A stretch of DNA of 64,000 bases. Source: Alphaproteobacteria bacterium (GTDB lineage Bacteria; Pseudomonadota; Alphaproteobacteria; Caulobacterales; Caulobacteraceae). Positions within the stretch are counted from its first letter, which is position 1, and every line of letters begins with the position of its first letter. Positions 1 to 64,000 of this stretch are shown one piece after another. The notes beneath the pieces are model-generated. The model did not search any database, had not been told where the DNA came from, and was given only the letters and a program-made list of their open reading frames with translations. The position numbers and the translations under genes are program-made. Location: assembly GCA_018820205.1 (NCBI GenBank), contig JAHJOK010000059.1, positions 62,001 to 126,000 of the forward strand, in the 5' to 3' direction.

Positions 1-537
1 GGACTGCTCTGGACCGGGCTGGAGGCCTGGGCCGGCGAGGAACATTCGCGCTCGCCGGTCGGGTGGAGCCGCGCCGCCGCCGTCCTGCTGGGCGCGGTGT
101 TCGTGCAATGTCTGCTGGGCGGGCTGGTGGCCGGGGCCAAGGCGGGCTTCATCTATACCGACTGGCCGCTGATGAACGGCGCGATCCTGGCCCCCGTGGA
201 ATGGTCGAAAGGCGGGCTGGCGCTTCTGCATGATCAGGCCCTGGTCCAGTTCAATCACCGCATCTGGGCCTATGTGCTGCTGCTCGGCGGCACGGCCTAT
301 GCGGTGCAGGCCTGGCGCTGGCGGCTGGCCGAGGGGCTGGGTCTTGCGGCCTTCATCGTGGCGGCCGCGCTGTGGCTGCAGGCGCTGTTGGGCGTCGTCA
401 CCCTGATCAACGTCGTGCCGCTGTGGCTGGGCGGACTGCATCAGGCGGGGGCGGCGGTCGTTCTGGCGCTGGCGACGGCCAATCTTTGGCTGGTCCGGCG
501 GTCGCAGCCGCGACTTTTCATGTCCGGGCCGCGCTAA
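1..537 (+). CDS. ctaA: Heme A synthase (CtaA/COX15), C-terminal part
   Basis: The reading frame is open from base 1, so the gene starts outside the window and only about 178 C-terminal residues are visible. The track's GTG at 97 is internal. The visible part is a polytopic membrane protein with the COX15/CtaA signatures AGFIYTDWPLMNG, FNHRIWAY and GGLHQAG; the two histidines are the heme-binding kind in this family. CtaA oxidises heme O to heme A for aa3-type cytochrome oxidases in the inner membrane. Family identity is clear from sequence. Placement just ahead of rplM-rpsI is, to my knowledge, also the Caulobacter order. Confidence 0.93.
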   Translation, partial: GLLWTGLEAWAGEEHSRSPVGWSRAAAVLLGAVFVQCLLGGLVAGAKAGFIYTDWPLMNGAILAPVEWSKGGLALLHDQALVQFNHRIWAYVLLLGGTAYAVQAWRWRLAEGLGLAAFIVAAALWLQALLGVVTLINVVPLWLGGLHQAGAAVVLALATANLWLVRRSQPRLFMSGPR

Positions 538-552
538 ATCCCCGATATAGAT

Positions 553-570
553 ACGGTATTTTAATACCGT
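553..570. promoter_or_regulatory. Perfect 8-bp inverted repeat in the ctaA-rplM gap
   Basis: ACGGTATT-TT-AATACCGT lies in an AT-rich patch 16 bp after the ctaA stop and about 155 bp before the rplM ATG. It lacks the GC-rich stem and T-run of a terminator, so an operator is more likely. A TATAAC (587-592) sits just downstream but I could not pair it with a convincing -35. The rest of the 187-bp gap is an rplM leader in which I see no gene. Confidence 0.4.
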
Positions 571-724
571 TACAAAAAACACGTTCTATAACAATGTGAT
601 AGGGTGGATTGCGGTTCAAAGCCCACATTGACGCCTGTGGATGCATCCTCTACTGGCACGCCTTCGCTCGCTTCGGACGTTCCGGGGTGACCCCGTTTCG
701 CCTCCTTTCCTCAGGAACTCCCTC

Positions 725-1201
725 ATGCTGAAGAGCACCACGGCCGCGTTGAAGCCGTCCGAGGTCGAGAGAAAATGGATCCACATCGATGCCGAAGGCG
801 TCGTGGTGGGCCGTCTCGCGACTTTCATCGCCATGCGTCTGCGCGGCAAACACCTGCCGACCTACACCCCCCACGTCGACTCGGGCGACTATGTCGTCGT
901 GACCAACGTCGACAAGGTCGTGTTCACCGGCAAGAAGCTGACCGACAAGGTCTATTACCGTCACACCGGCCACCCGGGCGGCGTCAAGTCGACGACCCCG
1001 CAGAAGGTCCTGAACGGCCGTTTCCCCGAGCGCGTGCTTGAAAAAGCCGTCGAGCGGATGATGCCCAAGGAAAGCCCGTTGGCGCGCGGTCAGATGACCC
1101 ACCTGCGCCTGTTCGCCGGTTCCGCCCACGAGCATGACGCCCAGAAGCCCGAGACGATCGATTTCGCCGCTCGTTCGGCCAAGAACACCCGGAGCATCTG
1201 A
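725..1201 (+). CDS. rplM: 50S ribosomal protein L13
   Basis: L13 is an early-assembly 50S protein that binds 23S rRNA. The 158-residue product has the usual L13 blocks [20 protein letters not shown] and [10 protein letters not shown] place the start at ATG 725, preceded by a CAGGAA Shine-Dalgarno, rather than at the track's 641; the extra 28 residues look like translated leader. It is followed after 2 bp by rpsI, the standard L13-S9 operon. Confidence 0.96.
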
Positions 1202-1203
1202 TC

Positions 1204-1728
1204 ATGACCGACGTGCAAAACGACGCTCCCGCCGCCGCCCCCGAGGCCCCCGCCGCCACCGGTTTTGACGCCCTGGCCGGAATGGGAACCTCCAACGGCT
1301 ACGACAACGCCGCTCCCGTCTATACGCAGAAGCTGGATGCCCAGGGTCGCGCCTATTCGACCGGCAAGCGCAAGAACGCCATCGCCCGCGTGTGGATCAA
1401 GCCGGGCACCGGCAAGTTCACCATCAACGGCAAGGATCAGATGCAGTATTTCGCTCGCGAAATCCTGCGCATGATGATCGCCCAGCCGCTCGAAGTCACC
1501 GACCGCACGACCCAGTTCGACGTGGTCTGCACGGTCGAGGGCTCGGGCCTGTCCGGCCAGGCCGGCGCGATCCGCCACGGCCTGTCGCACGCCCTGACCC
1601 ACTATGAGCCGGCGCTGCGCCCGGTCCTGAAGCCGCATGGCTTCCTGACCCGCGACAGCCGCGTCGTCGAGCGCAAGAAGTACGGCCGCGCCAAGGCCCG
1701 CAAGTCCTTCCAGTTCTCGAAGCGCTAG
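1204..1728 (+). CDS. rpsI: 30S ribosomal protein S9
   Basis: S9 is a 30S head protein whose C-terminal tail reaches the P-site tRNA. The 174-residue product carries the S9 core ([17 protein letters not shown]; basic end ending FSKR). About 45 Ala/Pro-rich N-terminal residues precede the core, an extension common in alphaproteobacteria. The ATG lies 2 bp after rplM, so the genes are co-transcribed, and a strong terminator follows at 1755. Confidence 0.97.
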
Positions 1729-1754
1729 GTCGCGACCCGCGACTTGGAATACAA

Positions 1755-1790
1755 GGGCGCTCCGGGGATCACCCGGGGCGCCTTTTTCTT
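1755..1790 (+). terminator. Rho-independent terminator of rplM-rpsI
   Basis: GGCGCTCCGGG, a five-base loop and CCCGGGGCGCC form an 11-bp stem with a single G-T pair, followed at once by TTTTTCTTTT. This is the clearest intrinsic terminator in the window. Confidence 0.9.
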
Positions 1791-1803
1791 TTGGAGCCGG
1801 CTC

Positions 1804-2235
1804 ATGTGGACCGCTGCGGCCATTTTTGCTTCCGCCCTTCTGGTTGGCTGCGCCTCGCAATCCAACGATCTGGTTTGTCCCACTTCTGATCTTCGCTTCG
1901 ACGAGCGAACACAGTTGGAGGTCTACTTCACGGCTGGCGATGTCCACGGCGGTAACCTCGCGGTTTCTACGGCTTGCCCCGACACGGTCCTTCTTATGGA
2001 GGCTGGGATGGCGACGGCCGATGAGCGAGCCACGTTCTGGCGCGAAGTTCAGTCCCTACAGTCCACAAGGGGATGGATACCGACCGGGCGAATGACCATT
2101 TCAGGCACAGTTTCACTGGCTGAGAACCGACTGCATCGGCTGGAAATCCATGAGGCGGACGATGTGGAGCAGACGTTTCCACCCGGTCCGATCGCAACCA
2201 CGCTGCACCTCGATTCACAGAGTACCGCTCCATGA
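1804..2235 (+). CDS. Small predicted lipoprotein, unknown function
   Basis: The 143-residue product starts at ATG 1804 behind a GGAG. The track's start at 1744 would read through the terminator. It has a short hydrophobic segment and a lipobox (LLVGC), so export and lipidation are likely. I recognise no domain in the mature part, which holds two further cysteines. Its stop overlaps the argC start as ATGA, so the two may be translationally coupled. Base composition looks lower in GC than the neighbours. It sits between rpsI and argC, which adjoin in Caulobacter as I recall, so it may be an insertion. Confidence 0.65.
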   Translation: MWTAAAIFASALLVGCASQSNDLVCPTSDLRFDERTQLEVYFTAGDVHGGNLAVSTACPDTVLLMEAGMATADERATFWREVQSLQSTRGWIPTGRMTISGTVSLAENRLHRLEIHEADDVEQTFPPGPIATTLHLDSQSTAP

Positions 2236-3170
2236 CCCATGCCATCTTCATCGACGGCGAGGCCGGGACCACGGGGCTGGAGATCCGGCAGCGGCTGGAG
2301 GGGCGCGCCGACCTGGAATTCATCTCCCTGACCGGCGACCGGCGCAAGGACCCGGCCGCGCGGGCCGAGGCGCTGAACGCGGCCGACGCCGTGATCCTGT
2401 GCCTGCCGGACGATGCGGCCCGCGAAGCCGTCGCCATGATCGACAACACCACGACGCGGGTCATCGACGCCTCCACCGCCTTTCGCGTCGCGCCCGGCTG
2501 GACCTATGGCTTTCCCGAGATGGACGCGGTTCAGCGCGGCGAGATCATCGGATCGCGGCGGGTGTCGAACCCCGGGTGCTATCCCACCGGGTTCATCGGC
2601 CTGGTCCGGCCCCTGGTGAAGGCGGGGATCGTGCCGCGCGACTGGCCGATGACGGTCAACGCCGTTTCGGGCTATTCCGGCGGCGGAAAATCAATGATTG
2701 CCGAGTTTGAGGATAAGTCGGGCGCCCCGGCCTTCCGCGCCTATGGCCTGTCGCTGATGCACAAGCACGTGCCCGAGATGACGAAACACGCCGGACTGAA
2801 GCACGACGTCCTGTTCGCCCCGGCTGTCGGCGCCTATCGCCAGGGGATGCTGGTCGAGGTTCCGCTGCAGCTGTCCGCCCTGCCCGAGACGCCCTCCATC
2901 GATCGTCTGCACGGCGCCCTGGTCGAGGCCTACGACGGCCAGCGCTTCGTCGAGGTCGCCGATCTGGACACGACCGAGGCCATGAGCGGGCTGGACCCCG
3001 AGGGTCTCAACGGCACCAACACAATGCGCCTGCATGTCTTTGGCCACCGCGACGGTTCACAGGCCCGGCTGGTCGCCCTGCTGGACAATCTCGGCAAGGG
3101 CGCGTCGGGTGCGGCGGTGCAGAACCTGAACCTGATGCTGGGTCTGGACGAGGCGACGGGGCTGATCTGA
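2232..3170 (+). CDS. argC: N-acetyl-gamma-glutamyl-phosphate reductase, short type
   Basis: ArgC reduces N-acetylglutamyl phosphate to the semialdehyde with NADPH, the third step of arginine synthesis. At 312 residues this is the short (type 2) form. It starts with the diagnostic FIDGEAGTTG nucleotide-binding stretch, and the catalytic cysteine lies in SNPGCYPTG (about Cys116). The ATG overlaps the stop of the preceding lipoprotein. No other arg gene is in the window. Confidence 0.95.
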   Translation: MTHAIFIDGEAGTTGLEIRQRLEGRADLEFISLTGDRRKDPAARAEALNAADAVILCLPDDAAREAVAMIDNTTTRVIDASTAFRVAPGWTYGFPEMDAVQRGEIIGSRRVSNPGCYPTGFIGLVRPLVKAGIVPRDWPMTVNAVSGYSGGGKSMIAEFEDKSGAPAFRAYGLSLMHKHVPEMTKHAGLKHDVLFAPAVGAYRQGMLVEVPLQLSALPETPSIDRLHGALVEAYDGQRFVEVADLDTTEAMSGLDPEGLNGTNTMRLHVFGHRDGSQARLVALLDNLGKGASGAAVQNLNLMLGLDEATGLI

Positions 3171-3210
3171 CCTGTGAAACCTCTGGCCTGTTTTTGGCGT
3201 ATGTAGAGGC

Positions 3211-3714
3211 ATGACCCAGACCTTCACGACCTCCCGCCGGACCCTGTTGCTGGGCGGCGGCGCCCTGGCCCTTGGGGCCTGTTCCTCCGGCGAGGCGGAC
3301 GCCGCGCAGGCGCAGTACGCCAACTCGCCGTTCCGCCGGATCACCGACGCCCAGTGGCGCGAGCGGCTGCCCGCGTCGAGCTATAACGTGCTGCGGCACG
3401 AGGCGACCGAGCGGCCGTATACCAGCCCGCTGAACGACGAGCACCGGGCCGGCACGTTCGTGTGCCGGGGCTGCGAGCTGCCGCTGTTCCGGTCGGCGAC
3501 CAAATATGATTCCGGCACGGGCTGGCCCAGCTTTTACGACGTGATCGACGGCGCGGTCGCGACCAAGCAGGATTTCGCCATCGGCATTCCCCGCACCGAA
3601 TACCACTGCGCCCGCTGCCTTGGGCACCAGGGTCACATCTTCAACGACGGGCCGCGCCCGACCGGCAAACGCTATTGCAACAACGGTGTGGCGCTTACGT
3701 TTCAGCCGGCCTGA
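3211..3714 (+). CDS. msrB: Peptide-methionine (R)-S-oxide reductase, exported
   Basis: MsrB repairs the R-epimer of methionine sulfoxide in proteins. The 167-residue product has the zinc cysteine pairs CRGC (85/88) and CARC (133/136), and the catalytic cysteine in RYCNNG (Cys156). The N-terminus carries a twin-arginine motif (SRRTLLLGG) and a lipobox-like ALGAC, so it is probably a Tat-exported, perhaps membrane-anchored, enzyme rather than the cytosolic form. It stands alone between argC and the convergent phaC cluster. Confidence 0.93.
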   Translation: MTQTFTTSRRTLLLGGGALALGACSSGEADAAQAQYANSPFRRITDAQWRERLPASSYNVLRHEATERPYTSPLNDEHRAGTFVCRGCELPLFRSATKYDSGTGWPSFYDVIDGAVATKQDFAIGIPRTEYHCARCLGHQGHIFNDGPRPTGKRYCNNGVALTFQPA

Positions 3715-3758
3715 CCCGGAAAAGTGTCAGCGGTTTTCCGATGAGATCAGGCCGTCGA

Positions 3759-4124
3759 TCACTGCCTGACGCGCATCGCTGATCGGACGGTCAGTCCGAA
3801 CAGAACCGTGGCGATGATGACCAGCAAGGCGACGTCCCGGCCCGGCAGGAACACGGGCACGGCGGCGAAGACCAGCACCACCATCGGAATGACCATGGCG
3901 ATCGGCACCCCGACGATCCGGGCCGGGATCATCGGCGGGGGCGGGGCCGCCGCGCGCCGCTCGATCCAGGTGTTCATGGCGACGTAGCAGGCCGAGAAAC
4001 CAGCCGCGATCAGCACATAGCGCACCAGAAAATCCGGTCGTCCGAACACGCCGGCGGTCAGCACCAGCAGAATCAGCGCCATCCCGGTGGAGAAGGCCAG
4101 CACCAGATTGGGTTCGATCTTCAA
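3759..4124 (-). CDS. Small membrane protein downstream of phaC
   Basis: The 121-residue product has about four hydrophobic segments and a proline-rich cytosolic or periplasmic loop (AAAPPPPM). I recognise no family. The likely start is TTG 4124, overlapping the phaC stop as TTGA, so translation is probably coupled to PHA synthase. Genes near phaC often encode granule or polymer-related functions, but nothing in this sequence identifies it as a phasin or regulator; it is a membrane protein, unlike phasins. Confidence 0.7.
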   Translation of the reverse strand: MKIEPNLVLAFSTGMALILLVLTAGVFGRPDFLVRYVLIAAGFSACYVAMNTWIERRAAAPPPPMIPARIVGVPIAMVIPMVVLVFAAVPVFLPGRDVALLVIIATVLFGLTVRSAMRVRQ

Positions 4125-6145
4125 GACTTGACCTTCACATAGCTGCCGGGTGCAGCCTCGATGGGTTTGAGCGGGCCTGATTTCGGATCACGCGCAGTGA
4201 TCATGTCGCCGGACTTGTCGGCCAGCCATGCGGCCCAGTGCTCCCACCAGCTGCCCGGATGTTCGACGGCGGCGGCCTGCCACTCGGCCAGGGTTCCGGG
4301 CAGGGCGTCGTTGGTCCAGTGCTGGTATTTCTTCGCGCTGGGGGGATTGATGACGCCTGCGATATGGCCCGATCCCGCCAGCGTCAGGGTGACCGCCGCA
4401 TTGGTGAAGGCCTGGGCCGAGCGATAGACCGAGTTCATCGGCGCGATGTGATCGTCGCGGCTGGCCTGGAAATAGAGGGGGATCTTCACCTTCGACAGAT
4501 CGACCTTGATCCCGCCGATCGCGAACTCGCCCCTGGACAGCAGGTTCTGGCCGTACATGGACCGCAGATAGTCCAGGTGCAGCTTTTTCGGCATCCGGGT
4601 CTGGTCGGCATTCCAGAACAGCAGGTCGAAGGCCGCCGGCGACTTGCCCATCAGATAGTTGGACACGAAGAACGACCAGATCAGGTCGTTGGCGCGCAGG
4701 GCGTTGAACGTCTCGGCCATCGCCGCGCCCGGCAGGACGCCGCCCGCCGCATCCATCTGTTCCTCGACCTGGGCCAGCCAGTGTTCGTCGGTGAACAGCA
4801 ACAGGTCGCCCGCCTCGGCGAAATCATGCTGGGCGGCGAAGAAGGTGGTCGAGCCGACGCGGGTGTCCTTCTTTTCCGCCATATGCGCCAGTGCGGCGCC
4901 CATCAGCGTGCCGCCGATGCAGTATCCGACGGTGTTCAGGGTCTTTGACCCCGACTGCTCCAGCGCCTTCTCGACGGCGCGATAGATGCCCTTTTCCAGG
5001 TATTCGTCGAAGCCGAAATCGGCCTTGTCCTTATCCGGATTGACCCACGAACAGACGAAGACCGTGAACCCCTGGGACGACAGCCAGCGGATCAACGAGT
5101 TTTCCGGCTGCAGATCCATGATGTAGAATTTGTTGATCCACGGCGGGAAGATCAGCAGCGGGATGGCGTGCTGTTTGTCAGTCGCGGCATCGAACTGGAT
5201 CAGTTCGAACAGTTCGTCGCGCCAGACGACCTGACCCGGCGCGGTCGCGACGTTCTCGCCGACGACGAATTTGCCATAGTCGGCCTGGCTGATCTTCAGC
5301 TTGCCCATGCCGCGTTCCAGATCGGCGGCGAAATTCTGCATGCCCTTGACCAGGGTTTCGCCGTTCGAGTCCTGCATCGCCTTCAACGCCGCCGGGTTGG
5401 AGGCGAGAAAGTTCGATGGGGAAAAAGCGTCGGTCAGCAGCTTGGTGAAGAACTCGGCGCGGCGTTTGGTGCGCGGATCGACGTCCTCGGCTGACGACAC
5501 CAAACCGTTCATCCAGTCCGACGTGACCAGATAGGACTGGCGCATGATGTCGAACATCGGATTTTCGGACCAGGCCGGATCCTTAAACCGCTTGTCTTTC
5601 GACGGCGCGGGCGGCTCTTCGCCGGCGGCCCGGCGCGTCGAGGAGGCCCACAGGTCCATATAGCGGTTGAACAGGTCCGCCTGGGCCGAGAACAGCTTGT
5701 CGGGCCGCGACGCCAGGCTGGTCATCACCGAGTTCATCGCCGGGCCGACGTTGAACGGATCGGGCGAAAGGGCGGCCGGACGGTCGGCCTGGGACAGGGC
5801 CGCCTCGGCGATGGCCGACTGGGCCGTCATGGCGGCGCGGGCCAGGTTCAGCGACAGGGTCTCCAGCATCTGCTGTTGATCGGCGCCGGCCAGGGCGAAG
5901 GGGAGGCCGGGACCCGAGGACGCCTCGGTCGGCGCGGCCGCCTCACGCGTCGCGGGCGCCGGCTCGGGCGTCGCCTTGGGCGCGGGCGCTTTCGCGGGCT
6001 GGCGCGCCGTTGTCGCGTTGGGCGCCTTCGCCTTTGCCGCCTTGGCCTGCGCGGCGGGCGACTTGGCGGACGTCGGACGGCCGGATTTTCGCGGCGTCCT
6101 GGCTGCGGGGACAGGTTCAGGCGGGGTCCGGGGTGTCTTGGCCAT
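4121..6145 (-). CDS. phaC: Class I poly(3-hydroxyalkanoate) synthase
   Basis: PhaC polymerises (R)-3-hydroxyacyl-CoA into storage polyester on cytoplasmic granules. The catalytic cysteine lies in the lipase-like box GYCIGG (about Cys409). The triad partners are visible as SRDDHIAP (Asp) and GSGHIAG (His). The product is 674 residues against roughly 560-600 for the class; the excess is a roughly 80-residue Ala/Pro/Lys-rich N-terminus of low complexity. No phaE is present, consistent with class I. It is the first gene of a minus-strand pair and diverges from the lipoprotein at 6215. Confidence 0.95.
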   Translation of the reverse strand: MAKTPRTPPEPVPAARTPRKSGRPTSAKSPAAQAKAAKAKAPNATTARQPAKAPAPKATPEPAPATREAAAPTEASSGPGLPFALAGADQQQMLETLSLNLARAAMTAQSAIAEAALSQADRPAALSPDPFNVGPAMNSVMTSLASRPDKLFSAQADLFNRYMDLWASSTRRAAGEEPPAPSKDKRFKDPAWSENPMFDIMRQSYLVTSDWMNGLVSSAEDVDPRTKRRAEFFTKLLTDAFSPSNFLASNPAALKAMQDSNGETLVKGMQNFAADLERGMGKLKISQADYGKFVVGENVATAPGQVVWRDELFELIQFDAATDKQHAIPLLIFPPWINKFYIMDLQPENSLIRWLSSQGFTVFVCSWVNPDKDKADFGFDEYLEKGIYRAVEKALEQSGSKTLNTVGYCIGGTLMGAALAHMAEKKDTRVGSTTFFAAQHDFAEAGDLLLFTDEHWLAQVEEQMDAAGGVLPGAAMAETFNALRANDLIWSFFVSNYLMGKSPAAFDLLFWNADQTRMPKKLHLDYLRSMYGQNLLSRGEFAIGGIKVDLSKVKIPLYFQASRDDHIAPMNSVYRSAQAFTNAAVTLTLAGSGHIAGVINPPSAKKYQHWTNDALPGTLAEWQAAAVEHPGSWWEHWAAWLADKSGDMITARDPKSGPLKPIEAAPGSYVKVKS

Positions 6146-6214
6146 CGTGGGTCTCCGCGCGCTTCCTGGGTCGAGGACGTGGGTCCGCCCTTCCGCCTGT
6201 CATGATCATGGCAT

Positions 6215-6685
6215 ATGACCGGCCTCGATATGAACGCGCGTCAGACGAAAAAGATGGGCGGGTCGCTGCTGGCCCTGGCGACCCTCGCGGGTCTGGGGGG
6301 ATGCGTGGGCACGCTGAATCCCGCGACCGACGCCACTTCTCCGGTCGCGCCGCGCATTCAGGCCCTGGTCGACGCCAACCGGACCTATCCCCGCTGGGCC
6401 GATTTCCCCAGGTCGTCGGACCCGCTGCCCGAGCCCGTCGAGGTCGCCGCGCGTGTGGAATCGCTGCGCGGCTCCGGCGAAACCCTGGCTGCGGAGGCCG
6501 CCCGGATTGAGTGGACTCTCGGCGACCCCGCCGCCTTCGCCGCCGAGGTCAACAGTCGCATCGACGCCCAGGCCATGGCGCCGGTCACCGCCGAAACCCA
6601 GGCCGAGGTCGAGGCCTTCGCCGAACGCACCCGTCAGCGGGGCGCCGCGCCGCCGCCCATCGATCGATCACAGCCGCCGCGCTGA
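6215..6685 (+). CDS. Predicted lipoprotein, unknown function
   Basis: The 156-residue product has a basic N-terminus, a hydrophobic stretch and a lipobox ending LGGC (Cys30, or Cys25 if translation starts at ATG 6230). The mature part is Ala/Glu-rich and probably helical with a proline-rich end; no known domain is evident. It diverges from phaC across about 70 bp and precedes glpX by 62 bp. The start is uncertain because neither ATG has a clear Shine-Dalgarno. Confidence 0.7.
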   Translation: MTGLDMNARQTKKMGGSLLALATLAGLGGCVGTLNPATDATSPVAPRIQALVDANRTYPRWADFPRSSDPLPEPVEVAARVESLRGSGETLAAEAARIEWTLGDPAAFAAEVNSRIDAQAMAPVTAETQAEVEAFAERTRQRGAAPPPIDRSQPPR

Positions 6686-6747
6686 TCTGCATTTCCATCG
6701 CCCGGTCCAGCGAATCCGGCGAAGATCGCCCTCAGGAGCAATGACCC

Positions 6748-7704
6748 ATGGCTGAACAGGCCCCCTTCGCCTCGACCCTTGCTGCTGACGCGGCGATGGT
6801 CACCGAGCTGGCCGCGATCGCGTCCTGGGCCCAGATCGGCCGGGGCGACGAGAAGCACGCCGACCAGCTGGCGGTCGACGCCATGCGCACGGCGCTGAAC
6901 GGCCTGGATATCGACGGCAAGATCGTCATCGGCGAGGGCGAGCGCGACGAGGCGCCGATGCTCTACATCGGCGAGAAGGTCGGCACCGGCAAAGGCCCGG
7001 CCATCGACATCGCCCTGGACCCGCTGGAGGGCACGACCCTGACGGCCAAGGCCATGGCCAACGCCCTGACCGTGCTGTCGATGTCGGCGGCGGGCGGCAT
7101 GCTGCACGCGCCCGACACCTATATGGACAAGATCGCCATCGGCCCCGGCTATGCCGCCGGCACGGTCGATCTGGACATGACGCCGGGGGACAATGTCCGT
7201 TCGCTGGCGGCGGCCAAAGGCGTGCGGCCCGAGGACATCACCGTCTGCTGCATGGATCGACCCCGTCACGAGGCGCTGATCGCGGCCCTGCGCGAGGTCG
7301 GCGCGCGCGTCATGCTGATCACCGACGGCGACGTCGCGGGCGTCATCCACACCGCCGAGCCCGAAACCGGGATCGACCTTTATCTGGGGTCGGGCGGCGC
7401 GCCCGAAGGGGTTCTGGCGGCCTCGGCGCTGAAATGCGTCGGCGGACATTTTCAGGGGCGGCTGCTGTTCCGCAACGACGACGAGCGGGCGCGGGCCGAG
7501 CGAACCGGCGTGACCGACTTCGATCGCAAATACGACCTGCACGAGCTGGTGTCGAAAGACGCCGTCTTCGCCGCAACCGGCGTGACCAAGGGCGCCATGC
7601 TGGACGGAGTCCAGATGGGAGCCGGCTTCGTCACGACCCATACCCTGGTGATGGATTCATCGACCCGCACGGTGCGGCGCATTCGCACGACGCGCCCGAT
7701 CTGA
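6748..7704 (+). CDS. glpX: Fructose-1,6-bisphosphatase, class II
   Basis: GlpX dephosphorylates fructose-1,6-bisphosphate in gluconeogenesis, and in some bacteria also sedoheptulose bisphosphate. The 318-residue protein shows the GlpX metal-site stretches IGEGERDEAPML and DPLEGTT and the GGAPEGV segment. Its stop overlaps the recJ start by one base (TGATG), so the pair is translationally linked; glpX-recJ adjacency is familiar from Caulobacter. Confidence 0.95.
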   Translation: MAEQAPFASTLAADAAMVTELAAIASWAQIGRGDEKHADQLAVDAMRTALNGLDIDGKIVIGEGERDEAPMLYIGEKVGTGKGPAIDIALDPLEGTTLTAKAMANALTVLSMSAAGGMLHAPDTYMDKIAIGPGYAAGTVDLDMTPGDNVRSLAAAKGVRPEDITVCCMDRPRHEALIAALREVGARVMLITDGDVAGVIHTAEPETGIDLYLGSGGAPEGVLAASALKCVGGHFQGRLLFRNDDERARAERTGVTDFDRKYDLHELVSKDAVFAATGVTKGAMLDGVQMGAGFVTTHTLVMDSSTRTVRRIRTTRPI

Positions 7705-9521
7705 TGGCGGATGGCGCCCCGGTCGGAAGCTTGACGCCGGGGTTCCTCGACGTCTCGCGTTCGCTGTCCGGCCGCGCCTGGCGACAGCGACCGGCCGAGG
7801 CCTCGCTCGTTCGCGCGCATATGCAGGGTCTGGGTCTGTCGGAGCCGCTGGCGCGGGCGCTGGCGGCGCGGGGCGTGCTGGCCGATCAGGGCGCGGACTT
7901 TCTTGAACCGACGCTGAAGCGGCTGTTCCCCGACCCTTCGTCCTTCATGGACATGGACGCGGCGGCGGCGGCGATCGTTTCGGCGATGCAGGCGGGCGAG
8001 AGCATCCACGTCTTCGCCGACTACGACGTGGACGGGGCGTCCAGCGCGGCGCTGCTGGTGCGCTGGTTCCGGGCGCTGGGCGCGGACCTGCCGATCTATG
8101 TCCCCGACCGGCTGACCGAGGGCTACGGCCCCAGCCCGCTGGCCTTCGACAGATTGAAGGCGTCCGGGGCGGATCTGGTCATCACCGTCGACTGCGGCGC
8201 GGCGGCCAACGAGGCCATCGCCCACGCCTGCGGGATCGGGCTGAAGGTCGTCGTGATCGACCACCACATGATGCGCGAGGAGCCCCCGGCCTGTCTGGCG
8301 GTCGTCAACCCGAATCGACCGGGAGACATGTCCGGCCAGGGCAATCTGGCGGCGGCGGGGGTGGTGTTCGTGCTGCTGGCGGCCCTGAACCGGGAAGCAA
8401 GGGGCAGGGGGATGTTCGCCGACCGGGCTGAGCCGGACATCCGCCAGTGGCTCGACCTGGCCGCGCTGGGGGCCATCTGCGACGTCACCGGCCTGACGGG
8501 GTTCAACCGGGCCCTGACCGGGCTGGGCCTCAAGGTCATGTCCGCCTGGAGCAATCCGGGGCTGAAGGCCCTGTTGGCGGTCGCGGGTTCAGAGCCCGGT
8601 CCGGCGAAATCGGATCACGCCGGCTTCATCCTGGGCCCGCGCATCAACGCCGGGGGGCGAATCGGGCGGGCCGACCTGGGCGCTCGCCTGCTGTCGACCG
8701 ACGATCCGGCGGAGGCGCTGGCGTTGGCGGAAGAACTCGACGCCCTGAACGTCGCGCGGCGCGAGGTCGAACGCGAAGTCACCGAGATCGCCACCCGGCG
8801 CGTCGAGGCGACCGGTCAGCATTCGGACGGCTCGGCCGTCGTGGTCGTCTCGGGCGAGGACTGGCACCCCGGCGTGGTCGGCATCGTGGCGGGACGTCTG
8901 CGGGAGCGCTGGCGCAAGCCTGTGGTGGTCATCGGCGTCGATGCGGTGGGCAATGTCGGCAAGGGTTCGGGTCGATCACAGCCCGGCATGAACCTGGGTC
9001 GGGCGATCCAGGCAGCCTGGCGCGAGGGGCTGCTGGTGGCGGGGGGCGGCCACGCCATGGCGGCCGGACTGACCGTGCGACCCGACGGCGTCGATGCGCT
9101 GCGTAACTTCCTCAATGCCGCCATGGCGGGGGAACAGGCCGAGGCCGAGGCGCTGGACTGGGTCGAGGTCGATGCTCTGATCGAGCCCGGAGCCGCGTCT
9201 CGCGCCCTGTTCGAGGATTTCGGGCGGCTGGCGCCGTTCGGACCGGCGAATCCGGAACCCCTGTTCGCCCTGCATGGGGTTCAGGCGCGCGAGCCGGTGC
9301 AGATGAACGGCGGACATGTGCGATGCCGGCTGGTCGGCGCCGACGGCGGATCGGTCAAGGCCATCGGCTGGCGCTGCGCCGATCTGATGACCGGAAAGGC
9401 TCTGCTGGCGGGGCAGGGAGGGCTGAATGTCGTCGGACGTCTGAAGGCGGACGACTGGAACGGGCGCAAGGGCGTGCAGTTCGAGATCGAGGACGTCGCC
9501 GATCCCCGTATGGCGACTTAG
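7704..9521 (+). CDS. recJ: Single-stranded-DNA-specific exonuclease RecJ
   Basis: RecJ is a 5'-3' ssDNA exonuclease for recombination and repair. The DHH phosphoesterase motifs are present: FADYDVDG (motif I) and VIDHHM (motif III). A DHHA1-type C-terminal half follows with GGGHAMAAG. I start it at ATG 7704, overlapping the glpX stop, giving 605 residues. The track's 7434 start would add 90 residues encoded inside glpX. Nothing is missing from the domain order. Confidence 0.95.
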   Translation: MADGAPVGSLTPGFLDVSRSLSGRAWRQRPAEASLVRAHMQGLGLSEPLARALAARGVLADQGADFLEPTLKRLFPDPSSFMDMDAAAAAIVSAMQAGESIHVFADYDVDGASSAALLVRWFRALGADLPIYVPDRLTEGYGPSPLAFDRLKASGADLVITVDCGAAANEAIAHACGIGLKVVVIDHHMMREEPPACLAVVNPNRPGDMSGQGNLAAAGVVFVLLAALNREARGRGMFADRAEPDIRQWLDLAALGAICDVTGLTGFNRALTGLGLKVMSAWSNPGLKALLAVAGSEPGPAKSDHAGFILGPRINAGGRIGRADLGARLLSTDDPAEALALAEELDALNVARREVEREVTEIATRRVEATGQHSDGSAVVVVSGEDWHPGVVGIVAGRLRERWRKPVVVIGVDAVGNVGKGSGRSQPGMNLGRAIQAAWREGLLVAGGGHAMAAGLTVRPDGVDALRNFLNAAMAGEQAEAEALDWVEVDALIEPGAASRALFEDFGRLAPFGPANPEPLFALHGVQAREPVQMNGGHVRCRLVGADGGSVKAIGWRCADLMTGKALLAGQGGLNVVGRLKADDWNGRKGVQFEIEDVADPRMAT

Positions 9522-9535
9522 TTCGAAACGGCGCT

Positions 9536-9563
9536 TGCGCCCCCGGAAAGGGTTGGCTATATC
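9536..9563 (+). promoter_or_regulatory. Promoter of tRNA-Glu
   Basis: TTGCGCC, then 13 bp, then GCTATATC. The second element matches the Caulobacter housekeeping -10 consensus GCTANAWC exactly and the first resembles TTGACGS. The tRNA 5' end lies 18 bp downstream, a normal distance. Confidence 0.6.
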
Positions 9564-9581
9564 GCCGCTTCCCCGCGCAGC

Positions 9582-9656
9582 GGTCCCTTCGTCTATCGGT
9601 TAGGACGTCAGGTTTTCAACCTGAAAAGAGGGGTTCGACTCCCCTAGGGACTGCCA
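9582..9656 (+). tRNA. tRNA-Glu (anticodon UUC)
   Basis: The acceptor arms GGTCCCT and AGGGACT pair over seven positions. The anticodon loop TTTTCAA reads TTC. The T arm carries GGTTCGACTCC, and CCA is encoded at 9654-9656. The gene is 75 nt. About 225 bp after it, up to the next gene, I see no ORF. Confidence 0.97.
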
Positions 9657-9884
9657 CGCGGGGCTTTCCAGAATCATCAGGATGCGACGCGCGGCCTCCG
9701 ACCGTTCAGGTCCGGCCGACACCGCCTGGTCGCGACATCCGGGCATCAGGCGCGCCCCTGAATGACCCCAGACGCCCGGATTGGCGTTTTCCGACATTGA
9801 AACCCGTGTTTTTCGGTTTTCCCGCGTTCACAGAACCGTGTTAAACATAGTCGGTCTGCGAGGAGCGCGGACGGGGGGTTTGAA

Positions 9885-10451
9885 GTGTCTGACTACGAGG
9901 GGCTGGACGCGCCGGACACGGTCCGGATCGCCGGCCGGGTGAAATGGTTCGACGTCGGCAAGGGCTACGGCTTCATCGTGCCCGACGATCCGGGCCAGAC
10001 GGAAGCGAAAGACGTGCTGCTGCATATCAGCAGCCTGCGCGATGGGGGCTGGGACGCCGCCGGCGAGGGTGCGCCCATCAGTTGCGACTGTGCGCGTCGG
10101 CCGAAAGGCTGGCAGGTCGTGCAGGTTCACGACCTGGGGAAGGGCGAACCGGAGGCCGCGACGCCCCGGCGAACCGCCTATGAAGGGCTCCGCGAGGATC
10201 ATCGCTCCCTGCGGAGCGCCGAGGGCCCTGAACCGTCCGGCGACCTCGAGGCTGCGACCGTTAAATGGTTCAATCGCACCAAGGGATACGGATTCGTGGT
10301 GCGCGCCACCGATCCGGGCGATATCTTCGTCCATATCGAGACCCTTCGTCGATGCGGACTGGACGACCTGGTTCCCGGCGAGACGGTCGCGGTGCGATTC
10401 GCCGACGGCCCCAAGGGGCTGGTGGTCGCGGAAATCAAGCCGGGCGGCTGA
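9885..10451 (+). CDS. Double cold-shock-domain protein
   Basis: The 188-residue product holds two cold-shock domains joined by a charged linker. The first is near residues 17-75 ([19 protein letters not shown]) and the second near 122-185 ([20 protein letters not shown]). Both keep the aromatic RNP1 surface and the RNP2 core, so both should bind single-stranded nucleic acid. Double-domain CSPs are typical of alphaproteobacteria, in which Caulobacter has two. The start is GTG 9885 after a G-rich stretch. DUF192 follows after 24 bp. Confidence 0.88.
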
Positions 10452-10475
10452 GTGCGTCGCCCCGAAAGGGCGGTC

Positions 10476-10952
10476 ATGCTGTCGAGACGTTTGCTTGTTG
10501 CCGGTATCCTGGCGTTCGGTATGGGCCTGGGCGCCTGCGCCCAGTCGTCGGCGCCGATGGACGAGGCCGGCAACCCCCTGGAATCTCTGACCGTCGCGAC
10601 ATCGACGGGGTCCCACGACTTTCTGGTCGAGATCGCCGATGACGACGCCGAGCGTCAGCGCGGCCTGATGTTTCGCGCGCCCCTGGCCGACGACCGCGGC
10701 ATGCTGTTCCAGTTTCCCGACACGGCCGAACGCGCATTCTGGATGAAGAATACGCCCAGCTCGCTCGACATCATCTATATCGATCCGAAGGGCAAGATCG
10801 TCTCCATCGCCCACCATGCGACGCCCTATTCCGAGGCGCCGCTGCCGTCGAACGGCGCCGCCAGCGGCGTGCTGGAACTGCGGGCGGGGCGGGCCGAAGA
10901 GATCGGAGCCAAGGCCGGCGACACCGTCACCCACCCATTCTTCCAGCCCTGA
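10476..10952 (+). CDS. DUF192 lipoprotein
   Basis: The product is about 158 residues with a signal sequence and lipobox (LGAC), then a DUF192 domain. Its landmarks are RQRGLMFR, MLFQFP and FWMKNT, with the C-terminal VLELRAG. The family's biochemical role is not established. I prefer ATG 10476 (hydrophobic signal begins at once) to the track's GTG 10452, which directly abuts the preceding stop. It probably shares a transcript with the cold-shock gene; tRNA-Pro follows after 48 bp. Confidence 0.88.
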   Translation: MLSRRLLVAGILAFGMGLGACAQSSAPMDEAGNPLESLTVATSTGSHDFLVEIADDDAERQRGLMFRAPLADDRGMLFQFPDTAERAFWMKNTPSSLDIIYIDPKGKIVSIAHHATPYSEAPLPSNGAASGVLELRAGRAEEIGAKAGDTVTHPFFQP

Positions 10953-11000
10953 TGCGATCCCGCGTTGCACCGGCGCACGGTTGGTGGCAGACACCTCCGC

Positions 11001-11077
<77 letters not shown>

Positions 11078-11088
11078 TTGCCTTTTGG

Positions 11089-11130
11089 GTGGCTATCGCT
11101 CAGCGCGCGGCGCTTCGCTGCTTGAGCCAC
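11089..11130 (+). repeat. tRNA-associated two-stem element, copy 1
   Basis: The outer stem is GTGGCT/AGCCAC. Inside lie the 6-nt strand ATCGCT, the inner stem CAGC/GCTG, a 12-nt loop and the 4-nt strand CTTG. It lies directly after tRNA-Pro and is a near-identical direct repeat of 11463-11504. An alternative pairing GCTCA/TGAGC is also possible. Function unknown. Confidence 0.7.
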
Positions 11131-11151
11131 ACGATTTTTGTGAGAAACCCC

Positions 11152-11457
11152 ATGCTGGCCCGCATCTATCGCCCCGCAAAGACCGCCATGCAGTCCGGAA
11201 GGGCCAAGTCGCAGGACTGGCGGCTGGATTTCGAACCCGCATCGGCGCGCACGATCGATCCGCTGATGGGCTGGACCAGCTCGTCGGACATGAACGGGCA
11301 GGTGCGGTTGACCTTCGAGACCCGCGAGGAAGCTGTCGCCTATGCCGAACGGCACGGCATCGCCTTCAGACTGCATGAGCCGCAGGAGCCTCCGGTGATC
11401 CTTAAAGCCTACGCCGACAATTTCGCCACTCACCGCAAGCAGCCCTGGACGCATTGA
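11152..11457 (+). CDS. NADH dehydrogenase accessory subunit (NDUFS4-like, ETC complex I family)
   Basis: The 101-residue protein matches the ETC complex I subunit family found in alphaproteobacteria and mitochondria (18 kDa/NDUFS4 type). It opens ARIYRPAKTAMQSG. It also has the typical DPLMGWTSS and FETREEAVAYAERHG segments. In the family it stabilises the N-module of respiratory complex I. I start it at ATG 11152; the track's extra 21 residues are encoded by the repeat element. It lies between tRNA-Pro and tRNA-Arg, bracketed by direct repeats. Confidence 0.9.
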   Translation: MLARIYRPAKTAMQSGRAKSQDWRLDFEPASARTIDPLMGWTSSSDMNGQVRLTFETREEAVAYAERHGIAFRLHEPQEPPVILKAYADNFATHRKQPWTH

Positions 11458-11462
11458 ACGGG

Positions 11463-11504
11463 GCGGCTATCGCTCAGCGCGCGGCGCTTCGCTGCATGAG
11501 CCGC
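11463..11504 (+). repeat. tRNA-associated two-stem element, copy 2
   Basis: This is the same 42-nt element as at 11089-11130, differing at three bases. Two of the changes are compensatory (outer stem GTGGCT/AGCCAC becomes GCGGCT/AGCCGC). The third is CTTG to CATG in the internal strand. It lies 22 bp before tRNA-Arg. Confidence 0.7.
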
Positions 11505-11525
11505 GTGATGCTAATTTCCAGACAC

Positions 11526-11602
11526 GCGCCCATAGCTCAACCGGATAGAGCACCCGCCTTCTAAGCGGACGGTTGCAGGTTCGAGTCCTGCTGGGCGCGC
11601 CA
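11526..11602 (+). tRNA. tRNA-Arg (anticodon UCU)
   Basis: The acceptor arms GCGCCCA and TGGGCGC are perfectly complementary. The anticodon loop CTTCTAA reads TCT (AGA codons, rare in this GC-rich genome). The T arm has GGTTCGAGTCC and CCA is encoded. The gene is 77 nt. Confidence 0.97.
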
Positions 11603-11621
11603 CCCCGTCGTCGAGGATCCC

Positions 11622-11885
11622 ATGGCCGATATCAAAAACCAGACCCTTCAGGGCCGTCAGGTGATCGACGGCAAGAGCTTCATCGACTGCGAATTCCAGA
11701 ATGCGCAGATGGTCTACAAGGGCGGGCCGGCGCCGAATTTCACCAACTGCCGCTTCACCAAAAGCGGCTTCGTGTTCGAAAACGAGGCCGCGAATACGAT
11801 GAATCTGCTGCGCGCCATGCTGCAGCCGCAGACCAACATGCGGCCGTTCGTCCTGGGCATGATGCCGGAGATCGGCGGAAACTAG
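11622..11885 (+). CDS. Small protein with pentapeptide-like pattern, unknown function
   Basis: The 87-residue product has short phased repeats (FIDCEFQNAQMVY; FTNCRFTKSGFVF) that resemble a minimal pentapeptide-repeat strand, followed by a Met-rich tail. There is no signal peptide or membrane segment. Two cysteines are spaced as in turn positions of such repeats. It begins 19 bp after tRNA-Arg and converges on metC with 4 bp between stops. I do not assign a function. Confidence 0.7.
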   Translation: MADIKNQTLQGRQVIDGKSFIDCEFQNAQMVYKGGPAPNFTNCRFTKSGFVFENEAANTMNLLRAMLQPQTNMRPFVLGMMPEIGGN

Positions 11886-11889
11886 GGGC

Positions 11890-13074
11890 TTAGAGCCTGC
11901 TCGACCGCCAGGCGGCCAAACCCGTCTCCAGGTCCGCGATCAGGTCGGCGGGATCCTCCAGCCCGACATGGAAACGCAGCAGAGGCCCCGGTATGGCGGG
12001 GCGTTCCTGTCGCCACGCCAGTTGCGGGGTTTCGCAGGTCGCGAGGCTTTCGAAACCGCCCCACGAATAGCCCAGGCCGAACAGGATCAGCGCATTCAGG
12101 AAGGCATGGGCGCCCGCTTCGTCGCCATCCTGCATCACGACGCCGAACAGGGAGGCTGCGCCGGTGTAGTCGCGGCCCCACAAGTCATGGCCAGGATCGT
12201 CGGGCAGGGCAGGGTGGAGAACCCGCGCGACCTCCGGCTGTCGGCTCAGCCATGTCGCCACCGCCAGGCCCGACCGCGCCTGTTCCGCGTAGCGCAGCGG
12301 CAGGGTGCGCAGTCCGCGCAGGGCCAGCCAGGCGTCGTCGGGCGACACGCACAGTCCAAGGTCTTCGTGGGTCTCGGCGATCGCGCGCGCCGTCGCCGGA
12401 TCGCTCGCGCACAGGGCGCCCAGCATCAGGTCGGAATGCCCGCCCGCATATTTTGTCAGGGCCTGCACGCTGACATCGACGCCGTGAGCCAAGGGCTTGA
12501 ACGCCAGGCCGGCCGCCCAGGTGTTGTCCATGAGGGTGATCACGCCCCTGGCCCGGGCCGCGCGGGCGAGGGCGGGGACATCGAGCATTTCGAACGTGAG
12601 GGAGGCGGGGGATTCGATCAGAATGATCCGCGTCCGGTCGGACATCATGGCCGCGACGGTTTCACTGGAAGCCCCGGCGGCGTGGAATCGCGTCGTGACG
12701 CCGCGCTCGGCCAGGTGCCGGGTCAGCAGGCGTCGGACGGGGCCGTAGACCGCGTCTGTCGTGATGACCTCATCGCCCGGCCGGGTCAGGGCAAGAAGCG
12801 GAAGGGTCACGGCGGCGAGCCCCGACGGCGCCAGCCAGCAGTGTCCCGCGCCCTCGAGATCGGCGATCGCGCTGCGCAACGCCGCCTGCGAAGCCGTGCC
12901 GTCGATGCCGTACAGGGGCCCGAGGCTTTCGTCGCGCATATCGCCGACCGTATCGGACAACATCGTCGAGGCGCGTTCGATCGGCGGATTGACCGGCCGG
13001 CGCCCCTCGCCGCGCCGGGTGGCCCGGGCGATCATGCGAGTGCGATCGGAAAGAGGGGGCATCGCGGTCTCCAC
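11890..13074 (-). CDS. metC: Cystathionine beta-lyase
   Basis: This PLP enzyme of the Cys/Met metabolism family cleaves cystathionine to homocysteine in methionine synthesis. The 394-residue product shows YGIDGTASQ, the MDNTWAAG stretch and the PLP lysine in LTKYAGGHSD, as in the beta-lyase branch. It diverges from the amino-acid-binding lipoprotein at 13169 across about 95 bp. MalY-type or gamma-lyase activity cannot be excluded by reading alone. Confidence 0.9.
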   Translation of the reverse strand: METAMPPLSDRTRMIARATRRGEGRRPVNPPIERASTMLSDTVGDMRDESLGPLYGIDGTASQAALRSAIADLEGAGHCWLAPSGLAAVTLPLLALTRPGDEVITTDAVYGPVRRLLTRHLAERGVTTRFHAAGASSETVAAMMSDRTRIILIESPASLTFEMLDVPALARAARARGVITLMDNTWAAGLAFKPLAHGVDVSVQALTKYAGGHSDLMLGALCASDPATARAIAETHEDLGLCVSPDDAWLALRGLRTLPLRYAEQARSGLAVATWLSRQPEVARVLHPALPDDPGHDLWGRDYTGAASLFGVVMQDGDEAGAHAFLNALILFGLGYSWGGFESLATCETPQLAWRQERPAIPGPLLRFHVGLEDPADLIADLETGLAAWRSSRL

Positions 13075-13168
13075 GGGTTGCGATCAGAACCTCAAAGGCC
13101 TCTAAAGCAGCGGGGGTGCAAGGGGCGGCGACGGACGAGTCGTCGCCAATCGTGACGCGGGACGAACC

Positions 13169-14281
13169 ATGGGCAGTCAGACCACGGGTTTCTGGATTCG
13201 GATGGCGGGCCTCGCCGGTCTGGCGATACTGGCTGCGTGCGGCGGCGACGAGCCCGAGGCGCCGGTGACGGTTCCCCAGCCGGTCGGGGGCGGGGCGGCG
13301 AGCGAAGCCGCACCGGTCGAAAGCCCGACCCTGGCCGCGATCAAGCGGCGAGGACGGCTGAACTGCGGCGTCAACCAGGGTCTCGTCGGCTTCGCCTACA
13401 CCGACAATCGTGGGCAGTGGCGCGGGTTCGACGTCGATTTCTGCCGGGCGATGGCCGCCGCCATCTTCGGCGACCCGAATGCGGTGCGGTTCGTGCCGTT
13501 GACGGCCCAGAACCGGTTTCAGGCTCTGGAGAGCGGTCGCATCGACGTTCTATGGCGCAATACGTCGTGGACGATGGAGCGCGACACCAGCGGAGAGATG
13601 AGCTTCGCCGGAGTCAATTATTATGACGGGCAGGGCTTTCTGGTGCGGCGCTCGCTGAACTTGAACAGCGCCTCCGAACTGACCGGCGCCCGCGTCTGCG
13701 TCCAGGCCGGATCGACCAGCGCGCTGAACGCCGACGACTATTTCCGCAGCCGGAAAATCGAATACCGCCCCGTCGTCCTCGCGACGGAAGAGGCGGCGCG
13801 ACAATCCTACGGCCGCGAAGACTGTGACGCCTTCACCGCCGACGTGTCCGCTCTGGCGGCGGCGAGAACGACCCTCGCGGACCCCCAGCAGCACGTGATC
13901 CTGCCTGACGTCATCTCCAAGGAGCCGCTTGGGCCCGCGACGCGCCGGGGCGACGAACAGTGGACCGCTGCGGTGCGCTGGACGCTGAACGCCCTGATTC
14001 TGGCCGAGGAGCTGGGCGTGACCCAGGCGAATGTCGACGACCAGGTCGAAACCGCTCGCGATCCGCAGGTCCGCCGCCTGCTGGGTGTTGAAGGCGAGTT
14101 CGGGGTCAGGCTGGGCCTTCCCCGCAACTGGGCGGCGCGGGCCATCAAGGGCGCCGGAAACTACGGTGAGATTTTCGAGCGAAATCTGGGTTCGCAATCG
14201 CCTCTCGACCTGGCGCGAGGGTTGAATGCACAATGGAACGCGCGACCGGGCGGCCTGATCTACGGTCTGCCGGTCCGATAA
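13169..14281 (+). CDS. Amino-acid ABC transporter substrate-binding lipoprotein (AapJ-like)
   Basis: The 370-residue product belongs to the general L-amino-acid binding family (AapJ/BztA). It has RGRLNCGVNQGLVGFAYTD, the FDVDFCRAMAAAIFGD segment and WTLNALILAEELGV. The N-terminus has a lipobox (LAAC), and a Gly/Ala/Pro linker separates it from the binding domain. No permease or ATPase genes adjoin it; the next gene is a cation symporter 27 bp downstream. It therefore looks like an orphan binding protein, or its partners lie elsewhere. Confidence 0.87.
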   Translation: MGSQTTGFWIRMAGLAGLAILAACGGDEPEAPVTVPQPVGGGAASEAAPVESPTLAAIKRRGRLNCGVNQGLVGFAYTDNRGQWRGFDVDFCRAMAAAIFGDPNAVRFVPLTAQNRFQALESGRIDVLWRNTSWTMERDTSGEMSFAGVNYYDGQGFLVRRSLNLNSASELTGARVCVQAGSTSALNADDYFRSRKIEYRPVVLATEEAARQSYGREDCDAFTADVSALAAARTTLADPQQHVILPDVISKEPLGPATRRGDEQWTAAVRWTLNALILAEELGVTQANVDDQVETARDPQVRRLLGVEGEFGVRLGLPRNWAARAIKGAGNYGEIFERNLGSQSPLDLARGLNAQWNARPGGLIYGLPVR

Positions 14282-14308
14282 TGCTCTAAACCGCCTTTCG
14301 GGGGACGA

Positions 14309-15637
14309 ATGGATACGACGAAGAAGGGCGGAATTCCGCTTCACTGGCTGATGCTGATCGGGTTTTTGATCGGCCTGGGCGGCGGGTTGTTCGTAAACCA
14401 GTATGTCGGACCCGACACCTATTGGGTCCAGTGGCTGACGTCGAACATCACCGGGCCGGCGGGACAGATCTTCCTGCGCCTGCTGTTCATGCTGGTGATC
14501 CCGCTGCTGTTCTCGGCCCTGGTGATCGGCGTGGCCGAGATGGGCGACCTGAAGTCACTGGGCCGCGCGGGGATCAAGACCCTGCTGCTGACCATCGTCG
14601 TGTCGGGCATCGCCGTGGTCATCGGACTGGGGATGGTGAACTATTTCCGGCCGGGCGACGGCGTCGATCCGGCCCTGGCGCAACAGCTTCTGGCCCAGGG
14701 CGCGGACGGCGCGGCTGCGATCGTCAGCAACGCGCCCGAGAGCGTGCAGTTCGGCCAGTTCTTCCTGGACCTGATTCCGTCGAACGTGTTCACGGCGGCG
14801 TCCGAGAACCAGATCCTGCCGATCATGATCTTCGCCCTGCTGTTCGGCATCGGACTGGTCATGGCCAAGAGCCCCAACACCGACCGGCTTCAGACCGTCA
14901 TCGAGGGCATCCTCGAAGTCACGATGAAGCTCATCAACCTGGTCATCAAGCTGGCCCCGATCGCCATCGCCTGTCTGATGTTCAACCTGGCGGCCCTGTT
15001 CGGATGGGACCTGCTGGTCCGTCTGGCGGCCTATGTCGGGGTGGCCGTGGGCGCGATGGCGATCCACATGTTCGTGGTCTATCCGCTGGTCGTCTGGATC
15101 GGCGGCGGCATGAATCCGATCCGTTTCTTCAGGGGCGTGCAGGAGCCGATGGTGGTGGCCTTCTCGACCGCCTCGTCCAACGCGACCCTGCCGGTTGCGT
15201 TGAAGGCGGCGGACGAGAAACTGCATCTTCCGCGCAAGATCGCCCGCTTCGTGCTGACGGTCGGCGCGACCGCGAACCAGAACGGAACGGCCCTGTTCGA
15301 GGGGGTGACGGTGCTGTTCCTGGCCCAGTTTTTCCAGGTCGATCTGACCATCACCCAGCAGGTGGTGGTGATGCTGGTCTGCATTCTGGGCGGCGTGGGC
15401 ACGGCGGGCGTACCGGCGGGATCGCTGCCGGTCATCGCCATGATCCTGGTGATGGTGGGCGTGCCGGCCGAGGGGATCGGCCTGATCCTGGGGGTCGACC
15501 GCTTCCTGGACATGTGCCGGACCGTGCTGAACGTCACCGGCGATCTGGTGTTGGCCACCGTGGTGTCGCGCGGAGAAGAGGATCAGCCCGTTCCGCCGAC
15601 GCCGGACGAACCGGTGACGGTGGCCGCCGTCGCCTGA
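14309..15637 (+). CDS. Dicarboxylate/amino acid:cation symporter (DAACS family)
   Basis: The 442-residue polytopic protein keeps the family landmarks: the serine-rich hairpin ASSNATLPVALK, the cation-site NQNGTALFEG (the NMDGT position) and GVDRFLDMCRTVLNVTGD, whose Asp/Arg pair contacts substrate. It imports dicarboxylates or acidic/neutral amino acids with Na+ or H+. Substrate choice (glutamate, aspartate, succinate) cannot be fixed from sequence alone. It follows the binding lipoprotein by 27 bp and is probably co-transcribed. Confidence 0.92.
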   Translation: MDTTKKGGIPLHWLMLIGFLIGLGGGLFVNQYVGPDTYWVQWLTSNITGPAGQIFLRLLFMLVIPLLFSALVIGVAEMGDLKSLGRAGIKTLLLTIVVSGIAVVIGLGMVNYFRPGDGVDPALAQQLLAQGADGAAAIVSNAPESVQFGQFFLDLIPSNVFTAASENQILPIMIFALLFGIGLVMAKSPNTDRLQTVIEGILEVTMKLINLVIKLAPIAIACLMFNLAALFGWDLLVRLAAYVGVAVGAMAIHMFVVYPLVVWIGGGMNPIRFFRGVQEPMVVAFSTASSNATLPVALKAADEKLHLPRKIARFVLTVGATANQNGTALFEGVTVLFLAQFFQVDLTITQQVVVMLVCILGGVGTAGVPAGSLPVIAMILVMVGVPAEGIGLILGVDRFLDMCRTVLNVTGDLVLATVVSRGEEDQPVPPTPDEPVTVAAVA

Positions 15638-15642
15638 GGGGA

Positions 15643-16509
15643 TCAGGGGCCGGTCACGACCTCCGTGTCGGACCGGCCGCCCCATTCGGCCCATGATCCG
15701 TCGTAGAGAACGCCCTCATGGCCCAGAACGGCCAGGGCCAGCAGCGGGATCGCCGCGGTGACGCCCGAACCGCAACTGGCGATGGGGCAACTGTCCGGAT
15801 CGACGCCGCGATCGGTGAAGGCCGCCTGCAACTCGGCGCGGGGACGCATCAGGCCTTCGGGCGTCAGCAACTCGGCGAAGGGCAGGTTGCGGGCGCCTGG
15901 CATATGCCCCGCGCGCAGGCCCGCGCGGGGCTCCGGGACAGCGCCCGCGAATCGGGGCGCGCCACGCGCATCCAGGACGGTCTCGCCGGCCTCCAGCGCG
16001 GCGCGGACCTGGTCCAGGCCCGCGATCATTCCAGACCGGGGACGGGCGGCGAAGGCCGTGGTCGCTGCGCCGGCCGGTCCGGTCTCGAGGGTTCCTCCCG
16101 CCGCGATCCAGGCCGGCAGTCCGCCGTCAAGCACCTGAACCCGCTCGCAGCCCATGGCGCGAAACATCCACCAGGCGCGGGCGGCGGTGAACAGGCCGAA
16201 GGTGTCATAGACCACGATCCTGTCCGTTTCGGACACCCCGAGCCGCCCCGCCTGTTCGGCGAATTGATTGGCCGATGGCATCATGTGCGGCAGGGGATCG
16301 GTATGATCGGAGATCGCCTCCAGGTCGAAGAAGGCGGCTCCCGGGATGTGGCCAGCTTCGAAGATCGGCCGCGCCGGCGTGCCGTCCAGATGCCAGCTGG
16401 CGTCCAGAATACGCAAATCCTGATCGCCGAGCGCCGCGAGGAGGTCCGAGGCGGAGACGATGGGGTCGCCGCGCGCCGGTTCCGATCCGGGGTTTGTCTT
16501 CGAATTCAC
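15643..16509 (-). CDS. sseA: 3-mercaptopyruvate sulfurtransferase
   Basis: The 288-residue product has tandem rhodanese domains. The active cysteine (Cys246) sits in CGSGVTA, the loop typical of mercaptopyruvate sulfurtransferases rather than thiosulfate sulfurtransferases (CRKGVT). It transfers sulfur from 3-mercaptopyruvate to thiols or cyanide. It converges on the symporter with a 5-bp gap and diverges from lemA across 55 bp. Confidence 0.92.
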   Translation of the reverse strand: MNSKTNPGSEPARGDPIVSASDLLAALGDQDLRILDASWHLDGTPARPIFEAGHIPGAAFFDLEAISDHTDPLPHMMPSANQFAEQAGRLGVSETDRIVVYDTFGLFTAARAWWMFRAMGCERVQVLDGGLPAWIAAGGTLETGPAGAATTAFAARPRSGMIAGLDQVRAALEAGETVLDARGAPRFAGAVPEPRAGLRAGHMPGARNLPFAELLTPEGLMRPRAELQAAFTDRGVDPDSCPIASCGSGVTAAIPLLALAVLGHEGVLYDGSWAEWGGRSDTEVVTGP

Positions 16510-16564
16510 TATCCGTCACTCCTCGAGCGCGCGATAATCCTGGGGTGCACAAGAGGACCGCAGC

Positions 16565-17134
16565 ATGATCACGCTAATCGTCATCGGCGTCATTGTCGTC
16601 ATTCTGGCCTTCGTGGTCATCGGCGCCTACAACAAGCTGGTCGCGCTGGACCGACGGGCCGACCAGTCGTTCGCCGACATCGACGTTCAGCTGAAACAGC
16701 GCAATGACCTGATCCCCAATCTGGTGGAGACGGTGAAGGGCTATGCCTCGCACGAGCGGGAGACGCTGGACGCGGTCACCGCCGCACGCGCCGCCGCCGC
16801 TGGGGCCGGCAGCGTCAACGACAAGGTTCAGGCCGAAAACAGGCTGACCGGCGCGCTGGGCCGCCTGTTCGCCGTGGCGGAGGCCTATCCCGACCTGAAG
16901 GCGAACTCCAACTTCCTGGAATTGCAGCGCGAACTTTCGGACATCGAGAACAAGCTGGCGGCGGCCCGTCGCTTCTTCAACAATGCGGTGGCCGAGTTCA
17001 ACGCGGTGCGGTCGCAGTTCCCGACCGTCCTGTTCGCCGGGATGTTCGGGTTCGGCGCGGACAAGCCGTTCTTCGAGGTCGATGCCGCTGAACGCGCCGC
17101 CATGAACGCCGCCGCGCCGTCGGTGAAGTTCTAA
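16565..17134 (+). CDS. lemA: LemA family protein
   Basis: The 189-residue product has an N-terminal membrane anchor (residues about 3-22). The LemA helical domain follows, with QRNDLIPNLVETVKGY, NFLELQRELSDIENKLAAARRFFN and YN-type loop features. Its biochemical role is unsettled. LemA genes commonly pair with HtpX-type proteases, as here: the next gene starts 6 bp downstream. Confidence 0.93.
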   Translation: MITLIVIGVIVVILAFVVIGAYNKLVALDRRADQSFADIDVQLKQRNDLIPNLVETVKGYASHERETLDAVTAARAAAAGAGSVNDKVQAENRLTGALGRLFAVAEAYPDLKANSNFLELQRELSDIENKLAAARRFFNNAVAEFNAVRSQFPTVLFAGMFGFGADKPFFEVDAAERAAMNAAAPSVKF

Positions 17135-17140
17135 CATTCC

Positions 17141-18184
17141 ATGGCTGCCGTCGGTCTGCAGACCCACATCTGGGCGAACAATACGCGGTCGACCGTGCTT
17201 CTGATCGGCTTTCCGATCATGCTGGTCGTTGTGCTGTTCGGGCTGGAGCTGGTGCTGATGGGGTTCGGCGTGCTGCCGAATTCAGGCGGGACCCTGAACG
17301 ACGACATCGCCTATGCCGTGGGCATGCTGGGGGGAACCATTCCGCTGGCCGTGGTCGTCGCCCTGATCTGGTTCGCCATCGCCTGGTTCGGCAATCAGGC
17401 GATGATCGATGCGATGACCGGGGCCAGAAAGGTTCAGCGCAAGGATGAGCCTGATCTCTATAACCTGCTGGAAAACCTGGCGATCTCACGCGGCCTGCGC
17501 ACGCCGACATTGCGGATCATCGAAAACGACAGTTTGAACGCTTTCGCCTCGGGCATTCGCGAGGGTCATTACAGCGTTACCGTGACCCGAGGCCTGCTGG
17601 CCGCCCTGGACCGCGAAGAGCTTGAGGCTGTCCTCGCCCACGAACTGACCCACGTCATCAACAAGGACGTGCGAACGATGGTGATCGCGTCGATCTTCGC
17701 CGGCATCATCAGCGTGATCTGTCAGTTGGTGCTGAGGGGTCTGTTCTATGTCGGCGGCGGGCGCAGCCGCGACAACAAGAATGGCGGGCCGCTGATCCTG
17801 ATCGGTCTGGCCATCGCCGTGATCGGCTATGTCTTCGCCATCGTCATCCGGCTGATGCTGTCGCGAACGCGGGAGTATGTCGCCGACGCCGGGGCGGTCG
17901 AGCTGACCAAGAACCCGGACTCCATGATCTCGGCTCTGCGCAAGGTCACGGGTCGATCCAAGCTGGAAGCCCCGGACGACGTGCAGGGCATGTTTCTGGA
18001 CAACGAGCGCGAGGGTTTCACCGACGCCCTGTTCGCCACCCATCCCTCGATCGACAAACGGATCGCGGCGCTGATCAAATTCGGCGGCGGACACGATCCG
18101 GGTCCGTGGGACGGAATGGCGGACCCAATGTCGGCCGAAACAGCAGTGCCGCGGACGGCGTCGACCGCCGTGCCCTACAGCTGA
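17141..18184 (+). CDS. M48 family membrane metalloprotease (HtpX-like)
   Basis: The 347-residue protein has two N-terminal and two central membrane segments. The zinc motif is HELTH (His167, Glu168, His171), and REYVADAGA supplies the downstream zinc-ligand glutamate. ENDSLNAFASG precedes the active site as in HtpX. It is 50-60 residues longer than E. coli HtpX, mostly at the N-terminus. Pairing with lemA suggests the two act together at the inner membrane, probably in membrane protein quality control (family knowledge). Confidence 0.9.
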   Translation: MAAVGLQTHIWANNTRSTVLLIGFPIMLVVVLFGLELVLMGFGVLPNSGGTLNDDIAYAVGMLGGTIPLAVVVALIWFAIAWFGNQAMIDAMTGARKVQRKDEPDLYNLLENLAISRGLRTPTLRIIENDSLNAFASGIREGHYSVTVTRGLLAALDREELEAVLAHELTHVINKDVRTMVIASIFAGIISVICQLVLRGLFYVGGGRSRDNKNGGPLILIGLAIAVIGYVFAIVIRLMLSRTREYVADAGAVELTKNPDSMISALRKVTGRSKLEAPDDVQGMFLDNEREGFTDALFATHPSIDKRIAALIKFGGGHDPGPWDGMADPMSAETAVPRTASTAVPYS

Positions 18185-18190
18185 GACGCG

Positions 18191-18925
18191 TCAGTCGACC
18201 CGGGTCCAGCCCAACGGCATCAGCACCTCCATGGGCCTGAACTGGGCCTTGTATGCCATCTTCGAAGATCCCTGGACCCAGTAGCCCAGATAGACGAACG
18301 GCAGTTTCACGGCCTGGGCCTGGCGGATGTGATCCAGGATTGCGAACACGCCGAGCGACCGCTTCTCCATCGCCGGATCGAAGAAGGAATAGACCATCGA
18401 CAGGCCGTCAGAGAGAAGGTCCGTCAGGGTCACCGCAACCAGATCGCCCGGTCCTTCATCGGTGGACGGCAGGCGATACTCGATCAGATGGGTCCGCACC
18501 GCCGTGTCCTCGACCATGGCGATATAGTCCAGCCAGGTCATGTCGGTCATGCCGCCGCCGGGGTGGCGCGTGGACAGATAGCGTTTCAGCAGGGCGAACT
18601 GCTCCTGGGTCGCCTCGGCCTCGACCAGGTCGCGCGACAGGTCGGCGTTGCGGGCCAGAACCTTGCGCTGGCCGCGGCTGAAGGCGAACCCGGGAACGGG
18701 AAGGCGGACCGACAGGCAGGCGTCGCAGCCGTCGCAGGCCGGGCGATAGGCGATGTTCTGGCTGCGGCGGAATCCGGCGTGGGTCAGTTCGTCGTTGACA
18801 TGGGCGCCGTCCGAAAACGGCAGGTTGGCGAACACCTTCCGCTCGGTCATGCCGGGCAGGTACGGGCAGGGGGCGACCGCCGTCATGAAGAAGCGAAGCT
18901 GGCGTGTCGGAACATGCTGCGTCAC
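18191..18925 (-). CDS. bpt: Aspartate/glutamate leucyltransferase (protein transferase, N-degron pathway)
   Basis: This enzyme adds leucine (or arginine) from aminoacyl-tRNA to N-terminal Asp/Glu, marking proteins for ClpS/ClpAP. The 244-residue product has the N-terminal cysteine cluster PCPYLPG and CDGCDAC, and the C-terminal YLGYWVQGSSKMAYK. I choose GTG 18925 (VTQHVPTRQLRFF) because it matches the family's N-terminus; the track's 19189 would add 88 unrelated Arg/Cys-rich residues overlapping motB. No clpS is nearby. Confidence 0.92.
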   Translation of the reverse strand: MTQHVPTRQLRFFMTAVAPCPYLPGMTERKVFANLPFSDGAHVNDELTHAGFRRSQNIAYRPACDGCDACLSVRLPVPGFAFSRGQRKVLARNADLSRDLVEAEATQEQFALLKRYLSTRHPGGGMTDMTWLDYIAMVEDTAVRTHLIEYRLPSTDEGPGDLVAVTLTDLLSDGLSMVYSFFDPAMEKRSLGVFAILDHIRQAQAVKLPFVYLGYWVQGSSKMAYKAQFRPMEVLMPLGWTRVD

Positions 18926-19046
18926 GTCAGAACGTCCGCATCCGGTTTCGTCGCAAGAAGGGCAGGCGCTGCACCATCCGGTGATTTGGCGGCATTCCGC
19001 GCCGCGCTGCAAGGCCGTTCGCGCCGGAACCGAACCGGCGCGCGTC

Positions 19047-19949
19047 TCACAGGCTGGTGTCCGTCGGCAGAACCGGCGCCTCGCGCAGCAGCACGATGGC
19101 GATCCGCCGGTTTCCGGCCAGCGACGGGTCATCCGGATAAAGGGGATCCGACCCGGCCTTTCCCGCGACCGAATAGACCCGGTCCGCATCGACGCCGGCG
19201 GTCTGGAGGATCATGCGGGAGGCATCGGCTCGCTGGGCTGAAAGAGGCCAGTCGCTGGGGGACGACGCCCGGCCGGAACCGGCCACGGCGCTGGTGTGAC
19301 CCGAGATCGAGATGCGGTTCGGCAACCGGTTCACCACCCCGGCGATGGCCCTGAGCAACACCTGGGCGCGCGCATTGGGCCGTGACGAGTTCTGCTCGAA
19401 CATCGATCGACCCTCCTGGTCGACCAGTTGGATCCGCAGGCCTTCGGGCGTCTGGTCGATGATCAACTGTTTCGACAATTCAGCCAGTTCGGGCATCCGC
19501 TGCATCGCCTGACGCAGCGATTCGGCGGCCGAGGCGAACTCGGCGGCCTCGCGGGCGGCGATTTCCTCGCGCAACTCCTCCTCCGAGGCCGCGGCGAGGT
19601 TGGCGCTGGATCCGGCTTCCTCAGGCGCATCCATCGGCGCCTCCGGGGCTTGCTGTTCCAGCACCGACATCGATCCCGCGCTCTTGGACCCATCCTCTCC
19701 GAGCGACGTGCCGCCGAGGATGCCGCCGGAGCCGGAGGTGGTCTGGGACACGCTGGCGGGCGCGAAATATTCGGCGATGCCGCGCTTCTGTTCCGGGTCG
19801 GTCGTGTTGATCAGCCACATCAACAGGAAGAAGGCCATCATCGCGGTCACGAAGTCGGCGTAGGCGACCTTCCACGCGCCGCCGTGGTGGCCGCCGCCGA
19901 CCACCTTCTTGACCTTCTTGATGATGATCGGACGATCGCTGGCGTTCAT
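19047..19949 (-). CDS. motB: Flagellar motor stator protein MotB
   Basis: MotB anchors the proton-driven stator to peptidoglycan. The 300-residue product has a single N-terminal membrane helix with the proton-carrying aspartate (Asp32) in YADFVTAMMAFFLLMWL. A low-complexity linker follows, then an OmpA-like peptidoglycan-binding domain (ISGHTSAVAG; LSAQRADASR; AGNRRIAIVLL). motA is not adjacent; the two genes are separate in Caulobacter too. No sigma-54 promoter is obvious upstream. A TTAA at 19995 is a possible CtrA half-site only. Confidence 0.95.
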   Translation of the reverse strand: MNASDRPIIIKKVKKVVGGGHHGGAWKVAYADFVTAMMAFFLLMWLINTTDPEQKRGIAEYFAPASVSQTTSGSGGILGGTSLGEDGSKSAGSMSVLEQQAPEAPMDAPEEAGSSANLAAASEEELREEIAAREAAEFASAAESLRQAMQRMPELAELSKQLIIDQTPEGLRIQLVDQEGRSMFEQNSSRPNARAQVLLRAIAGVVNRLPNRISISGHTSAVAGSGRASSPSDWPLSAQRADASRMILQTAGVDADRVYSVAGKAGSDPLYPDDPSLAGNRRIAIVLLREAPVLPTDTSL

Positions 19950-20058
19950 CGACTCGGGACCACGGAAACTTCTGACGACCGTGGGTGATCGAGGTTAATG
20001 CGACGTTTCCCGTTGAACGGTTGTCGTCCGGGTCCCGACCTCCTAAACCCACCGCCAC

Positions 20059-20143
20059 GCGGATGTGGCGGAACTGGTAGACGCACCAGATTTAGGTTCT
20101 GGCATCGAGAGATGTGGAGGTTCGAGTCCTCTCATCCGCACCA
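20059..20143 (+). tRNA. tRNA-Leu (anticodon UAG)
   Basis: This is an 85-nt class II tRNA. The acceptor arms GCGGATG and CATCCGC pair perfectly. The loop TTTAGGT reads TAG, and a long variable arm lies between the anticodon and T arms. The T arm has GGTTCGAGTCC and CCA is encoded. Confidence 0.97.
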
Positions 20144-20153
20144 TGGTCTTCGG

Positions 20154-20193
20154 GCGCTGACGCTCGGCTCAGGCAGTCTCGCCGCTTGAGCGC
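20154..20193 (+). repeat. tRNA-associated two-stem element, copy 3 (diverged)
   Basis: This copy has the same 40-nt geometry as the copies near tRNA-Pro and tRNA-Arg. The outer stem is GCGCT/AGCGC, the 6-nt strand GACGCT, the inner stem CGGC/GCCG, the loop 12 nt and the 4-nt strand CTTG. Stem sequences differ but pairing is kept. It lies 10 bp after the tRNA-Leu CCA, as copy 1 does after tRNA-Pro. Confidence 0.5.
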
Positions 20194-20195
20194 AC

Positions 20196-20228
20196 CAAAA
20201 AAGCCCGGAGCGAACGCTCCGGGCTTTT
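20196..20228. terminator. Bidirectional terminator between tRNA-Leu and the APC permease
   Basis: An A-run, AAGCCCGGAGCG, a two-base loop, CGCTCCGGGCTT and TTTC form a 12-bp stem with tails on both strands. It can end the permease transcript on the minus strand and tRNA-Leu read-through on the plus strand. Confidence 0.88.
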
Positions 20229-20251
20229 CAGTTTCAGAACCGTCGGACGAT

Positions 20252-21916
20252 CTAGTCCTTCTGGTTGTCGACGCCTTCGCTGAAGGACTCGGCCGGGGAA
20301 GACAGCGTCGGGTCCTCGGTGATGTCGATGCCCTTGGCCAGCTTCGAGTTCCAGAAGCCGTAGACGGCATAGATGATCGCGCCAACGACGGCGTAACCCC
20401 CCAGAAGCATCAGCGGCAGCGGATTGTCCTCGGCCGCGTGCTGGAACATCGGGATCAGGTTCATGGCTGCCAACGACAGACAGGCCAGAATGCCCAGGCC
20501 CGCCGTGATCACGCCACCCGGCACACGGAACGGACGCTCCATCTCCGGATGCTTGATCCGCAGCATGATGACGCTGAGGCAGACGATCGAGAAGGCCGTC
20601 GCGGTGCCCAGAGACACCAGGTCGCCCAGGATCGAGATCGGCAGGAAGGCCGCAGCGATCGAGATCATGATGCCCAGAACGATGGTGCCGATCCAGGGCG
20701 TGCGGAACTTCGGATGGATCACGGCGAAGGCGCGCGGCAGCAGGCCGTCGCGAGCCATCGTGTAGAAGACCCGGGTCTGGCCGTAGCAGAGAACCAGCAT
20801 GACCGAGCTGAGGCCGGTGATCGCGCCGATCTTGATCAGGAAGCTGACGAGGTTCAACTGCCCGCCCTCGGCCGTGGCCAGCGGCACGTCGGCCCAAGTC
20901 AAAGCCATTCGGTCGATGGCGACCGCGATCGGGGCAGGCGACGCCAGCTCCAGATAGGGGACCACGCCGGTCATGACCGCCGCGACGGCCATATAGATGA
21001 GCGTGCAGACGAACAGGGCGCCCAGGATGCCGATCGGCACGTCCTTGGACGGGTTCTTGGCCTCGGCTGCAGCGGTCGAAACCGCTTCGAAGCCGACGTA
21101 GGCGAAGAAGATGATCGCTGCGCCGCGGAAGATTCCCCCGGTGCCGAACTGATCCCAGGTCCCTCCCTCGGGGGTGGGCGGGATGAAGGGCACCCAGTTG
21201 TCCGGGTTCACATAGCTGATGCCGACGCCGATGAAGACCAGGAGAACAATGATCTTGATGACCACGATGGCGTTGTTGATGTTCGCCGATTCGCTGACGC
21301 CCAGGACCAGCAGGCCGCACACGGCGGCGATGCCGATGGCGGCCACTAGGTTGAACGTGCCCGTCATCGGGAAGCTCGTGGCGCCCGCGTCCTGGACCAA
21401 CTGGACCAGCGGCGTCGCCCATTGGGGGCCTTCGCCCCCGGCATAGGCAATGGTCGGGAATATCTGCTGACTTATGCCGAAGTCACTCAGGATCGAAACG
21501 ACATAACCGGACCAGCCGACCGCCACGGTCGAGGCAGCGACGCCGTATTCCAGCACCAGAAGCCAGCCCATGATCCAGGCGAAGACCTCGCCCAGGGTGC
21601 CGTAGGCATAGGTGTAGGCGGAACCGGACACCGGCATGGTCGAGGCCAGTTCGGCGTAGCACAGGCCTGCGAGGGCGCAGGCGATGCCGGCGACGACGAA
21701 CGACAGCATGATCGCCGGCCCGGCATTGGCCGAGGCCACCTGACCGGTCAGAACGAAGATACCGGCGCCGATGATGGCGCCGATGCCGAGGCTCATCAGG
21801 TTGATGGGGCCCAGCGTGCGTTTCAGCTCGCTCTTGGCGGCTTCCTTCTGGATCTGGGCTACGGATTTTCTGAGGAACAGACGGTTCCCCTTGGGCCTAA
21901 GGCCTTCTGCGGACAT
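20252..21916 (-). CDS. APC superfamily amino acid permease (cationic amino acid transporter type)
   Basis: The product is about 554 residues with 12 or more membrane helices. It has the APC first-helix signature IGAIIGAGIFVLTG, then FAYVGFEAVSTAAAEAKNP and YGQTRVFYTMARDGLLP. These features and the length fit the CAT (APC 2.A.3.3-like) group. Substrate cannot be read from sequence. I start at ATG 21916 (MSAEGLRPKG); the track adds six residues. A bidirectional terminator lies 24 bp after the stop. The 200-bp gap to the divergent hrpB holds no ORF. Confidence 0.88.
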   Translation of the reverse strand: MSAEGLRPKGNRLFLRKSVAQIQKEAAKSELKRTLGPINLMSLGIGAIIGAGIFVLTGQVASANAGPAIMLSFVVAGIACALAGLCYAELASTMPVSGSAYTYAYGTLGEVFAWIMGWLLVLEYGVAASTVAVGWSGYVVSILSDFGISQQIFPTIAYAGGEGPQWATPLVQLVQDAGATSFPMTGTFNLVAAIGIAAVCGLLVLGVSESANINNAIVVIKIIVLLVFIGVGISYVNPDNWVPFIPPTPEGGTWDQFGTGGIFRGAAIIFFAYVGFEAVSTAAAEAKNPSKDVPIGILGALFVCTLIYMAVAAVMTGVVPYLELASPAPIAVAIDRMALTWADVPLATAEGGQLNLVSFLIKIGAITGLSSVMLVLCYGQTRVFYTMARDGLLPRAFAVIHPKFRTPWIGTIVLGIMISIAAAFLPISILGDLVSLGTATAFSIVCLSVIMLRIKHPEMERPFRVPGGVITAGLGILACLSLAAMNLIPMFQHAAEDNPLPLMLLGGYAVVGAIIYAVYGFWNSKLAKGIDITEDPTLSSPAESFSEGVDNQKD

Positions 21917-22116
21917 GAAGTCGCGCCCCCTCAATGCAAACTACGGCGATCCCTCCCCGGGGCCGCCTTCCGGGGCGGACGCTAACGACGGATCAGCCGA
22001 CGCGCAACGCGGTTTCCAACCGATGAAGGCCCGGCGACGGTTTCGTGAACAGACAGCCCGACGTTCGCATGCGGAATCCTTGGTCTGACGGGGCCGGTCA
22101 GGTTACTGGAGCGGCG

Positions 22117-24552
22117 ATGACGCTGCCGATCCATGCCGTGCTCGATGAGTTGAAGATTGCGGTCGCGATCAATCCGGCCGTCGTCCTGGCCGCGCCGCCC
22201 GGAGCAGGCAAGACCACGGTTGTTCCTTTGGCGTTGCTGGACGCCGAATGGCTGGGAAATCGCAAGATCCTCGTGCTGGAGCCCCGCCGGATCGCCGCAC
22301 GCGCCGCCGCCGAACGCATGGCGGCGACTCTCGGGGAATCGCCGGGCCAGACGGTGGGTTACCGCACGAGACTGCAAAGCCGGATCGGACCGGACACGAG
22401 GATCGAGGTGATCACCGAGGGAGTCTTCACCCGCATGATCCTGGACGACCCCGGCCTGGACGGGATCGGCGCGGTCCTGTTCGATGAATTCCATGAGCGC
22501 AGCCTGGATGCGGACCTCGGTCTGGCCCTGGCCCGCGAAAGCCAGACGCTGTTGCGCGATGACCTGAAGCTGATCGTGATGTCGGCGACACTCGACATCA
22601 CGGGCGTATCCCGGCTGCTCGATTCCGCTCCGGTGATCGAGGCCGAGGGTCGGGCGTTTCCGGTCGAGACGCTTTATCTGGGTCGCAATCCCGCCGACAG
22701 GATCGAGGACGCCGCGGCACGCGCCTGCCTCAAGGCCTTGGGCGAGCAAAGCGGCTCCATCCTGGCCTTTCTGCCGGGACAGGGTGAAATCCGCCGGACA
22801 GCCCAGCGGATCGAGGCGCAGTTGCGCGATCCCGGCGTCGATGTGGTCCCCCTGTACGGCGCGCTGGACAAGGCGGAGCAGGACCGCGCGATCCAGCCGC
22901 CCGCGCCGGGCCGACGCAAGCTGGTGCTGGCCACATCGGTCGCCGAGACCAGTCTGACGATCGAGGGGGTGAGGGTCGTTCTGGATTGCGGGCTGTCGCG
23001 CGTGCCGCGCTTCGAGCCCTCCAGCGGCCTGACGCGGTTGGCGACCGTGCGGGTCAGTCGGTCGTCCGCCGAGCAACGCAGGGGCCGCGCTGGTCGAACC
23101 GAGCCCGGCGTCTGCTACCGGTTGTGGGACGAGCAGGAAACGCGAGGTCTGGTCCCGCATCAGCGGCCCGAGATTCTGGAAGCCGACCTGACCGGGCTGG
23201 CGCTCGATCTGGCGCGTTGGGGGGCGCGCTCGACGCAGGGTCTGGCGCTGCTGGACGCGCCGCCGGCCGGGGCGATGGCGGAGGCGCGCGCGGTTTTGAC
23301 ACGGCTCGGCGCCCTGGACGGGGAGGGGACGCTGGCGGATCACGGGCGACGTCTGGCCGGAATTCCACTTGCCCCGCGTCTGGCCCATCTGGTCGCCGTC
23401 GCCGCCGATGAGGGCGACGCCGGTCTCGGCGCCCGCATCGCCGCCGTGATGAGTGAACCCGGGCTGGGGGGCCAGGACATCGACCTGCGGGAGCGCTTGC
23501 GAGGATTCGACCGGGATCGGTCGAGCCGGGCCGAGGATGCACGCCGTCTGGCGCAGCGTTGGGCGCGGGCGGCGTCCGGCGCGAGACGCGGGGCGGCGGG
23601 CGGCGCCGATCCGGGCCGTCTGGTGGCCGAGGCCTTTCCGGAGCGGGTGGCGCGCGCGCGCGGCAAACCGGGCGAAGTGCTTCTGGCGTCCGGCCGGGGC
23701 GCTTTTCTGGACGAGACCGACCCCCTGGCGTCGGAGCCATGGCTGGCGGTGGCCGATCTGGGCGGCGGCGATTCGCGAGACCGGATCCGTCTGGCCGTTC
23801 CGCTCGACGTGGCGATGCTGGAACACCGCCTGGCGGTGGAAGACAGGCTGGTTCGAGAGCCTTCGGGTCGGATGGTCGTGCGCCGGATTCGACGCCTCGG
23901 CGCCATCGTTTTCGACGAACGGATCACCGGTGCGCCTGATCGCGCGACGATCACCCGGGCCCTGCGCGCCGACATCGAACGCACAGGCCTGTCCGATCTG
24001 AACTGGGGCGAGAAGGCCCGGGCGCTTCGGGCGCGGCTGGCGTTCCTGGGAGGACTCGAAGACGGGTGGCCGGACATGACCGACGACGGGCTGTTCGCGA
24101 CCCGCGAGACCTGGCTCTGGCCGTTGCTGGAGGACGTTCAGGCGGTCTCCCGGATTTCAGATGCGGCGATGGAGCAGGGACTGAGGGTTCTGGTTCCGTG
24201 GGACCGGCAACGCGTCCTGGATGAGGTTGCGCCACTGCGCCTGTCGACGCCGCTCGGCTCGGCCGCGATCGACTATGGCGCCGAGGGCGGACCGCGGGTC
24301 GACATTCGGGTGCAGGAACTGTTCGGCCTGATCACCCATCCGACGGTCGCAGGCGGACGGACGCCATTGACCCTGGCTCTGCTGTCGCCGGCGCGGCGGC
24401 CGATCCAGCTGACCAAGGATCTGCCGGGGTTCTGGCGCGGCTCGTGGAAGGATGTCCGCTCGGAGATGCGCGGTCGCTATCCCCGTCACCCCTGGCCGGA
24501 GAACCCGGCCGAGGCGCCGCCGACGAACCGGGTCAAGCCGCGCGGGACCTGA
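22117..24552 (+). CDS. hrpB: ATP-dependent helicase HrpB
   Basis: This is a DEAH-type RNA helicase family protein of 811 residues. It has Walker A PPGAGKTT, DEFHERSLD (motif II), SATLD (motif III) and the ATSVAETSLTI and QRRGRAGR helicase C motifs, followed by the HA2 and HrpB-specific C-terminal regions. Its physiological substrate is poorly defined. Start ATG 22117 has a GGAG nearby; the track adds 24 residues. It converges on the RNA methyltransferase with only 2 bp between stops. Confidence 0.93.
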   Translation: MTLPIHAVLDELKIAVAINPAVVLAAPPGAGKTTVVPLALLDAEWLGNRKILVLEPRRIAARAAAERMAATLGESPGQTVGYRTRLQSRIGPDTRIEVITEGVFTRMILDDPGLDGIGAVLFDEFHERSLDADLGLALARESQTLLRDDLKLIVMSATLDITGVSRLLDSAPVIEAEGRAFPVETLYLGRNPADRIEDAAARACLKALGEQSGSILAFLPGQGEIRRTAQRIEAQLRDPGVDVVPLYGALDKAEQDRAIQPPAPGRRKLVLATSVAETSLTIEGVRVVLDCGLSRVPRFEPSSGLTRLATVRVSRSSAEQRRGRAGRTEPGVCYRLWDEQETRGLVPHQRPEILEADLTGLALDLARWGARSTQGLALLDAPPAGAMAEARAVLTRLGALDGEGTLADHGRRLAGIPLAPRLAHLVAVAADEGDAGLGARIAAVMSEPGLGGQDIDLRERLRGFDRDRSSRAEDARRLAQRWARAASGARRGAAGGADPGRLVAEAFPERVARARGKPGEVLLASGRGAFLDETDPLASEPWLAVADLGGGDSRDRIRLAVPLDVAMLEHRLAVEDRLVREPSGRMVVRRIRRLGAIVFDERITGAPDRATITRALRADIERTGLSDLNWGEKARALRARLAFLGGLEDGWPDMTDDGLFATRETWLWPLLEDVQAVSRISDAAMEQGLRVLVPWDRQRVLDEVAPLRLSTPLGSAAIDYGAEGGPRVDIRVQELFGLITHPTVAGGRTPLTLALLSPARRPIQLTKDLPGFWRGSWKDVRSEMRGRYPRHPWPENPAEAPPTNRVKPRGT

Positions 24553-24554
24553 CT

Positions 24555-25367
24555 TCAGGCCTCGTCGGTCACCGCATAGATCATCACGCCTGTGGCGACG
24601 GCCAGGTTCAGGCTGTCGGCCCGGCCGCGCATCGGAATCTTGACGTTGACGTCGCAGGCGGCGGCCAGGGCGTCGGTGAGGCCGGCCTGTTCGTTGCCCA
24701 TCAGGATCAGGGTCGGCCGTTGATAGGCGGCCTCCCGATACCCCACCGTGGCGTCCAGACGGGTGCCGACCACGCTGCCGGGCCAGGTTTCGCGCCATCC
24801 GAGGAATTCCGTCGGGGTCGCCCTGGCGATCGCCACGGCGAAGACTGACCCCATGGTCGCCCGCACCGCCTCGACCGAGAAGGGATCGACGCAGTCGCCG
24901 ATGAGGATGACGCCGCCGCAGCCGGCCGAGTCGGCGGTGCGGATGATCGTTCCCAGATTGCCGGGATCACGCACCTGTTCCAGCGCCACCCAGCAGGGGG
25001 CGGTGTCGGGCGTCAGGTCCGAAAGCGGCGCGTAGGCCTGCTCGAACACGCCCAGAACCGTCTGCGGATTGTCACGCCGGCTGATCTTCTCGAGGATCGG
25101 ATGGGTCACGGTGACGACCTCGCCGCCTGCCGCCCAGGTCGCATCCCTGGCGCGGTCCAGCAACGGATGAGGACGCGCCTCCATCCCGACCAGCAGGGTT
25201 CGAGGCGCCCGATCCTGATCCAGGGCCTCGCCGATGAATTTCAGCCCTTCGGCCAGGAACAGACCCGTGGCGTCGCGCTCCTTGCGCATGTGCAGCGCGC
25301 GGACCGACTTGACCGTGTCATTGGTCAGGGAGGTGATCAGGCGCGGCTCTCTCACGACGCCGACCAT
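24555..25367 (-). CDS. TrmH/SpoU family RNA 2'-O-methyltransferase
   Basis: This 270-residue SPOUT methyltransferase has an N-terminal substrate-binding domain (FLAEGLKFIGEAL) and the knot motifs EQVRDPGNLGTIIRTAD, MGNEQAGL and IPMRGRADSLNLAVATG. It likely 2'-O-methylates rRNA or tRNA; the exact nucleotide cannot be assigned. It overlaps the upstream methyltransferase by 16 bp, so the two form an operon of RNA-modification genes. Confidence 0.9.
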   Translation of the reverse strand: MVGVVREPRLITSLTNDTVKSVRALHMRKERDATGLFLAEGLKFIGEALDQDRAPRTLLVGMEARPHPLLDRARDATWAAGGEVVTVTHPILEKISRRDNPQTVLGVFEQAYAPLSDLTPDTAPCWVALEQVRDPGNLGTIIRTADSAGCGGVILIGDCVDPFSVEAVRATMGSVFAVAIARATPTEFLGWRETWPGSVVGTRLDATVGYREAAYQRPTLILMGNEQAGLTDALAAACDVNVKIPMRGRADSLNLAVATGVMIYAVTDEA

Positions 25368-26299
25368 CGCGCGAAGAAGGACAGGCCGATGGCGCGGGCG
25401 TCGGGACCGTCTTCGGACAGGGCCAGTTCGCCCCAGTCGATGCGCCCGCCCCGCGAGGCTGTCGCCTCGGCCATCATGTGCGCCAGCGACAGACCGGAGA
25501 TGCGGGCGGCGTAGGCGTTCAGCAGCAGGAAATCGGCGTCGTCAGCCAGCAGGGCGGCGCAATCGGACAGCAGCGCCGGCATGTCCTCGAACAGGCGCCA
25601 GACCTCGCCCGTGGGCCCACGCCCGTATTTGGGCGGGTCGAGGATGATGCCGTGATATCTGGAGCCGCGCCGGACCTCGCGGGCGACGTATTTCCGGGCG
25701 TCCTCGACGATCCAGCGGATCGGCTTGTCGGCCATGCCTGACAGTTCGGCGTTCTCTCGCGCCCAGGCGACCGATTTTTTCGACGCATCGACGTGGGTGA
25801 CCTCGGCCCCGGCGGCCGCGCAGGCCAGGCTGGCGACTCCCGTGTAACCGAACAGGTTGAGGATGCGCGGGCGTTCGTCCGGCGCTCGGCGGGCGCCGGC
25901 CAGGTCGGTCGAGTCCGGGAACGCTCGAATGCGCCTATCCAGCCACTCCCAGTTCGCGGCCTGCTCGGGGAAGAAGGCCAGGTGACGGAACGGGGTGAAG
26001 CGTCCGGTGAAACGAACGTCGCGCCAGCTCAAGGAGAAGGTGTCGACCGGACCGTTCGCAAAGCGCCAGCGGCCCGCCTCATCCTCGTCGTCCGGATCGA
26101 AGGTGGCGCCGGCCCCCGTGAACGCCTGCGGATCACGCGGCCGCCAGAAGCACTGAGGCTCAGGCCGGACCACCGTGTAGGGGCCATAGCGTTCCAGCTT
26201 TCGGCCTTCGCCGCTGTCGAGCAGGGCGTAGTCCGACCAGCCTCGGGTCACGAGGGTCTCGGGCATCGGCGAAAGAACGGGGGGCATCGGCAAGGCCAT
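25352..26299 (-). CDS. Class I SAM-dependent RNA methyltransferase (RlmI/RlmK-like)
   Basis: The 315-residue product has a Rossmann methyltransferase core with the SAM loop LNLFGYTGVASLACAAAGA, acidic HVDASKKSVAWARENAEL, and catalytic-type ILDPPKYGRG. This pattern matches 23S rRNA cytosine/guanine methyltransferases such as RlmI or RlmK. The PUA-like N-terminus is reduced. Several in-frame ATGs (26299, 26287, 26263) make the start uncertain. It sits between the GT2 gene (6 bp upstream) and the SPOUT methyltransferase. Confidence 0.85.
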   Translation of the reverse strand: MALPMPPVLSPMPETLVTRGWSDYALLDSGEGRKLERYGPYTVVRPEPQCFWRPRDPQAFTGAGATFDPDDEDEAGRWRFANGPVDTFSLSWRDVRFTGRFTPFRHLAFFPEQAANWEWLDRRIRAFPDSTDLAGARRAPDERPRILNLFGYTGVASLACAAAGAEVTHVDASKKSVAWARENAELSGMADKPIRWIVEDARKYVAREVRRGSRYHGIILDPPKYGRGPTGEVWRLFEDMPALLSDCAALLADDADFLLLNAYAARISGLSLAHMMAEATASRGGRIDWGELALSEDGPDARAIGLSFFARWSAS

Positions 26300-26305
26300 A
26301 TGCCG

Positions 26306-27736
26306 TCAGGCGGCCTCTCGTCCAGCATCGACGGCGATCGAGGGGGACCCATCCACCCGTTGGGGGTCCGCGCGATGGCGGGTCTTGTCCCACGCGAACG
26401 GCTCGACGATGAGGCGCCACAGGGCGTGATAGAAGGCCAGGCTGAGCAGGCTCCAGTAGACGGGCGCCAGGAGCATGTCCGTCGCCGTATAGGAAACGCC
26501 CGCCCGTCGCGCGCCGATCAGACCGCTGAGCCATGCCGCTGCGGTCCCGACAGTCAGTACGCCGAGCGCGAAAGGAGGCGTGTCCGGCGGCAATCCCGCG
26601 GCCCAGGCGAGCGCCACGGTGGCCGCCACCCAGGCCAGGGCGACAGCATGAGCCGACGCGGCGGCGAGCGATGCTCCGAGCGTCAGGGTCAGAGCCAGCC
26701 CGCCCCGCAGTCCGAGCCCCCGAACGTCACGGGTGTGCACGCCCCAGGTCTGCATGAACCCTTTCAGCCAGCGTGTTCTCTGGGGCAGCCAGTCGGCGAG
26801 GGTCGAAGGCGGCGGCTCGTATGTCGGGCGCGACAGAACGCCCAGTCGCCCGCCCGCGCGCCATAGGCGGAACCCCAGGTCCGCATCCTCGGTGACATTG
26901 TGCGCGTCCCATCCGCCGACCGCCTTCAGGGCGTCCGCGCGGAAATGATTGCTGGTGCCGCCCAGAGGGAAGGGCATTCCGAGCCGCGCCATGCCGGGCA
27001 GCGTCACCTCGAACAGGGATGCGTATTCCACGGCGAACTGTCGATCCAGGAACCGGCGTCGGGTCCCGTCAGGGCTGCGTATCCGCAGCGGCGCCTGAAG
27101 CGCCCAGAGGGACCGCGACCGGTCGCGGGCGAAGCGGGCGACGGCCTCGCGAAGCTGCAGGGGGTCCGGATCGTCCTCGGCATCGTAGACGGTGACCAGA
27201 TCGCCGGTGGAGGCCGCCAGCCCGCAGTTCAAGGCGCGAGGCTTGGTGCGGGGGCCCGCCTCCGGCTCCGGCGCGACCAGAATCTTCAACCACGAAGGGG
27301 CGGGGCAGGCGGCGGCCGCGGCGATCGTCTCATAGTCGTGAGCTTCGAGGATCAGGAAGCCGTCCAGTCGATCGGGGGGATAGTCGATCGCCGCCAGTCT
27401 TTCCATCAACTGCGGCAGGACCTCCGCCTCGTCGAGCAGGGCGACCAGAACCGTATAGCGAGGAAGGCCCTCCGACGGCGGCGGCGCGATCGAATCCGAC
27501 GCTCCGCCGCTGACGATGGCCAGCACAACCCGCCACAGTGCGGAGACGAGAAAGCCCAACTGGACCGTGAAGATGACCAGGACGGCGGTCAACGACCTGT
27601 CAGCGAGGAAGGCGATCGCCAATCCGAGGCCCAGGCCGGCGACCACGATCCCCTGACCCCAGCCGAGACCGCGCCTCGCTGCATACTGGTCGTACGGCCG
27701 CAGGCCCTCGCTCGCACTCGCCCCTGTTTCCCCCAT
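26306..27736 (-). CDS. Membrane glycosyltransferase family 2 (cellulose synthase-like)
   Basis: This is a processive-type GT2 of 476 residues. Two membrane helices (about 28-75) precede the catalytic domain, with VYDAEDDPDP (DxD), HNVTEDADLG (TED base) and QRTRWLKG (QxxRW). Three or four C-terminal helices follow. The motif set is that of beta-glycan synthases such as cellulose, hyaluronan or curdlan type. No PilZ domain, BcsB-like partner or polysaccharide export gene lies nearby, so the product is unknown. It diverges from the TetR gene. Confidence 0.88.
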   Translation of the reverse strand: MGETGASASEGLRPYDQYAARRGLGWGQGIVVAGLGLGLAIAFLADRSLTAVLVIFTVQLGFLVSALWRVVLAIVSGGASDSIAPPPSEGLPRYTVLVALLDEAEVLPQLMERLAAIDYPPDRLDGFLILEAHDYETIAAAAACPAPSWLKILVAPEPEAGPRTKPRALNCGLAASTGDLVTVYDAEDDPDPLQLREAVARFARDRSRSLWALQAPLRIRSPDGTRRRFLDRQFAVEYASLFEVTLPGMARLGMPFPLGGTSNHFRADALKAVGGWDAHNVTEDADLGFRLWRAGGRLGVLSRPTYEPPPSTLADWLPQRTRWLKGFMQTWGVHTRDVRGLGLRGGLALTLTLGASLAAASAHAVALAWVAATVALAWAAGLPPDTPPFALGVLTVGTAAAWLSGLIGARRAGVSYTATDMLLAPVYWSLLSLAFYHALWRLIVEPFAWDKTRHRADPQRVDGSPSIAVDAGREAA

Positions 27737-27853
27737 AGATCACGGCTATCCCGCCACATGGCGGCGGGCAAGTCGTTGGCGTCAGGACGGCAATGGCGTT
27801 ATGCAAGGCAACGCTCGGCGCGAGCCTGTGTCGGCGTGGTCTCCAAGGAGCAG

Positions 27854-28501
27854 GTGCGTATCGGCGTGACGGTGACTTCTTCAAACTCCCCCGCCCGTTC
27901 CAGCCGAAAGCCCAAGGGCGAGGGTCATGCGCGGCGCGCGGAAATCCTGGCCGCCGCCGAACGGCTCTTCGTCGAGGTCGGCTACGAAGGGGCGACGATC
28001 CGCAAGATCGCCGACGAGGTGGGCCTGTCGTCGACCGCCCTCTACATGCATTTTTCCGAGAAGAGCGAAATCCTGCACGAGATCTGCAAGGGCGCGTTCG
28101 ATCGTCTGCAGGCCGCGAACGCCGCCGTAGTGGCGGAGGCCGGGCCGGCCGATGTCCGCCTGCGTCGGTTGATGGAGGCCTATATCGATTTCGGCTTCGC
28201 CAATCCCAACGCCTATCGCCTGATCTATCTGACCCGGCCGGTCGAGGCGCGCGACGGGGCGCAAAGCGCCTCACAGTCGTTGGGCGGCGACCTGTTTCGG
28301 GCGTTCGAGGACATCGTCGAGGAAGCGGCGGCCGCCGGCCGGCTGAGGGGCGAACCGCAGGCGACGGCCCAGACGCTGTGGGCTGGCGCGCATGGCATCG
28401 TCTCGCTGATGATCACCAAGCCATATTTCGACTGGGTCGATCGGGCGGTGCTGACGAAGACGATGATGGACGCGTTGTTCATCGGCCTTCTGCGGCCGTG
28501 A
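27854..28501 (+). CDS. TetR/AcrR family transcriptional regulator
   Basis: The product is about 215 residues. The N-terminal helix-turn-helix reads RRAEILAAAERLF, GATIRKIADEVGLSSTALYMHF, then KSEILHEI. The C-terminal ligand domain is of the short TetR_C type. The likely start is GTG 27854 just after AAGGAG, or GTG 27872; the track's 26900 start runs antisense through the glycosyltransferase. It diverges from the GT2 gene across about 115 bp, so that gene is a candidate target. The ligand is unknown. Confidence 0.88.
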   Translation: MRIGVTVTSSNSPARSSRKPKGEGHARRAEILAAAERLFVEVGYEGATIRKIADEVGLSSTALYMHFSEKSEILHEICKGAFDRLQAANAAVVAEAGPADVRLRRLMEAYIDFGFANPNAYRLIYLTRPVEARDGAQSASQSLGGDLFRAFEDIVEEAAAAGRLRGEPQATAQTLWAGAHGIVSLMITKPYFDWVDRAVLTKTMMDALFIGLLRP

Positions 28502-28520
28502 CGTTCGCTCGCCTCAACGG

Positions 28521-30572
28521 TCAGGGCATATAGGGGCGGGGACCATTGGCGCCTCTGGCGATCTCGGCGGACGGGGTCAGAGGTGCGGAACCGCCGTTCA
28601 GTCGCGCCTTGTAAACCGCCATGTTTTCCATGACTCGCATCATGTAGTTGCGCGTCTCCGTGAAGGGGGCGCACTCGATGAAGTCGACCGGATCGACCTC
28701 GGCGCCACGCGGATCGCCACAGCGCGCGGTCCACTGCGGCGGTCGGGCCGGACCGGCGTTGTAGCCGACGGTCGCCAGCAGCATCGAACCGGAGAACTGG
28801 CTCATCAACTCGCCCAGGTGATAGCTGCCCAGCGTCATGTTGTAGTCCGGATCCCAAAGCCGCTCGGATGAATAGGGCATGCCCAGCCGGCGCGCGACGC
28901 CGGACGCGGTGGATGGCAGGAACTGCATCATCCCGCGTGCATCGGCGCTGGACCGGGCGCGGGGATCGAAACTGGATTCCTGGCGCGTAATGGCCTGGGT
29001 GAAGGCCAGGGGCGCCGCGCCGGCGACGACCGGCGGAATGCGGATGGGATACTGGCGCTCCGGCATCAGGAAGCCGCGCTGGCTGGCGGCCCGGCCGACC
29101 ATCATGGCGCCGAAGTCGTCTCCGTAAGCCCGCGTCATATCCATCAGCAGGGCCAGGTCCATGATGCCGGGCAGGGTGTCGTCGAGGTGATAGGCGAACA
29201 CCCGGTACAGGCTCATCTCGCCGGTCTCGCCCAGGATGCGGGCGGCGCGGACGACCTCGTTGGCCTCGAAGGCCGCCACATCGTTTTGCGTCGGGGCCGG
29301 ATCGGCGGGCAGGGTGAGCGTCGTCACGCCGGCCTTCTCTGCGGCGAGCTGGCCGTAGAAGGTCTGAATATGCTGCCCGCCCTGTTGGTAATAGGCCATG
29401 GCGCGGGCCTGATCGCCCTGGGCCTCGGCGGCGCGGCCCAGCCAGTACAGGGCGCGGCCCTGGGTGATCGGCGTCGAGGACGACTGGCGCAGGCTCTCGA
29501 AATGCGCCGCCGCACGGGCCGGATCGTTCAGCTTGGTCAGGGCGACCCAGCCGGCGAAGAACTCGGCGTCCACCTTTCGCTCGCCGCCGGGGAAGCCGTG
29601 GCCGGCCATGGAATCGTAGGCCGCGCGCCATTCGCGGCGTTCCAGGGCATCGAGGAAGTAGTTGCGGCGTTCGGACCACAGAGTGTCCTGTCCGTCGCGA
29701 TGAGACGGGGCGGCGGGCAGGGCGGCCAGAAGGGCGAACCCTTCCGACTGGCGGTTCGCGGCGCGCAGGATGCGGACGCGTTCCAGCACAACGGCGGGAT
29801 CGCGGGCCTGGGCCGGGGAAAGATTGGCGACCACGCTGTCGGCGCTGTAGGCGGTGCGCAGGCTCATCGCGGCATTGGCGACCGCCTGACGTTCGGGCGA
29901 GACCAGGGTGACCATGGCGCGGGTCGCCGGGCCGTGCGGCCCCATCAGCAGCATGTTCAGCCGCGCCTCGTGGTCGGCCTGGGTCAGCCACGAGCCCCAA
30001 CGGCCCAGGACGCGGGTCTGGTTCGCCTCTTCGAACGACTGGGTCCGCCACCACTCCTGGATCAGGGCGCGCGCCTCGGACTGGCGGCCGCGCTGGTCGA
30101 GGGCGTCGGTCAGAGCCATGGCGCCTTCGATCGTCGTCGGCGGGGTCGCCGCGAAAAAGGCCAGGGCGGCGTCCGGTCCCATCCCCGCGCGCTCCAGCGC
30201 CTGTTCACCCGCCGCGATCCGCGCGTCCGCACGCGGCCACGCGCGCAGGGACTGAACGTCCTGCGACAGCTCGGTATACGAAAGTTGCGAGGCCGAGGTA
30301 TCGACCAGGGCCCACTCCACCAGCTTGCGGGCCGTCGGGTCGCTGATGCCGGCGATTGCGTTCTGCGTGCCGATGACGTCGCGGGCGCGCGCGGCGGCCA
30401 GACCCTGGTCGAACAGGGCGGTGTCGTTCTCGCTCAGGATCCTGCCCTGATAGGCGGCGCTGGACACATAGGGCGTCGCCTGACGGTTCAGGTCTGCAGT
30501 CTGTGGAATAGGTGCGAGAACGGCCAGAACGGCCGCGAGGCTGGTCGCGAGCATGAAGTGTCCGATCCCCAT
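28521..30572 (-). CDS. Soluble lytic murein transglycosylase
   Basis: The 683-residue periplasmic enzyme cleaves peptidoglycan glycan strands to give 1,6-anhydro ends. It has an N-terminal signal sequence and a long alpha-helical TPR-like U/L-domain. The C-terminal SLT domain has the catalytic glutamate in TRQESSFDPRARS, then ARGMMQFLP and TVGYNAGP. The architecture matches the E. coli Slt70 family and Caulobacter SdpA/SdpB-type enzymes. The first residues MGIGHF may not be translated; MLATSLA is a plausible alternative start. It diverges from dapA. Confidence 0.92.
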   Translation of the reverse strand: MGIGHFMLATSLAAVLAVLAPIPQTADLNRQATPYVSSAAYQGRILSENDTALFDQGLAAARARDVIGTQNAIAGISDPTARKLVEWALVDTSASQLSYTELSQDVQSLRAWPRADARIAAGEQALERAGMGPDAALAFFAATPPTTIEGAMALTDALDQRGRQSEARALIQEWWRTQSFEEANQTRVLGRWGSWLTQADHEARLNMLLMGPHGPATRAMVTLVSPERQAVANAAMSLRTAYSADSVVANLSPAQARDPAVVLERVRILRAANRQSEGFALLAALPAAPSHRDGQDTLWSERRNYFLDALERREWRAAYDSMAGHGFPGGERKVDAEFFAGWVALTKLNDPARAAAHFESLRQSSSTPITQGRALYWLGRAAEAQGDQARAMAYYQQGGQHIQTFYGQLAAEKAGVTTLTLPADPAPTQNDVAAFEANEVVRAARILGETGEMSLYRVFAYHLDDTLPGIMDLALLMDMTRAYGDDFGAMMVGRAASQRGFLMPERQYPIRIPPVVAGAAPLAFTQAITRQESSFDPRARSSADARGMMQFLPSTASGVARRLGMPYSSERLWDPDYNMTLGSYHLGELMSQFSGSMLLATVGYNAGPARPPQWTARCGDPRGAEVDPVDFIECAPFTETRNYMMRVMENMAVYKARLNGGSAPLTPSAEIARGANGPRPYMP

Positions 30573-30668
30573 TCATCCTGGTTGCAGGCTTGACCCTGGC
30601 AACCTACCCTCTTGCGTCTCGTTTCAGGCGACCGTCGCCCATCCCCCACGCAAGGTATTCTTGTTTCA

Positions 30669-31553
30669 ATGACCGCCCCCTTGTTCAAGGGCGTGATCAC
30701 CGCCCTGATCACACCACTTCGTGACGGAAACGTGGACGAGCCCGCATTCGAGGCCCTGCTGGAACGCCAGATCGCGGCCGGGGTTCACGGCGTCGTGCCG
30801 ATGGGCACGACTGGCGAGAGCGCCAGCCTGACCGGCGATGAGCATCGTCGGGTGATCGAACTTTGCGTCAAGGTCGCGGCCGGGCGTGTTCGGGTCATCG
30901 CGGGCGCAGGGGCGTCGGGCACCGACAAGGCGATCGAGCGGGTTCAGCACGCCAAGACCGTCGGCGCCGACGCGGCCCTGGTGGTCACCCCCTACTACAA
31001 TCGGCCGTCGCAGGCCGGACTGATCGCTCATTTCGAGGCCATCGCGGACGCCGTCCAGCTGCCGGTGCTGCTGTACAACGTGCCCGGCCGCACGGGCGTC
31101 GACATGACGAATCAGACGGTGGCCGCTCTGGCCCGCCATCCGAACATCGTCGGCATCAAGGATGCGACCGGCGATCTGGCGCGGGTCAGCTGGATGCGGA
31201 CCCATGTGGCCGGGGCGTTCGATCTGATCTCAGGCGATGACGCGAGCTTTCTGGGTTATGCCGCGCATGGCGGAACCGGCGTGATCTCGGTCGCGTCGAA
31301 TGTCGCACCTGAAGCGATGGTGGCGTTGTGGAACGCCGTCGCCAGCGGCGATCTGGCGCTGGCTCGTTCGTGGCAGGACCGGCTGGCGGATCTGCAGCAG
31401 GCGCTGTTTCTGGACAGTTCGCCGTCGCCGACGAAATACGCCCTGGCGCGGCTGGGGCTGTGCAGCGAGGAGATGCGGCTGCCGCTGGCGCCGACGCGTG
31501 ACGACGTCAAACCCGCCATCGATGCGGCGATGGCGGCCGCAGGTGTAAGCTGA
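30669..31553 (+). CDS. dapA: 4-hydroxy-tetrahydrodipicolinate synthase
   Basis: DapA condenses pyruvate with aspartate semialdehyde, the committed step to diaminopimelate and lysine. The 294-residue protein has the PMGTTGES pyruvate-binding stretch, Tyr136 and Arg141 in [10 protein letters not shown], and the Schiff-base lysine Lys164 in GIKDATG. Start ATG 30669 matches the family; the track adds 19 residues. The stop overlaps the smpB ATG by one base (TGATG). Divergence from a murein hydrolase puts two cell-wall functions on one intergenic region. Confidence 0.96.
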
Positions 31554-32056
31554 TGGCCACCACCAAGGAGAAGGCCGCCTCCGCAGTGAAGGCGCCGATC
31601 ACAAAGGCGAAGCTGATCGCAGAGAACCGCCGTGCGCGGTTCGACTATTTCCTGGAGGACAACCTCGAAGCCGGGATCATGCTGCTGGGCACCGAGATCA
31701 AGGCGCTGCGGATGGGCCGGGCCAATATCGCCGAGAGCTATGCGGCGGTGGAGGGGCGCGAGATCGTCCTGATCAACGCCGACATCCCGCCGTATGCCCA
31801 GGCCAACCGGTTCAATCACGAGCCGCGCCGGCCGCGAAAACTGCTTCTGCACAGGAAACAGATCGATCGGCTGATCGGGGCGGTGCAGAAGGACGGCCAG
31901 ACCATCATTCCGCTGAGGCTCTATCTGAACGACGACGGCAAGGCCAAGCTGGAGATCGCCTTGGCCAAGGGCAAGAAGCTGCACGACAAGCGCGAGGCTT
32001 CGGCCGATCGCGACTGGCAGCGGGACAAGGCCCGACTGATGCGCGACAAGGGCTGA
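31553..32056 (+). CDS. smpB: SsrA-binding protein SmpB
   Basis: SmpB carries tmRNA to stalled ribosomes for trans-translation. The 167-residue product has the OB-fold core ([33 protein letters not shown]) and the basic tail [23 protein letters not shown] that mimics the codon-anticodon duplex. It is translationally linked to dapA, a common alphaproteobacterial arrangement. In Caulobacter trans-translation is tied to cell-cycle timing (known for that genus). Confidence 0.96.
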
Positions 32057-32063
32057 CCGGTCC

Positions 32064-32270
32064 TTAGAGGCTGACGGCCTGGCCTAGAGGTCGGGCGTCG
32101 ATCACGTTCGGCAGCGAAACCGTCGTCATGCCGGAATCGTAGATTCCCAGCGACGGGCGCACCAACTGTTCCAGACCCAGGACCGACAAGGCCAGCACGA
32201 CGGCCGACAACAGGGCGAGGCCGGCAACGCGGCGCTCTCCGGCGGTGAACAGGTTGATTTTCTTGGCCAT
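32064..32270 (-). CDS. Small single-pass membrane protein, unknown function
   Basis: The 68-residue product starts at ATG 32270 behind GGGAG (7 bp). The track's GTG 32273 is one codon earlier. One hydrophobic helix (about residues 16-34) follows the basic start MAKKINLFTAGERR. The C-terminal part has no recognisable motif. Its stop converges on smpB with a 7-bp gap. The good Shine-Dalgarno and normal codon use support a real gene. Confidence 0.6.
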   Translation of the reverse strand: MAKKINLFTAGERRVAGLALLSAVVLALSVLGLEQLVRPSLGIYDSGMTTVSLPNVIDARPLGQAVSL

Positions 32271-32329
32271 CACAAGCTCCCTCTGAAGCTACGAACGGAA
32301 GCTGGGCCATCGTGTTCCGCGACTGCTGA

Positions 32330-32346
32330 GCGAACTCTGTGTTCGC
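32330..32346. promoter_or_regulatory. GCGAAC-N5-GTTCGC palindrome upstream of the small membrane gene
   Basis: This perfect 6-bp inverted repeat with a 5-bp spacer lies 60 bp before the ATG at 32270 and just after the uracil-DNA glycosylase stop. It has an operator-like shape. It is not the direct-repeat LexA box seen at 37428. Confidence 0.3.
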
Positions 32347-32377
32347 CGATTCGGTGTGTCCAACCGACAACAGTCGC

Positions 32378-33019
32378 CTATTTGGAGCCGCCTTCGATGG
32401 CCGCTCTGGCGCGGACGAATATGGCTTCGAACATCTCCGGCGTCAGGCGGCCGGTGTTCGTATTGAGCCGGGAGCAGTGGTAGCTGTTGATCAGGGTGTA
32501 GCCCGCCACCTCCGCCTGAACCCCGTGCCCGGCCGCCATCGCCGACGCGGGAACGCCCAGGGCCTTCAGCACGCTCTTTCGCGAGACGTCGCCCAAGGTC
32601 ACGATCACCTTCAGCCGGGGCAGGGCGGCCAGCCGGTCGAGCAGGAACGGCCGACAGGTCTTCTCTTCGACCGGCAGGGGCTTGTTGCCGGGCGGGGCGC
32701 AGCGGACAGCGTTGGTGATCATGCAATCGACGAGCGTCAGACCGTCGTCGGGCCTCGCTTCATAACGCCCGACGGCGAACCCGGTCTTCAACAGTGTCTG
32801 GTACAGGATCACGCCCGCCCCATCTCCGGTGAACGGGCGACCTGTCCGGTTCGCCCCGGTCCGGCCGGGCGCCAACCCCGCGACGAGCAGCCGGGCGTCA
32901 GGATCACCGAAGGAAGGCGCCGGACCATTGAACCAGTCGGGGTTCTGACGCGCGTTCTCCGCGCGATAGGCGACGAGACGCGGGCACAACGGACAGTCCC
33001 GGGGCGGTTCCGGCGTCAC
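32378..33019 (-). CDS. Uracil-DNA glycosylase, family 5 (UDGb type)
   Basis: The 213-residue enzyme removes uracil and some deaminated purines from DNA. The catalytic block GLAPGRTGANRTGRPFTGD is the family 5 form, in which the usual catalytic acid is absent from the first motif. The second motif is SYHCSRLNTNTG-like. The cysteines CPLC near the N-terminus and two further Cys (near residues 106 and 121) fit the 4Fe-4S cluster of this family. The start at 33019 overlaps the NYN gene stop by 4 bp (ATGA type). Confidence 0.9.
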   Translation of the reverse strand: MTPEPPRDCPLCPRLVAYRAENARQNPDWFNGPAPSFGDPDARLLVAGLAPGRTGANRTGRPFTGDGAGVILYQTLLKTGFAVGRYEARPDDGLTLVDCMITNAVRCAPPGNKPLPVEEKTCRPFLLDRLAALPRLKVIVTLGDVSRKSVLKALGVPASAMAAGHGVQAEVAGYTLINSYHCSRLNTNTGRLTPEMFEAIFVRARAAIEGGSK

Positions 33020-33603
33020 GCGGGATCGGTCCGGTCGAAGGTGCGTACCGACGGCTGCGCCGACGGACTTCGCGCCCGGCCGTAGTCCTGCAGAAGATCG
33101 GCCAGTTCGATGAAATCGTCCGCCTGACGGCGAAGCTCGTCGGCGATATGGGGCGGCTGGCTTTTCAGGGTCGAGACGACGGTGACGCGGACGCCCCGGG
33201 CCTGAACGGCCTGCACCAGCCGACGGAAATCGCCGTCGCCGGAAAACAGCATGACGTGATCGATGTGCGGCGCCAGCTCCAGCATGTCGACCGCGATCTC
33301 GATGTCCATATTGCCCTTGGTCCGCGTATGTCCCTGGGCGTCGGTGAACCGCTTGACCGGCTTGGTCACCATCGAGAAGCCGTTATAGCCCAGCCAGTCG
33401 ATCAGCGGCCGGATGGGAGAGAACTCTTCGCCCTCGGTCACGGCCGTGTAATAATAGGCGCGAACCAGGACGGCTTTTTCCCGGAACGCATCGACCATCT
33501 TCTTGAAGTCGAGATCCGCGTTCAGGGCCTTGGTCGCCGAATACAGATTGGCCCCGTCGATGAACAGGGCGAGGCGGTCGGTCGGGTAGAGGGTCATGGA
33601 CAT
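33016..33603 (-). CDS. NYN-domain (LabA/DUF88-like) protein
   Basis: The 195-residue product is a PIN-like NYN domain with the conserved acids in LALFIDGANLYS, KGNMDIEIAVDML and MLFSGDGDFRRLVQ. That is the expected four-acid nuclease centre, so it is probably a metal-dependent ribonuclease; the target is unknown. Start ATG 33603 or 33597 (MSMTLYPTD). The track's 33936 start runs antisense through folK. Its 5' end overlaps the divergent folK start by 2-8 bp, and its 3' end overlaps the glycosylase gene. Confidence 0.88.
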   Translation of the reverse strand: MSMTLYPTDRLALFIDGANLYSATKALNADLDFKKMVDAFREKAVLVRAYYYTAVTEGEEFSPIRPLIDWLGYNGFSMVTKPVKRFTDAQGHTRTKGNMDIEIAVDMLELAPHIDHVMLFSGDGDFRRLVQAVQARGVRVTVVSTLKSQPPHIADELRRQADDFIELADLLQDYGRARSPSAQPSVRTFDRTDPA

Positions 33604-34162
33604 CGCATCCCCGGAATCAGGCGGTCCGGTCAGCGTCAATATCGACGACGACCTTGATCTGGACGTAGCCGTCATCGTCGCCCTCGGCTGCAATGACAAG
33701 GGGGTCTGGGCCTCCTGCCGCGAAGCGCTGGATGCGGCCCTGGCGCGGTTTCGGTGTGAAGGGATGGATGTCATCGCCGCTTCTTCATGGTGGACGTCGC
33801 GCGCCTGGCCGGACCCGGGCGACCCGCCGTTTCTGAACGGCGTGGCCATCGTTCGAACCCTCCACGACCCGCATGCGCTGATGGCCGCCCTGGGCCGGAT
33901 CGAAGAAGCGTTCGGACGCACGCCGTCCGCGCGCAACGCCCCCAGAACGCTTGATCTGGATTTGATCGCCTATGGCCGGGAGCAGGGGGACTGCGCGGGC
34001 CTGATCCTGCCGCATCCGCGCGCCGCGGATCGGTTGTTCGTCATGGGGCCGTTGGCCGAGATCGCGCCGGACTGGCGGCATCCTTCGAGCGGAGAGACCG
34101 CCGCCGAGCTGGCGAAACGGGCCACGGTGGGGCGCGATGCGCGCGTGAAATTCGTCCGTTGA
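33596..34162 (+). CDS. folK: 2-amino-4-hydroxy-6-hydroxymethyldihydropteridine pyrophosphokinase
   Basis: HPPK transfers pyrophosphate from ATP to the pterin in folate synthesis. The 188-residue product shows VALGCNDKGVW (the usual ALGSN loop), RTLDLDLIAYG with the metal aspartates, and LPHPRAADRLFV. About 22 acidic residues precede the fold; no other in-frame start is available, so ATG 33596 stands. It lacks folB or folP neighbours. Its start codon overlaps that of the divergent NYN gene. Confidence 0.9.
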   Translation: MDIASPESGGPVSVNIDDDLDLDVAVIVALGCNDKGVWASCREALDAALARFRCEGMDVIAASSWWTSRAWPDPGDPPFLNGVAIVRTLHDPHALMAALGRIEEAFGRTPSARNAPRTLDLDLIAYGREQGDCAGLILPHPRAADRLFVMGPLAEIAPDWRHPSSGETAAELAKRATVGRDARVKFVR

Positions 34163-34224
34163 CCCCGTTGCGAACGGCGTTTCCCGATTCTAAGCTCGCG
34201 TTTTCCTCCCCGGAAAGTTCAAAA

Positions 34225-34632
34225 ATGAAAATCGCACCCACCATCGCATTGCTGTGCCTTGCCGGCTTCGCAACCTCGTCGCAGGCTCAGGCCTGGAACA
34301 CGGTCATCAGCCAGAACGGCCAGACGCTCGATTTCGACGCGGCCTCGGTCGAAGAGGTCAATGGCGTGGTCAGCTTCACCGCTCGAACGACCTTCAGCCA
34401 GCCGTCCGCATATACGTCTTCGGACGGCCAGGCGCTGGAAGGCGTCTCGGTGGCGGTTGAAAGCTATGCCGTCGACTGTTCGGCCCATACCTACACCGAT
34501 CGCGGCGTTCGCTATTCCAACGCGGCCGGCGAGTTGATCGCGGGCAACCGTTCGAGCAGCACGGCCAAGCCGCTGGGCTCCGTGACCCAGTCGCTGGTCG
34601 GCGGCCTGTTGCCGACGCTCTGCCCGAGCTGA
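34225..34632 (+). CDS. Small secreted protein, unknown function
   Basis: The 135-residue product has a clear Sec signal peptide (MKIAPTIALLCLAGFATSSQA) and an Ala-x-Ala type cleavage site. The mature part is beta-rich with two cysteines (near residue 93 and at the C-terminus, CPS) that could form a disulfide. I recognise no family with certainty; the opening WNTVISQNGQTLDFD is reminiscent of surface-adhesin E-like periplasmic proteins. The GGAAAG Shine-Dalgarno supports ATG 34225 over the track's 34159. Confidence 0.72.
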   Translation: MKIAPTIALLCLAGFATSSQAQAWNTVISQNGQTLDFDAASVEEVNGVVSFTARTTFSQPSAYTSSDGQALEGVSVAVESYAVDCSAHTYTDRGVRYSNAAGELIAGNRSSSTAKPLGSVTQSLVGGLLPTLCPS

Positions 34633-34681
34633 GGTTTCCGAGGCGGGGGAAGCGCGGGACGGCCCCAAATCCGCCCCTGTG

Positions 34682-34717
34682 GCGTTGCACAAAGGGTTGC
34701 CTATCTGTATGCAACGC
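34682..34717. promoter_or_regulatory. Inverted repeat GCGTTGCA-N20-TGCAACGC upstream of rpoZ
   Basis: Eight-base arms with a 20-bp spacer lie 30 bp before the rpoZ ATG. The spacing would place them at promoter or leader position. TTGCAC inside the left arm resembles a -35, but no clean -10 is seen. Confidence 0.3.
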
Positions 34718-34746
34718 GGTTCTTCCCCGCCGCCCAAGGATTCCTA

Positions 34747-35106
34747 ATGGCTCGCGTCACTGTCGAAGACTGCATCGAGAAGGTGCCGAACCGGTTCGGA
34801 CTGGTTCTGCTGGCGGGAAACCGCGCCCGCGCCATCGCCAACGGCGCCGCCCTGACCCTCGACCGCGACAACGACAAGAACCCGGTCGTCGCCCTGCGCG
34901 AGATCGCGGATGAAACGGTCGTCCCCGACGAGCTGCTGGAAACCGTCGTCGTCGGCCTGCAGCGCGTCGATGAGCGCACCGAAGCCGAGGACGAGGCGGA
35001 AATCGTCGGTCTGCTGGCCGAACCGCAGCACATGAACATGGCCGAGGCCGAACTGATCCGCGCCCTGCAGAGCGACCGGGACGGCGGCCAGGAGGAACGC
35101 TACTGA
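34747..35106 (+). CDS. rpoZ: RNA polymerase omega subunit
   Basis: Omega helps assemble and stabilise RNA polymerase and forms one ppGpp site in proteobacteria. The 119-residue product has the family core [27 protein letters not shown] and [12 protein letters not shown], followed by an acidic alphaproteobacterial tail. The stop is overlapped by the apparent rsh start, so the RNA polymerase subunit and the ppGpp enzyme are made from one transcript, as in E. coli rpoZ-spoT. Confidence 0.96.
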
Positions 35107-37388
35107 CGGCGGAACCCGCCAACGGTATCACCATCCTCCCGGCGCGGTCCGGTTCGACCCCGCCGGCGAACGACATTGCCAATGATTCCGTATCGCCGTC
35201 GGCTCCACAGCCGGCGGCGAAACGCATTCCGGTCCTGCGCCAATTCGAGCTGATCGAGGCGGTCAAGGCCTATGACCCCACCGCCGACGAGGCCCTGCTG
35301 AACCGGGCCTATGTCTATGCGATGAAGATGCACGGCTCGCAGCTACGCGCCTCAGGAGACCCCTATTTCGCCCATCCGATTCAGGTCGCCGGCATTCTGA
35401 CCGACTACAAGCTGGATACGGCGACCATCGTCACCGCCCTGCTGCACGACGTTGTCGAGGACACCTCGGCGACCCGCGACGACATCGCCCGCATGTTCGG
35501 CGAGGAGGTCGCGGTCCTGGTCGAGGGCGTGACCAAGCTGAGCCGGCTGGAGCTTCAGGCCGAACACACGCGTCAGGCCGAGAACCTGCGCAAATTCATC
35601 CTGGCCATCAGTCGTGATGTGCGGGTGCTGCTGGTCAAGCTGGCGGACCGTCTGCACAACATGCGGACGCTGAAATACGTCAAGCCGGAGAAACGCGAGC
35701 GCATCAGCCGTGAGACGCTGGAGGTCTATGCGCCGCTGGGCCGGTCGATCGGCATCCATTCCATCGCGTCCGAGCTGGAAGAACTGGCGTTCGAGCATCT
35801 GAACCCCACGGCCCGCACCGCCATCGAGCGGCGGCTGGAGGCGCTGAAGCTGGAACACGGCCACGCGACCGATGTCGTCTCCGCCGACATCCAGCAGGTT
35901 CTGAGCGAGGCGGGCATCCAGGCGCGCGTCTATGGCCGCCAGAAGACGCCCTATTCGATCTGGCGCAAGCTGCAACGCAAGTCGGTCGGCTTCTCGTCTC
36001 TGGCCGACATCTATGGGTTCCGTGTGCTGGTCGATGCAGAGGACGACTGTTATCGGGCTCTTGGCGTCATCCATCGGACTTGGCCGATGGTGCCGGAGCG
36101 GTTCAAGGACTTCATCTCCACGCCCAAGTCGAACAACTACCGCTCGCTGCATACCACGGTCGTCGGCCCCGGCGGCCTGCGGATCGAGATGCAGATCAGG
36201 ACCGAGGCGATGGACCGGGTCGCCGAGGACGGCGTCGCCGCCCACTGGGCCTACAAGAACCAGTCGTACGGTCTGGATCACGAGGCGATGGCCCACGACG
36301 GCGGCCGCGACCCGCTGCAGAACCTGCGGCACCTGGTTCAGGTGATCGAACACGGGGAGGGGGGCGAAGACTGGGTCGAACACGCCAAGCTGGAGATGTA
36401 CCTTGATCAGGTCTTCGTCTTCACGCCGAAGGGCGCCCTGATCACCCTGCCGCGCGGCGGGATGGCGCTGGATTTCGCGTATGCGGTCCACACCGAGGTC
36501 GGGGACACGGCCGTGGGCGTCAAGATCAATGGCGAACTGAAGCCGATGCGCACCGCCCTTCAGAACGGCGACGTGGTCGAGGTCATTCGCGGCAAGAAGC
36601 GCGAGGCCCCGGCCGACTGGCGCAGCCTGACCGTGACCGGGCGCGCTCGATCGGCGATCCGCCGGCATATTCGATCCTCCGAGCGCGACGAGTTCCAGAA
36701 GCTGGGCAAGACCACGCTGGAACAGGCGATGACGCGGGCCGGAAAATCGCTGGCGGATGTCTCGCTGAAGGCGGCGGTGGAGACATTGGCCACCGGCACG
36801 CAGGAAGACCTGTTCGACGCCGTCGGCCGGGGCCGGCTGGCCGCCAACAAGGTGGTCGAAATCCTGTTCCCCGCGCTGCAGGGCACGTTGTCGTCGGGGC
36901 CGGGCCGCAAGAAGATAGGCGACGCCCAGGCGCGGATGTTCGTGCGCGGCGGCGGGCTGACCCCCGGCGTCAGCATCCATTTCGGCGCCTGTTGCACCCC
37001 GGTGCCGGGCGACCGCATCGTCGGCATTCTTGAGCCTGAAAAGGGCCTGACCGTCCACGTGATCGACTGCCAGCGTCTGGCCGATTTCGCCGATGACGAC
37101 AGCGTCTGGCAGGATCTTCAGTGGACGGCGGAGGCCGAACAGGGCGCGGTCGGCACCGCGCGGCTGCATGCCACCCTCCAGAACGCGCCCGGCGTCCTGG
37201 GTCAGGTGGCGACGGTGATCGGCGAGGCCGGCGGCAATATCCTGAACCTGCGCATGGCCCACCGGCAGCATGACTTCTTCGACATGGACCTGGACGTCGA
37301 GGTGGCGGATGCAAAGCATGCCACCAGCATCATCGCCGCCCTGAGGGCGAACCCGAACGTGGATACGGTGGAGCGGTCGAGGGGGTGA
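35103..37388 (+). CDS. spoT: Bifunctional (p)ppGpp synthetase/hydrolase (Rsh, SpoT-type)
   Basis: Rsh makes and degrades (p)ppGpp. Domains in order are: HD hydrolase ([21 protein letters not shown]), RelA/SpoT synthetase ([13 protein letters not shown]), TGS ([14 protein letters not shown]), and a C-terminal ACT ([19 protein letters not shown]). Both catalytic regions look intact. The track starts at ATG 35322, inside the helix before the HD domain. The frame is open upstream to CTG 35103, 7 bp after GGAGG, with no ATG, GTG or TTG in between. That start gives 761 residues with the expected N-terminal [14 protein letters not shown] segment. The CTG start is inferred. Confidence 0.88.
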
Positions 37389-37402
37389 CCCGTCAACCTG
37401 CG

Positions 37403-37442
37403 TTGACAAGAACAAAAGGCAAACATAGAACATTTCCGGAAC
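37403..37442 (+). promoter_or_regulatory. LexA-controlled promoter of sidA-like ORF and dnaE
   Basis: TTGACA (37403-37408), a 17-bp spacer and TAGAAC (37426-37431) form a promoter. A perfect alphaproteobacterial SOS box, GAAC-N7-GAAC, at 37428-37442 overlaps the -10. A weaker second box (GAAC-N7-AAAC, 37410-37424) fills the spacer. LexA bound here would block RNA polymerase directly. Confidence 0.8.
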
Positions 37443-37463
37443 ACGCAATCTGGGGATAAGACG

Positions 37464-37553
37464 ATGACTAGGGTGGTTCGTGAGGCGCTGTCGCTTGCAT
37501 CGTGCGGCGGGTTTGTCTGGATGGTGTGGCAGGTCGCCCTGCTGGCGAGATGA
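37464..37553 (+). CDS. sidA: 29-residue membrane peptide, SidA-like SOS division inhibitor
   Basis: This ORF is too short for the track. ATG 37464 follows GGGGA by 7 bp. The 29-residue product has a positively charged start (MTRVVRE) and one hydrophobic helix with two tryptophans (about 8-28). It lies directly behind the LexA-controlled promoter. Its stop overlaps the dnaE start (ATGA). From established knowledge, Caulobacter SidA is a 29-residue, LexA-regulated inner-membrane peptide that stops division by acting on FtsW/FtsN. Matching length, topology and regulation make this the likely homolog. I have not compared the sequences directly. Confidence 0.75.
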
Positions 37554-40500
37554 GTCGCCTCCGGCCTGACATCGAGGTTCAGGCCATCACCGACACGCCC
37601 CCAGACGCCGGTTTCGTTCATCTGAGGGTCCGCTCGGCCTATTCGCTGCTGGAAGGCGCGATCAAGGCGGGCAAGGTCGGGAAACTGGCGGCGGATGCGG
37701 GGATGCCCGCCGTGGCGGTGGCCGATCGGGTCAATCTGTTCGGCGCTCTGGAGTTCTCCGAGGCCGCCAAGGCCGTCGGCGTTCAACCCTTGATCGCCTG
37801 TGCATTGCCGGTCACCGGCATCGGCGGGCGGCGCGTCGAACGCTGGGCCAAGGTCCCGACCATCGTCCTGATCTGCCAGAACGAGACCGGCTGGCGAAAC
37901 CTGTGCGCCCTGTCGTCGGCCGCCTATCTGGAGGCCGGCGACGAAGAGCCGAACGTCGCCTGGAGCCGTGTAGTGGAGCGGTCCGACGGGCTGATCCTGC
38001 TATCCGGGGGCCCCGACGGTCCGGTCGATCCCCTGTTCGCCCAGAACAAGCCGGGGGAGGGCGCCGAGGCGCTGGCGGCGATGGCCGAGGCCTTTGGCGA
38101 CCGCTTCTATGTCGAGCTGCAACGTCATGGTCTGGCGGATGAGGCGGCGGCCGAGCGTGGGCTGGTCGACTGGGCCTATGGTCACGACGTCCCGCTGGTC
38201 GCCACCAACGACGTCCACTACGCCAAGCGCGAACAGGCCCGGTCGCACGACGCCCTGCTGTGCATCGCCGACGGCGCCTTCACCGGTCAGGAAGACCGCA
38301 GAAGGATCACCGACCAGCATTTCTTCCGCTCGGCGGCGCAGATGCGGACCTTGTTCGCCGATCTGCCGGAAGCCTGCGACAACACGATCGAGATCGCGCG
38401 GCGCTGCGCCTTTCTGGTCAGGACGCACCCGCCGATCCTGCCCCGTTTCGACGCCGGCGACGGCCGGTCGGAGCCTGACGAACTGATGCACCAGGCCCGC
38501 GAGGGTCTGAAGGCGCGACTGAAACAGGTGACCCCCGCCGCGCCCGAGGCCGACTACTGGGCCCGTCTGGAGTGGGAGGTGGGGATCATCACCCAGATGG
38601 GCTTCCCCGGCTATTTCCTGATCGTGGCGGACTTCATCAAATGGGCCAAGTCGCACGGGATTCCGGTCGGGCCGGGTCGGGGCTCCGGGGCCGGGTCGCT
38701 GGTCGCCTGGTCCCTGACCATCACCGACCTGGACCCCCTGCGGTTCGGCCTGCTGTTCGAGCGGTTCCTGAACCCCGAACGGGTCTCCATGCCCGACTTC
38801 GACATCGACTTCTGTCAGGAGCGGCGGGAAGAGGTCATCACCTACGTCCAGGAGCACTACGGCAAGGACCGTGTGGCCCAGATCATCACCTTCGGCACCC
38901 TGCAGGCGCGGGCCGTGCTGCGCGACGTCGGCCGGGTGCTGCAGATGCCGCTGGGTCAGGTGGATCGGCTCTGCAAGATGGTGCCGAACAACCCGGCCAA
39001 CCCGACAACCCTCGCCCAGGCCATCGAGATCGAGCCGCGCCTGCGGGAAGCGCGCGACGCCGAAAAGTCAGTGGCCAACCTGCTGGCGACCGCGCTGGAG
39101 CTGGAAGGCCTGTATCGCAACGCCTCGACCCACGCCGCCGGAATCGTCATCGGCGACCGGCCCCTGGTCGAACTGACGCCCCTGTATCAGGATCCGCGTT
39201 CGGACATCCCCGCCACCCAGTTCAACATGAAATGGGTCGAGCCGGCCGGTCTGGTGAAGTTCGACTTCCTGGGTCTGAAGACACTTACCGTGCTGGACCG
39301 CGCCCATGGCTACCTGTCCCGGCGCGGGGCGGCGCAGGATTTCAACCTGCTGCCGCTGGACGACAAGTCGACCTATGAACTGATGGCTTCGGGCCAGACC
39401 GTCGGGGTGTTCCAGCTGGAATCCCAGGGCATGCGCGATACGCTGCGCAAGATGCGCTGCGGCTCCATCGAGGAGATTACGGCGCTCATTTCCCTCTATC
39501 GCCCCGGGCCGATGGAGATGATCGACACCTATATCGACCGAAAATTCGGGCGAGCGGAGGTCGATTACCTGCACCCCTCCCTGCAGGAGACGCTGTCCGA
39601 GACCTATGGCGTCATCATCTATCAGGAACAGGTGATGAAGATCGCCCAGATCCTGGCCGGCTACTCGCTGGGCGAGGCCGACCTTCTTCGCCGCGCGATG
39701 GGCAAGAAGAAGAAGGAGGAGATGGACATCCAGAAGGCGCGCTTCATCAAGGGCGCCTCGGAAAAGTCCGTGCCGGAACAGCAGTCCGACGGCATCTTCG
39801 AACTGGTGGCCAAGTTCGCGGGCTATGGCTTCAACAAGTCGCACGCCGCCGCCTATGCGCTGATTTCGTATCAGACCGGCTGGCTTAAGGCGAACCATCC
39901 GGTCGAGTTCTTCGCCGCCTCAATGAGCCTGGACCTGTCGAACACGGACAAGCTGGCGGTCTTCTATCAGGACGCGCGCAAGTTCGAGATCGGCGTGCGG
40001 GCGCCCGACGTGAACGCCTCTTCCGCCGATTTCGACGTGACCTGGGACGAGGGGACCGGCGCTGTGCTCTACGCCCTGGGCGCGATCCGCAACGTGGGCC
40101 TTGAGGCGATGAAACACGTCGTCGAGGTGCGCGAAACGGGCGGCCGGTTCGCCGACATCTTCGACTTCCTGGAGCGGGTCGATCCTCGCAGCGTCAACAA
40201 GCGTGCGCTGGAAGGCCTGGCCAAGGCCGGCGCCTTTGACACGATCCATCCGAACCGGCGTCAGCTGTTCGAACAGGCTGATGTCCTGATGGCCTACTGT
40301 CAGAGCGTTGCGGCCGACCGGACGTCGTCTCAGGTCAGCCTGTTCGGCGCCGATCAGGCCGGCGCGGCGCGGCCCCGGCTGAAGAGTTGTGAACCCTGGG
40401 TGGGACCGGAACGGCTGGACCAGGAACTGTCCGCGGTCGGCTTCTACCTGTCCGGCCACCCGCTGGAGGACATGGAGGGCGCGCTGCGCAGAAAGCGCGT

Positions 40501-41047
40501 GACCTTCGTCGCCGAGGCGGTGCAGCGCGCGGAGGGTGGCGACGTCGCCATGATGATGGCCGGCGTCGTGCGTCGCCGTCAGGAACGGGCCAGCGCCAAG
40601 TCGGGTGAGAAATTCGCCTTCGTCACCTTCTCGGACCCGACCGGAGAGTTCGAGTGTCTGTTCCCGCCGGAGCAACTGAGGAAATGTCGTGAGCTGCTCG
40701 AGGTCGGCGCCGCCCTGATGGTGCGGGTGCGGGCCAAGTCATCGGACGGCGAGGTTCGGTTCTTCGGCGACGACTGTTCACGGCTGGACGCCATCGTCGA
40801 TGACGCCTCGGTCGGCCTGCGCGTCCACGTGTCGTCCGGCGCCACGGATCCGGCGGCCATTCAGACCCGGCTGGCGCGCGCGCTGGCCGAGAGCAAGGGA
40901 GGCGAGGTTTCGCTGGTGACCTCCGTGCTTCTGGACGACGGACGGCGCGAGGTCGAGGTGCGGCTGCCGGGACGATACCGGCTGGACGGGGCGCTCAGGG
41001 GTGCGCTGAAATCGGCGCCGGGCGTGCTGATGCTGGAAGACGCCTGA
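37550..41047 (+). CDS. dnaE: DNA polymerase III alpha subunit (replicative)
   Basis: This is the catalytic subunit of the replicase, 1165 residues from ATG 37550. It has an N-terminal PHP domain ([14 protein letters not shown]), the polymerase active site with PDFDIDFCQ and [12 protein letters not shown], then helix-hairpin-helix, OB and C-terminal regions. The N-terminus is of the DnaE1 type, not the mutagenic DnaE2/ImuC. The track's 37502 start lies within the sidA-like ORF in another frame. Overlap with that ORF and the LexA promoter imply damage-inducible transcription; a constitutive promoter or read-through from rsh must also exist because the gene is essential. Confidence 0.96.
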
Positions 41048-41069
41048 TCCGAAGGGCGTCCAAGCCGGC

Positions 41070-41870
41070 TCAGGTCGGGGCTTCCAGCAGACGCTGATAG
41101 GAGTCCTGCAGGCTGGAATAGGTGGGCACGAAGATCACCGCCGTCGAGCCTCCGGCCGTGACCGGCGCCTTGATCTCGAAATGCAGGTGGATGGTGGTGG
41201 CCGACCCGCCGAAGTCGTCGGAGACCTTTCCGATATGCTGGCCGCGCGTCACGCGCTGGCCCTCGGAGATGATCGTGACCAGATGGGCGCGGTCCATGTG
41301 CAGATAGCGGTAGATGCGACCGGAGTCGCCCAGCATGAAGACGGAATAGCCGCCGATCGAGGTGATCACCCCCGCCTCGGCCGCAACGACCCAGTGGACC
41401 TTTTTCACGCAGGTCGCGGGGCGGATGTCCTGTCCCTGGTGACCCTTGCCGGTGGGGCACATGGTGTTGGTCCAGCCCCGGGTCTCGCAGAAATTGTCGC
41501 GCCAGGGATAGGCGTAGTTGCGCGCGTCGCACTGGCCGCCTGGGCCCGGCGCGGCATAGCCGCCATAGCCGTAGACCTGAGAGTTGGCATAGGCCGGCGC
41601 CGCCTCCATCGGAAAGCGCATGCCCGGCGCCCACAACGTGGCGTCCACCGCACCCGTCCCCGAGCCCGGGACCAGGGCGCCCCCCGGTTCATGAGGCCAG
41701 CTGACCGGTTCGGGCGCCGGTGGTTCGGGCTCCGGTTCCGGCGGCGGAGCGCCGTCCGGGTCGGCCACCGGCGGTCCGCCCTGCGGCGCAGTCTCGACAC
41801 CCCCCGGCGTGCAGGCGCCCGGCGAACAGGCGGTCAGGGCCAAGGCCGCCAGAATGACCAGTCGGCGCAT
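41070..41870 (-). CDS. M23 family metallopeptidase, lipoprotein
   Basis: The 266-residue product has a signal peptide with a lipobox-like LTAC, a long Pro/Glu linker, then a LytM/M23 domain. The zinc ligands are in GHQGQDIRP (HxxxD) and HLHFEIK (HxH), so the peptidase should be active on peptidoglycan peptide bridges. I start it at ATG 41870, which overlaps the upstream stop by one base (TGATG); the track adds 21 residues. It is paired with the membrane-anchored gene upstream. Confidence 0.9.
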   Translation of the reverse strand: MRRLVILAALALTACSPGACTPGGVETAPQGGPPVADPDGAPPPEPEPEPPAPEPVSWPHEPGGALVPGSGTGAVDATLWAPGMRFPMEAAPAYANSQVYGYGGYAAPGPGGQCDARNYAYPWRDNFCETRGWTNTMCPTGKGHQGQDIRPATCVKKVHWVVAAEAGVITSIGGYSVFMLGDSGRIYRYLHMDRAHLVTIISEGQRVTRGQHIGKVSDDFGGSATTIHLHFEIKAPVTAGGSTAVIFVPTYSSLQDSYQRLLEAPT

Positions 41871-42523
41871 CACTGGCCTCCGCCGATGAGTTCGAGCCGG
41901 GAGGCGAACAGCACCGCCGCGGCGTCGGAACACTCCAGCGTGGTCCGGTCGTCGCAGATGAAGCTGACGCTGTAGACGGCGCCGAAGCGGCCGAAACTGA
42001 CATCGACGCCGTATTCCGTTCGCTCGGTGCGGATGTCGTCCAGGCCCTGCTCGCGCGCCCGGGCAAGGGCGGCCGAAAGCGGGGTCTGGCGCGTCGCACG
42101 GGTGACGACGGGCGGATCGGCCTGCGGGGCGGGCAGGGAGACGCCCTCCGGAGCCTGGAACGCCCGGGTGGAGCCGAAAATCTCGACGATCTGGCCCGCG
42201 GGCCGAACCACCAGCATGTATTGCCCCTGTCCGGGGTAGAACCGGGCGGCCCCGAGCAGCGCCGGATCGGGCGGGCCCAGCACCGGGACGGCCGAGGCGC
42301 GAATCTGGGGCAGGATCGGGTTGTTGGCGAGAACCGTCACGAGGCGCGCCCCGAGCGGGCTCTGTCTCGCCTGCGCCAGGGCGGCGGCGTCAACGCGCGA
42401 TCGGGTCAGACCGACGTCGGCCGGCGCGGGCTGGGCCGCCTGTCGGACCTGGGCCAGGGCGATCCCGCCCGCCACGAGGACGACAAGGCCGCCCGCTAAA
42501 ATCACCAGCCGCCGTCGTTCCAT
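41870..42523 (-). CDS. Membrane-anchored periplasmic protein, unknown function
   Basis: The 217-residue product begins at ATG 42523 behind GGGAG. It has one N-terminal helix (LVILAGGLVVLVAGGIAL) and a periplasmic region with two cysteines (CDDRTTLEC) that could form a disulfide. No family is recognised. It is translationally linked to the M23 peptidase, so a role in regulating or assisting peptidoglycan cleavage is a reasonable guess only. Confidence 0.78.
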   Translation of the reverse strand: MERRRLVILAGGLVVLVAGGIALAQVRQAAQPAPADVGLTRSRVDAAALAQARQSPLGARLVTVLANNPILPQIRASAVPVLGPPDPALLGAARFYPGQGQYMLVVRPAGQIVEIFGSTRAFQAPEGVSLPAPQADPPVVTRATRQTPLSAALARAREQGLDDIRTERTEYGVDVSFGRFGAVYSVSFICDDRTTLECSDAAAVLFASRLELIGGGQ

Positions 42524-42589
42524 GACCTGTTCTCCCGTCAGAGAACCATAACATCGATATCTCAAATGCGCGATGATGACCGACGCGCT

Positions 42590-42618
42590 TGCCTTCCGCC
42601 GCCATTCCGCCTATAGGC
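42590..42618 (+). promoter_or_regulatory. Probable rpsB promoter
   Basis: TTGCCT, 17 bp, TATAGG. This would give a leader of about 115 nt before rpsB, GC-rich and able to fold, which suits S2 autoregulation. The gap of about 220 bp before rpsB holds no ORF. Confidence 0.45.
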
Positions 42619-42741
42619 CCGCCCACTTCACACGCAGGCGTGGCGCGTTTCGGGGAGACATCCCGAACGCACCGTTCCGAGGGCGCCCATCGGCGCCTTT
42701 CACCGTCTGCGGCGGAATAATCGGAAAAAGGACTTCCAAAG

Positions 42742-43650
42742 ATGGCTCTGCCTGAATTCTCCATGCGCACCCTGCTCGAAGCAGGCGCCCACTTCGGCCA
42801 CCAGACGCACCGGTGGAACCCGAAGATGGATCGATACATCTTCGGTTCGCGCTCGAACATCCACATCATCGACCTGTCGCAGACGATGCCGCTGTTCCAC
42901 CAGGCTCTGGTGGCTGTGCGCGAAGTTGCCGCCAAGGGCGGTCGCGTCCTGTTCGTCGGCACCAAGCGCCAGGCCGCAGAGCCCGTCGCCGAGGCCGCCA
43001 AGCGCTGCGCCCAATACTATATGAACAACCGCTGGCTGGGCGGCACCCTGACCAACTGGCGCACCGTGTCGGGCTCCATCGCCCGCCTGCGCGAGCTGGA
43101 GGGCCTGCTGGAGCGCGGCGGCGAGGGCCGGGTCAAGAAGGAACTGCTGACCCTGGAGCGCGAGCGCGACAAGCTGGAGCTGTCGCTGGGCGGCATCAAG
43201 GACATGGGCTCGATCCCCGACATCATGTTCGTGATCGACACCAACAAGGAAGCGATCGCGATCCTGGAAGCGCGCAAGCTGAACATTCCGATCATCGCCA
43301 TCCTGGACACCAACTCGGATCCCGACGGCATCACCTATCCGATCCCGGGCAATGATGACGCCGCGCGCGCCATCCAGACCTATTGCGACCTGATCGCCGA
43401 CGCCGTCCTGGACGGTCTGGCCGCCGGCGCCTCCGCTTCGGGCGTCGATCTGGGCGCCATGGAAAACCCCGTCGAGCCGATGCTGGCCGAGGCTTCCGCT
43501 CCGGTCGAGGCCGACGCCGCCCCTGCGGGCGCCGAGGCCGTGGCCGACGAAATGCTGGCGGCTTCGGGCGAAGAGACCGCCTCGGAAGAGCCGGTCGCCG
43601 AGGCGCCCGCTGCCGAGACCCCGGCTGTCGAAGAAAAAACCGACGCCTGA
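42742..43650 (+). CDS. rpsB: 30S ribosomal protein S2
   Basis: S2 is a late-assembling 30S protein. The 302-residue product has the S2 core ([45 protein letters not shown]). An Ala/Glu-rich C-terminal tail of about 60 residues, common in Caulobacterales, adds to the usual 240. It opens the rpsB-tsf-pyrH-frr-uppS-cdsA-dxr run. Confidence 0.97.
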
Positions 43651-43651
43651 T

Positions 43652-43716
43652 CGGACGGGTCCGGCGTTTCGGACCGTCCGAAAATCTGACACGCGGCCGG
43701 GGTAATCCCCCGGCCG
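43652..43716 (+). promoter_or_regulatory. Two consecutive hairpins in the rpsB-tsf gap
   Basis: The first (43652-43680) is an 11-bp stem CGGACGGTCCG type with one bulged G, followed by AAAA. The second (43694-43716) pairs CGGCCGGGG with CCCCGGCCG. Neither has a T-run, so attenuation or RNA processing is likelier than full termination. Confidence 0.5.
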
Positions 43717-43747
43717 TTCCCGCATTCAAGACCTCAGGAGACCAGCA

Positions 43748-44692
43748 ATGGCCGAGATCACCGCCGCCCTCGTCATGGAACTTCGCGCCAAGTCCGGCGT
43801 CGGCATGATGGACTGCAAGAAGGCGCTTCAGGAAAACGACGGCGACATCAACGCCGCGATCGACTGGCTGCGCGCCAAGGGCCTGTCCAAGGCCGCCAAG
43901 AAGGCTGACCGCGTCGCCGCCGAGGGCCTGGTCGCCGTGGCGTCCAAGGAAGAGGGCAAGGGCGAGATCGGCGCCGCGATCGAATTCAACGCCGAGACGG
44001 ATTTCGTCGCCCGCAACGAACTGTTCCAGAACGCCGCCAACGCCTTCGCCGCCCGCGCGCTGGAGCATGACACCGTCGAGGCCCTGCACGGCGCCACGCT
44101 GGAGAACGGCAACACCGTCCAGGACGAGATCACCAACATGATCGCGACCATCGGCGAGAACATGCAACTGCGTCGCGCCGCCCGTCTGTCGGTCGACGAA
44201 GGCGTCGTCGCCTCCTACGTCCACAATGCGGTGGCGCCGGGCGTCGGCCGCATCGGCGTGCTGGTCGCCCTGCACGGCGGCGGCGACAAGACGGCCCTGC
44301 GTGAACTGGGCCGCAAGATCGCCATGCACGTCGCGGCCACGGCGCCCCTGTCGCTGAATACCGACGACCTGGACCCGGCCGCCATCGAGAAGGAACGTCA
44401 GGTTCTCACCGAAAAGGCCAAGGAAGAGGGCAAGCCGGAAAACATGATCGACAAGATCGTGTCGGGCCAGATCGCCAAATTCCAGAAGGACGTCGTCCTG
44501 ACGAAACAGCCGTTCGTGATGAACCCCGACGTGACCGTCGAGCAACTGGTCGCTGACACGGGCAAGGAACTGGGCGCGCCGGGCCTGCATCTGGCCGGCT
44601 TCGTCCGCCTGGCGCTGGGCGAGGGCGTGGAGAAGGTCGAGGGACCGGACTTCGCTTCGGAAGTGGCCTCGATGATCGCTCCGCAAGCTTAA
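43748..44692 (+). CDS. tsf: Elongation factor Ts
   Basis: EF-Ts recycles EF-Tu by nucleotide exchange. The 314-residue product has the N-terminal [19 protein letters not shown] domain, the EF-Tu-contacting [11 protein letters not shown] core, and the C-terminal [15 protein letters not shown]-like end. An AGGAG Shine-Dalgarno precedes ATG 43748. A terminator-like hairpin follows before pyrH. Confidence 0.97.
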
Positions 44693-44715
44693 GCGCAATC
44701 TCTGCGTGACTATCG

Positions 44716-44750
44716 GGGCGCGTTCGGCTTTGAAGCCGGGCGCGCCCTTC
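44716..44750 (+). terminator. Hairpin terminator after tsf
   Basis: GGGCGCG-TT-CGGCTT, a two-base loop, AAGCCG-GG-CGCGCCC, then TTC. Thirteen paired bases are broken by one 2x2 internal mismatch. The short T tail suggests partial termination before pyrH. Confidence 0.6.
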
Positions 44751-44791
44751 GTCTATGATCCCCCAGCCGATTCCCGCGAAACGAGACCGCC

Positions 44792-45535
44792 ATGCCCGCC
44801 GACAGCACGCCCCTGCGATACAAGAAGGTGTTGCTCAAGGTGTCGGGCGAAGTGCTGATGGGCGATCAGGGCTATGGCATCGACATGGCGACGGTGGACA
44901 CGGTCGCCGCCGCCATCGCCCAGGTGGTGAAGAACGGCACCCAGATCTGCCTGGTCATCGGCGGCGGAAACATCTTTCGCGGTCTGTCGACGGCTGCGGC
45001 GGACATGGAGCGAGCCAGCGCCGACTATATGGGCATGCTGGCGACCGTGATGAACGCCCTGGCCATGCAGAATGCGCTGGAGAAGATCGGCGTGGACACC
45101 CGGGTCCAGAGCGCCATACCCATGGCCGCGATCGCCGAACCCTATATCCGTCGTCGCGCCGTGCGTCATATGGAGAAGGGCAGGGTGGTGATTTTCGCCG
45201 CCGGCACCGGCAACCCCTATTTCACCACCGACACGGCGGCGGCGCTGCGTGCGGCCGAGATGGGCTGTGACGCGCTGTTGAAGGGCACGTCCGTGGACGG
45301 CGTCTATTCCGCGGATCCCAAGAAGGACAAGGCGGCGACGCGATATGAGCATCTGAGCTATCAGGATGTGCTGTCGCAGAACCTGCGGGTCATGGACGCG
45401 GCCGCCATCGCCCTGATGCGCGAAAGCGGCATACCGATCGTGGTGTTCTCGATCCGCGAGGAAGATTCGCTGCGCAAGGTGCTGAAAGGCAAGGGAACGT
45501 TCACTGTGATAAGCGACGCTCCGGCCGAAGCCTGA
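44792..45535 (+). CDS. pyrH: UMP kinase
   Basis: PyrH phosphorylates UMP to UDP and is allosterically tuned by GTP/UTP. The 247-residue amino-acid-kinase-fold protein shows [38 protein letters not shown] and [14 protein letters not shown]. It lies in the classic tsf-pyrH-frr order. Confidence 0.97.
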
Positions 45536-45562
45536 GACAAGAAGAAAACTGAGGAGACCGAC

Positions 45563-46120
45563 ATGGCCAAGCCCGATCTGAAGACCTATCGCGAACGGAT
45601 GGACAAGGCCGTGTCCTCCCTGAAGGAAGAGTTTCAGGGTCTGCGCACCGGCCGCGCCAACGCAGGCCTGCTGGATCCGGTGCAGGTCCAGGCCTACGGG
45701 TCGTCGTCGCCGCTGAACGCGGTCGCCGCGATCAGCGTGCCGGAGCCGCGCATGATTTCGGTCAGCGTCTGGGACAAGTCGATGGTCGGACCGGTCGAAA
45801 AGGCCATCCGCGCCGCCGGACTGGGCCTGAACCCGATCGTCGATGGTCAGACCCTGCGTATCCCCGTGCCGCCCCTGACCGAGGAACGGCGCAAGGAACT
45901 GGCCAAGCTGGCCGGAAAATACGCCGAGCAGCAGAAGATCGCCGTGCGCAACGTGCGACGCGACGCCAACGACGACCTGAAGAAGGCCGAGAAGGCCGGC
46001 GACATCAGCCAGGACGAGCAGAAGAAGATGGAAACCGAGGTCCAGAAGGACACGGACGCGGCCATCAAGCGCATCGACGAGACCTTGAAGACCAAGGAAG
46101 TTGAGATCATGCAGGTTTGA
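45563..46120 (+). CDS. frr: Ribosome recycling factor
   Basis: RRF splits post-termination ribosomes with EF-G. The 185-residue product has the family pattern [35 protein letters not shown] and [23 protein letters not shown]. It lies 27 bp after pyrH with GAGGAG-type Shine-Dalgarno spacing. Confidence 0.97.
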
Positions 46121-46155
46121 GGCTTCTCCTCCAACCTCGACAGAACGGATAGCGG

Positions 46156-46908
46156 ATGACGGCCCCAATTGGCGCGCCGACCCCTGAAGCAGGGCCCAGG
46201 CACGTCGCACTGATCATGGACGGCAACGGACGGTGGGCGCAGGCTCGCGGTCTCCCGCGCGCCATGGGCCATCGCGAGGGCGTTCAGGCGCTGAAAAGAA
46301 CCGTTCAGGGCGCCGCCGCGCTCGGTATCGAATGCCTGACCGTGTTCGGCTTCTCGACCGAGAACTGGCGCCGACCGGCGGAGGAAGTCTCCGACCTGAT
46401 GGGACTTGTCCGGTCCTATGTGGCCAGCGATCTGAACCGTCTGGAACGCGAGGGCGTCCGGGTCCGGGTGCTGGGGCGACGCGACGGCCTTCCCGCCGAC
46501 ATATCCGCCATTATCGACCGGGCCGAACGCACGACGGCCAGGAACGACAGGTTCCTGCTGCAGGTCGCCTTCAACTACGGCGGCAGGGCCGACATCGTTG
46601 ACGCCGTTCAGGCCCATGTCGACCGGGTTCTGGCCGGCCAGGCGACCGGACCGATCGACGAGCATTCGCTCGGCGCCGGCCTGTCCACCGCCGGCGGACC
46701 TCCGGTCGATGTGATCGTACGCACCTCGGGTGAACGGCGACTGTCGAACTTCCTCCTGTGGGAGGCCGCCTATGCGGAACTGGTCTATCAGGACGTGTTG
46801 TGGCCCGACTATGGGCCGGAGGCGCTGGCCGACGCTGTAAGCCAGTACCGGTCGCGCGACCGCCGTTTCGGCGCTGTGACGGTCGATCCCGTCCTTGCGG
46901 CCAGCTGA
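46156..46908 (+). CDS. uppS: Undecaprenyl diphosphate synthase
   Basis: UppS elongates farnesyl diphosphate to C55, the lipid carrier for wall and O-glycan synthesis. The 250-residue protein has IMDGNGRWAQARGLPRAMGH with the catalytic aspartate, FGFSTENWRRP and VIVRTSGERRLSNFLLWE. Its stop overlaps the cdsA ATG by one base. Confidence 0.96.
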   Translation: MTAPIGAPTPEAGPRHVALIMDGNGRWAQARGLPRAMGHREGVQALKRTVQGAAALGIECLTVFGFSTENWRRPAEEVSDLMGLVRSYVASDLNRLEREGVRVRVLGRRDGLPADISAIIDRAERTTARNDRFLLQVAFNYGGRADIVDAVQAHVDRVLAGQATGPIDEHSLGAGLSTAGGPPVDVIVRTSGERRLSNFLLWEAAYAELVYQDVLWPDYGPEALADAVSQYRSRDRRFGAVTVDPVLAAS

Positions 46909-47726
46909 TGGCGGTCAAGGGGCGTGACATCGGGCTTCGCGCCGCCTCGGCCGTCGTATTGGCGCCTGCGGCCGTTCTGGCGACATGGGCCGGCGGCCCA
47001 TGGTTCCTGGCGCTGCTGATCGGCGCCAGCGGGCTGCTGGCGACCGAATGGGCCATGATGAGCGCCCCCGGCGCCTGGAGAGCGACGGGCGCCGCTGTCT
47101 TCCTCGCGCTTCTGGCCGCGATCGCGACCGCCTATGTCGAGCAACTGTCTCTGGCCCTCGTGCTGCTGGTGTTCGGGGCCGCCGTGGCCGCACTCTATGC
47201 CCGGGCGCGGGGGCAGGAGGGTCTGGATGCCGCCTATGGCGTTCTCTACCTGGGGTGGCCGGCCGTCCTGGTGATCTGGCTCCGTGACGGCCACAGCCCC
47301 GAAGGCCTGAACTGGACGGTGTTCGCACTGTCAGTCACCTGGGCGGCCGATATCGCGGCCTATCTGTTCGGCAGCCTGATCGGCGGGCCAAAGCTCTGGC
47401 CCCGCTTTTCGCCGAACAAGACCTGGTCGGGATTTGCGGGCGGTCTGCTGGCGGGCGTGGTCGCCGGCGCCGTGATCGCGGGTTGGCTGGACATGGGGCG
47501 GTTGACGGTCCCCTGGGGCGCCTTGCTGGGCCTGGCGGGCGCCCTGGCCACGATGGCTGGGGACCTGTGGGAATCCGCGCTGAAGCGTCGTTTCGGGGTC
47601 AAGGACGCCGGCAAGCTGATCCCGGGTCACGGCGGGCTGCTGGATCGGGTCGACGGCCTGATGTTCGCCATCGTCGTCGTGGCCGCAGGGCATCTGGGCG
47701 TGCTGATGCTGGACGGCGGCGGATGA
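46908..47726 (+). CDS. cdsA: Phosphatidate cytidylyltransferase
   Basis: CdsA makes CDP-diacylglycerol for phospholipid synthesis. The 272-residue polytopic protein ends with the CDS signature [25 protein letters not shown]. Start ATG 46908 overlaps uppS (TGATG); the track's 46758 lies inside uppS in another frame. The stop overlaps dxr (ATGA). Confidence 0.95.
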
Positions 47727-48919
47727 TCCGTCGCCGGGTGACGGTGCTGGGCTCGACTGGCTCGGTGGGAGCGTCGACGCTCGACCTGATGGATCAGGCC
47801 CAGGACACGGGAACCGGCGCGTTCGAAGTGGTCGCCCTGACCGGCGGGGCCAACATCGCGCGTCTGGCCGAACAGGCGCGTCGCTGGCGACCGGCCGTGG
47901 CCGTCACGGCCGATCCGGCCAGGCTGAACGATCTGCGCGACGCGCTTGCGGGCACAGGCGTCGAAGTTGCGGCCGGCGAGGCGGCGATCGTCGAGGCGGC
48001 GACCCGCCCGGCGGATCTGGTCATGGCGGCCATCGTCGGCGCCGCCGGCTTGAAATCGGCGTGGGCGGCGGCGGCGACCGGCGCGACCCTGGCCCTGGCC
48101 AACAAGGAAAGCCTGGTGTGCTGCGGCGCGGCCCTGATCGAGCGGGTGGCCGCGCATGGCGGGCGACTGATCCCCGTCGATTCCGAGCACTCCGCCATCT
48201 TCCAGGTCTTTCCGGCCGAGGCGCCGGCCCGGGTGGCCCGGCTGATCCTGACGGCTTCGGGCGGTCCGTTCCGTCGGGCGTCGCTGGACGAAATGGCCGT
48301 GATGACGCCCGAGCAGGCCGTGGCTCACCCGAATTGGAGCATGGGCGCCAAGATATCGGTCGATAGCGCCACCATGGCCAACAAGGGCCTTGAGATGATC
48401 GAGGCGGCCTATCTGTTCGGCATGCCAGCCGAGCGGATCGACGTGGTGGTGCACCCGGAATCGATCATTCACAGCATGGTGGAGTTCGTCGACGGCTCCA
48501 CCCTGGCCCAGATGGGTCCGCCGGACATGAAGACGCCGATCGCCTGCGCCCTGGCCTGGCCGGACCGGATGGCCTGGCCCGCGCCGCGCCTGGACCTCGC
48601 CGCCCTGGGCGCACTGACCTTCGAGGCCCCCGACCCGGTCCGGTTCCCGTCCCTGCGACTGGCGCGCGAGGCGCTGACGGCGGGACAGGGCGCGCCGACG
48701 ATCTTCAATGCGGCAAACGAGGTCGCTGCCCTGGCCTTCCTTGATCGGCGTCTGGGCTTTCTCAATATTGCCGCAGTCGTCGCCGAAACCCTTGAACGGA
48801 TGACGAAGATGGGGGCCTCCGCCGATTCGCCGGACGCCTGCGCCGGAGCCCTCGCGCTCGATGCGCGGGCCCGCCAGGTCGCGCTCGGGATCGTCGAGGA
48901 TCTGGCGCTGGCCGCCTGA
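47723..48919 (+). CDS. dxr: 1-deoxy-D-xylulose 5-phosphate reductoisomerase
   Basis: Dxr makes MEP in the non-mevalonate isoprenoid pathway, feeding UppS upstream. The 398-residue product has the NADPH loop [24 protein letters not shown], and the metal/substrate stretch [10 protein letters not shown] and ASGGPFR. Start ATG 47723 overlaps cdsA; the track's 47483 start lies in cdsA. Confidence 0.96.
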
Positions 48920-48955
48920 TCGTGGTTGAGCGGCGCCAAGGGAGATGACGACAGC

Positions 48956-50173
48956 ATGCTGAACGCGCTGGGCCAGGGCCTGATCTATATCGTCCCGTTC
49001 CTGCTGGTGCTGACGGTCATCGTCACCATCCACGAACTGGGACATTTTCTGGTGGCGCGCGCCTTTGGCGTGAAGGTGGACCGTTTCGCCATCGGGTTCG
49101 GCAAGGCGATCTTCAGCCGCACGGATCGCCACGGCATCGAATGGCGCTTCGGCTGGATGCCGCTGGGCGGATACGTCAAGTTTTCGGGCGATCTGGACGC
49201 GTCGAGCGTGCCCGACAGTCGTGGCCTGGATGCGCTGCGATCCGAGATCACGGCCCGCGACGGGGTCGGCGCCGAGCGCGACTATTTCCATTTCAAGCCG
49301 GTCTGGCAGCGCATGCTGATCGTGGCGGCCGGCCCGGTCGCGAACTTCATTCTCGCCATCGCCATCTTCACCGTGCTGTTCACGCTGCTGGGGGTCGACC
49401 TGAGGCCGGCCCGGGTGGCGCAGGTGACGCCGAACTCGCCGGCCGCGGCCGCGGGCTTCCAGACCGGCGACCTGATCACCGAAATGAACGGCAAGGCGAT
49501 CAAGGACGCCGGAGAGGTGACCCGCAAAGTGACCCTGTCCAGCGGCGACCCGGTCCGCTTCACCGTGGAACGGGCGGGGACGGAGCGCGAGCTGGTGGCC
49601 ACGCCGGTTCGCCAGGTCGAGAACGACCCCATCGCCGGTCGCGTCAGCGTCGGCCGGATCGGGCTGGCGCTGTCTTCCACGGCCGCCGAGGTGCGCCACG
49701 TTCGCTACAACCCCCTGCAGGCCGTCGGTCGCGGGGTCGAAGAGACGGGCGACATCCTGGGCACCACCCTGACCTATCTGGGGCGCATCTTCACGGGTCG
49801 GGAATCGGGCGATCAGCTCAGCGGGCCGCTGGGGATCGCCAAGGCGTCCGGCGCCCTGACGAACGCCGCAGTCGCCGCCAATCCGGATCCGCGCGCCACC
49901 GCCATTAATCTGCTTCTGACGCTGACAAGCTTCGCCGCCATACTTTCGATTGGAATTGGCTTTCTAAACCTGTTGCCCATTCCGATCCTGGATGGCGGTC
50001 ACCTGGTTTTCTACGCCTATGAGGCTGTGGCGCAGAAACCCGTGGCGGCCGGCGTTCAGGAAGCCGGATACCGGGTCGGTCTTGCTTTGCTGGCGGGTTT
50101 GATGTTGTTCGCGACCTGGAACGACCTGCAGAAGTTGAACCTGTTCCAATTCCTCGGCGGGCTCGTCAGTTGA
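48956..50173 (+). CDS. rseP: Site-2 protease RseP (S2P intramembrane metalloprotease)
   Basis: RseP cleaves membrane substrates such as anti-sigma factors and signal-peptide remnants. The 405-residue protein has the zinc motif HELGH in its first helix, one PDZ domain (PNSPAAAAGFQTGDLI) and the third zinc ligand in NLLPIPILDGGHL. E. coli RseP has two PDZ domains; only one is obvious here. I start at ATG 48956 after AAGGGAG; the track's TTG 48926 lacks a Shine-Dalgarno. bamA follows within 20 bp. Confidence 0.93.
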   Translation: MLNALGQGLIYIVPFLLVLTVIVTIHELGHFLVARAFGVKVDRFAIGFGKAIFSRTDRHGIEWRFGWMPLGGYVKFSGDLDASSVPDSRGLDALRSEITARDGVGAERDYFHFKPVWQRMLIVAAGPVANFILAIAIFTVLFTLLGVDLRPARVAQVTPNSPAAAAGFQTGDLITEMNGKAIKDAGEVTRKVTLSSGDPVRFTVERAGTERELVATPVRQVENDPIAGRVSVGRIGLALSSTAAEVRHVRYNPLQAVGRGVEETGDILGTTLTYLGRIFTGRESGDQLSGPLGIAKASGALTNAAVAANPDPRATAINLLLTLTSFAAILSIGIGFLNLLPIPILDGGHLVFYAYEAVAQKPVAAGVQEAGYRVGLALLAGLMLFATWNDLQKLNLFQFLGGLVS

Positions 50174-50190
50174 GCCGGCGCCAGCCCCCG

Positions 50191-52629
50191 ATGGTTTCCC
50201 GAATGATCCTGAACCTTCCTCGCGCCGCTTCGAACTCACGCGTTCCGTCCGATCGCGGGCTGCGTCGCAGCTTTGCGGCGACGGCCAGCCTGCTGGCTCT
50301 GATCGCCGCCTCGCCGGCGCTTGCCCAAACCGCCCCGGACGTGCAGCCCGGCCAGTTGCAGGCGCCCCAGGCCGCGCCGCCGGAATCAGGCGTCGTCAAC
50401 CGCATCCTGATCGAGGGCAACCAGCGGATCGACCAGACGACCGTTCTGTCCTATCTGCCGATCCAGCCGGGCGACACCATCGATCCCGTCATCCTGGACG
50501 TGGCGATCCGGACCCTGACGCGGACGCAACTGTTCGCGGACGTCCAGATCGGCCTGCAGCAGAACGGCGACCTGGTCGTCCGCATCGTCGAAAACCCCAT
50601 CATCAACCAGGTGGTGTTCGAGGGAAACAGCGCGATCAACGAAGACAAGCTGACGGAAGAGGTCACCATCTCTCCGCGCGGCATCTATACCCGCGCCCGC
50701 GTCCAGGAGGACGTCGGCAAGATCATCGAGCTCTACCGCCTGTCGGGCCGCATCTCGGCGACAGTGACGCCCAAACTGGTGCAGCTGGAACAGAACCGTG
50801 TCGACGTCATCTTCGAGATCGACGAAGGCCCCGAGACGGGCGTCCAGGCCATCACCTTCCTGGGCAATGAAGCGTTCTCGGACAGCGAGCTGCGCGAGGT
50901 CATGGTCACGAAACAGTCGCGCTGGTGGCGGCTGTTCACCAAGAACGACAACTACGATCCGGGCCGCCTGGATTACGACCGCGAACAGCTGCGGAAATTC
51001 TACACCAACCGGGGCTTCTACGACTTCCGGGTCATTTCAGCCGTGGCCGAACTGGCACCCGACGACAGCGCCTTCGCCATGACCCTGACGGTGGACGAGG
51101 GAGACCGCTATAATTTCGGCGAGATCGACGTCGTCACCGAGAACGACCGACTGAACGCCGACTTCCTGAAGCTGCTGCTGCCGATCCGGTCGGGCGATCT
51201 CTACGAGAGCGACAAGATCGAGAGTTCCGTCGATGCCCTGACGTTCGCGGCCGGTTCGGCCGGTTACGCCTTCGTCGATATCAACCCGACCTATCGCCCG
51301 AACCCGGAGACCGACACGATCGACGTGACGTTCAACGTGTCTGAAGGCCAGCGCGTCTATGTCGACCGCATCAACGTCATCGGCAATACCCGCACCATCG
51401 ATCCCGTGATCCGGCGCGAACTGATGCTGACCGAAGGCGACGCCTTCAATCGGACCCTTGTCGAGCGGTCGCGCAACAACCTGCGCGGTCTGGGCTTCTT
51501 CAAGGAGGTCACGATCGAGGAAAGCCGCGGCGCGGCGCCGGACCGGTCCATCGTCAACGTAACGGTCGAGGAACAGCCGACCGGCGAACTGTCCGTCGGC
51601 GCCGGCTTCAGCTCGGTCGACGCCTTCGTGGTCAACCTGGGAATCTCAGAGCGCAATTTCCGCGGCCGGGGCCAGAACGTCGTGGCTCGACTGGAGTGGG
51701 GGTCGCTGCGCCAGCAGATCGACTTCCGTTTCACCGAGCCGCGCTTCCTGGGACGCGACATCGGCGCCGGTTTCGACCTGTTCCACTCGCGCTACGACTT
51801 CCAGGATGAGTCCTCGTTCGATTACCGCTCGACCGGTGCAGGCCTGCGCCTGACCTATCCGCTGAATGGCTACAGCCGCCTGTCGACGCGCTACTTCATC
51901 AAGGACGATGAGATCATCGTTCCGACCGGCTACTGCGACATCAACGGCGTAGGATCGCGCGCCCTTTGCGAACAGGTCGGCGCGTCGCTCAACTCGTCGG
52001 CCGGCTACACCCTTCAGATCAATCGCAGCAACGATCCGATCCGACCGACGCGTGGCTGGGTCGGCTCTCTGAGGCAGGACTTCGCCGGCATCGGCGGCGA
52101 CGTGAACTATGTGAAGACCGAGGTCGAGGGCACGGTTTATTACGGCATCACGCCGAACTGGATCGTCAGCGTCAACGGCCAGTCAGGCTATGTGGCCGGC
52201 TGGAGCGGCGACGCGGTCCGGATCAATGATCGTTTCTTCAAGGGCGGCAACACCTTCCGCGGCTTCGAAAACGCCGGCATGGGTCCGCGCGACCTGACCA
52301 CCAACGACGCCCTGGGCGGCAATTTCTATGCGATCGGCAGCGTCGAGTTGACCCTGCCGAATGGCCTGCCCGAAGAATACGGCATCCGGACCTCGCTGTT
52401 CGCCGACGTCGGCACGCTCGGCATGCTGGACGATCGCTACACCCTGGGAACCGACGGGCGGCCGGATTCCAGCATCGTCGATGACCTGTCGCTGCGGGCC
52501 TCCGCCGGCCTCAGTGTTCACTGGCGCTCGCCGATGGGCCCCATCCGCTTCGATTTCAGCAAGATCCTCAGCGAAGAGGAATACGACCGGACCGAGTCGT
52601 TCCGGTTCTCGACCTCCACCCAGTTCTAA
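50191..52629 (+). CDS. bamA: Outer membrane protein assembly factor BamA
   Basis: BamA inserts beta-barrel proteins into the outer membrane. It has a signal peptide (ending SPALAQ), five POTRA domains (first at IEGNQRIDQTTVLSYLPIQPGD; later VIGNTRTIDPVIRREL), and a C-terminal 16-strand barrel. The barrel carries the conserved VRGF-type loop (FRGFENAGMGPRD) and a final strand ending in phenylalanine. The product is 812 residues from ATG 50191; TTG 50170, overlapping the rseP stop, is an alternative start. Skp follows. Confidence 0.95.
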   Translation: MVSRMILNLPRAASNSRVPSDRGLRRSFAATASLLALIAASPALAQTAPDVQPGQLQAPQAAPPESGVVNRILIEGNQRIDQTTVLSYLPIQPGDTIDPVILDVAIRTLTRTQLFADVQIGLQQNGDLVVRIVENPIINQVVFEGNSAINEDKLTEEVTISPRGIYTRARVQEDVGKIIELYRLSGRISATVTPKLVQLEQNRVDVIFEIDEGPETGVQAITFLGNEAFSDSELREVMVTKQSRWWRLFTKNDNYDPGRLDYDREQLRKFYTNRGFYDFRVISAVAELAPDDSAFAMTLTVDEGDRYNFGEIDVVTENDRLNADFLKLLLPIRSGDLYESDKIESSVDALTFAAGSAGYAFVDINPTYRPNPETDTIDVTFNVSEGQRVYVDRINVIGNTRTIDPVIRRELMLTEGDAFNRTLVERSRNNLRGLGFFKEVTIEESRGAAPDRSIVNVTVEEQPTGELSVGAGFSSVDAFVVNLGISERNFRGRGQNVVARLEWGSLRQQIDFRFTEPRFLGRDIGAGFDLFHSRYDFQDESSFDYRSTGAGLRLTYPLNGYSRLSTRYFIKDDEIIVPTGYCDINGVGSRALCEQVGASLNSSAGYTLQINRSNDPIRPTRGWVGSLRQDFAGIGGDVNYVKTEVEGTVYYGITPNWIVSVNGQSGYVAGWSGDAVRINDRFFKGGNTFRGFENAGMGPRDLTTNDALGGNFYAIGSVELTLPNGLPEEYGIRTSLFADVGTLGMLDDRYTLGTDGRPDSSIVDDLSLRASAGLSVHWRSPMGPIRFDFSKILSEEEYDRTESFRFSTSTQF

Positions 52630-52661
52630 GCCGGGCCCTGTCGGCCCAAAAAAGGTTACCC

Positions 52662-53240
52662 ATGAAAATCCTCGCAATCGGCGCCTTCGCCCTGGCCTCC
52701 CTCGTCGCCTCGACCGCGGTGGCCCAGACCCAGGGACCGCAGAACCCTGGCCCGGCGATCCCCGGCGTCTGCGTCTATTTCAACCAGCGTCTGCTGGCCC
52801 AATCGACCGTCGGTCAGGCGGTCCAGACCCGCATGGCCCAATTGGCCACCGAGGTTCAGGGCGAACTGGCCCCTTACGCCAGCACGATCCAGACCGAGAT
52901 CACGGCCCTTCAGCAGGGGGGGCAGGCCGCCGATCCGGACGGCGCGCGCCGGACCGCGGTGCAGCAGCGGATTCAGGAAGCCCAGACCCTGGAGCAGACC
53001 CGCGAAGAAGAACTCCGCTACACTCTTTCCGAACAGCGCCGTCTGATCTCGGCCGCGGTCGAGCCCATCCTGGTGGCCGTCTATCAGGAACAGGGCTGCG
53101 GCATCCTGATCGACCGCGAGAGCGTTTTCATCGTCAATCCGGCCATGGATATCACCGACACCGCGATCCAGCGCCTGAACACCGCCCTGCCGACCCTGAG
53201 CTTCAACCGTCTCACGGTCCCGGTCCAGGCCGCGCAGTAA
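52662..53240 (+). CDS. OmpH/Skp family periplasmic chaperone
   Basis: The 192-residue product has a signal peptide (STAVAQ) and a coiled-coil-forming Gln/Glu-rich centre (about 65-140), as in Skp, which shields unfolded outer-membrane proteins on the way to BamA. Two cysteines (near residues 37 and 147) are unusual for Skp and could form a disulfide. Location between bamA and lpxD is the conserved position of skp. Confidence 0.9.
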   Translation: MKILAIGAFALASLVASTAVAQTQGPQNPGPAIPGVCVYFNQRLLAQSTVGQAVQTRMAQLATEVQGELAPYASTIQTEITALQQGGQAADPDGARRTAVQQRIQEAQTLEQTREEELRYTLSEQRRLISAAVEPILVAVYQEQGCGILIDRESVFIVNPAMDITDTAIQRLNTALPTLSFNRLTVPVQAAQ

Positions 53241-53244
53241 GCGG

Positions 53245-54264
53245 ATGGGCCTGACGCCCGACCCGCGCTTCTTCGAGACCTTGGCGTCCGTCAGCGTCGC
53301 CGACCTCGCGGCCCTGACGGGCGGCGAGGTCGTTCGCGGTCATGATCGGATGATCGCCTCCGTCGCCCCGCTGGGCGTCGCAGGGGCGTCGGCGATCGGC
53401 TTCGTCAGCGACCGGAAATTCCTCGGCCAGCTGGCGACGACCGACGCCGGGTGCGTGATCGTTCCCGCCGGCGCCGTCGATAGCGTGGCGGCCGGCATCG
53501 CCGTCATCGTCTCGGCAACGCCCCAGGCGGCCTGGGCGCGGGCTTCGCTGGCCCTGCACCGTCCGCTCGAACTGACGGCGGCCCAGCCGTCGGAGGTCTG
53601 CGAGGACGAAACGGTGCGCATCGAGCCGGGCGTGGTCCTCGGCCAGGGCGCACGTATTGGTCGGGGGAGCCGCATCGGCGCCAACACGGTGATCGGACCC
53701 GGGGTTCAGATCGGGCGCGATTGCGTGATCGGAACCAACGCCAGCATCGCGTTCGCCCTGATCGGCGATCGGGCGAAGATTTTCGCGGGCGTTCGAATCG
53801 GCGAGGCCGGGTTTGGGGCGGCAGGGTCCAGCACGGGTCCGGTCGACATCCCGCAGCTGGGGCGAGTGATCGTCCAGGACGACGTCACGATCGGGGCCAA
53901 CACCTGCATCGATCGCGGCGCGTTCGGTGATACGGTGATCGGCGAAAACACGAAGATCGATAACCTGGTCCTGATCGGCCACAACTGCGTCATCGGACGG
54001 AATTGCCTGATCGCCGGCCATGCCGGAATTTCGGGTTCCGTCACGGTCGGGGACGGGGTGATGTTCGGCGGCAAGGCCGGCGTGGGCGACCACATCACGA
54101 TCGGAACCGGAGCGCGCGTGGCAGCCGGGGCCGGCGTCCTGGCCGAGATACCGCCGGGCGAGACCTGGTCCGGATATCCGGCGAAACCGATCCGCCAGTT
54201 CTTGCGCGAGACCGTCTGGCTGTCCAAACAGGCGGGGCGAAAGGGAGCGCGAACGGATGACTGA
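53245..54264 (+). CDS. lpxD: UDP-3-O-acylglucosamine N-acyltransferase
   Basis: LpxD adds the second acyl chain in lipid A synthesis. The 339-residue product has an N-terminal uridine-binding domain and a left-handed beta-helix of hexapeptide repeats (IGRGSRIGANTVIGPGVQIG and on). The catalytic histidine lies in LIGHNCVIG. It overlaps fabZ by 8 bp. Confidence 0.95.
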   Translation: MGLTPDPRFFETLASVSVADLAALTGGEVVRGHDRMIASVAPLGVAGASAIGFVSDRKFLGQLATTDAGCVIVPAGAVDSVAAGIAVIVSATPQAAWARASLALHRPLELTAAQPSEVCEDETVRIEPGVVLGQGARIGRGSRIGANTVIGPGVQIGRDCVIGTNASIAFALIGDRAKIFAGVRIGEAGFGAAGSSTGPVDIPQLGRVIVQDDVTIGANTCIDRGAFGDTVIGENTKIDNLVLIGHNCVIGRNCLIAGHAGISGSVTVGDGVMFGGKAGVGDHITIGTGARVAAGAGVLAEIPPGETWSGYPAKPIRQFLRETVWLSKQAGRKGARTDD

Positions 54265-54727
54265 CGCTGGAGTGACGATCGACTACGCCGAGGTCATGCG
54301 CCGACTGCCCCACCGCTATCCCTTCCTGCTGGTGGACAAGGCCGAATCCTTCGTGGCCAGCACCTCGATCACAGGCATCAAGAACGTCACGCACAACGAG
54401 CCATTCTTCCCCGGTCACTTCCCGATCGATCCGGTCATGCCGGGCGTGCTGATCGTCGAGGCGATGGCCCAGACCGGCGCCCTGCTGATGTCCAAGAGTC
54501 TGGATGTGGCGGTCGAGGGCAAGGTCATCATGTTCATGTCGATCGACGGCGTCCGCTTCAGAAAGCCCGCGCGGCCGGGCGACCAGCTGCGGATGGACGT
54601 CATCGTGACCAAGCAGCGCGGCGACATCTTCAAGTTCCGGGGCGAGACCTTCATCGACGGCAAACTGGCGGCCGAGGCGGAATTCGCCGCCATGGTGGTG
54701 ACAGTCGACAAGCCAGCGACGCCGTGA
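54257..54727 (+). CDS. fabZ: 3-hydroxyacyl-ACP dehydratase FabZ
   Basis: FabZ dehydrates 3-hydroxyacyl-ACP, competing with LpxA/LpxD for the same acyl pool. The 156-residue hotdog-fold protein has HRYPFLLVDK, NEPFFPGHFPIDPVMPGV (catalytic His) and EAMAQTGA (catalytic Glu). Overlaps with lpxD (8 bp) and lpxA (GTGA) mean tight co-translation. Confidence 0.97.
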   Translation: MTDAGVTIDYAEVMRRLPHRYPFLLVDKAESFVASTSITGIKNVTHNEPFFPGHFPIDPVMPGVLIVEAMAQTGALLMSKSLDVAVEGKVIMFMSIDGVRFRKPARPGDQLRMDVIVTKQRGDIFKFRGETFIDGKLAAEAEFAAMVVTVDKPATP

Positions 54728-55512
54728 GCCATATCCATCCCACCGCCATCGTCGATCGCTCGGTCGAGCTGGGCGAGGACGTGGCGATCGGGCCGTGGTG
54801 CACCGTCGGGCCCGGGGTGACGCTGGAGACCGGCGTCCATCTGGTCAGCCATGTCGTGGTGCAGCAGGACACGGCGGTCGGCGCCCGCACAGTCATCCAT
54901 CCGTTCGCCGTGATCGGCGGCGACCCCCAGCACAACGGCTACAAGGGCGAGACCGTGCGGCTGGAAATCGGCGCGGACAACTCCATCCGCGAGCATGCGA
55001 CCTTCAATCGGGGCACGCCACAGGGATCGGGCGTGACCCGCGTGGGCTCCAACGGCCTGTTCATGACCGGCGCCCATGTCGGCCATGACGCGATCGTCGG
55101 CGACAATGTGGTCATGGCCAACAGCGCGACCCTGGGCGGGCATGCGCGCGTCGGAGACAGGGTCTTCCTGGGCGGGCTGTGCGCCGTACATCAGAACGGA
55201 CGGGTGGGGCAGGGCGCCATCGTGGGCGGGCTGGCGGCGGTGACGCGTGACGTGATCCCTTACGGCTCCGCCTGGGGCAATCATGCGCGGCTGCACGGGC
55301 TGAACCTGATCGGACTGAAGCGTAAGGGCTATGACAAGACCGCGATCCGGCGCCTGCTGGCGGCCTATCGCGACCTGTTCGAGGGCAATGGCGTCTTCGC
55401 CGAGCGGCTGCAGAAGATAGAAACTGAATACGCCGATCTGGTTGAGATCATGGAGATCGTCGCCTTCATTCGCGAAGATTCGAAACGGCCCCTTTGCCTG
55501 CCGGGCGACTGA
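54724..55512 (+). CDS. lpxA: UDP-N-acetylglucosamine O-acyltransferase
   Basis: LpxA performs the first lipid A step. The 262-residue hexapeptide-repeat protein starts SHIHPTAIVDRSVELGEDVAIG at GTG 54724, overlapping the fabZ stop. The catalytic histidine is in GAHVGHDAIVGDN-like context, and the C-terminal helical part includes NLIGLKRKG. Confidence 0.96.
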   Translation: MSHIHPTAIVDRSVELGEDVAIGPWCTVGPGVTLETGVHLVSHVVVQQDTAVGARTVIHPFAVIGGDPQHNGYKGETVRLEIGADNSIREHATFNRGTPQGSGVTRVGSNGLFMTGAHVGHDAIVGDNVVMANSATLGGHARVGDRVFLGGLCAVHQNGRVGQGAIVGGLAAVTRDVIPYGSAWGNHARLHGLNLIGLKRKGYDKTAIRRLLAAYRDLFEGNGVFAERLQKIETEYADLVEIMEIVAFIREDSKRPLCLPGD

Positions 55513-55513
55513 G

Positions 55514-56380
55514 ATGCAGACGCGCATGCCAAGGGGGGGACGTCTGGGCCTGATCGCGGGCGGCGGCGCCCTGCCGCTGGCCATCGCCGCACGGTGCGAG
55601 GCCGAGGGGCGCCCTGTGTTCGTCGTGCGCCTGACCAGTTTCGCCGACCCCCATCTGATCCGGTATCCGGGACTGGAGGCCGGCATGGCCGAGATCGGCC
55701 GGGTGCTGTCGGCGCTGAAGGCGGCCGGATGCGCGGCCGTCTGTTTCGCAGGGACCGTGAACCGACCTGATTTCAAGGCGCTGAAACCTGATCTCAAGGG
55801 GGCGATGGTGCTGCCGGGGATCATCGCGGCGGCGACGAAGGGCGACGATGCCCTGTTGCGCAAAATACTGTCCGTGTTCGAGGCCGAGGGTTACGCCATC
55901 GAAGGCGCCGACGACATCCTGGGCGGAGAGACCCTGACGATCGGGGCGTTGGGACACATCCAGCCGGACGACAGGTCGCTATCCGACCTCAGGAAGGCTC
56001 TTCACGTCGCGGAAAAGGCGGGTGAACTGGACATCGGCCAAGGCGCGGTCGTCTGCGACGGCCTGGTGCTGGCGGTGGAGGCTCAGGAGGGCACGGACGC
56101 CATGCTGGCCCGGGTCTCCGGTCTGCCGGCCGACCTGCGCGGGACGACCGGGGCGCTGAAGGGCGCGCTGGGCAAGGCGCCCAAGCCGATCCAGGACCTG
56201 CGGGTGGACATGCCGGTGATCGGCGCCCGGACGCTGGAGATGGCGGCGGCGGCGGGTCTGGCGGGCGTCGGCGGGATCGCCGGGAATCTGATCCTGATCG
56301 ACCGGGCGGCGATCATCGAGACAGCGGATCGGCTGGGTCTGTTCGTCTGGGGCGAGGCCCGATCCGGAGGCGACGCGTGA
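55514..56380 (+). CDS. lpxI: UDP-2,3-diacylglucosamine pyrophosphatase LpxI
   Basis: LpxI hydrolyses UDP-diacylglucosamine to lipid X, replacing LpxH, which many alphaproteobacteria lack. The 288-residue product opens LGLIAGGGALPLAIA. It carries KAGCAAVCFAGTVNRPDF-type and DMPVIGARTLEMAAAAGL segments of the DUF1009/LpxI family. Start ATG 55514 lies 1 bp after the lpxA stop; the track's 55442 is inside lpxA. lpxB follows with a GTGA overlap. Confidence 0.94.
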   Translation: MQTRMPRGGRLGLIAGGGALPLAIAARCEAEGRPVFVVRLTSFADPHLIRYPGLEAGMAEIGRVLSALKAAGCAAVCFAGTVNRPDFKALKPDLKGAMVLPGIIAAATKGDDALLRKILSVFEAEGYAIEGADDILGGETLTIGALGHIQPDDRSLSDLRKALHVAEKAGELDIGQGAVVCDGLVLAVEAQEGTDAMLARVSGLPADLRGTTGALKGALGKAPKPIQDLRVDMPVIGARTLEMAAAAGLAGVGGIAGNLILIDRAAIIETADRLGLFVWGEARSGGDA

Positions 56381-57537
56381 AGATCATGCTGGTGGCTGCC
56401 GAGGCGTCCGGCGACGCCTTGGGCGCGGGCCTGGCGCAGGCGTTGCGGGCGCAACGGCCGGATGTGGCGTTCGTCGGCGTCGGCGGCCCCAGGATGGCGG
56501 CCGAGGGGGTGCAGAGCCCGTTCGACATTGCCCAGCTGTCGATCCTGGGCTGGCTGGAGGGTCTGCGCGCCTATGGCCGGGTCAAGGCGCGGGTCGCCGA
56601 CACGGTGGCGCTGGCGGTGCGGGAACGGCCCGATGCGGTCGTGCTGATCGATAGCTGGGGCTTCACCATCCGGGTCGCCAAGGCGTTGCGCGAAGTTTTG
56701 CCGGGCGTGCCCCTGATCAAATACGTCGGGCCCCAGGTCTGGGCCTCCCGGCCGGGTCGGGCGAAGACCCTCGCCGGGGCGGTGGATCACCTGCTGGCCC
56801 TCTATGCATTCGATGCGCCGTGGTTCGAGCGCGAAGGCCTGCCGACGACGGTCGTGGGGTCGCAGGCCCTGCATGTGGACATGACCGGCGCCGATCCGTC
56901 GGCCTTTCGGACGGCGCGCGGCATCGGACCGGTCGCGCCGCTTCTGCTGGTCCTGCCGGGCAGTCGACCCAGTGAGATCCGGCTGATGACCCCGGTCTAT
57001 GAAGCGGCGGTCGGGCGCCTGAAAGCCGCCGAGCCGGAGCTGGAGGTCGCGGTCGTCGCGGCCGGAACTGTGGCCGACGATGTCACGGCTCGGGTCGGCG
57101 GCTGGCCCTTCCGGACCCATCTGGTCACAGAGGAAGAAAAACACGCGGCGATGAAGGCGGCGACCGTCGCACTGGCGACCAGCGGGACGGTCTCGACCGA
57201 GCTGGCGTTGGCGGGGGTGCCGATGGTGATCGGCTATCGGTTCGGTCCGCTGAGCTATGCGCTGATGAAGCCGTTCTTCACCGGCAGATTCGCCACCCTG
57301 TTCAATCACGCCGCCGACGAAGAGATCGCGACCGAGCTGATCCAGAAGGACGCGACGCCCGAGCGGTTTGCGAACGAGATCCAGCGCCTGCTGAACGATC
57401 CGGCGGCCCGCGCCGATCAGGCCTTGCGCCAGACGCAGGCCTTGGACCGGATGGGTCGCGAGGGACGGAATCCTTCGATGATCGCGGCGGAGGCCGTCCT
57501 GAAGGTTCTGGCCGACAAGACAGTCCGAACGACCTGA
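56377..57537 (+). CDS. lpxB: Lipid A disaccharide synthase
   Basis: LpxB joins lipid X and UDP-diacylglucosamine. The 386-residue GT19 enzyme has VAAEASGDALGAGL at its N-terminus, YVGPQVWASRPGRAKTL, LLVLPGSRPSEI and ATSGTVSTELALAGVPMVIGY. Start GTG 56377 overlaps lpxI. It is the last gene of the bamA-skp-lpx run; a hairpin follows. Confidence 0.96.
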   Translation: MKIMLVAAEASGDALGAGLAQALRAQRPDVAFVGVGGPRMAAEGVQSPFDIAQLSILGWLEGLRAYGRVKARVADTVALAVRERPDAVVLIDSWGFTIRVAKALREVLPGVPLIKYVGPQVWASRPGRAKTLAGAVDHLLALYAFDAPWFEREGLPTTVVGSQALHVDMTGADPSAFRTARGIGPVAPLLLVLPGSRPSEIRLMTPVYEAAVGRLKAAEPELEVAVVAAGTVADDVTARVGGWPFRTHLVTEEEKHAAMKAATVALATSGTVSTELALAGVPMVIGYRFGPLSYALMKPFFTGRFATLFNHAADEEIATELIQKDATPERFANEIQRLLNDPAARADQALRQTQALDRMGREGRNPSMIAAEAVLKVLADKTVRTT

Positions 57538-57550
57538 CGCTCCAACGAGA

Positions 57551-57576
57551 AACGCCGGGACCAAGGCCCCGGCGTT
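57551..57576. terminator. Hairpin between lpxB and the DUF305 gene
   Basis: AACGCCGGG pairs perfectly with CCCGGCGTT around an 8-base loop, 13 bp after lpxB and 34 bp from the convergent stop. There is no T-run on the plus strand and a short one (GTTTCTC) on the minus, so it is a weak bidirectional terminator. Nearly the same stem recurs at 60170. Confidence 0.5.
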
Positions 57577-57609
57577 CCATCTGACGGATCGGTCTTTGCG
57601 AACTGGCGA

Positions 57610-60099
57610 TCAACCCACGCGGGCTGCGATCCCTTCGAGGGTCTGTTTCAGACCGGCCATTCGTTTCGCCGTCTGATCGCCGCCGGTGACCTGAACTTCG
57701 CGCGCCAGAGCCTCGAGCGAGCGAGCCACTTCGGCGTCGGTCGTTCCGCCATCGACCAGAGGCGCCGCCGTATCCAGAGCCGCAGTCATTCGCTCCATTA
57801 TTTCGGCGGGCATGGCATTGTCGCGAGCCAACTGGTCGAGGTAGGCGCGCGCCACGACCGGGTGGGCGGGCCAGGTGACGGGGAACTGCTGCTGGGGGTT
57901 CACCGTGTCCCCCTGGTCGGCCATGCGCGCTGCCGCGATCTCGTTCTCGCTCAGGTGCTCGCTAGGCTGCAGGGCCAGGACATCCAGACCACGAGCGATC
58001 TCGGTGCCGTAGATCAGGCCATTGTACCAATAGACCGACCAGTATCCCCCCTGGCTCTGACGTTCGGCATTGATGGGCCCGCGGTCGAAATAGGCGATCT
58101 CGCGCACGTTCGACGAATCCGTGAAGTCGCTGATCGACAGTCCCCCCTGGTACCAGGCCTGCACGAACAGGTCGCGGCCAGGAACCGGGATCAGCGAGCC
58201 GTTGTGGGCGACGCAGTTCTCCTGGTCCGTCTGGGCGGCCGGCAGCTTGTAGTAGCTGCGGAAAACCAGCTTCTCATCGACGATGTCATAGATGGCGTTG
58301 GCGCCCCAGGTGACCGGATCCTGGACGCGGCAGCGCGGCCGGCCGCCACCGCCCCATTCGTCGGTGAAGACCACCTTGGTGCCGTCATTGTTGAACGTCG
58401 CCGAGTGCCAATAGGCAAAGCCGTCATCGGCCACGGCGTCCAGCCGCCGGGGTTCGCGCGGGTTGGAGATGTCGAACAGGATGCCGTTCCCGGAACAGGC
58501 GCCGCCCGCGATGTTCTTGGACGGGAACAGGGTGATGTCGTGGCACTGATCGGTGCGGTTGGTGGTCTGGGTCCCGTCGCCGTGGTCGCCGCCCAGCCAC
58601 AGGCCGGCGATCTGTCCCGTTTCCTCGTCGGCGAAGACCGTCGGGCTGTCGATGATGCGCGATTGCGACGGATCGGCCAGCGGGATCTCGATCACGTCGA
58701 TGCGGAACAGGGCGGTGCGCGGGTCGCCCGGCGTGGAGATGCAGCCGGCCAGTTCTTCCTCATCGCGAATGCTGGACGTTCCCGAGTTGTAGACGATCAG
58801 TCGACGCTCGTCCGCGGCCACGACGGAATGGGTGTGCGACCCGCGGCAGGTCTGGACCTGTCCGACCTGAACCGGCCGGGTCCGATCCGAGATGTCGAAA
58901 ATGCGCACGCCGCGGAAACGCTCGGGGCTGGGCTCGGAACCGACGCCTTCACGACCGCAATCGACGCGGCCGTTGTTGGACTCCACCGACATCAGCATCA
59001 GGTCGCCGACGATCGACACGTCACCCTGGCCCCCCGGACAGACGATCGAGCTGATCAGTTGCGGCTCCGCGCCCTCGGCGAGGCGATACAGATTGACGCC
59101 GTGATAGTTGCCCGCAGCCAGCAGGTCGCCCGAGAAAGCCATGTCGGTGTTGGCGAAGCTGAGGAACGGCGAGCGTCGGCTGACCTGATCGGCAGTGCCC
59201 TGACGCGCGTCACCGTCCTCGCTCGCGGTCGGCAGCTGCGGTGGATTTCCCTCCGGGTTCGAGGGGTCGAAGAAGCCGGTGGGCTTTGGCAGGTTGACCA
59301 GCAGTTCCATGTTGCTGGCTGCCTGTCCGGCATCCCGGAAGCCGGCCGCGAGCGTCGTGCGCGGGTCCGCCGAACCTTCACGCAGAAGCGCCGTCATGCG
59401 CTTGATCTCGGCCTGCTGTTCGTTGGTGATGTCGGTGGCGAAACGGAACAGAACCGGGTCGTAGGCCGATCCCGAGCGGGCGAAGAGGTCAGACACCATC
59501 GTCACCGCACCCTCATGATGGGCGATCATCAGGTTCAGGAACTGGCGATCGAAAGCCGGGCCGGTGGCGTCGGCCAGGGCCGCCATCTGGTCGGCCGTCG
59601 CCATGCCGGGCATGCCGGCATGGGTCATGGCGGCGCCGCCCTGATGGGCGCTGTGGTCCATGTGATCCACGCCCGCCATCGCGGCGCCGGCGGACGGATC
59701 GGGAGCGGTTTCGCCGCGCTCGGTCAGCCAGGTCCGCATAAACTCGATCTCGTCGGCCTGCGATGCATCGATCCGCCCTGCGATATCGATGACGGCCGGG
59801 GTGTTGGTCCGTTCGGAGACCAGGCCCGCCATCTCGACCGCCTGGGCGTGGTGATGGATCATGTCCTGCATGAAGGTCACGTCGTCGGCCGAATAGCGAT
59901 TGTCGGCGATACGCGACGCCTCGCGCCCTTCCAGGGCTCGTGAGGCCTGACCCGGCGCCCCCGGCTGGATAATCGGAGCCTGTTGGGCGGCCGCGCCCGT
60001 GGCGATGATCAACACGCCGGCTGCGACCGATCCTGAAAGGAATCTACGTGCGGCGATGCGGGTCTTGGTCAACGGCTTCACTCCCGGGAAGATGAACAT
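57610..60099 (-). CDS. DUF305 domain fused to an LVIVD-repeat beta-propeller, exported
   Basis: The product is about 829 residues. A signal peptide ends near TGAAAQQ. A DUF305 region follows with two metal-binding-type helices (MQDMIHHHAQAVEMA near 80; LNLMIAHHEGAVTM near 192) and a His/Met-rich loop between them. The rest carries LVIVD-type repeats (GVRIFDISD; ILFDISNP; LSISDF) that form a propeller. DUF305 proteins are linked to copper or redox tolerance in some bacteria; activity here is unknown. Starts ATG 60099 and TTG 60072 (8 bp after GGGAG) are both possible. Confidence 0.8.
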   Translation of the reverse strand: MFIFPGVKPLTKTRIAARRFLSGSVAAGVLIIATGAAAQQAPIIQPGAPGQASRALEGREASRIADNRYSADDVTFMQDMIHHHAQAVEMAGLVSERTNTPAVIDIAGRIDASQADEIEFMRTWLTERGETAPDPSAGAAMAGVDHMDHSAHQGGAAMTHAGMPGMATADQMAALADATGPAFDRQFLNLMIAHHEGAVTMVSDLFARSGSAYDPVLFRFATDITNEQQAEIKRMTALLREGSADPRTTLAAGFRDAGQAASNMELLVNLPKPTGFFDPSNPEGNPPQLPTASEDGDARQGTADQVSRRSPFLSFANTDMAFSGDLLAAGNYHGVNLYRLAEGAEPQLISSIVCPGGQGDVSIVGDLMLMSVESNNGRVDCGREGVGSEPSPERFRGVRIFDISDRTRPVQVGQVQTCRGSHTHSVVAADERRLIVYNSGTSSIRDEEELAGCISTPGDPRTALFRIDVIEIPLADPSQSRIIDSPTVFADEETGQIAGLWLGGDHGDGTQTTNRTDQCHDITLFPSKNIAGGACSGNGILFDISNPREPRRLDAVADDGFAYWHSATFNNDGTKVVFTDEWGGGGRPRCRVQDPVTWGANAIYDIVDEKLVFRSYYKLPAAQTDQENCVAHNGSLIPVPGRDLFVQAWYQGGLSISDFTDSSNVREIAYFDRGPINAERQSQGGYWSVYWYNGLIYGTEIARGLDVLALQPSEHLSENEIAAARMADQGDTVNPQQQFPVTWPAHPVVARAYLDQLARDNAMPAEIMERMTAALDTAAPLVDGGTTDAEVARSLEALAREVQVTGGDQTAKRMAGLKQTLEGIAARVG

Positions 60100-60169
60100 T
60101 CCCAAGCGTTAGCACGCGCAACGCCGTGACATAAACCGTGATGGGCCCGGCCCAGGGCCTGAATCGGAA

Positions 60170-60193
60170 ACGCCGGGGCGCGGGCCCCGGCGT
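60170..60193. terminator. Hairpin after gltA
   Basis: ACGCCGGGGC/GCCCCGGCGT form a perfect 10-bp stem with a 4-base loop. It lies 15 bp beyond the gltA stop on the minus strand and is followed there by TTTCCG. It is likely the gltA terminator and shares its stem sequence with the hairpin at 57551. Confidence 0.65.
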
Positions 60194-60208
60194 CCTGTCT
60201 GCCTCCGG

Positions 60209-61510
60209 TCAGCCCCGGTTCTGGATCGGCACGTAGTCGCGCTCGGTCGGGCCGGTATAGAGCTGGCGCGGGCGGCCGATCTTCTGCGCCGGATCGGCCA
60301 GCATTTCCTCCCACTGGGCGATCCAGCCGACAGTGCGGGCCAGAGCGAACAGCACGGTGAACATCGAGGTCGGGAAACCCATCGCCGACAGGGTGATGCC
60401 CGAATAGAAGTCGACGTTCGGGAACAGTTTGCGCTCGATGAAATATTCGTCCGACAGGGCGATGCGCTCCAGTTCCTTGGCGACCTGCAGGATGGGATCG
60501 TTGTCCGAACCGACCAGTTCGAGGATCTCGTCGGCCGATTCCTTCATCACGGTCGCGCGCGGATCGTAGTTCTTGTACACGCGGTGGCCGAAGCCCATCA
60601 GCTTGTATTTCTTGTCCTTAACGCCTTGGATGAACTCGGGAATCTTGTCCGGCGTCCCGATTTCCTTCAGCATCATCAGCGCCTCTTCGTTGGCGCCGCC
60701 GTGCGACGGACCCCACAGGCAGGCGATGCCGGCGGCGATACAGGCGAACGGATTGGCGCCCGACGACCCCGCCAGACGCACCGTCGAGGTCGAGGCGTTC
60801 TGTTCGTGGTCCGCATGCAGCATGAAGATGCGATCCATGGCCTTGGCCATCTTCGGATCGACGACATAGTCCTCGGCCGGGACGGCGAAGCACATGCGCA
60901 GGAAATTCTCGGCGTAGTTCAGGTCGTTGCGCGGCTGAACGAAGGGCTGGCCGATGTGATATTTGTAGGCGCGTGCCGCGATCGTCGGCATCTTGGCGAT
61001 CAGGCGGATAGCCGAGATGTTGCGCTGGACCGGGTCATGGATGTCCAGGCTGTCGTGATAGAAGGCCGACAAGGCCCCAACGGCGCCGACCATGATCGCC
61101 ATCGGGTGGGCGTCACGACGGAAGCCCTCGAAGAAGCGGTCGAACTGGGCATGCAGCATGGTGTGCCGCGTGACGATATTCTCGAAAGCCTCGTATTCGG
61201 CGGCGGTCGGCAGTTCGCCGTGGAGCAGAAGGTGGCAGACCTCGATGAAGTTCGACTTGGAGGCCAATTGGCCGATCGGATATCCGCGGTGCAGCAGGAT
61301 CCCGGCGTCGCCGTCGATATAGGTCAGCGCACTCTCGCAGGCGGCCGTGGATGTAAAGCCCGGATCGAAGGTGAAGGCGTCGGTCGCGCCGTACAGTTTG
61401 CGAATGTCGATGACGTCGGGACCGGTCGAGCCGGACAGAACCGGCAGGTCGACGGACTTGTCGCCGTACGTCAGGGTCGCCGTACCGGCGGGTTTGGAAG
61501 CTTCGGTCAT
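60209..61510 (-). CDS. gltA: Citrate synthase
   Basis: GltA condenses oxaloacetate and acetyl-CoA into the TCA cycle. The 433-residue hexameric-type enzyme has [43 protein letters not shown] (catalytic His), [11 protein letters not shown] and [14 protein letters not shown] (catalytic Asp follows). It lies 64 bp downstream of gltX on the same strand. Confidence 0.97.
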
Positions 61511-61532
61511 CAGGCGCCCTTTTGATTGTGTT

Positions 61533-61558
61533 CGGCCCGGCCGGGAGAACCCGGGCCG
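61533..61558 (-). promoter_or_regulatory. Hairpin in the gltX-gltA gap
   Basis: CGGCCCGG and CCGGGCCG form an 8-bp stem with a 10-base loop, without a T-run. It occupies most of the 64-bp gap and could act as an attenuator or processing site between the two genes. Confidence 0.35.
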
Positions 61559-61574
61559 CTAAGGTTACGATCGT

Positions 61575-62993
61575 TCACTTAGTGTGTTGCAGCGCATCAT
61601 CCAAGCGCCCCAGAGCATCTTCCCGCCCCAGCGCCGCCAGAATGCGGGCGATATCGGGGGACGGAGACCCGCCGGTAAGGGCCGCACGCATCGGCGGGCC
61701 GATCTTGCCGAAGCCCACGCCTTCGTCTTCGGCGAAGGCCTTCAACTCGGCCTCGAGGGCGAAGACGTCCCAGCTTTCGAACAGGCCCAGGCGGGCGCGA
61801 ACTCTCCCGATCCGCTCGGCGGTTTCGCCCGACAGCAGGGCGCGCGCCTTGTCGTCCAGGGCCAGCGGGCGGACCTTCAGCACGAACGCGGTCTGGTCCG
61901 CGAGCTCGAGCAGGGTCCTGGCCCGATCCTTCACGAACGGCATGGCCCGCTGCAGCCGCGCCTCGTCGCCTTCGTTGAGCGAACCGCCCCGGGCCAGATG
62001 CGCGTCCAGCGTCATCCCCGCCAGACGTTCGTCCGCCGCCAGCCTCAGCCAATGGGCGTTGACGTGGGCCAGTTTGTCGAAATCCAGCCGGGCCGGCGCC
62101 TTGCCGACGCCGCTCAGATCGAACCATTCCCGGGCCTGGTCGTCGCCGAACAGTTCGTCGTCGCCGTGGGCCCAGCCCAGCCGGGCCAGATAGTTGCGCA
62201 TCGCCTCGGGCAGATAGCCCATCTCGGCGTACTCGTGGACCGCCTGGGCGCCGTGGCGTTTCGACAGTTTGGCGCCGTCGGGGCCGTGGATCAGCGGGAT
62301 GTGGGCGAACACCGGCCGGGACCAGCCCAACGCATCATAAATCAACGATTGACGCGCGGCGTTGTTGAGATGGTCATCACCGCGAATGACATGGGTCACG
62401 CCCATGTCGTGGTCGTCGACGACGACAGCGAGGTTATAGGTCGGCGCCCCATCCGACCGCAGCAGGACCAGATCATCCAGATCCTCATTGCCCCAGCTGA
62501 CCTCGCCCTGGACCGCGTCGGCGACGGTCACCTGACCGGGCAGGGGACGGCGGAAGCGGACGACGTGAGACATCGACAGATCATCGACGGTGGGTTCCCG
62601 ATGGCGCCACGGCGATTCGAAGGTGCGCCGTGCCGCCTTGGCCTCGTCGCGCAGGCGGCCCGTCTCTTCGGCCGAGGTGAAATCACGATAGGCGGCGCCG
62701 ATCTCCAGCAGCTGGTCCACGACCTCGCGGTGGCGGTCTGCGCGGGCGTGCTGGAACACCGGCTCCTCGTCCGCGAACAGCTCCAGCCAGCTCAGGCCGT
62801 CGAAGATCGCCTTGACCGCATCGTCCGTCGAGCGTTCGCGATCGGTGTCTTCGACGCGCACCAGGAACCGGCCGCCACGCCCCTTTGCGTAAAGCCAGTT
62901 GAAAAGCGCCGTTCTTGCACCGCCTATGTGAAGATAGCCGGTGGGCGAGGGGGCGAAACGGGTGACGACCTGGGAAGGTGAGGCAGAGGGCAT
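61575..62993 (-). CDS. gltX: Glutamyl-tRNA synthetase
   Basis: This is a class I synthetase charging tRNA-Glu (one such tRNA is at 9582). The 472-residue product has the HIGH-type motif PTGYLHIGGARTALFNWL and KLSKRHG for the KMSKS loop. The anticodon-binding C-terminus is complete. Alphaproteobacteria often carry a second gltX charging tRNA-Gln for amidation; which copy this is cannot be told here. Its start codon overlaps the divergent comEC start by 2 bp. Confidence 0.95.
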   Translation of the reverse strand: MPSASPSQVVTRFAPSPTGYLHIGGARTALFNWLYAKGRGGRFLVRVEDTDRERSTDDAVKAIFDGLSWLELFADEEPVFQHARADRHREVVDQLLEIGAAYRDFTSAEETGRLRDEAKAARRTFESPWRHREPTVDDLSMSHVVRFRRPLPGQVTVADAVQGEVSWGNEDLDDLVLLRSDGAPTYNLAVVVDDHDMGVTHVIRGDDHLNNAARQSLIYDALGWSRPVFAHIPLIHGPDGAKLSKRHGAQAVHEYAEMGYLPEAMRNYLARLGWAHGDDELFGDDQAREWFDLSGVGKAPARLDFDKLAHVNAHWLRLAADERLAGMTLDAHLARGGSLNEGDEARLQRAMPFVKDRARTLLELADQTAFVLKVRPLALDDKARALLSGETAERIGRVRARLGLFESWDVFALEAELKAFAEDEGVGFGKIGPPMRAALTGGSPSPDIARILAALGREDALGRLDDALQHTK

Positions 62994-64000
62994 GAAGGCG
63001 GGGTCCGAACGGGCCGCCCTTATACCCTCCGACGCGCCAAAACCTAGCCCGGCGGAACGGCTGCACAGCTGGGTCGTGTCGGAAGCGAAGGCCCAGACTC
63101 TGCGCTGGCGGCTCTGGGCGCCCGTCGCGTTCGGCGCGGGGGCGGCGATCTACTTCGGGCTGAGAACCGAACCGCCGCTCTGGCCTCCAGCCCTGGCGGC
63201 GCTCGTCTGCACCATCGGCTGGCTGGCGACGCGGCGGATGGGCGCGGGTCGGGCCGTCTCATTGCCGATGATGCTGATCGCCTGTCTCGCACTCGGGTTC
63301 GCCGGGGCGAAGCTGCGGACGGATCGGGTGGCGGCCCCGATCGCGCCGGCCCTGGCCGAGCCGACGGTCGTCGAGGGCTGGGTCGTCGATGTCGACAGTC
63401 CGGGAACCCGCGGCCATCGGGTGGTCATCGCCCCGGTGCGAATTCGAGGTCTGGCGCCAGAGGCGACGCCGATCCGGCTGCGGGCCACCGTCCGGGGCGA
63501 TCCACCGCCGCCGGGATCGCCCATACGGCTGTTCGCCATCCTCAATCCCCCGCCGCCGCCGGCCAGCCCCGGCGCCTATGATTTCGGCCGCAACGCCTAT
63601 TTCCAGGCCTTGGGCGGTACGGCCTTCGGTCTGGGAGAGACGCGGCCGGCCCGGCTGGCGGATCCGCCGTGGCGCCTGCGGCTGGCCATGGCGGTCAATG
63701 GCGCGCGGTTCGCCCTGGCCCAGCGAATCGTCGATCGGCTGGGCGAACGAACCGGGGGCGTAGCGGCCGCGATGACCACGGGGCACGAGACCTGGATCGC
63801 GCGCGACGATCTGGACGCCATGCGGGATTCCGGCCTGGCGCACATCCTGTCGATCTCGGGGCTGCATATGGCGATCGTCGGCGGCTTCGCGTTCTTTCTG
63901 GTGCGTCTGGTCGTTGCGGCGTGGCCCTGGCTGGCCTTGAGAGCGTCGGGAAAGAAGGTCGCCGCGGTCGCGGGGCTGATCGCGGTGTGGAGTTATCTGG
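62992..64000 (+). CDS. comEC: ComEC/Rec2 family competence protein, N-terminal part
   Basis: The frame is open from ATG 62992 to the right edge (336 codons), so it has no stop in the window and is missing from the track. It has hydrophobic N-terminal segments (about 43-105), an OB-like DUF4131 region, then DSGLAHILSISGLHMAIVGG, the hallmark of the ComEC membrane core that carries DNA across the inner membrane. GGTGAGG lies 8 bp upstream. The start overlaps the gltX start (CATG). In Caulobacter, as I recall, lexA follows; it would lie outside this window. Confidence 0.88.
   Translation, partial: MKAGSERAALIPSDAPKPSPAERLHSWVVSEAKAQTLRWRLWAPVAFGAGAAIYFGLRTEPPLWPPALAALVCTIGWLATRRMGAGRAVSLPMMLIACLALGFAGAKLRTDRVAAPIAPALAEPTVVEGWVVDVDSPGTRGHRVVIAPVRIRGLAPEATPIRLRATVRGDPPPPGSPIRLFAILNPPPPPASPGAYDFGRNAYFQALGGTAFGLGETRPARLADPPWRLRLAMAVNGARFALAQRIVDRLGERTGGVAAAMTTGHETWIARDDLDAMRDSGLAHILSISGLHMAIVGGFAFFLVRLVVAAWPWLALRASGKKVAAVAGLIAVWSYL

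Follow-up and report, generated by a model that had tools for sequence, protein, structure and literature searches.

A sidA homolog behind predicted LexA operators overlaps the start of dnaE in a Brevundimonas-like Caulobacteraceae bacterium

The window, the whole stretch of 64,000 nucleotides analysed here, contains a 29-codon open reading frame (ORF) that directly precedes dnaE, the gene of the replicative DNA polymerase III alpha subunit (Table 1). The gene, its homology to SidA, its LexA operators, its overlap with dnaE and the selection acting on its peptide are all evident from the sequence. The frame is accordingly read as a genuine SidA homolog, the putative sidA of a Brevundimonas-like Caulobacteraceae bacterium, placed in a lineage-specific overlapping arrangement. 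We assign a probability of about 0.8 to the explanation as a whole, in which the SidA homolog is controlled from LexA operators and DNA damage would bring about a division block together with co-expression of dnaE. The promoter TTGACA-N17-TAGAAC, the perfect LexA box, the GGGGA, the 29-codon frame and the TGA/ATG overlap described in the initial annotation were all recovered by direct reading where it had placed them.

Table 1 Features of the sidA–dnaE region (window positions)
Feature	Position	Strand	Basis and remarks
rsh (RelA/SpoT), upstream neighbour	35322..37388	+	14 bp separate its end from the sidA -35 element
-35 element TTGACA	37403..37408	+	read from sequence
Upstream LexA box GAACAAAAGGCAAAC	37410..37424	+	one mismatch to GAACN7GAAC; motif comparison with relatives
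-10 element TAGAAC	37426..37431	+	read from sequence; overlapped by downstream LexA box
Downstream LexA box GAACATTTCCGGAAC	37428..37442	+	perfect GAACN7GAAC; sequence; -36 position conserved in genus
Shine-Dalgarno GGGGA	37452..37456	+	sequence; CTGGGGAtaag common in genus; ends 7 nt ahead of the ATG at 37464
sidA homolog, 29 codons	37464..37553	+	basic N-terminus, single hydrophobic helix; NF033228, E 5.6e-8, 32.6 bits; pN/pS 0.34; stop TGA 37551-37553
ATGA overlap, sidA stop / dnaE start	37550..37553	+	sequence; dnaE ATG 37550-37552; in 10/41 genus members, one as GTGA
dnaE, 1165 aa	37550..41047	+	NF004226, 1439 bits; PHP, pol3_alpha, finger, HHH_6 and OB domains

The 29-residue peptide

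The NCBIfam SidA model NF033228 (29 positions) matches residues 1–27 of the peptide and is its sole family match, and the frame is the only significant site for this model in the genome. The score lies 2.4 bits below the curated equivalog cut-off of 35 bits. A search across the order returned scores above the cut-off mainly from Caulobacteraceae genera other than that of the window, and just one of the genomes of the window's genus with a match exceeds it. The tuning of the model is thus to other genera. We file the peptide as a SidA homolog and not as a curated equivalog. The rarity with which the cut-off is reached in this genus would explain how a gene of this kind could escape annotation. 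In the joint alignment A1, the peptide is 48–52% identical to Caulobacter- and Phenylobacterium-type sequences. Its best 17-residue Kyte-Doolittle mean is 1.64 (identical peptide in locus L049).

The frame codes for a protein and evolves under purifying selection. Among 36 unique sequences of the genus, the in-frame pN/pS of 0.34 compares with 1.09 and 2.54 in the other two frames, and the value for 25 other Caulobacteraceae sequences is 0.39 in the sidA frame. Substitutions across relatives, which the initial annotation had proposed to inspect for randomness, are thus not random. Short ORFs are common, and 77 of at least 24 amino acids overlap a 7.5-kb stretch, which lends some weight to a reading in which LexA regulates dnaE and the short frame is a fortuitous one in its leader. 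We consider this extremely improbable, since the family match and the conserved length, start and ribosome site speak against it, and changes dominated by synonymous ones already contradict it at the codon level. A chance ORF was rejected on this codon-level conservation. The identification of the frame as a SidA homolog, made initially from its length, basic start and membrane helix, is upheld by the NF033228 match, the identity to other SidA sequences, the conserved arrangement and the low pN/pS.

SidA of C. crescentus is a 29-amino-acid, SOS-induced inner-membrane protein that acts on FtsW/FtsN (PMC4211646). It is encoded by CCNA_02004 (PMC10769358) from an early-induced, LexA-controlled promoter (PMC12700426), and dnaE of this species is CC1926 (PMC1839093). 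The two peptides share their length of 29 residues, a basic start and one hydrophobic helix, and LexA-type operators are located at the promoter in both cases. The window peptide differs in falling just under the equivalog cut-off and in its C-terminal tail, QVALLAR. In the genus Caulobacter, sidA is also directly before dnaE (L020, L022–L024, L238, L239), but with a spacer, whereas in the lineage of the window the stop codon of sidA overlaps the start of dnaE. DidA of C. crescentus resembles SidA as a small damage-induced membrane division inhibitor acting on FtsW/I/N, but it is SOS-independent (DriD) and binds FtsN (PMC4211646). YneA, SosA and ChiZ are likewise small membrane division suppressors induced by damage, but they come from Gram-positive and actinobacterial species. 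We know of no linkage of any of these three to dnaE. YneA binds FtsW (PMC13396833), and in low-confidence models SidA binds one side of FtsW TM7 and YneA, ChiZ and SosA the other (PMC13396833).

Promoter, LexA boxes and the junction with dnaE

The -35 and -10 elements are separated by 17 nt, and TAGAAC fits the Caulobacter sigma-73 -10 core TANAWC. The perfect downstream box starts within the -10 element. The upstream box, which the initial annotation had overlooked, is located 18 bp upstream of it, in the spacer between the -35 and -10 elements. One perfect LexA box taken alone is weak evidence; five perfect GAACN7GAAC sites were seen in the window and 1.9 are expected. The boxes before sidA exceed chance because nearly all relatives have a pair of boxes in this position, spaced 17–18 bp. 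Such pairs, with at most one mismatch in each box, precede sidA in nearly all named Caulobacteraceae loci, and they are found near -54 and -36 in much of the genus. At -54 relative to the sidA ATG, most relatives have a perfect or one-mismatch box. An additional box, GAACATCTTGTGAAC, is located ~64 bp ahead of sidA in four Caulobacter loci (L238, L239, L022, L037), which also have two one-mismatch boxes. Another perfect GAACN7GAAC site of the window, at 44018–44032, falls within an elongation factor Ts-like ORF (43748–44692) and is probably fortuitous.

The genome's own lexA is located 1.2 kb beyond the end of the window on the opposite strand (G000:C58:127242–127928, L233). GAACN7GAAC-type sites lie directly before its start, which supports this motif as the operator type, and lexA is probably autoregulated. 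The sites just upstream of lexA are GAACACTTACAGAAC and a second box-like site. The earlier proposal of LexA control stands at the sequence level, with conserved tandem boxes and a lexA gene behind the same box type, and we infer that LexA represses sidA and that damage would induce it.

A generic sigma-70 scan did not flag the sidA promoter because it demands a T at the last -10 position, and a generic terminator scan found no terminator between rsh and sidA. The outcome of these scans is evidence neither for nor against the sidA promoter. Because rsh ends so close to the -35 element and no terminator was found between them, read-through from rsh into sidA–dnaE is possible. The product of the downstream gene exceeds the NF004226 cut-off and is replicative DnaE, not mutagenic DnaE2. 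Between the overlapping ATG and the conserved domain of dnaE there is no other in-frame ATG, GTG or TTG.

The sidA gene is located upstream of dnaE in 40 of the 41 genomes of the genus: 35 were recognised by motif, G220, G216, G286 and G274 by inspection, and G272 has an inserted ORF. The insertion in G272 (L237) was recognised by eye as a GIY-YIG-nuclease-like ORF of ~129 aa between the two genes. In the exception, G281 (L236), sidA with both LexA boxes is beside rsh on contig C9 and dnaE is on C10. The ATGA or GTGA overlap is lineage-specific and occurs in the window and in G269, G288, G262, G243, G250, G247, G225, G282 and G259. The members of the genus without it have spacers from a few to ~300 bp.

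A regulatory leader would suit the overlap, the weakness of the dnaE ribosome site in this lineage and the position of the ORF as the first gene of the unit wherever the two are linked. In that case the act of translating the ORF, and not its product, would set the translation of dnaE through coupling or attenuation, and the peptide would have no role in division. This is quite unlikely, because selection acts on the amino-acid sequence, the family match of the peptide is to a known inhibitor of division, many relatives have spacers of up to ~300 bp, and in G281 sidA has kept its boxes at a site apart from dnaE.

Among the Caulobacteraceae loci examined, nearly all have sidA upstream of dnaE, including named loci of Caulobacter, Phenylobacterium, Asticcacaulis and Brevundimonas. 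The gene upstream of sidA is rsh in the window and L049 alone among L001–L055, and also in G272 and G281; the rsh–sidA adjacency is confined to the closest relatives. A LolD-like ABC transporter gene was recognised by eye in the upstream position in several Asticcacaulis, Maricaulis, Robiginitomaculum, Tepidicaulis, Stappia and Phreatobacter loci. A LolD-like gene ahead of the peptide and dnaE was seen at L034, L046, L047, L053, L061, L063, L073 and L075. The sidA–dnaE pair is a unit that is kept together while its upstream neighbour varies. The initial annotation had singled out the coupling of a checkpoint peptide to the replicase gene as the most notable regulatory arrangement of the window. 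The basic linkage of sidA to dnaE is a general trait of the Caulobacteraceae loci examined and not specific to the window. In the comparison of dnaE upstream regions that it had suggested, the linkage is nearly universal in the genus, the overlap is found in 10 of 41 members, and the arrangement, unnoticed by the initial annotation, reaches far beyond Caulobacterales.

The arrangement across Alphaproteobacteria

An even sampling of the class provided 80 dnaE upstream regions of 600 bases each. A forward GAACN7GAAC is present in 20 of the 80 regions, versus one of 80 for a reversed-pattern control. All 20 boxed regions, one of which (G052) belongs to the window's own genus, have a short hydrophobic-helix ORF starting 15–60 bp past the box, and the ribosome site is clear in many of them; for random anchors placed in regions without a box, the frequency of such an ORF is 17%. 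The motif [WFYL][VLIFM][KREQG][DE]xx[ASGL] occurs in 16 of the 20 peptides and at 0 of 3000 random anchors, but these data are also the source of the motif, so that the test is not an independent one. At the named loci outside Caulobacteraceae, the box is accompanied by such a peptide, except at L059. These loci include Maricaulis, Parvibaculum, Tepidicaulis, Aquisalinus, Robiginitomaculum, Amphiplicatus, a PS1-clade genome, Stappia, Pseudovibrio, Phreatobacter, Bradyrhizobiaceae and Ancalomicrobiaceae. No box was found at the dnaE loci of Insolitispirillum, Magnetospirillum, Pelagibius, Haematobacter and one Rhodobacteraceae locus.

Scored with a SidA model built from Caulobacteraceae only, 18 of 37 outside peptides reached p<0.05 over hydropathy-preserving shuffles, versus 1.85 expected. 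The combined p for the 37 peptides is about 5e-18, calculated from sequences that are not independent. The other 19 peptides have no individual significance against the shuffles and were included because of their position, operator and shared pattern. The peptide core aligns without gaps, as in the comparison of Parvibaculum VWLKDIAALVSIGAFLWVASSW with a 22-residue stretch.

A joint peptide model, A1, was searched over 387 genomes of the class, and dnaE adjoins the match in 27 of the 30 loci fetched. Nine matches are in genomes outside model-building (G647, G584, G555, G015, G650, G614, G589, G573, G674). Eight of them are directly upstream of dnaE, the ninth stops at a contig edge, and all nine have a perfect box 45–86 bp ahead of the matched stretch. 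Several of the nine come from families already in the model, and the G647 core is the same as that of G123; G614 and G674 represent families absent from it. The matches without a box or dnaE, L229 and L232, are parts of longer frames. Within several of these families, paired sequences differ almost exclusively by synonymous changes, with synonymous to non-synonymous counts of, for instance, 8 to 0, 10 to 0, 11 to 1, 7 to 1 and 8 to 0; the ratios near 0.9 in one group, f10b, are uninformative.

SidA is probably the Caulobacteraceae branch of an old LexA–micropeptide–dnaE cassette, and the neighbouring genes suggest an old gene order lolD–peptide–dnaE. We consider it likely that SidA belongs to an ancient alphaproteobacterial family of LexA-controlled membrane peptides of 26–56 residues, encoded just before dnaE and often after lolD, which has been lost or is undetected in several large groups. 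If its members are SidA-like in action, they would constitute the missing SOS division checkpoint in many alphaproteobacteria, wired to replicase supply.

Proposed mechanism and significance

In the mechanism that we propose, LexA would occupy a tandem pair of direct-repeat operators within the core promoter and keep the sidA promoter low. RecA would trigger LexA self-cleavage, and the promoter would fire. The short-leader mRNA would encode SidA and continue into dnaE; co-transcription of the two genes is expected from their geometry, and dnaE would be raised on the sidA transcript. SidA would insert into the inner membrane and hold the FtsW/FtsI/FtsN septal synthase inactive until the damage has been cleared. 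By homology to C. crescentus SidA, FtsW/FtsN is the presumed target here. A SidA-family peptide that is damage-induced and acts on another membrane complex instead of FtsW is unlikely: the score under the equivalog cut-off and the retention of just a short motif in the wider family would allow it, but within Caulobacteraceae the core differs very little from SidA of the Caulobacter type, and FtsW is encoded in the genome.

In the lineage of the window, ribosomes finishing sidA may partly restart at the overlapping dnaE ATG, and where the genes overlap, dnaE translation would probably depend in part on ribosomes leaving sidA. The division block and the replicase may thus rise jointly through translational coupling, as initially suggested. 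Coupling through the overlap is not essential for SidA, because relatives have spacers, one has an inserted gene, and G281 has sidA apart from dnaE. Joint expression is not obligatory either, because the contig with sidA in G281 lacks dnaE. The spacers in relatives and the case of G281 led us to reject coupling as a device that is always required.

Since dnaE is essential and needed without damage, a basal transcript must exist. It could arise from promoter leak, from rsh read-through or from a promoter inside sidA, and in the first two cases some SidA would always be made. The production of SidA whenever dnaE is basally transcribed, unless transcription starts inside sidA, would be a source of tension in the overlap lineage. 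Damage induction of dnaE in these species was not found in the literature searched, and neither were SidA-like LexA-boxed peptides before dnaE across alphaproteobacterial families; key older studies lie outside that search. The same literature yielded no description of SOS division inhibitors of alphaproteobacteria outside Caulobacter, and the short gene before dnaE in other alphaproteobacteria seems to have been overlooked.

The division inhibitors of the SOS response are tiny proteins, most of which lack annotation. For about a dozen families of Alphaproteobacteria, the signature of LexA box, peptide and dnaE supplies candidate inhibitors, and it raises the question of why a putative division brake stays beside the replicase gene.
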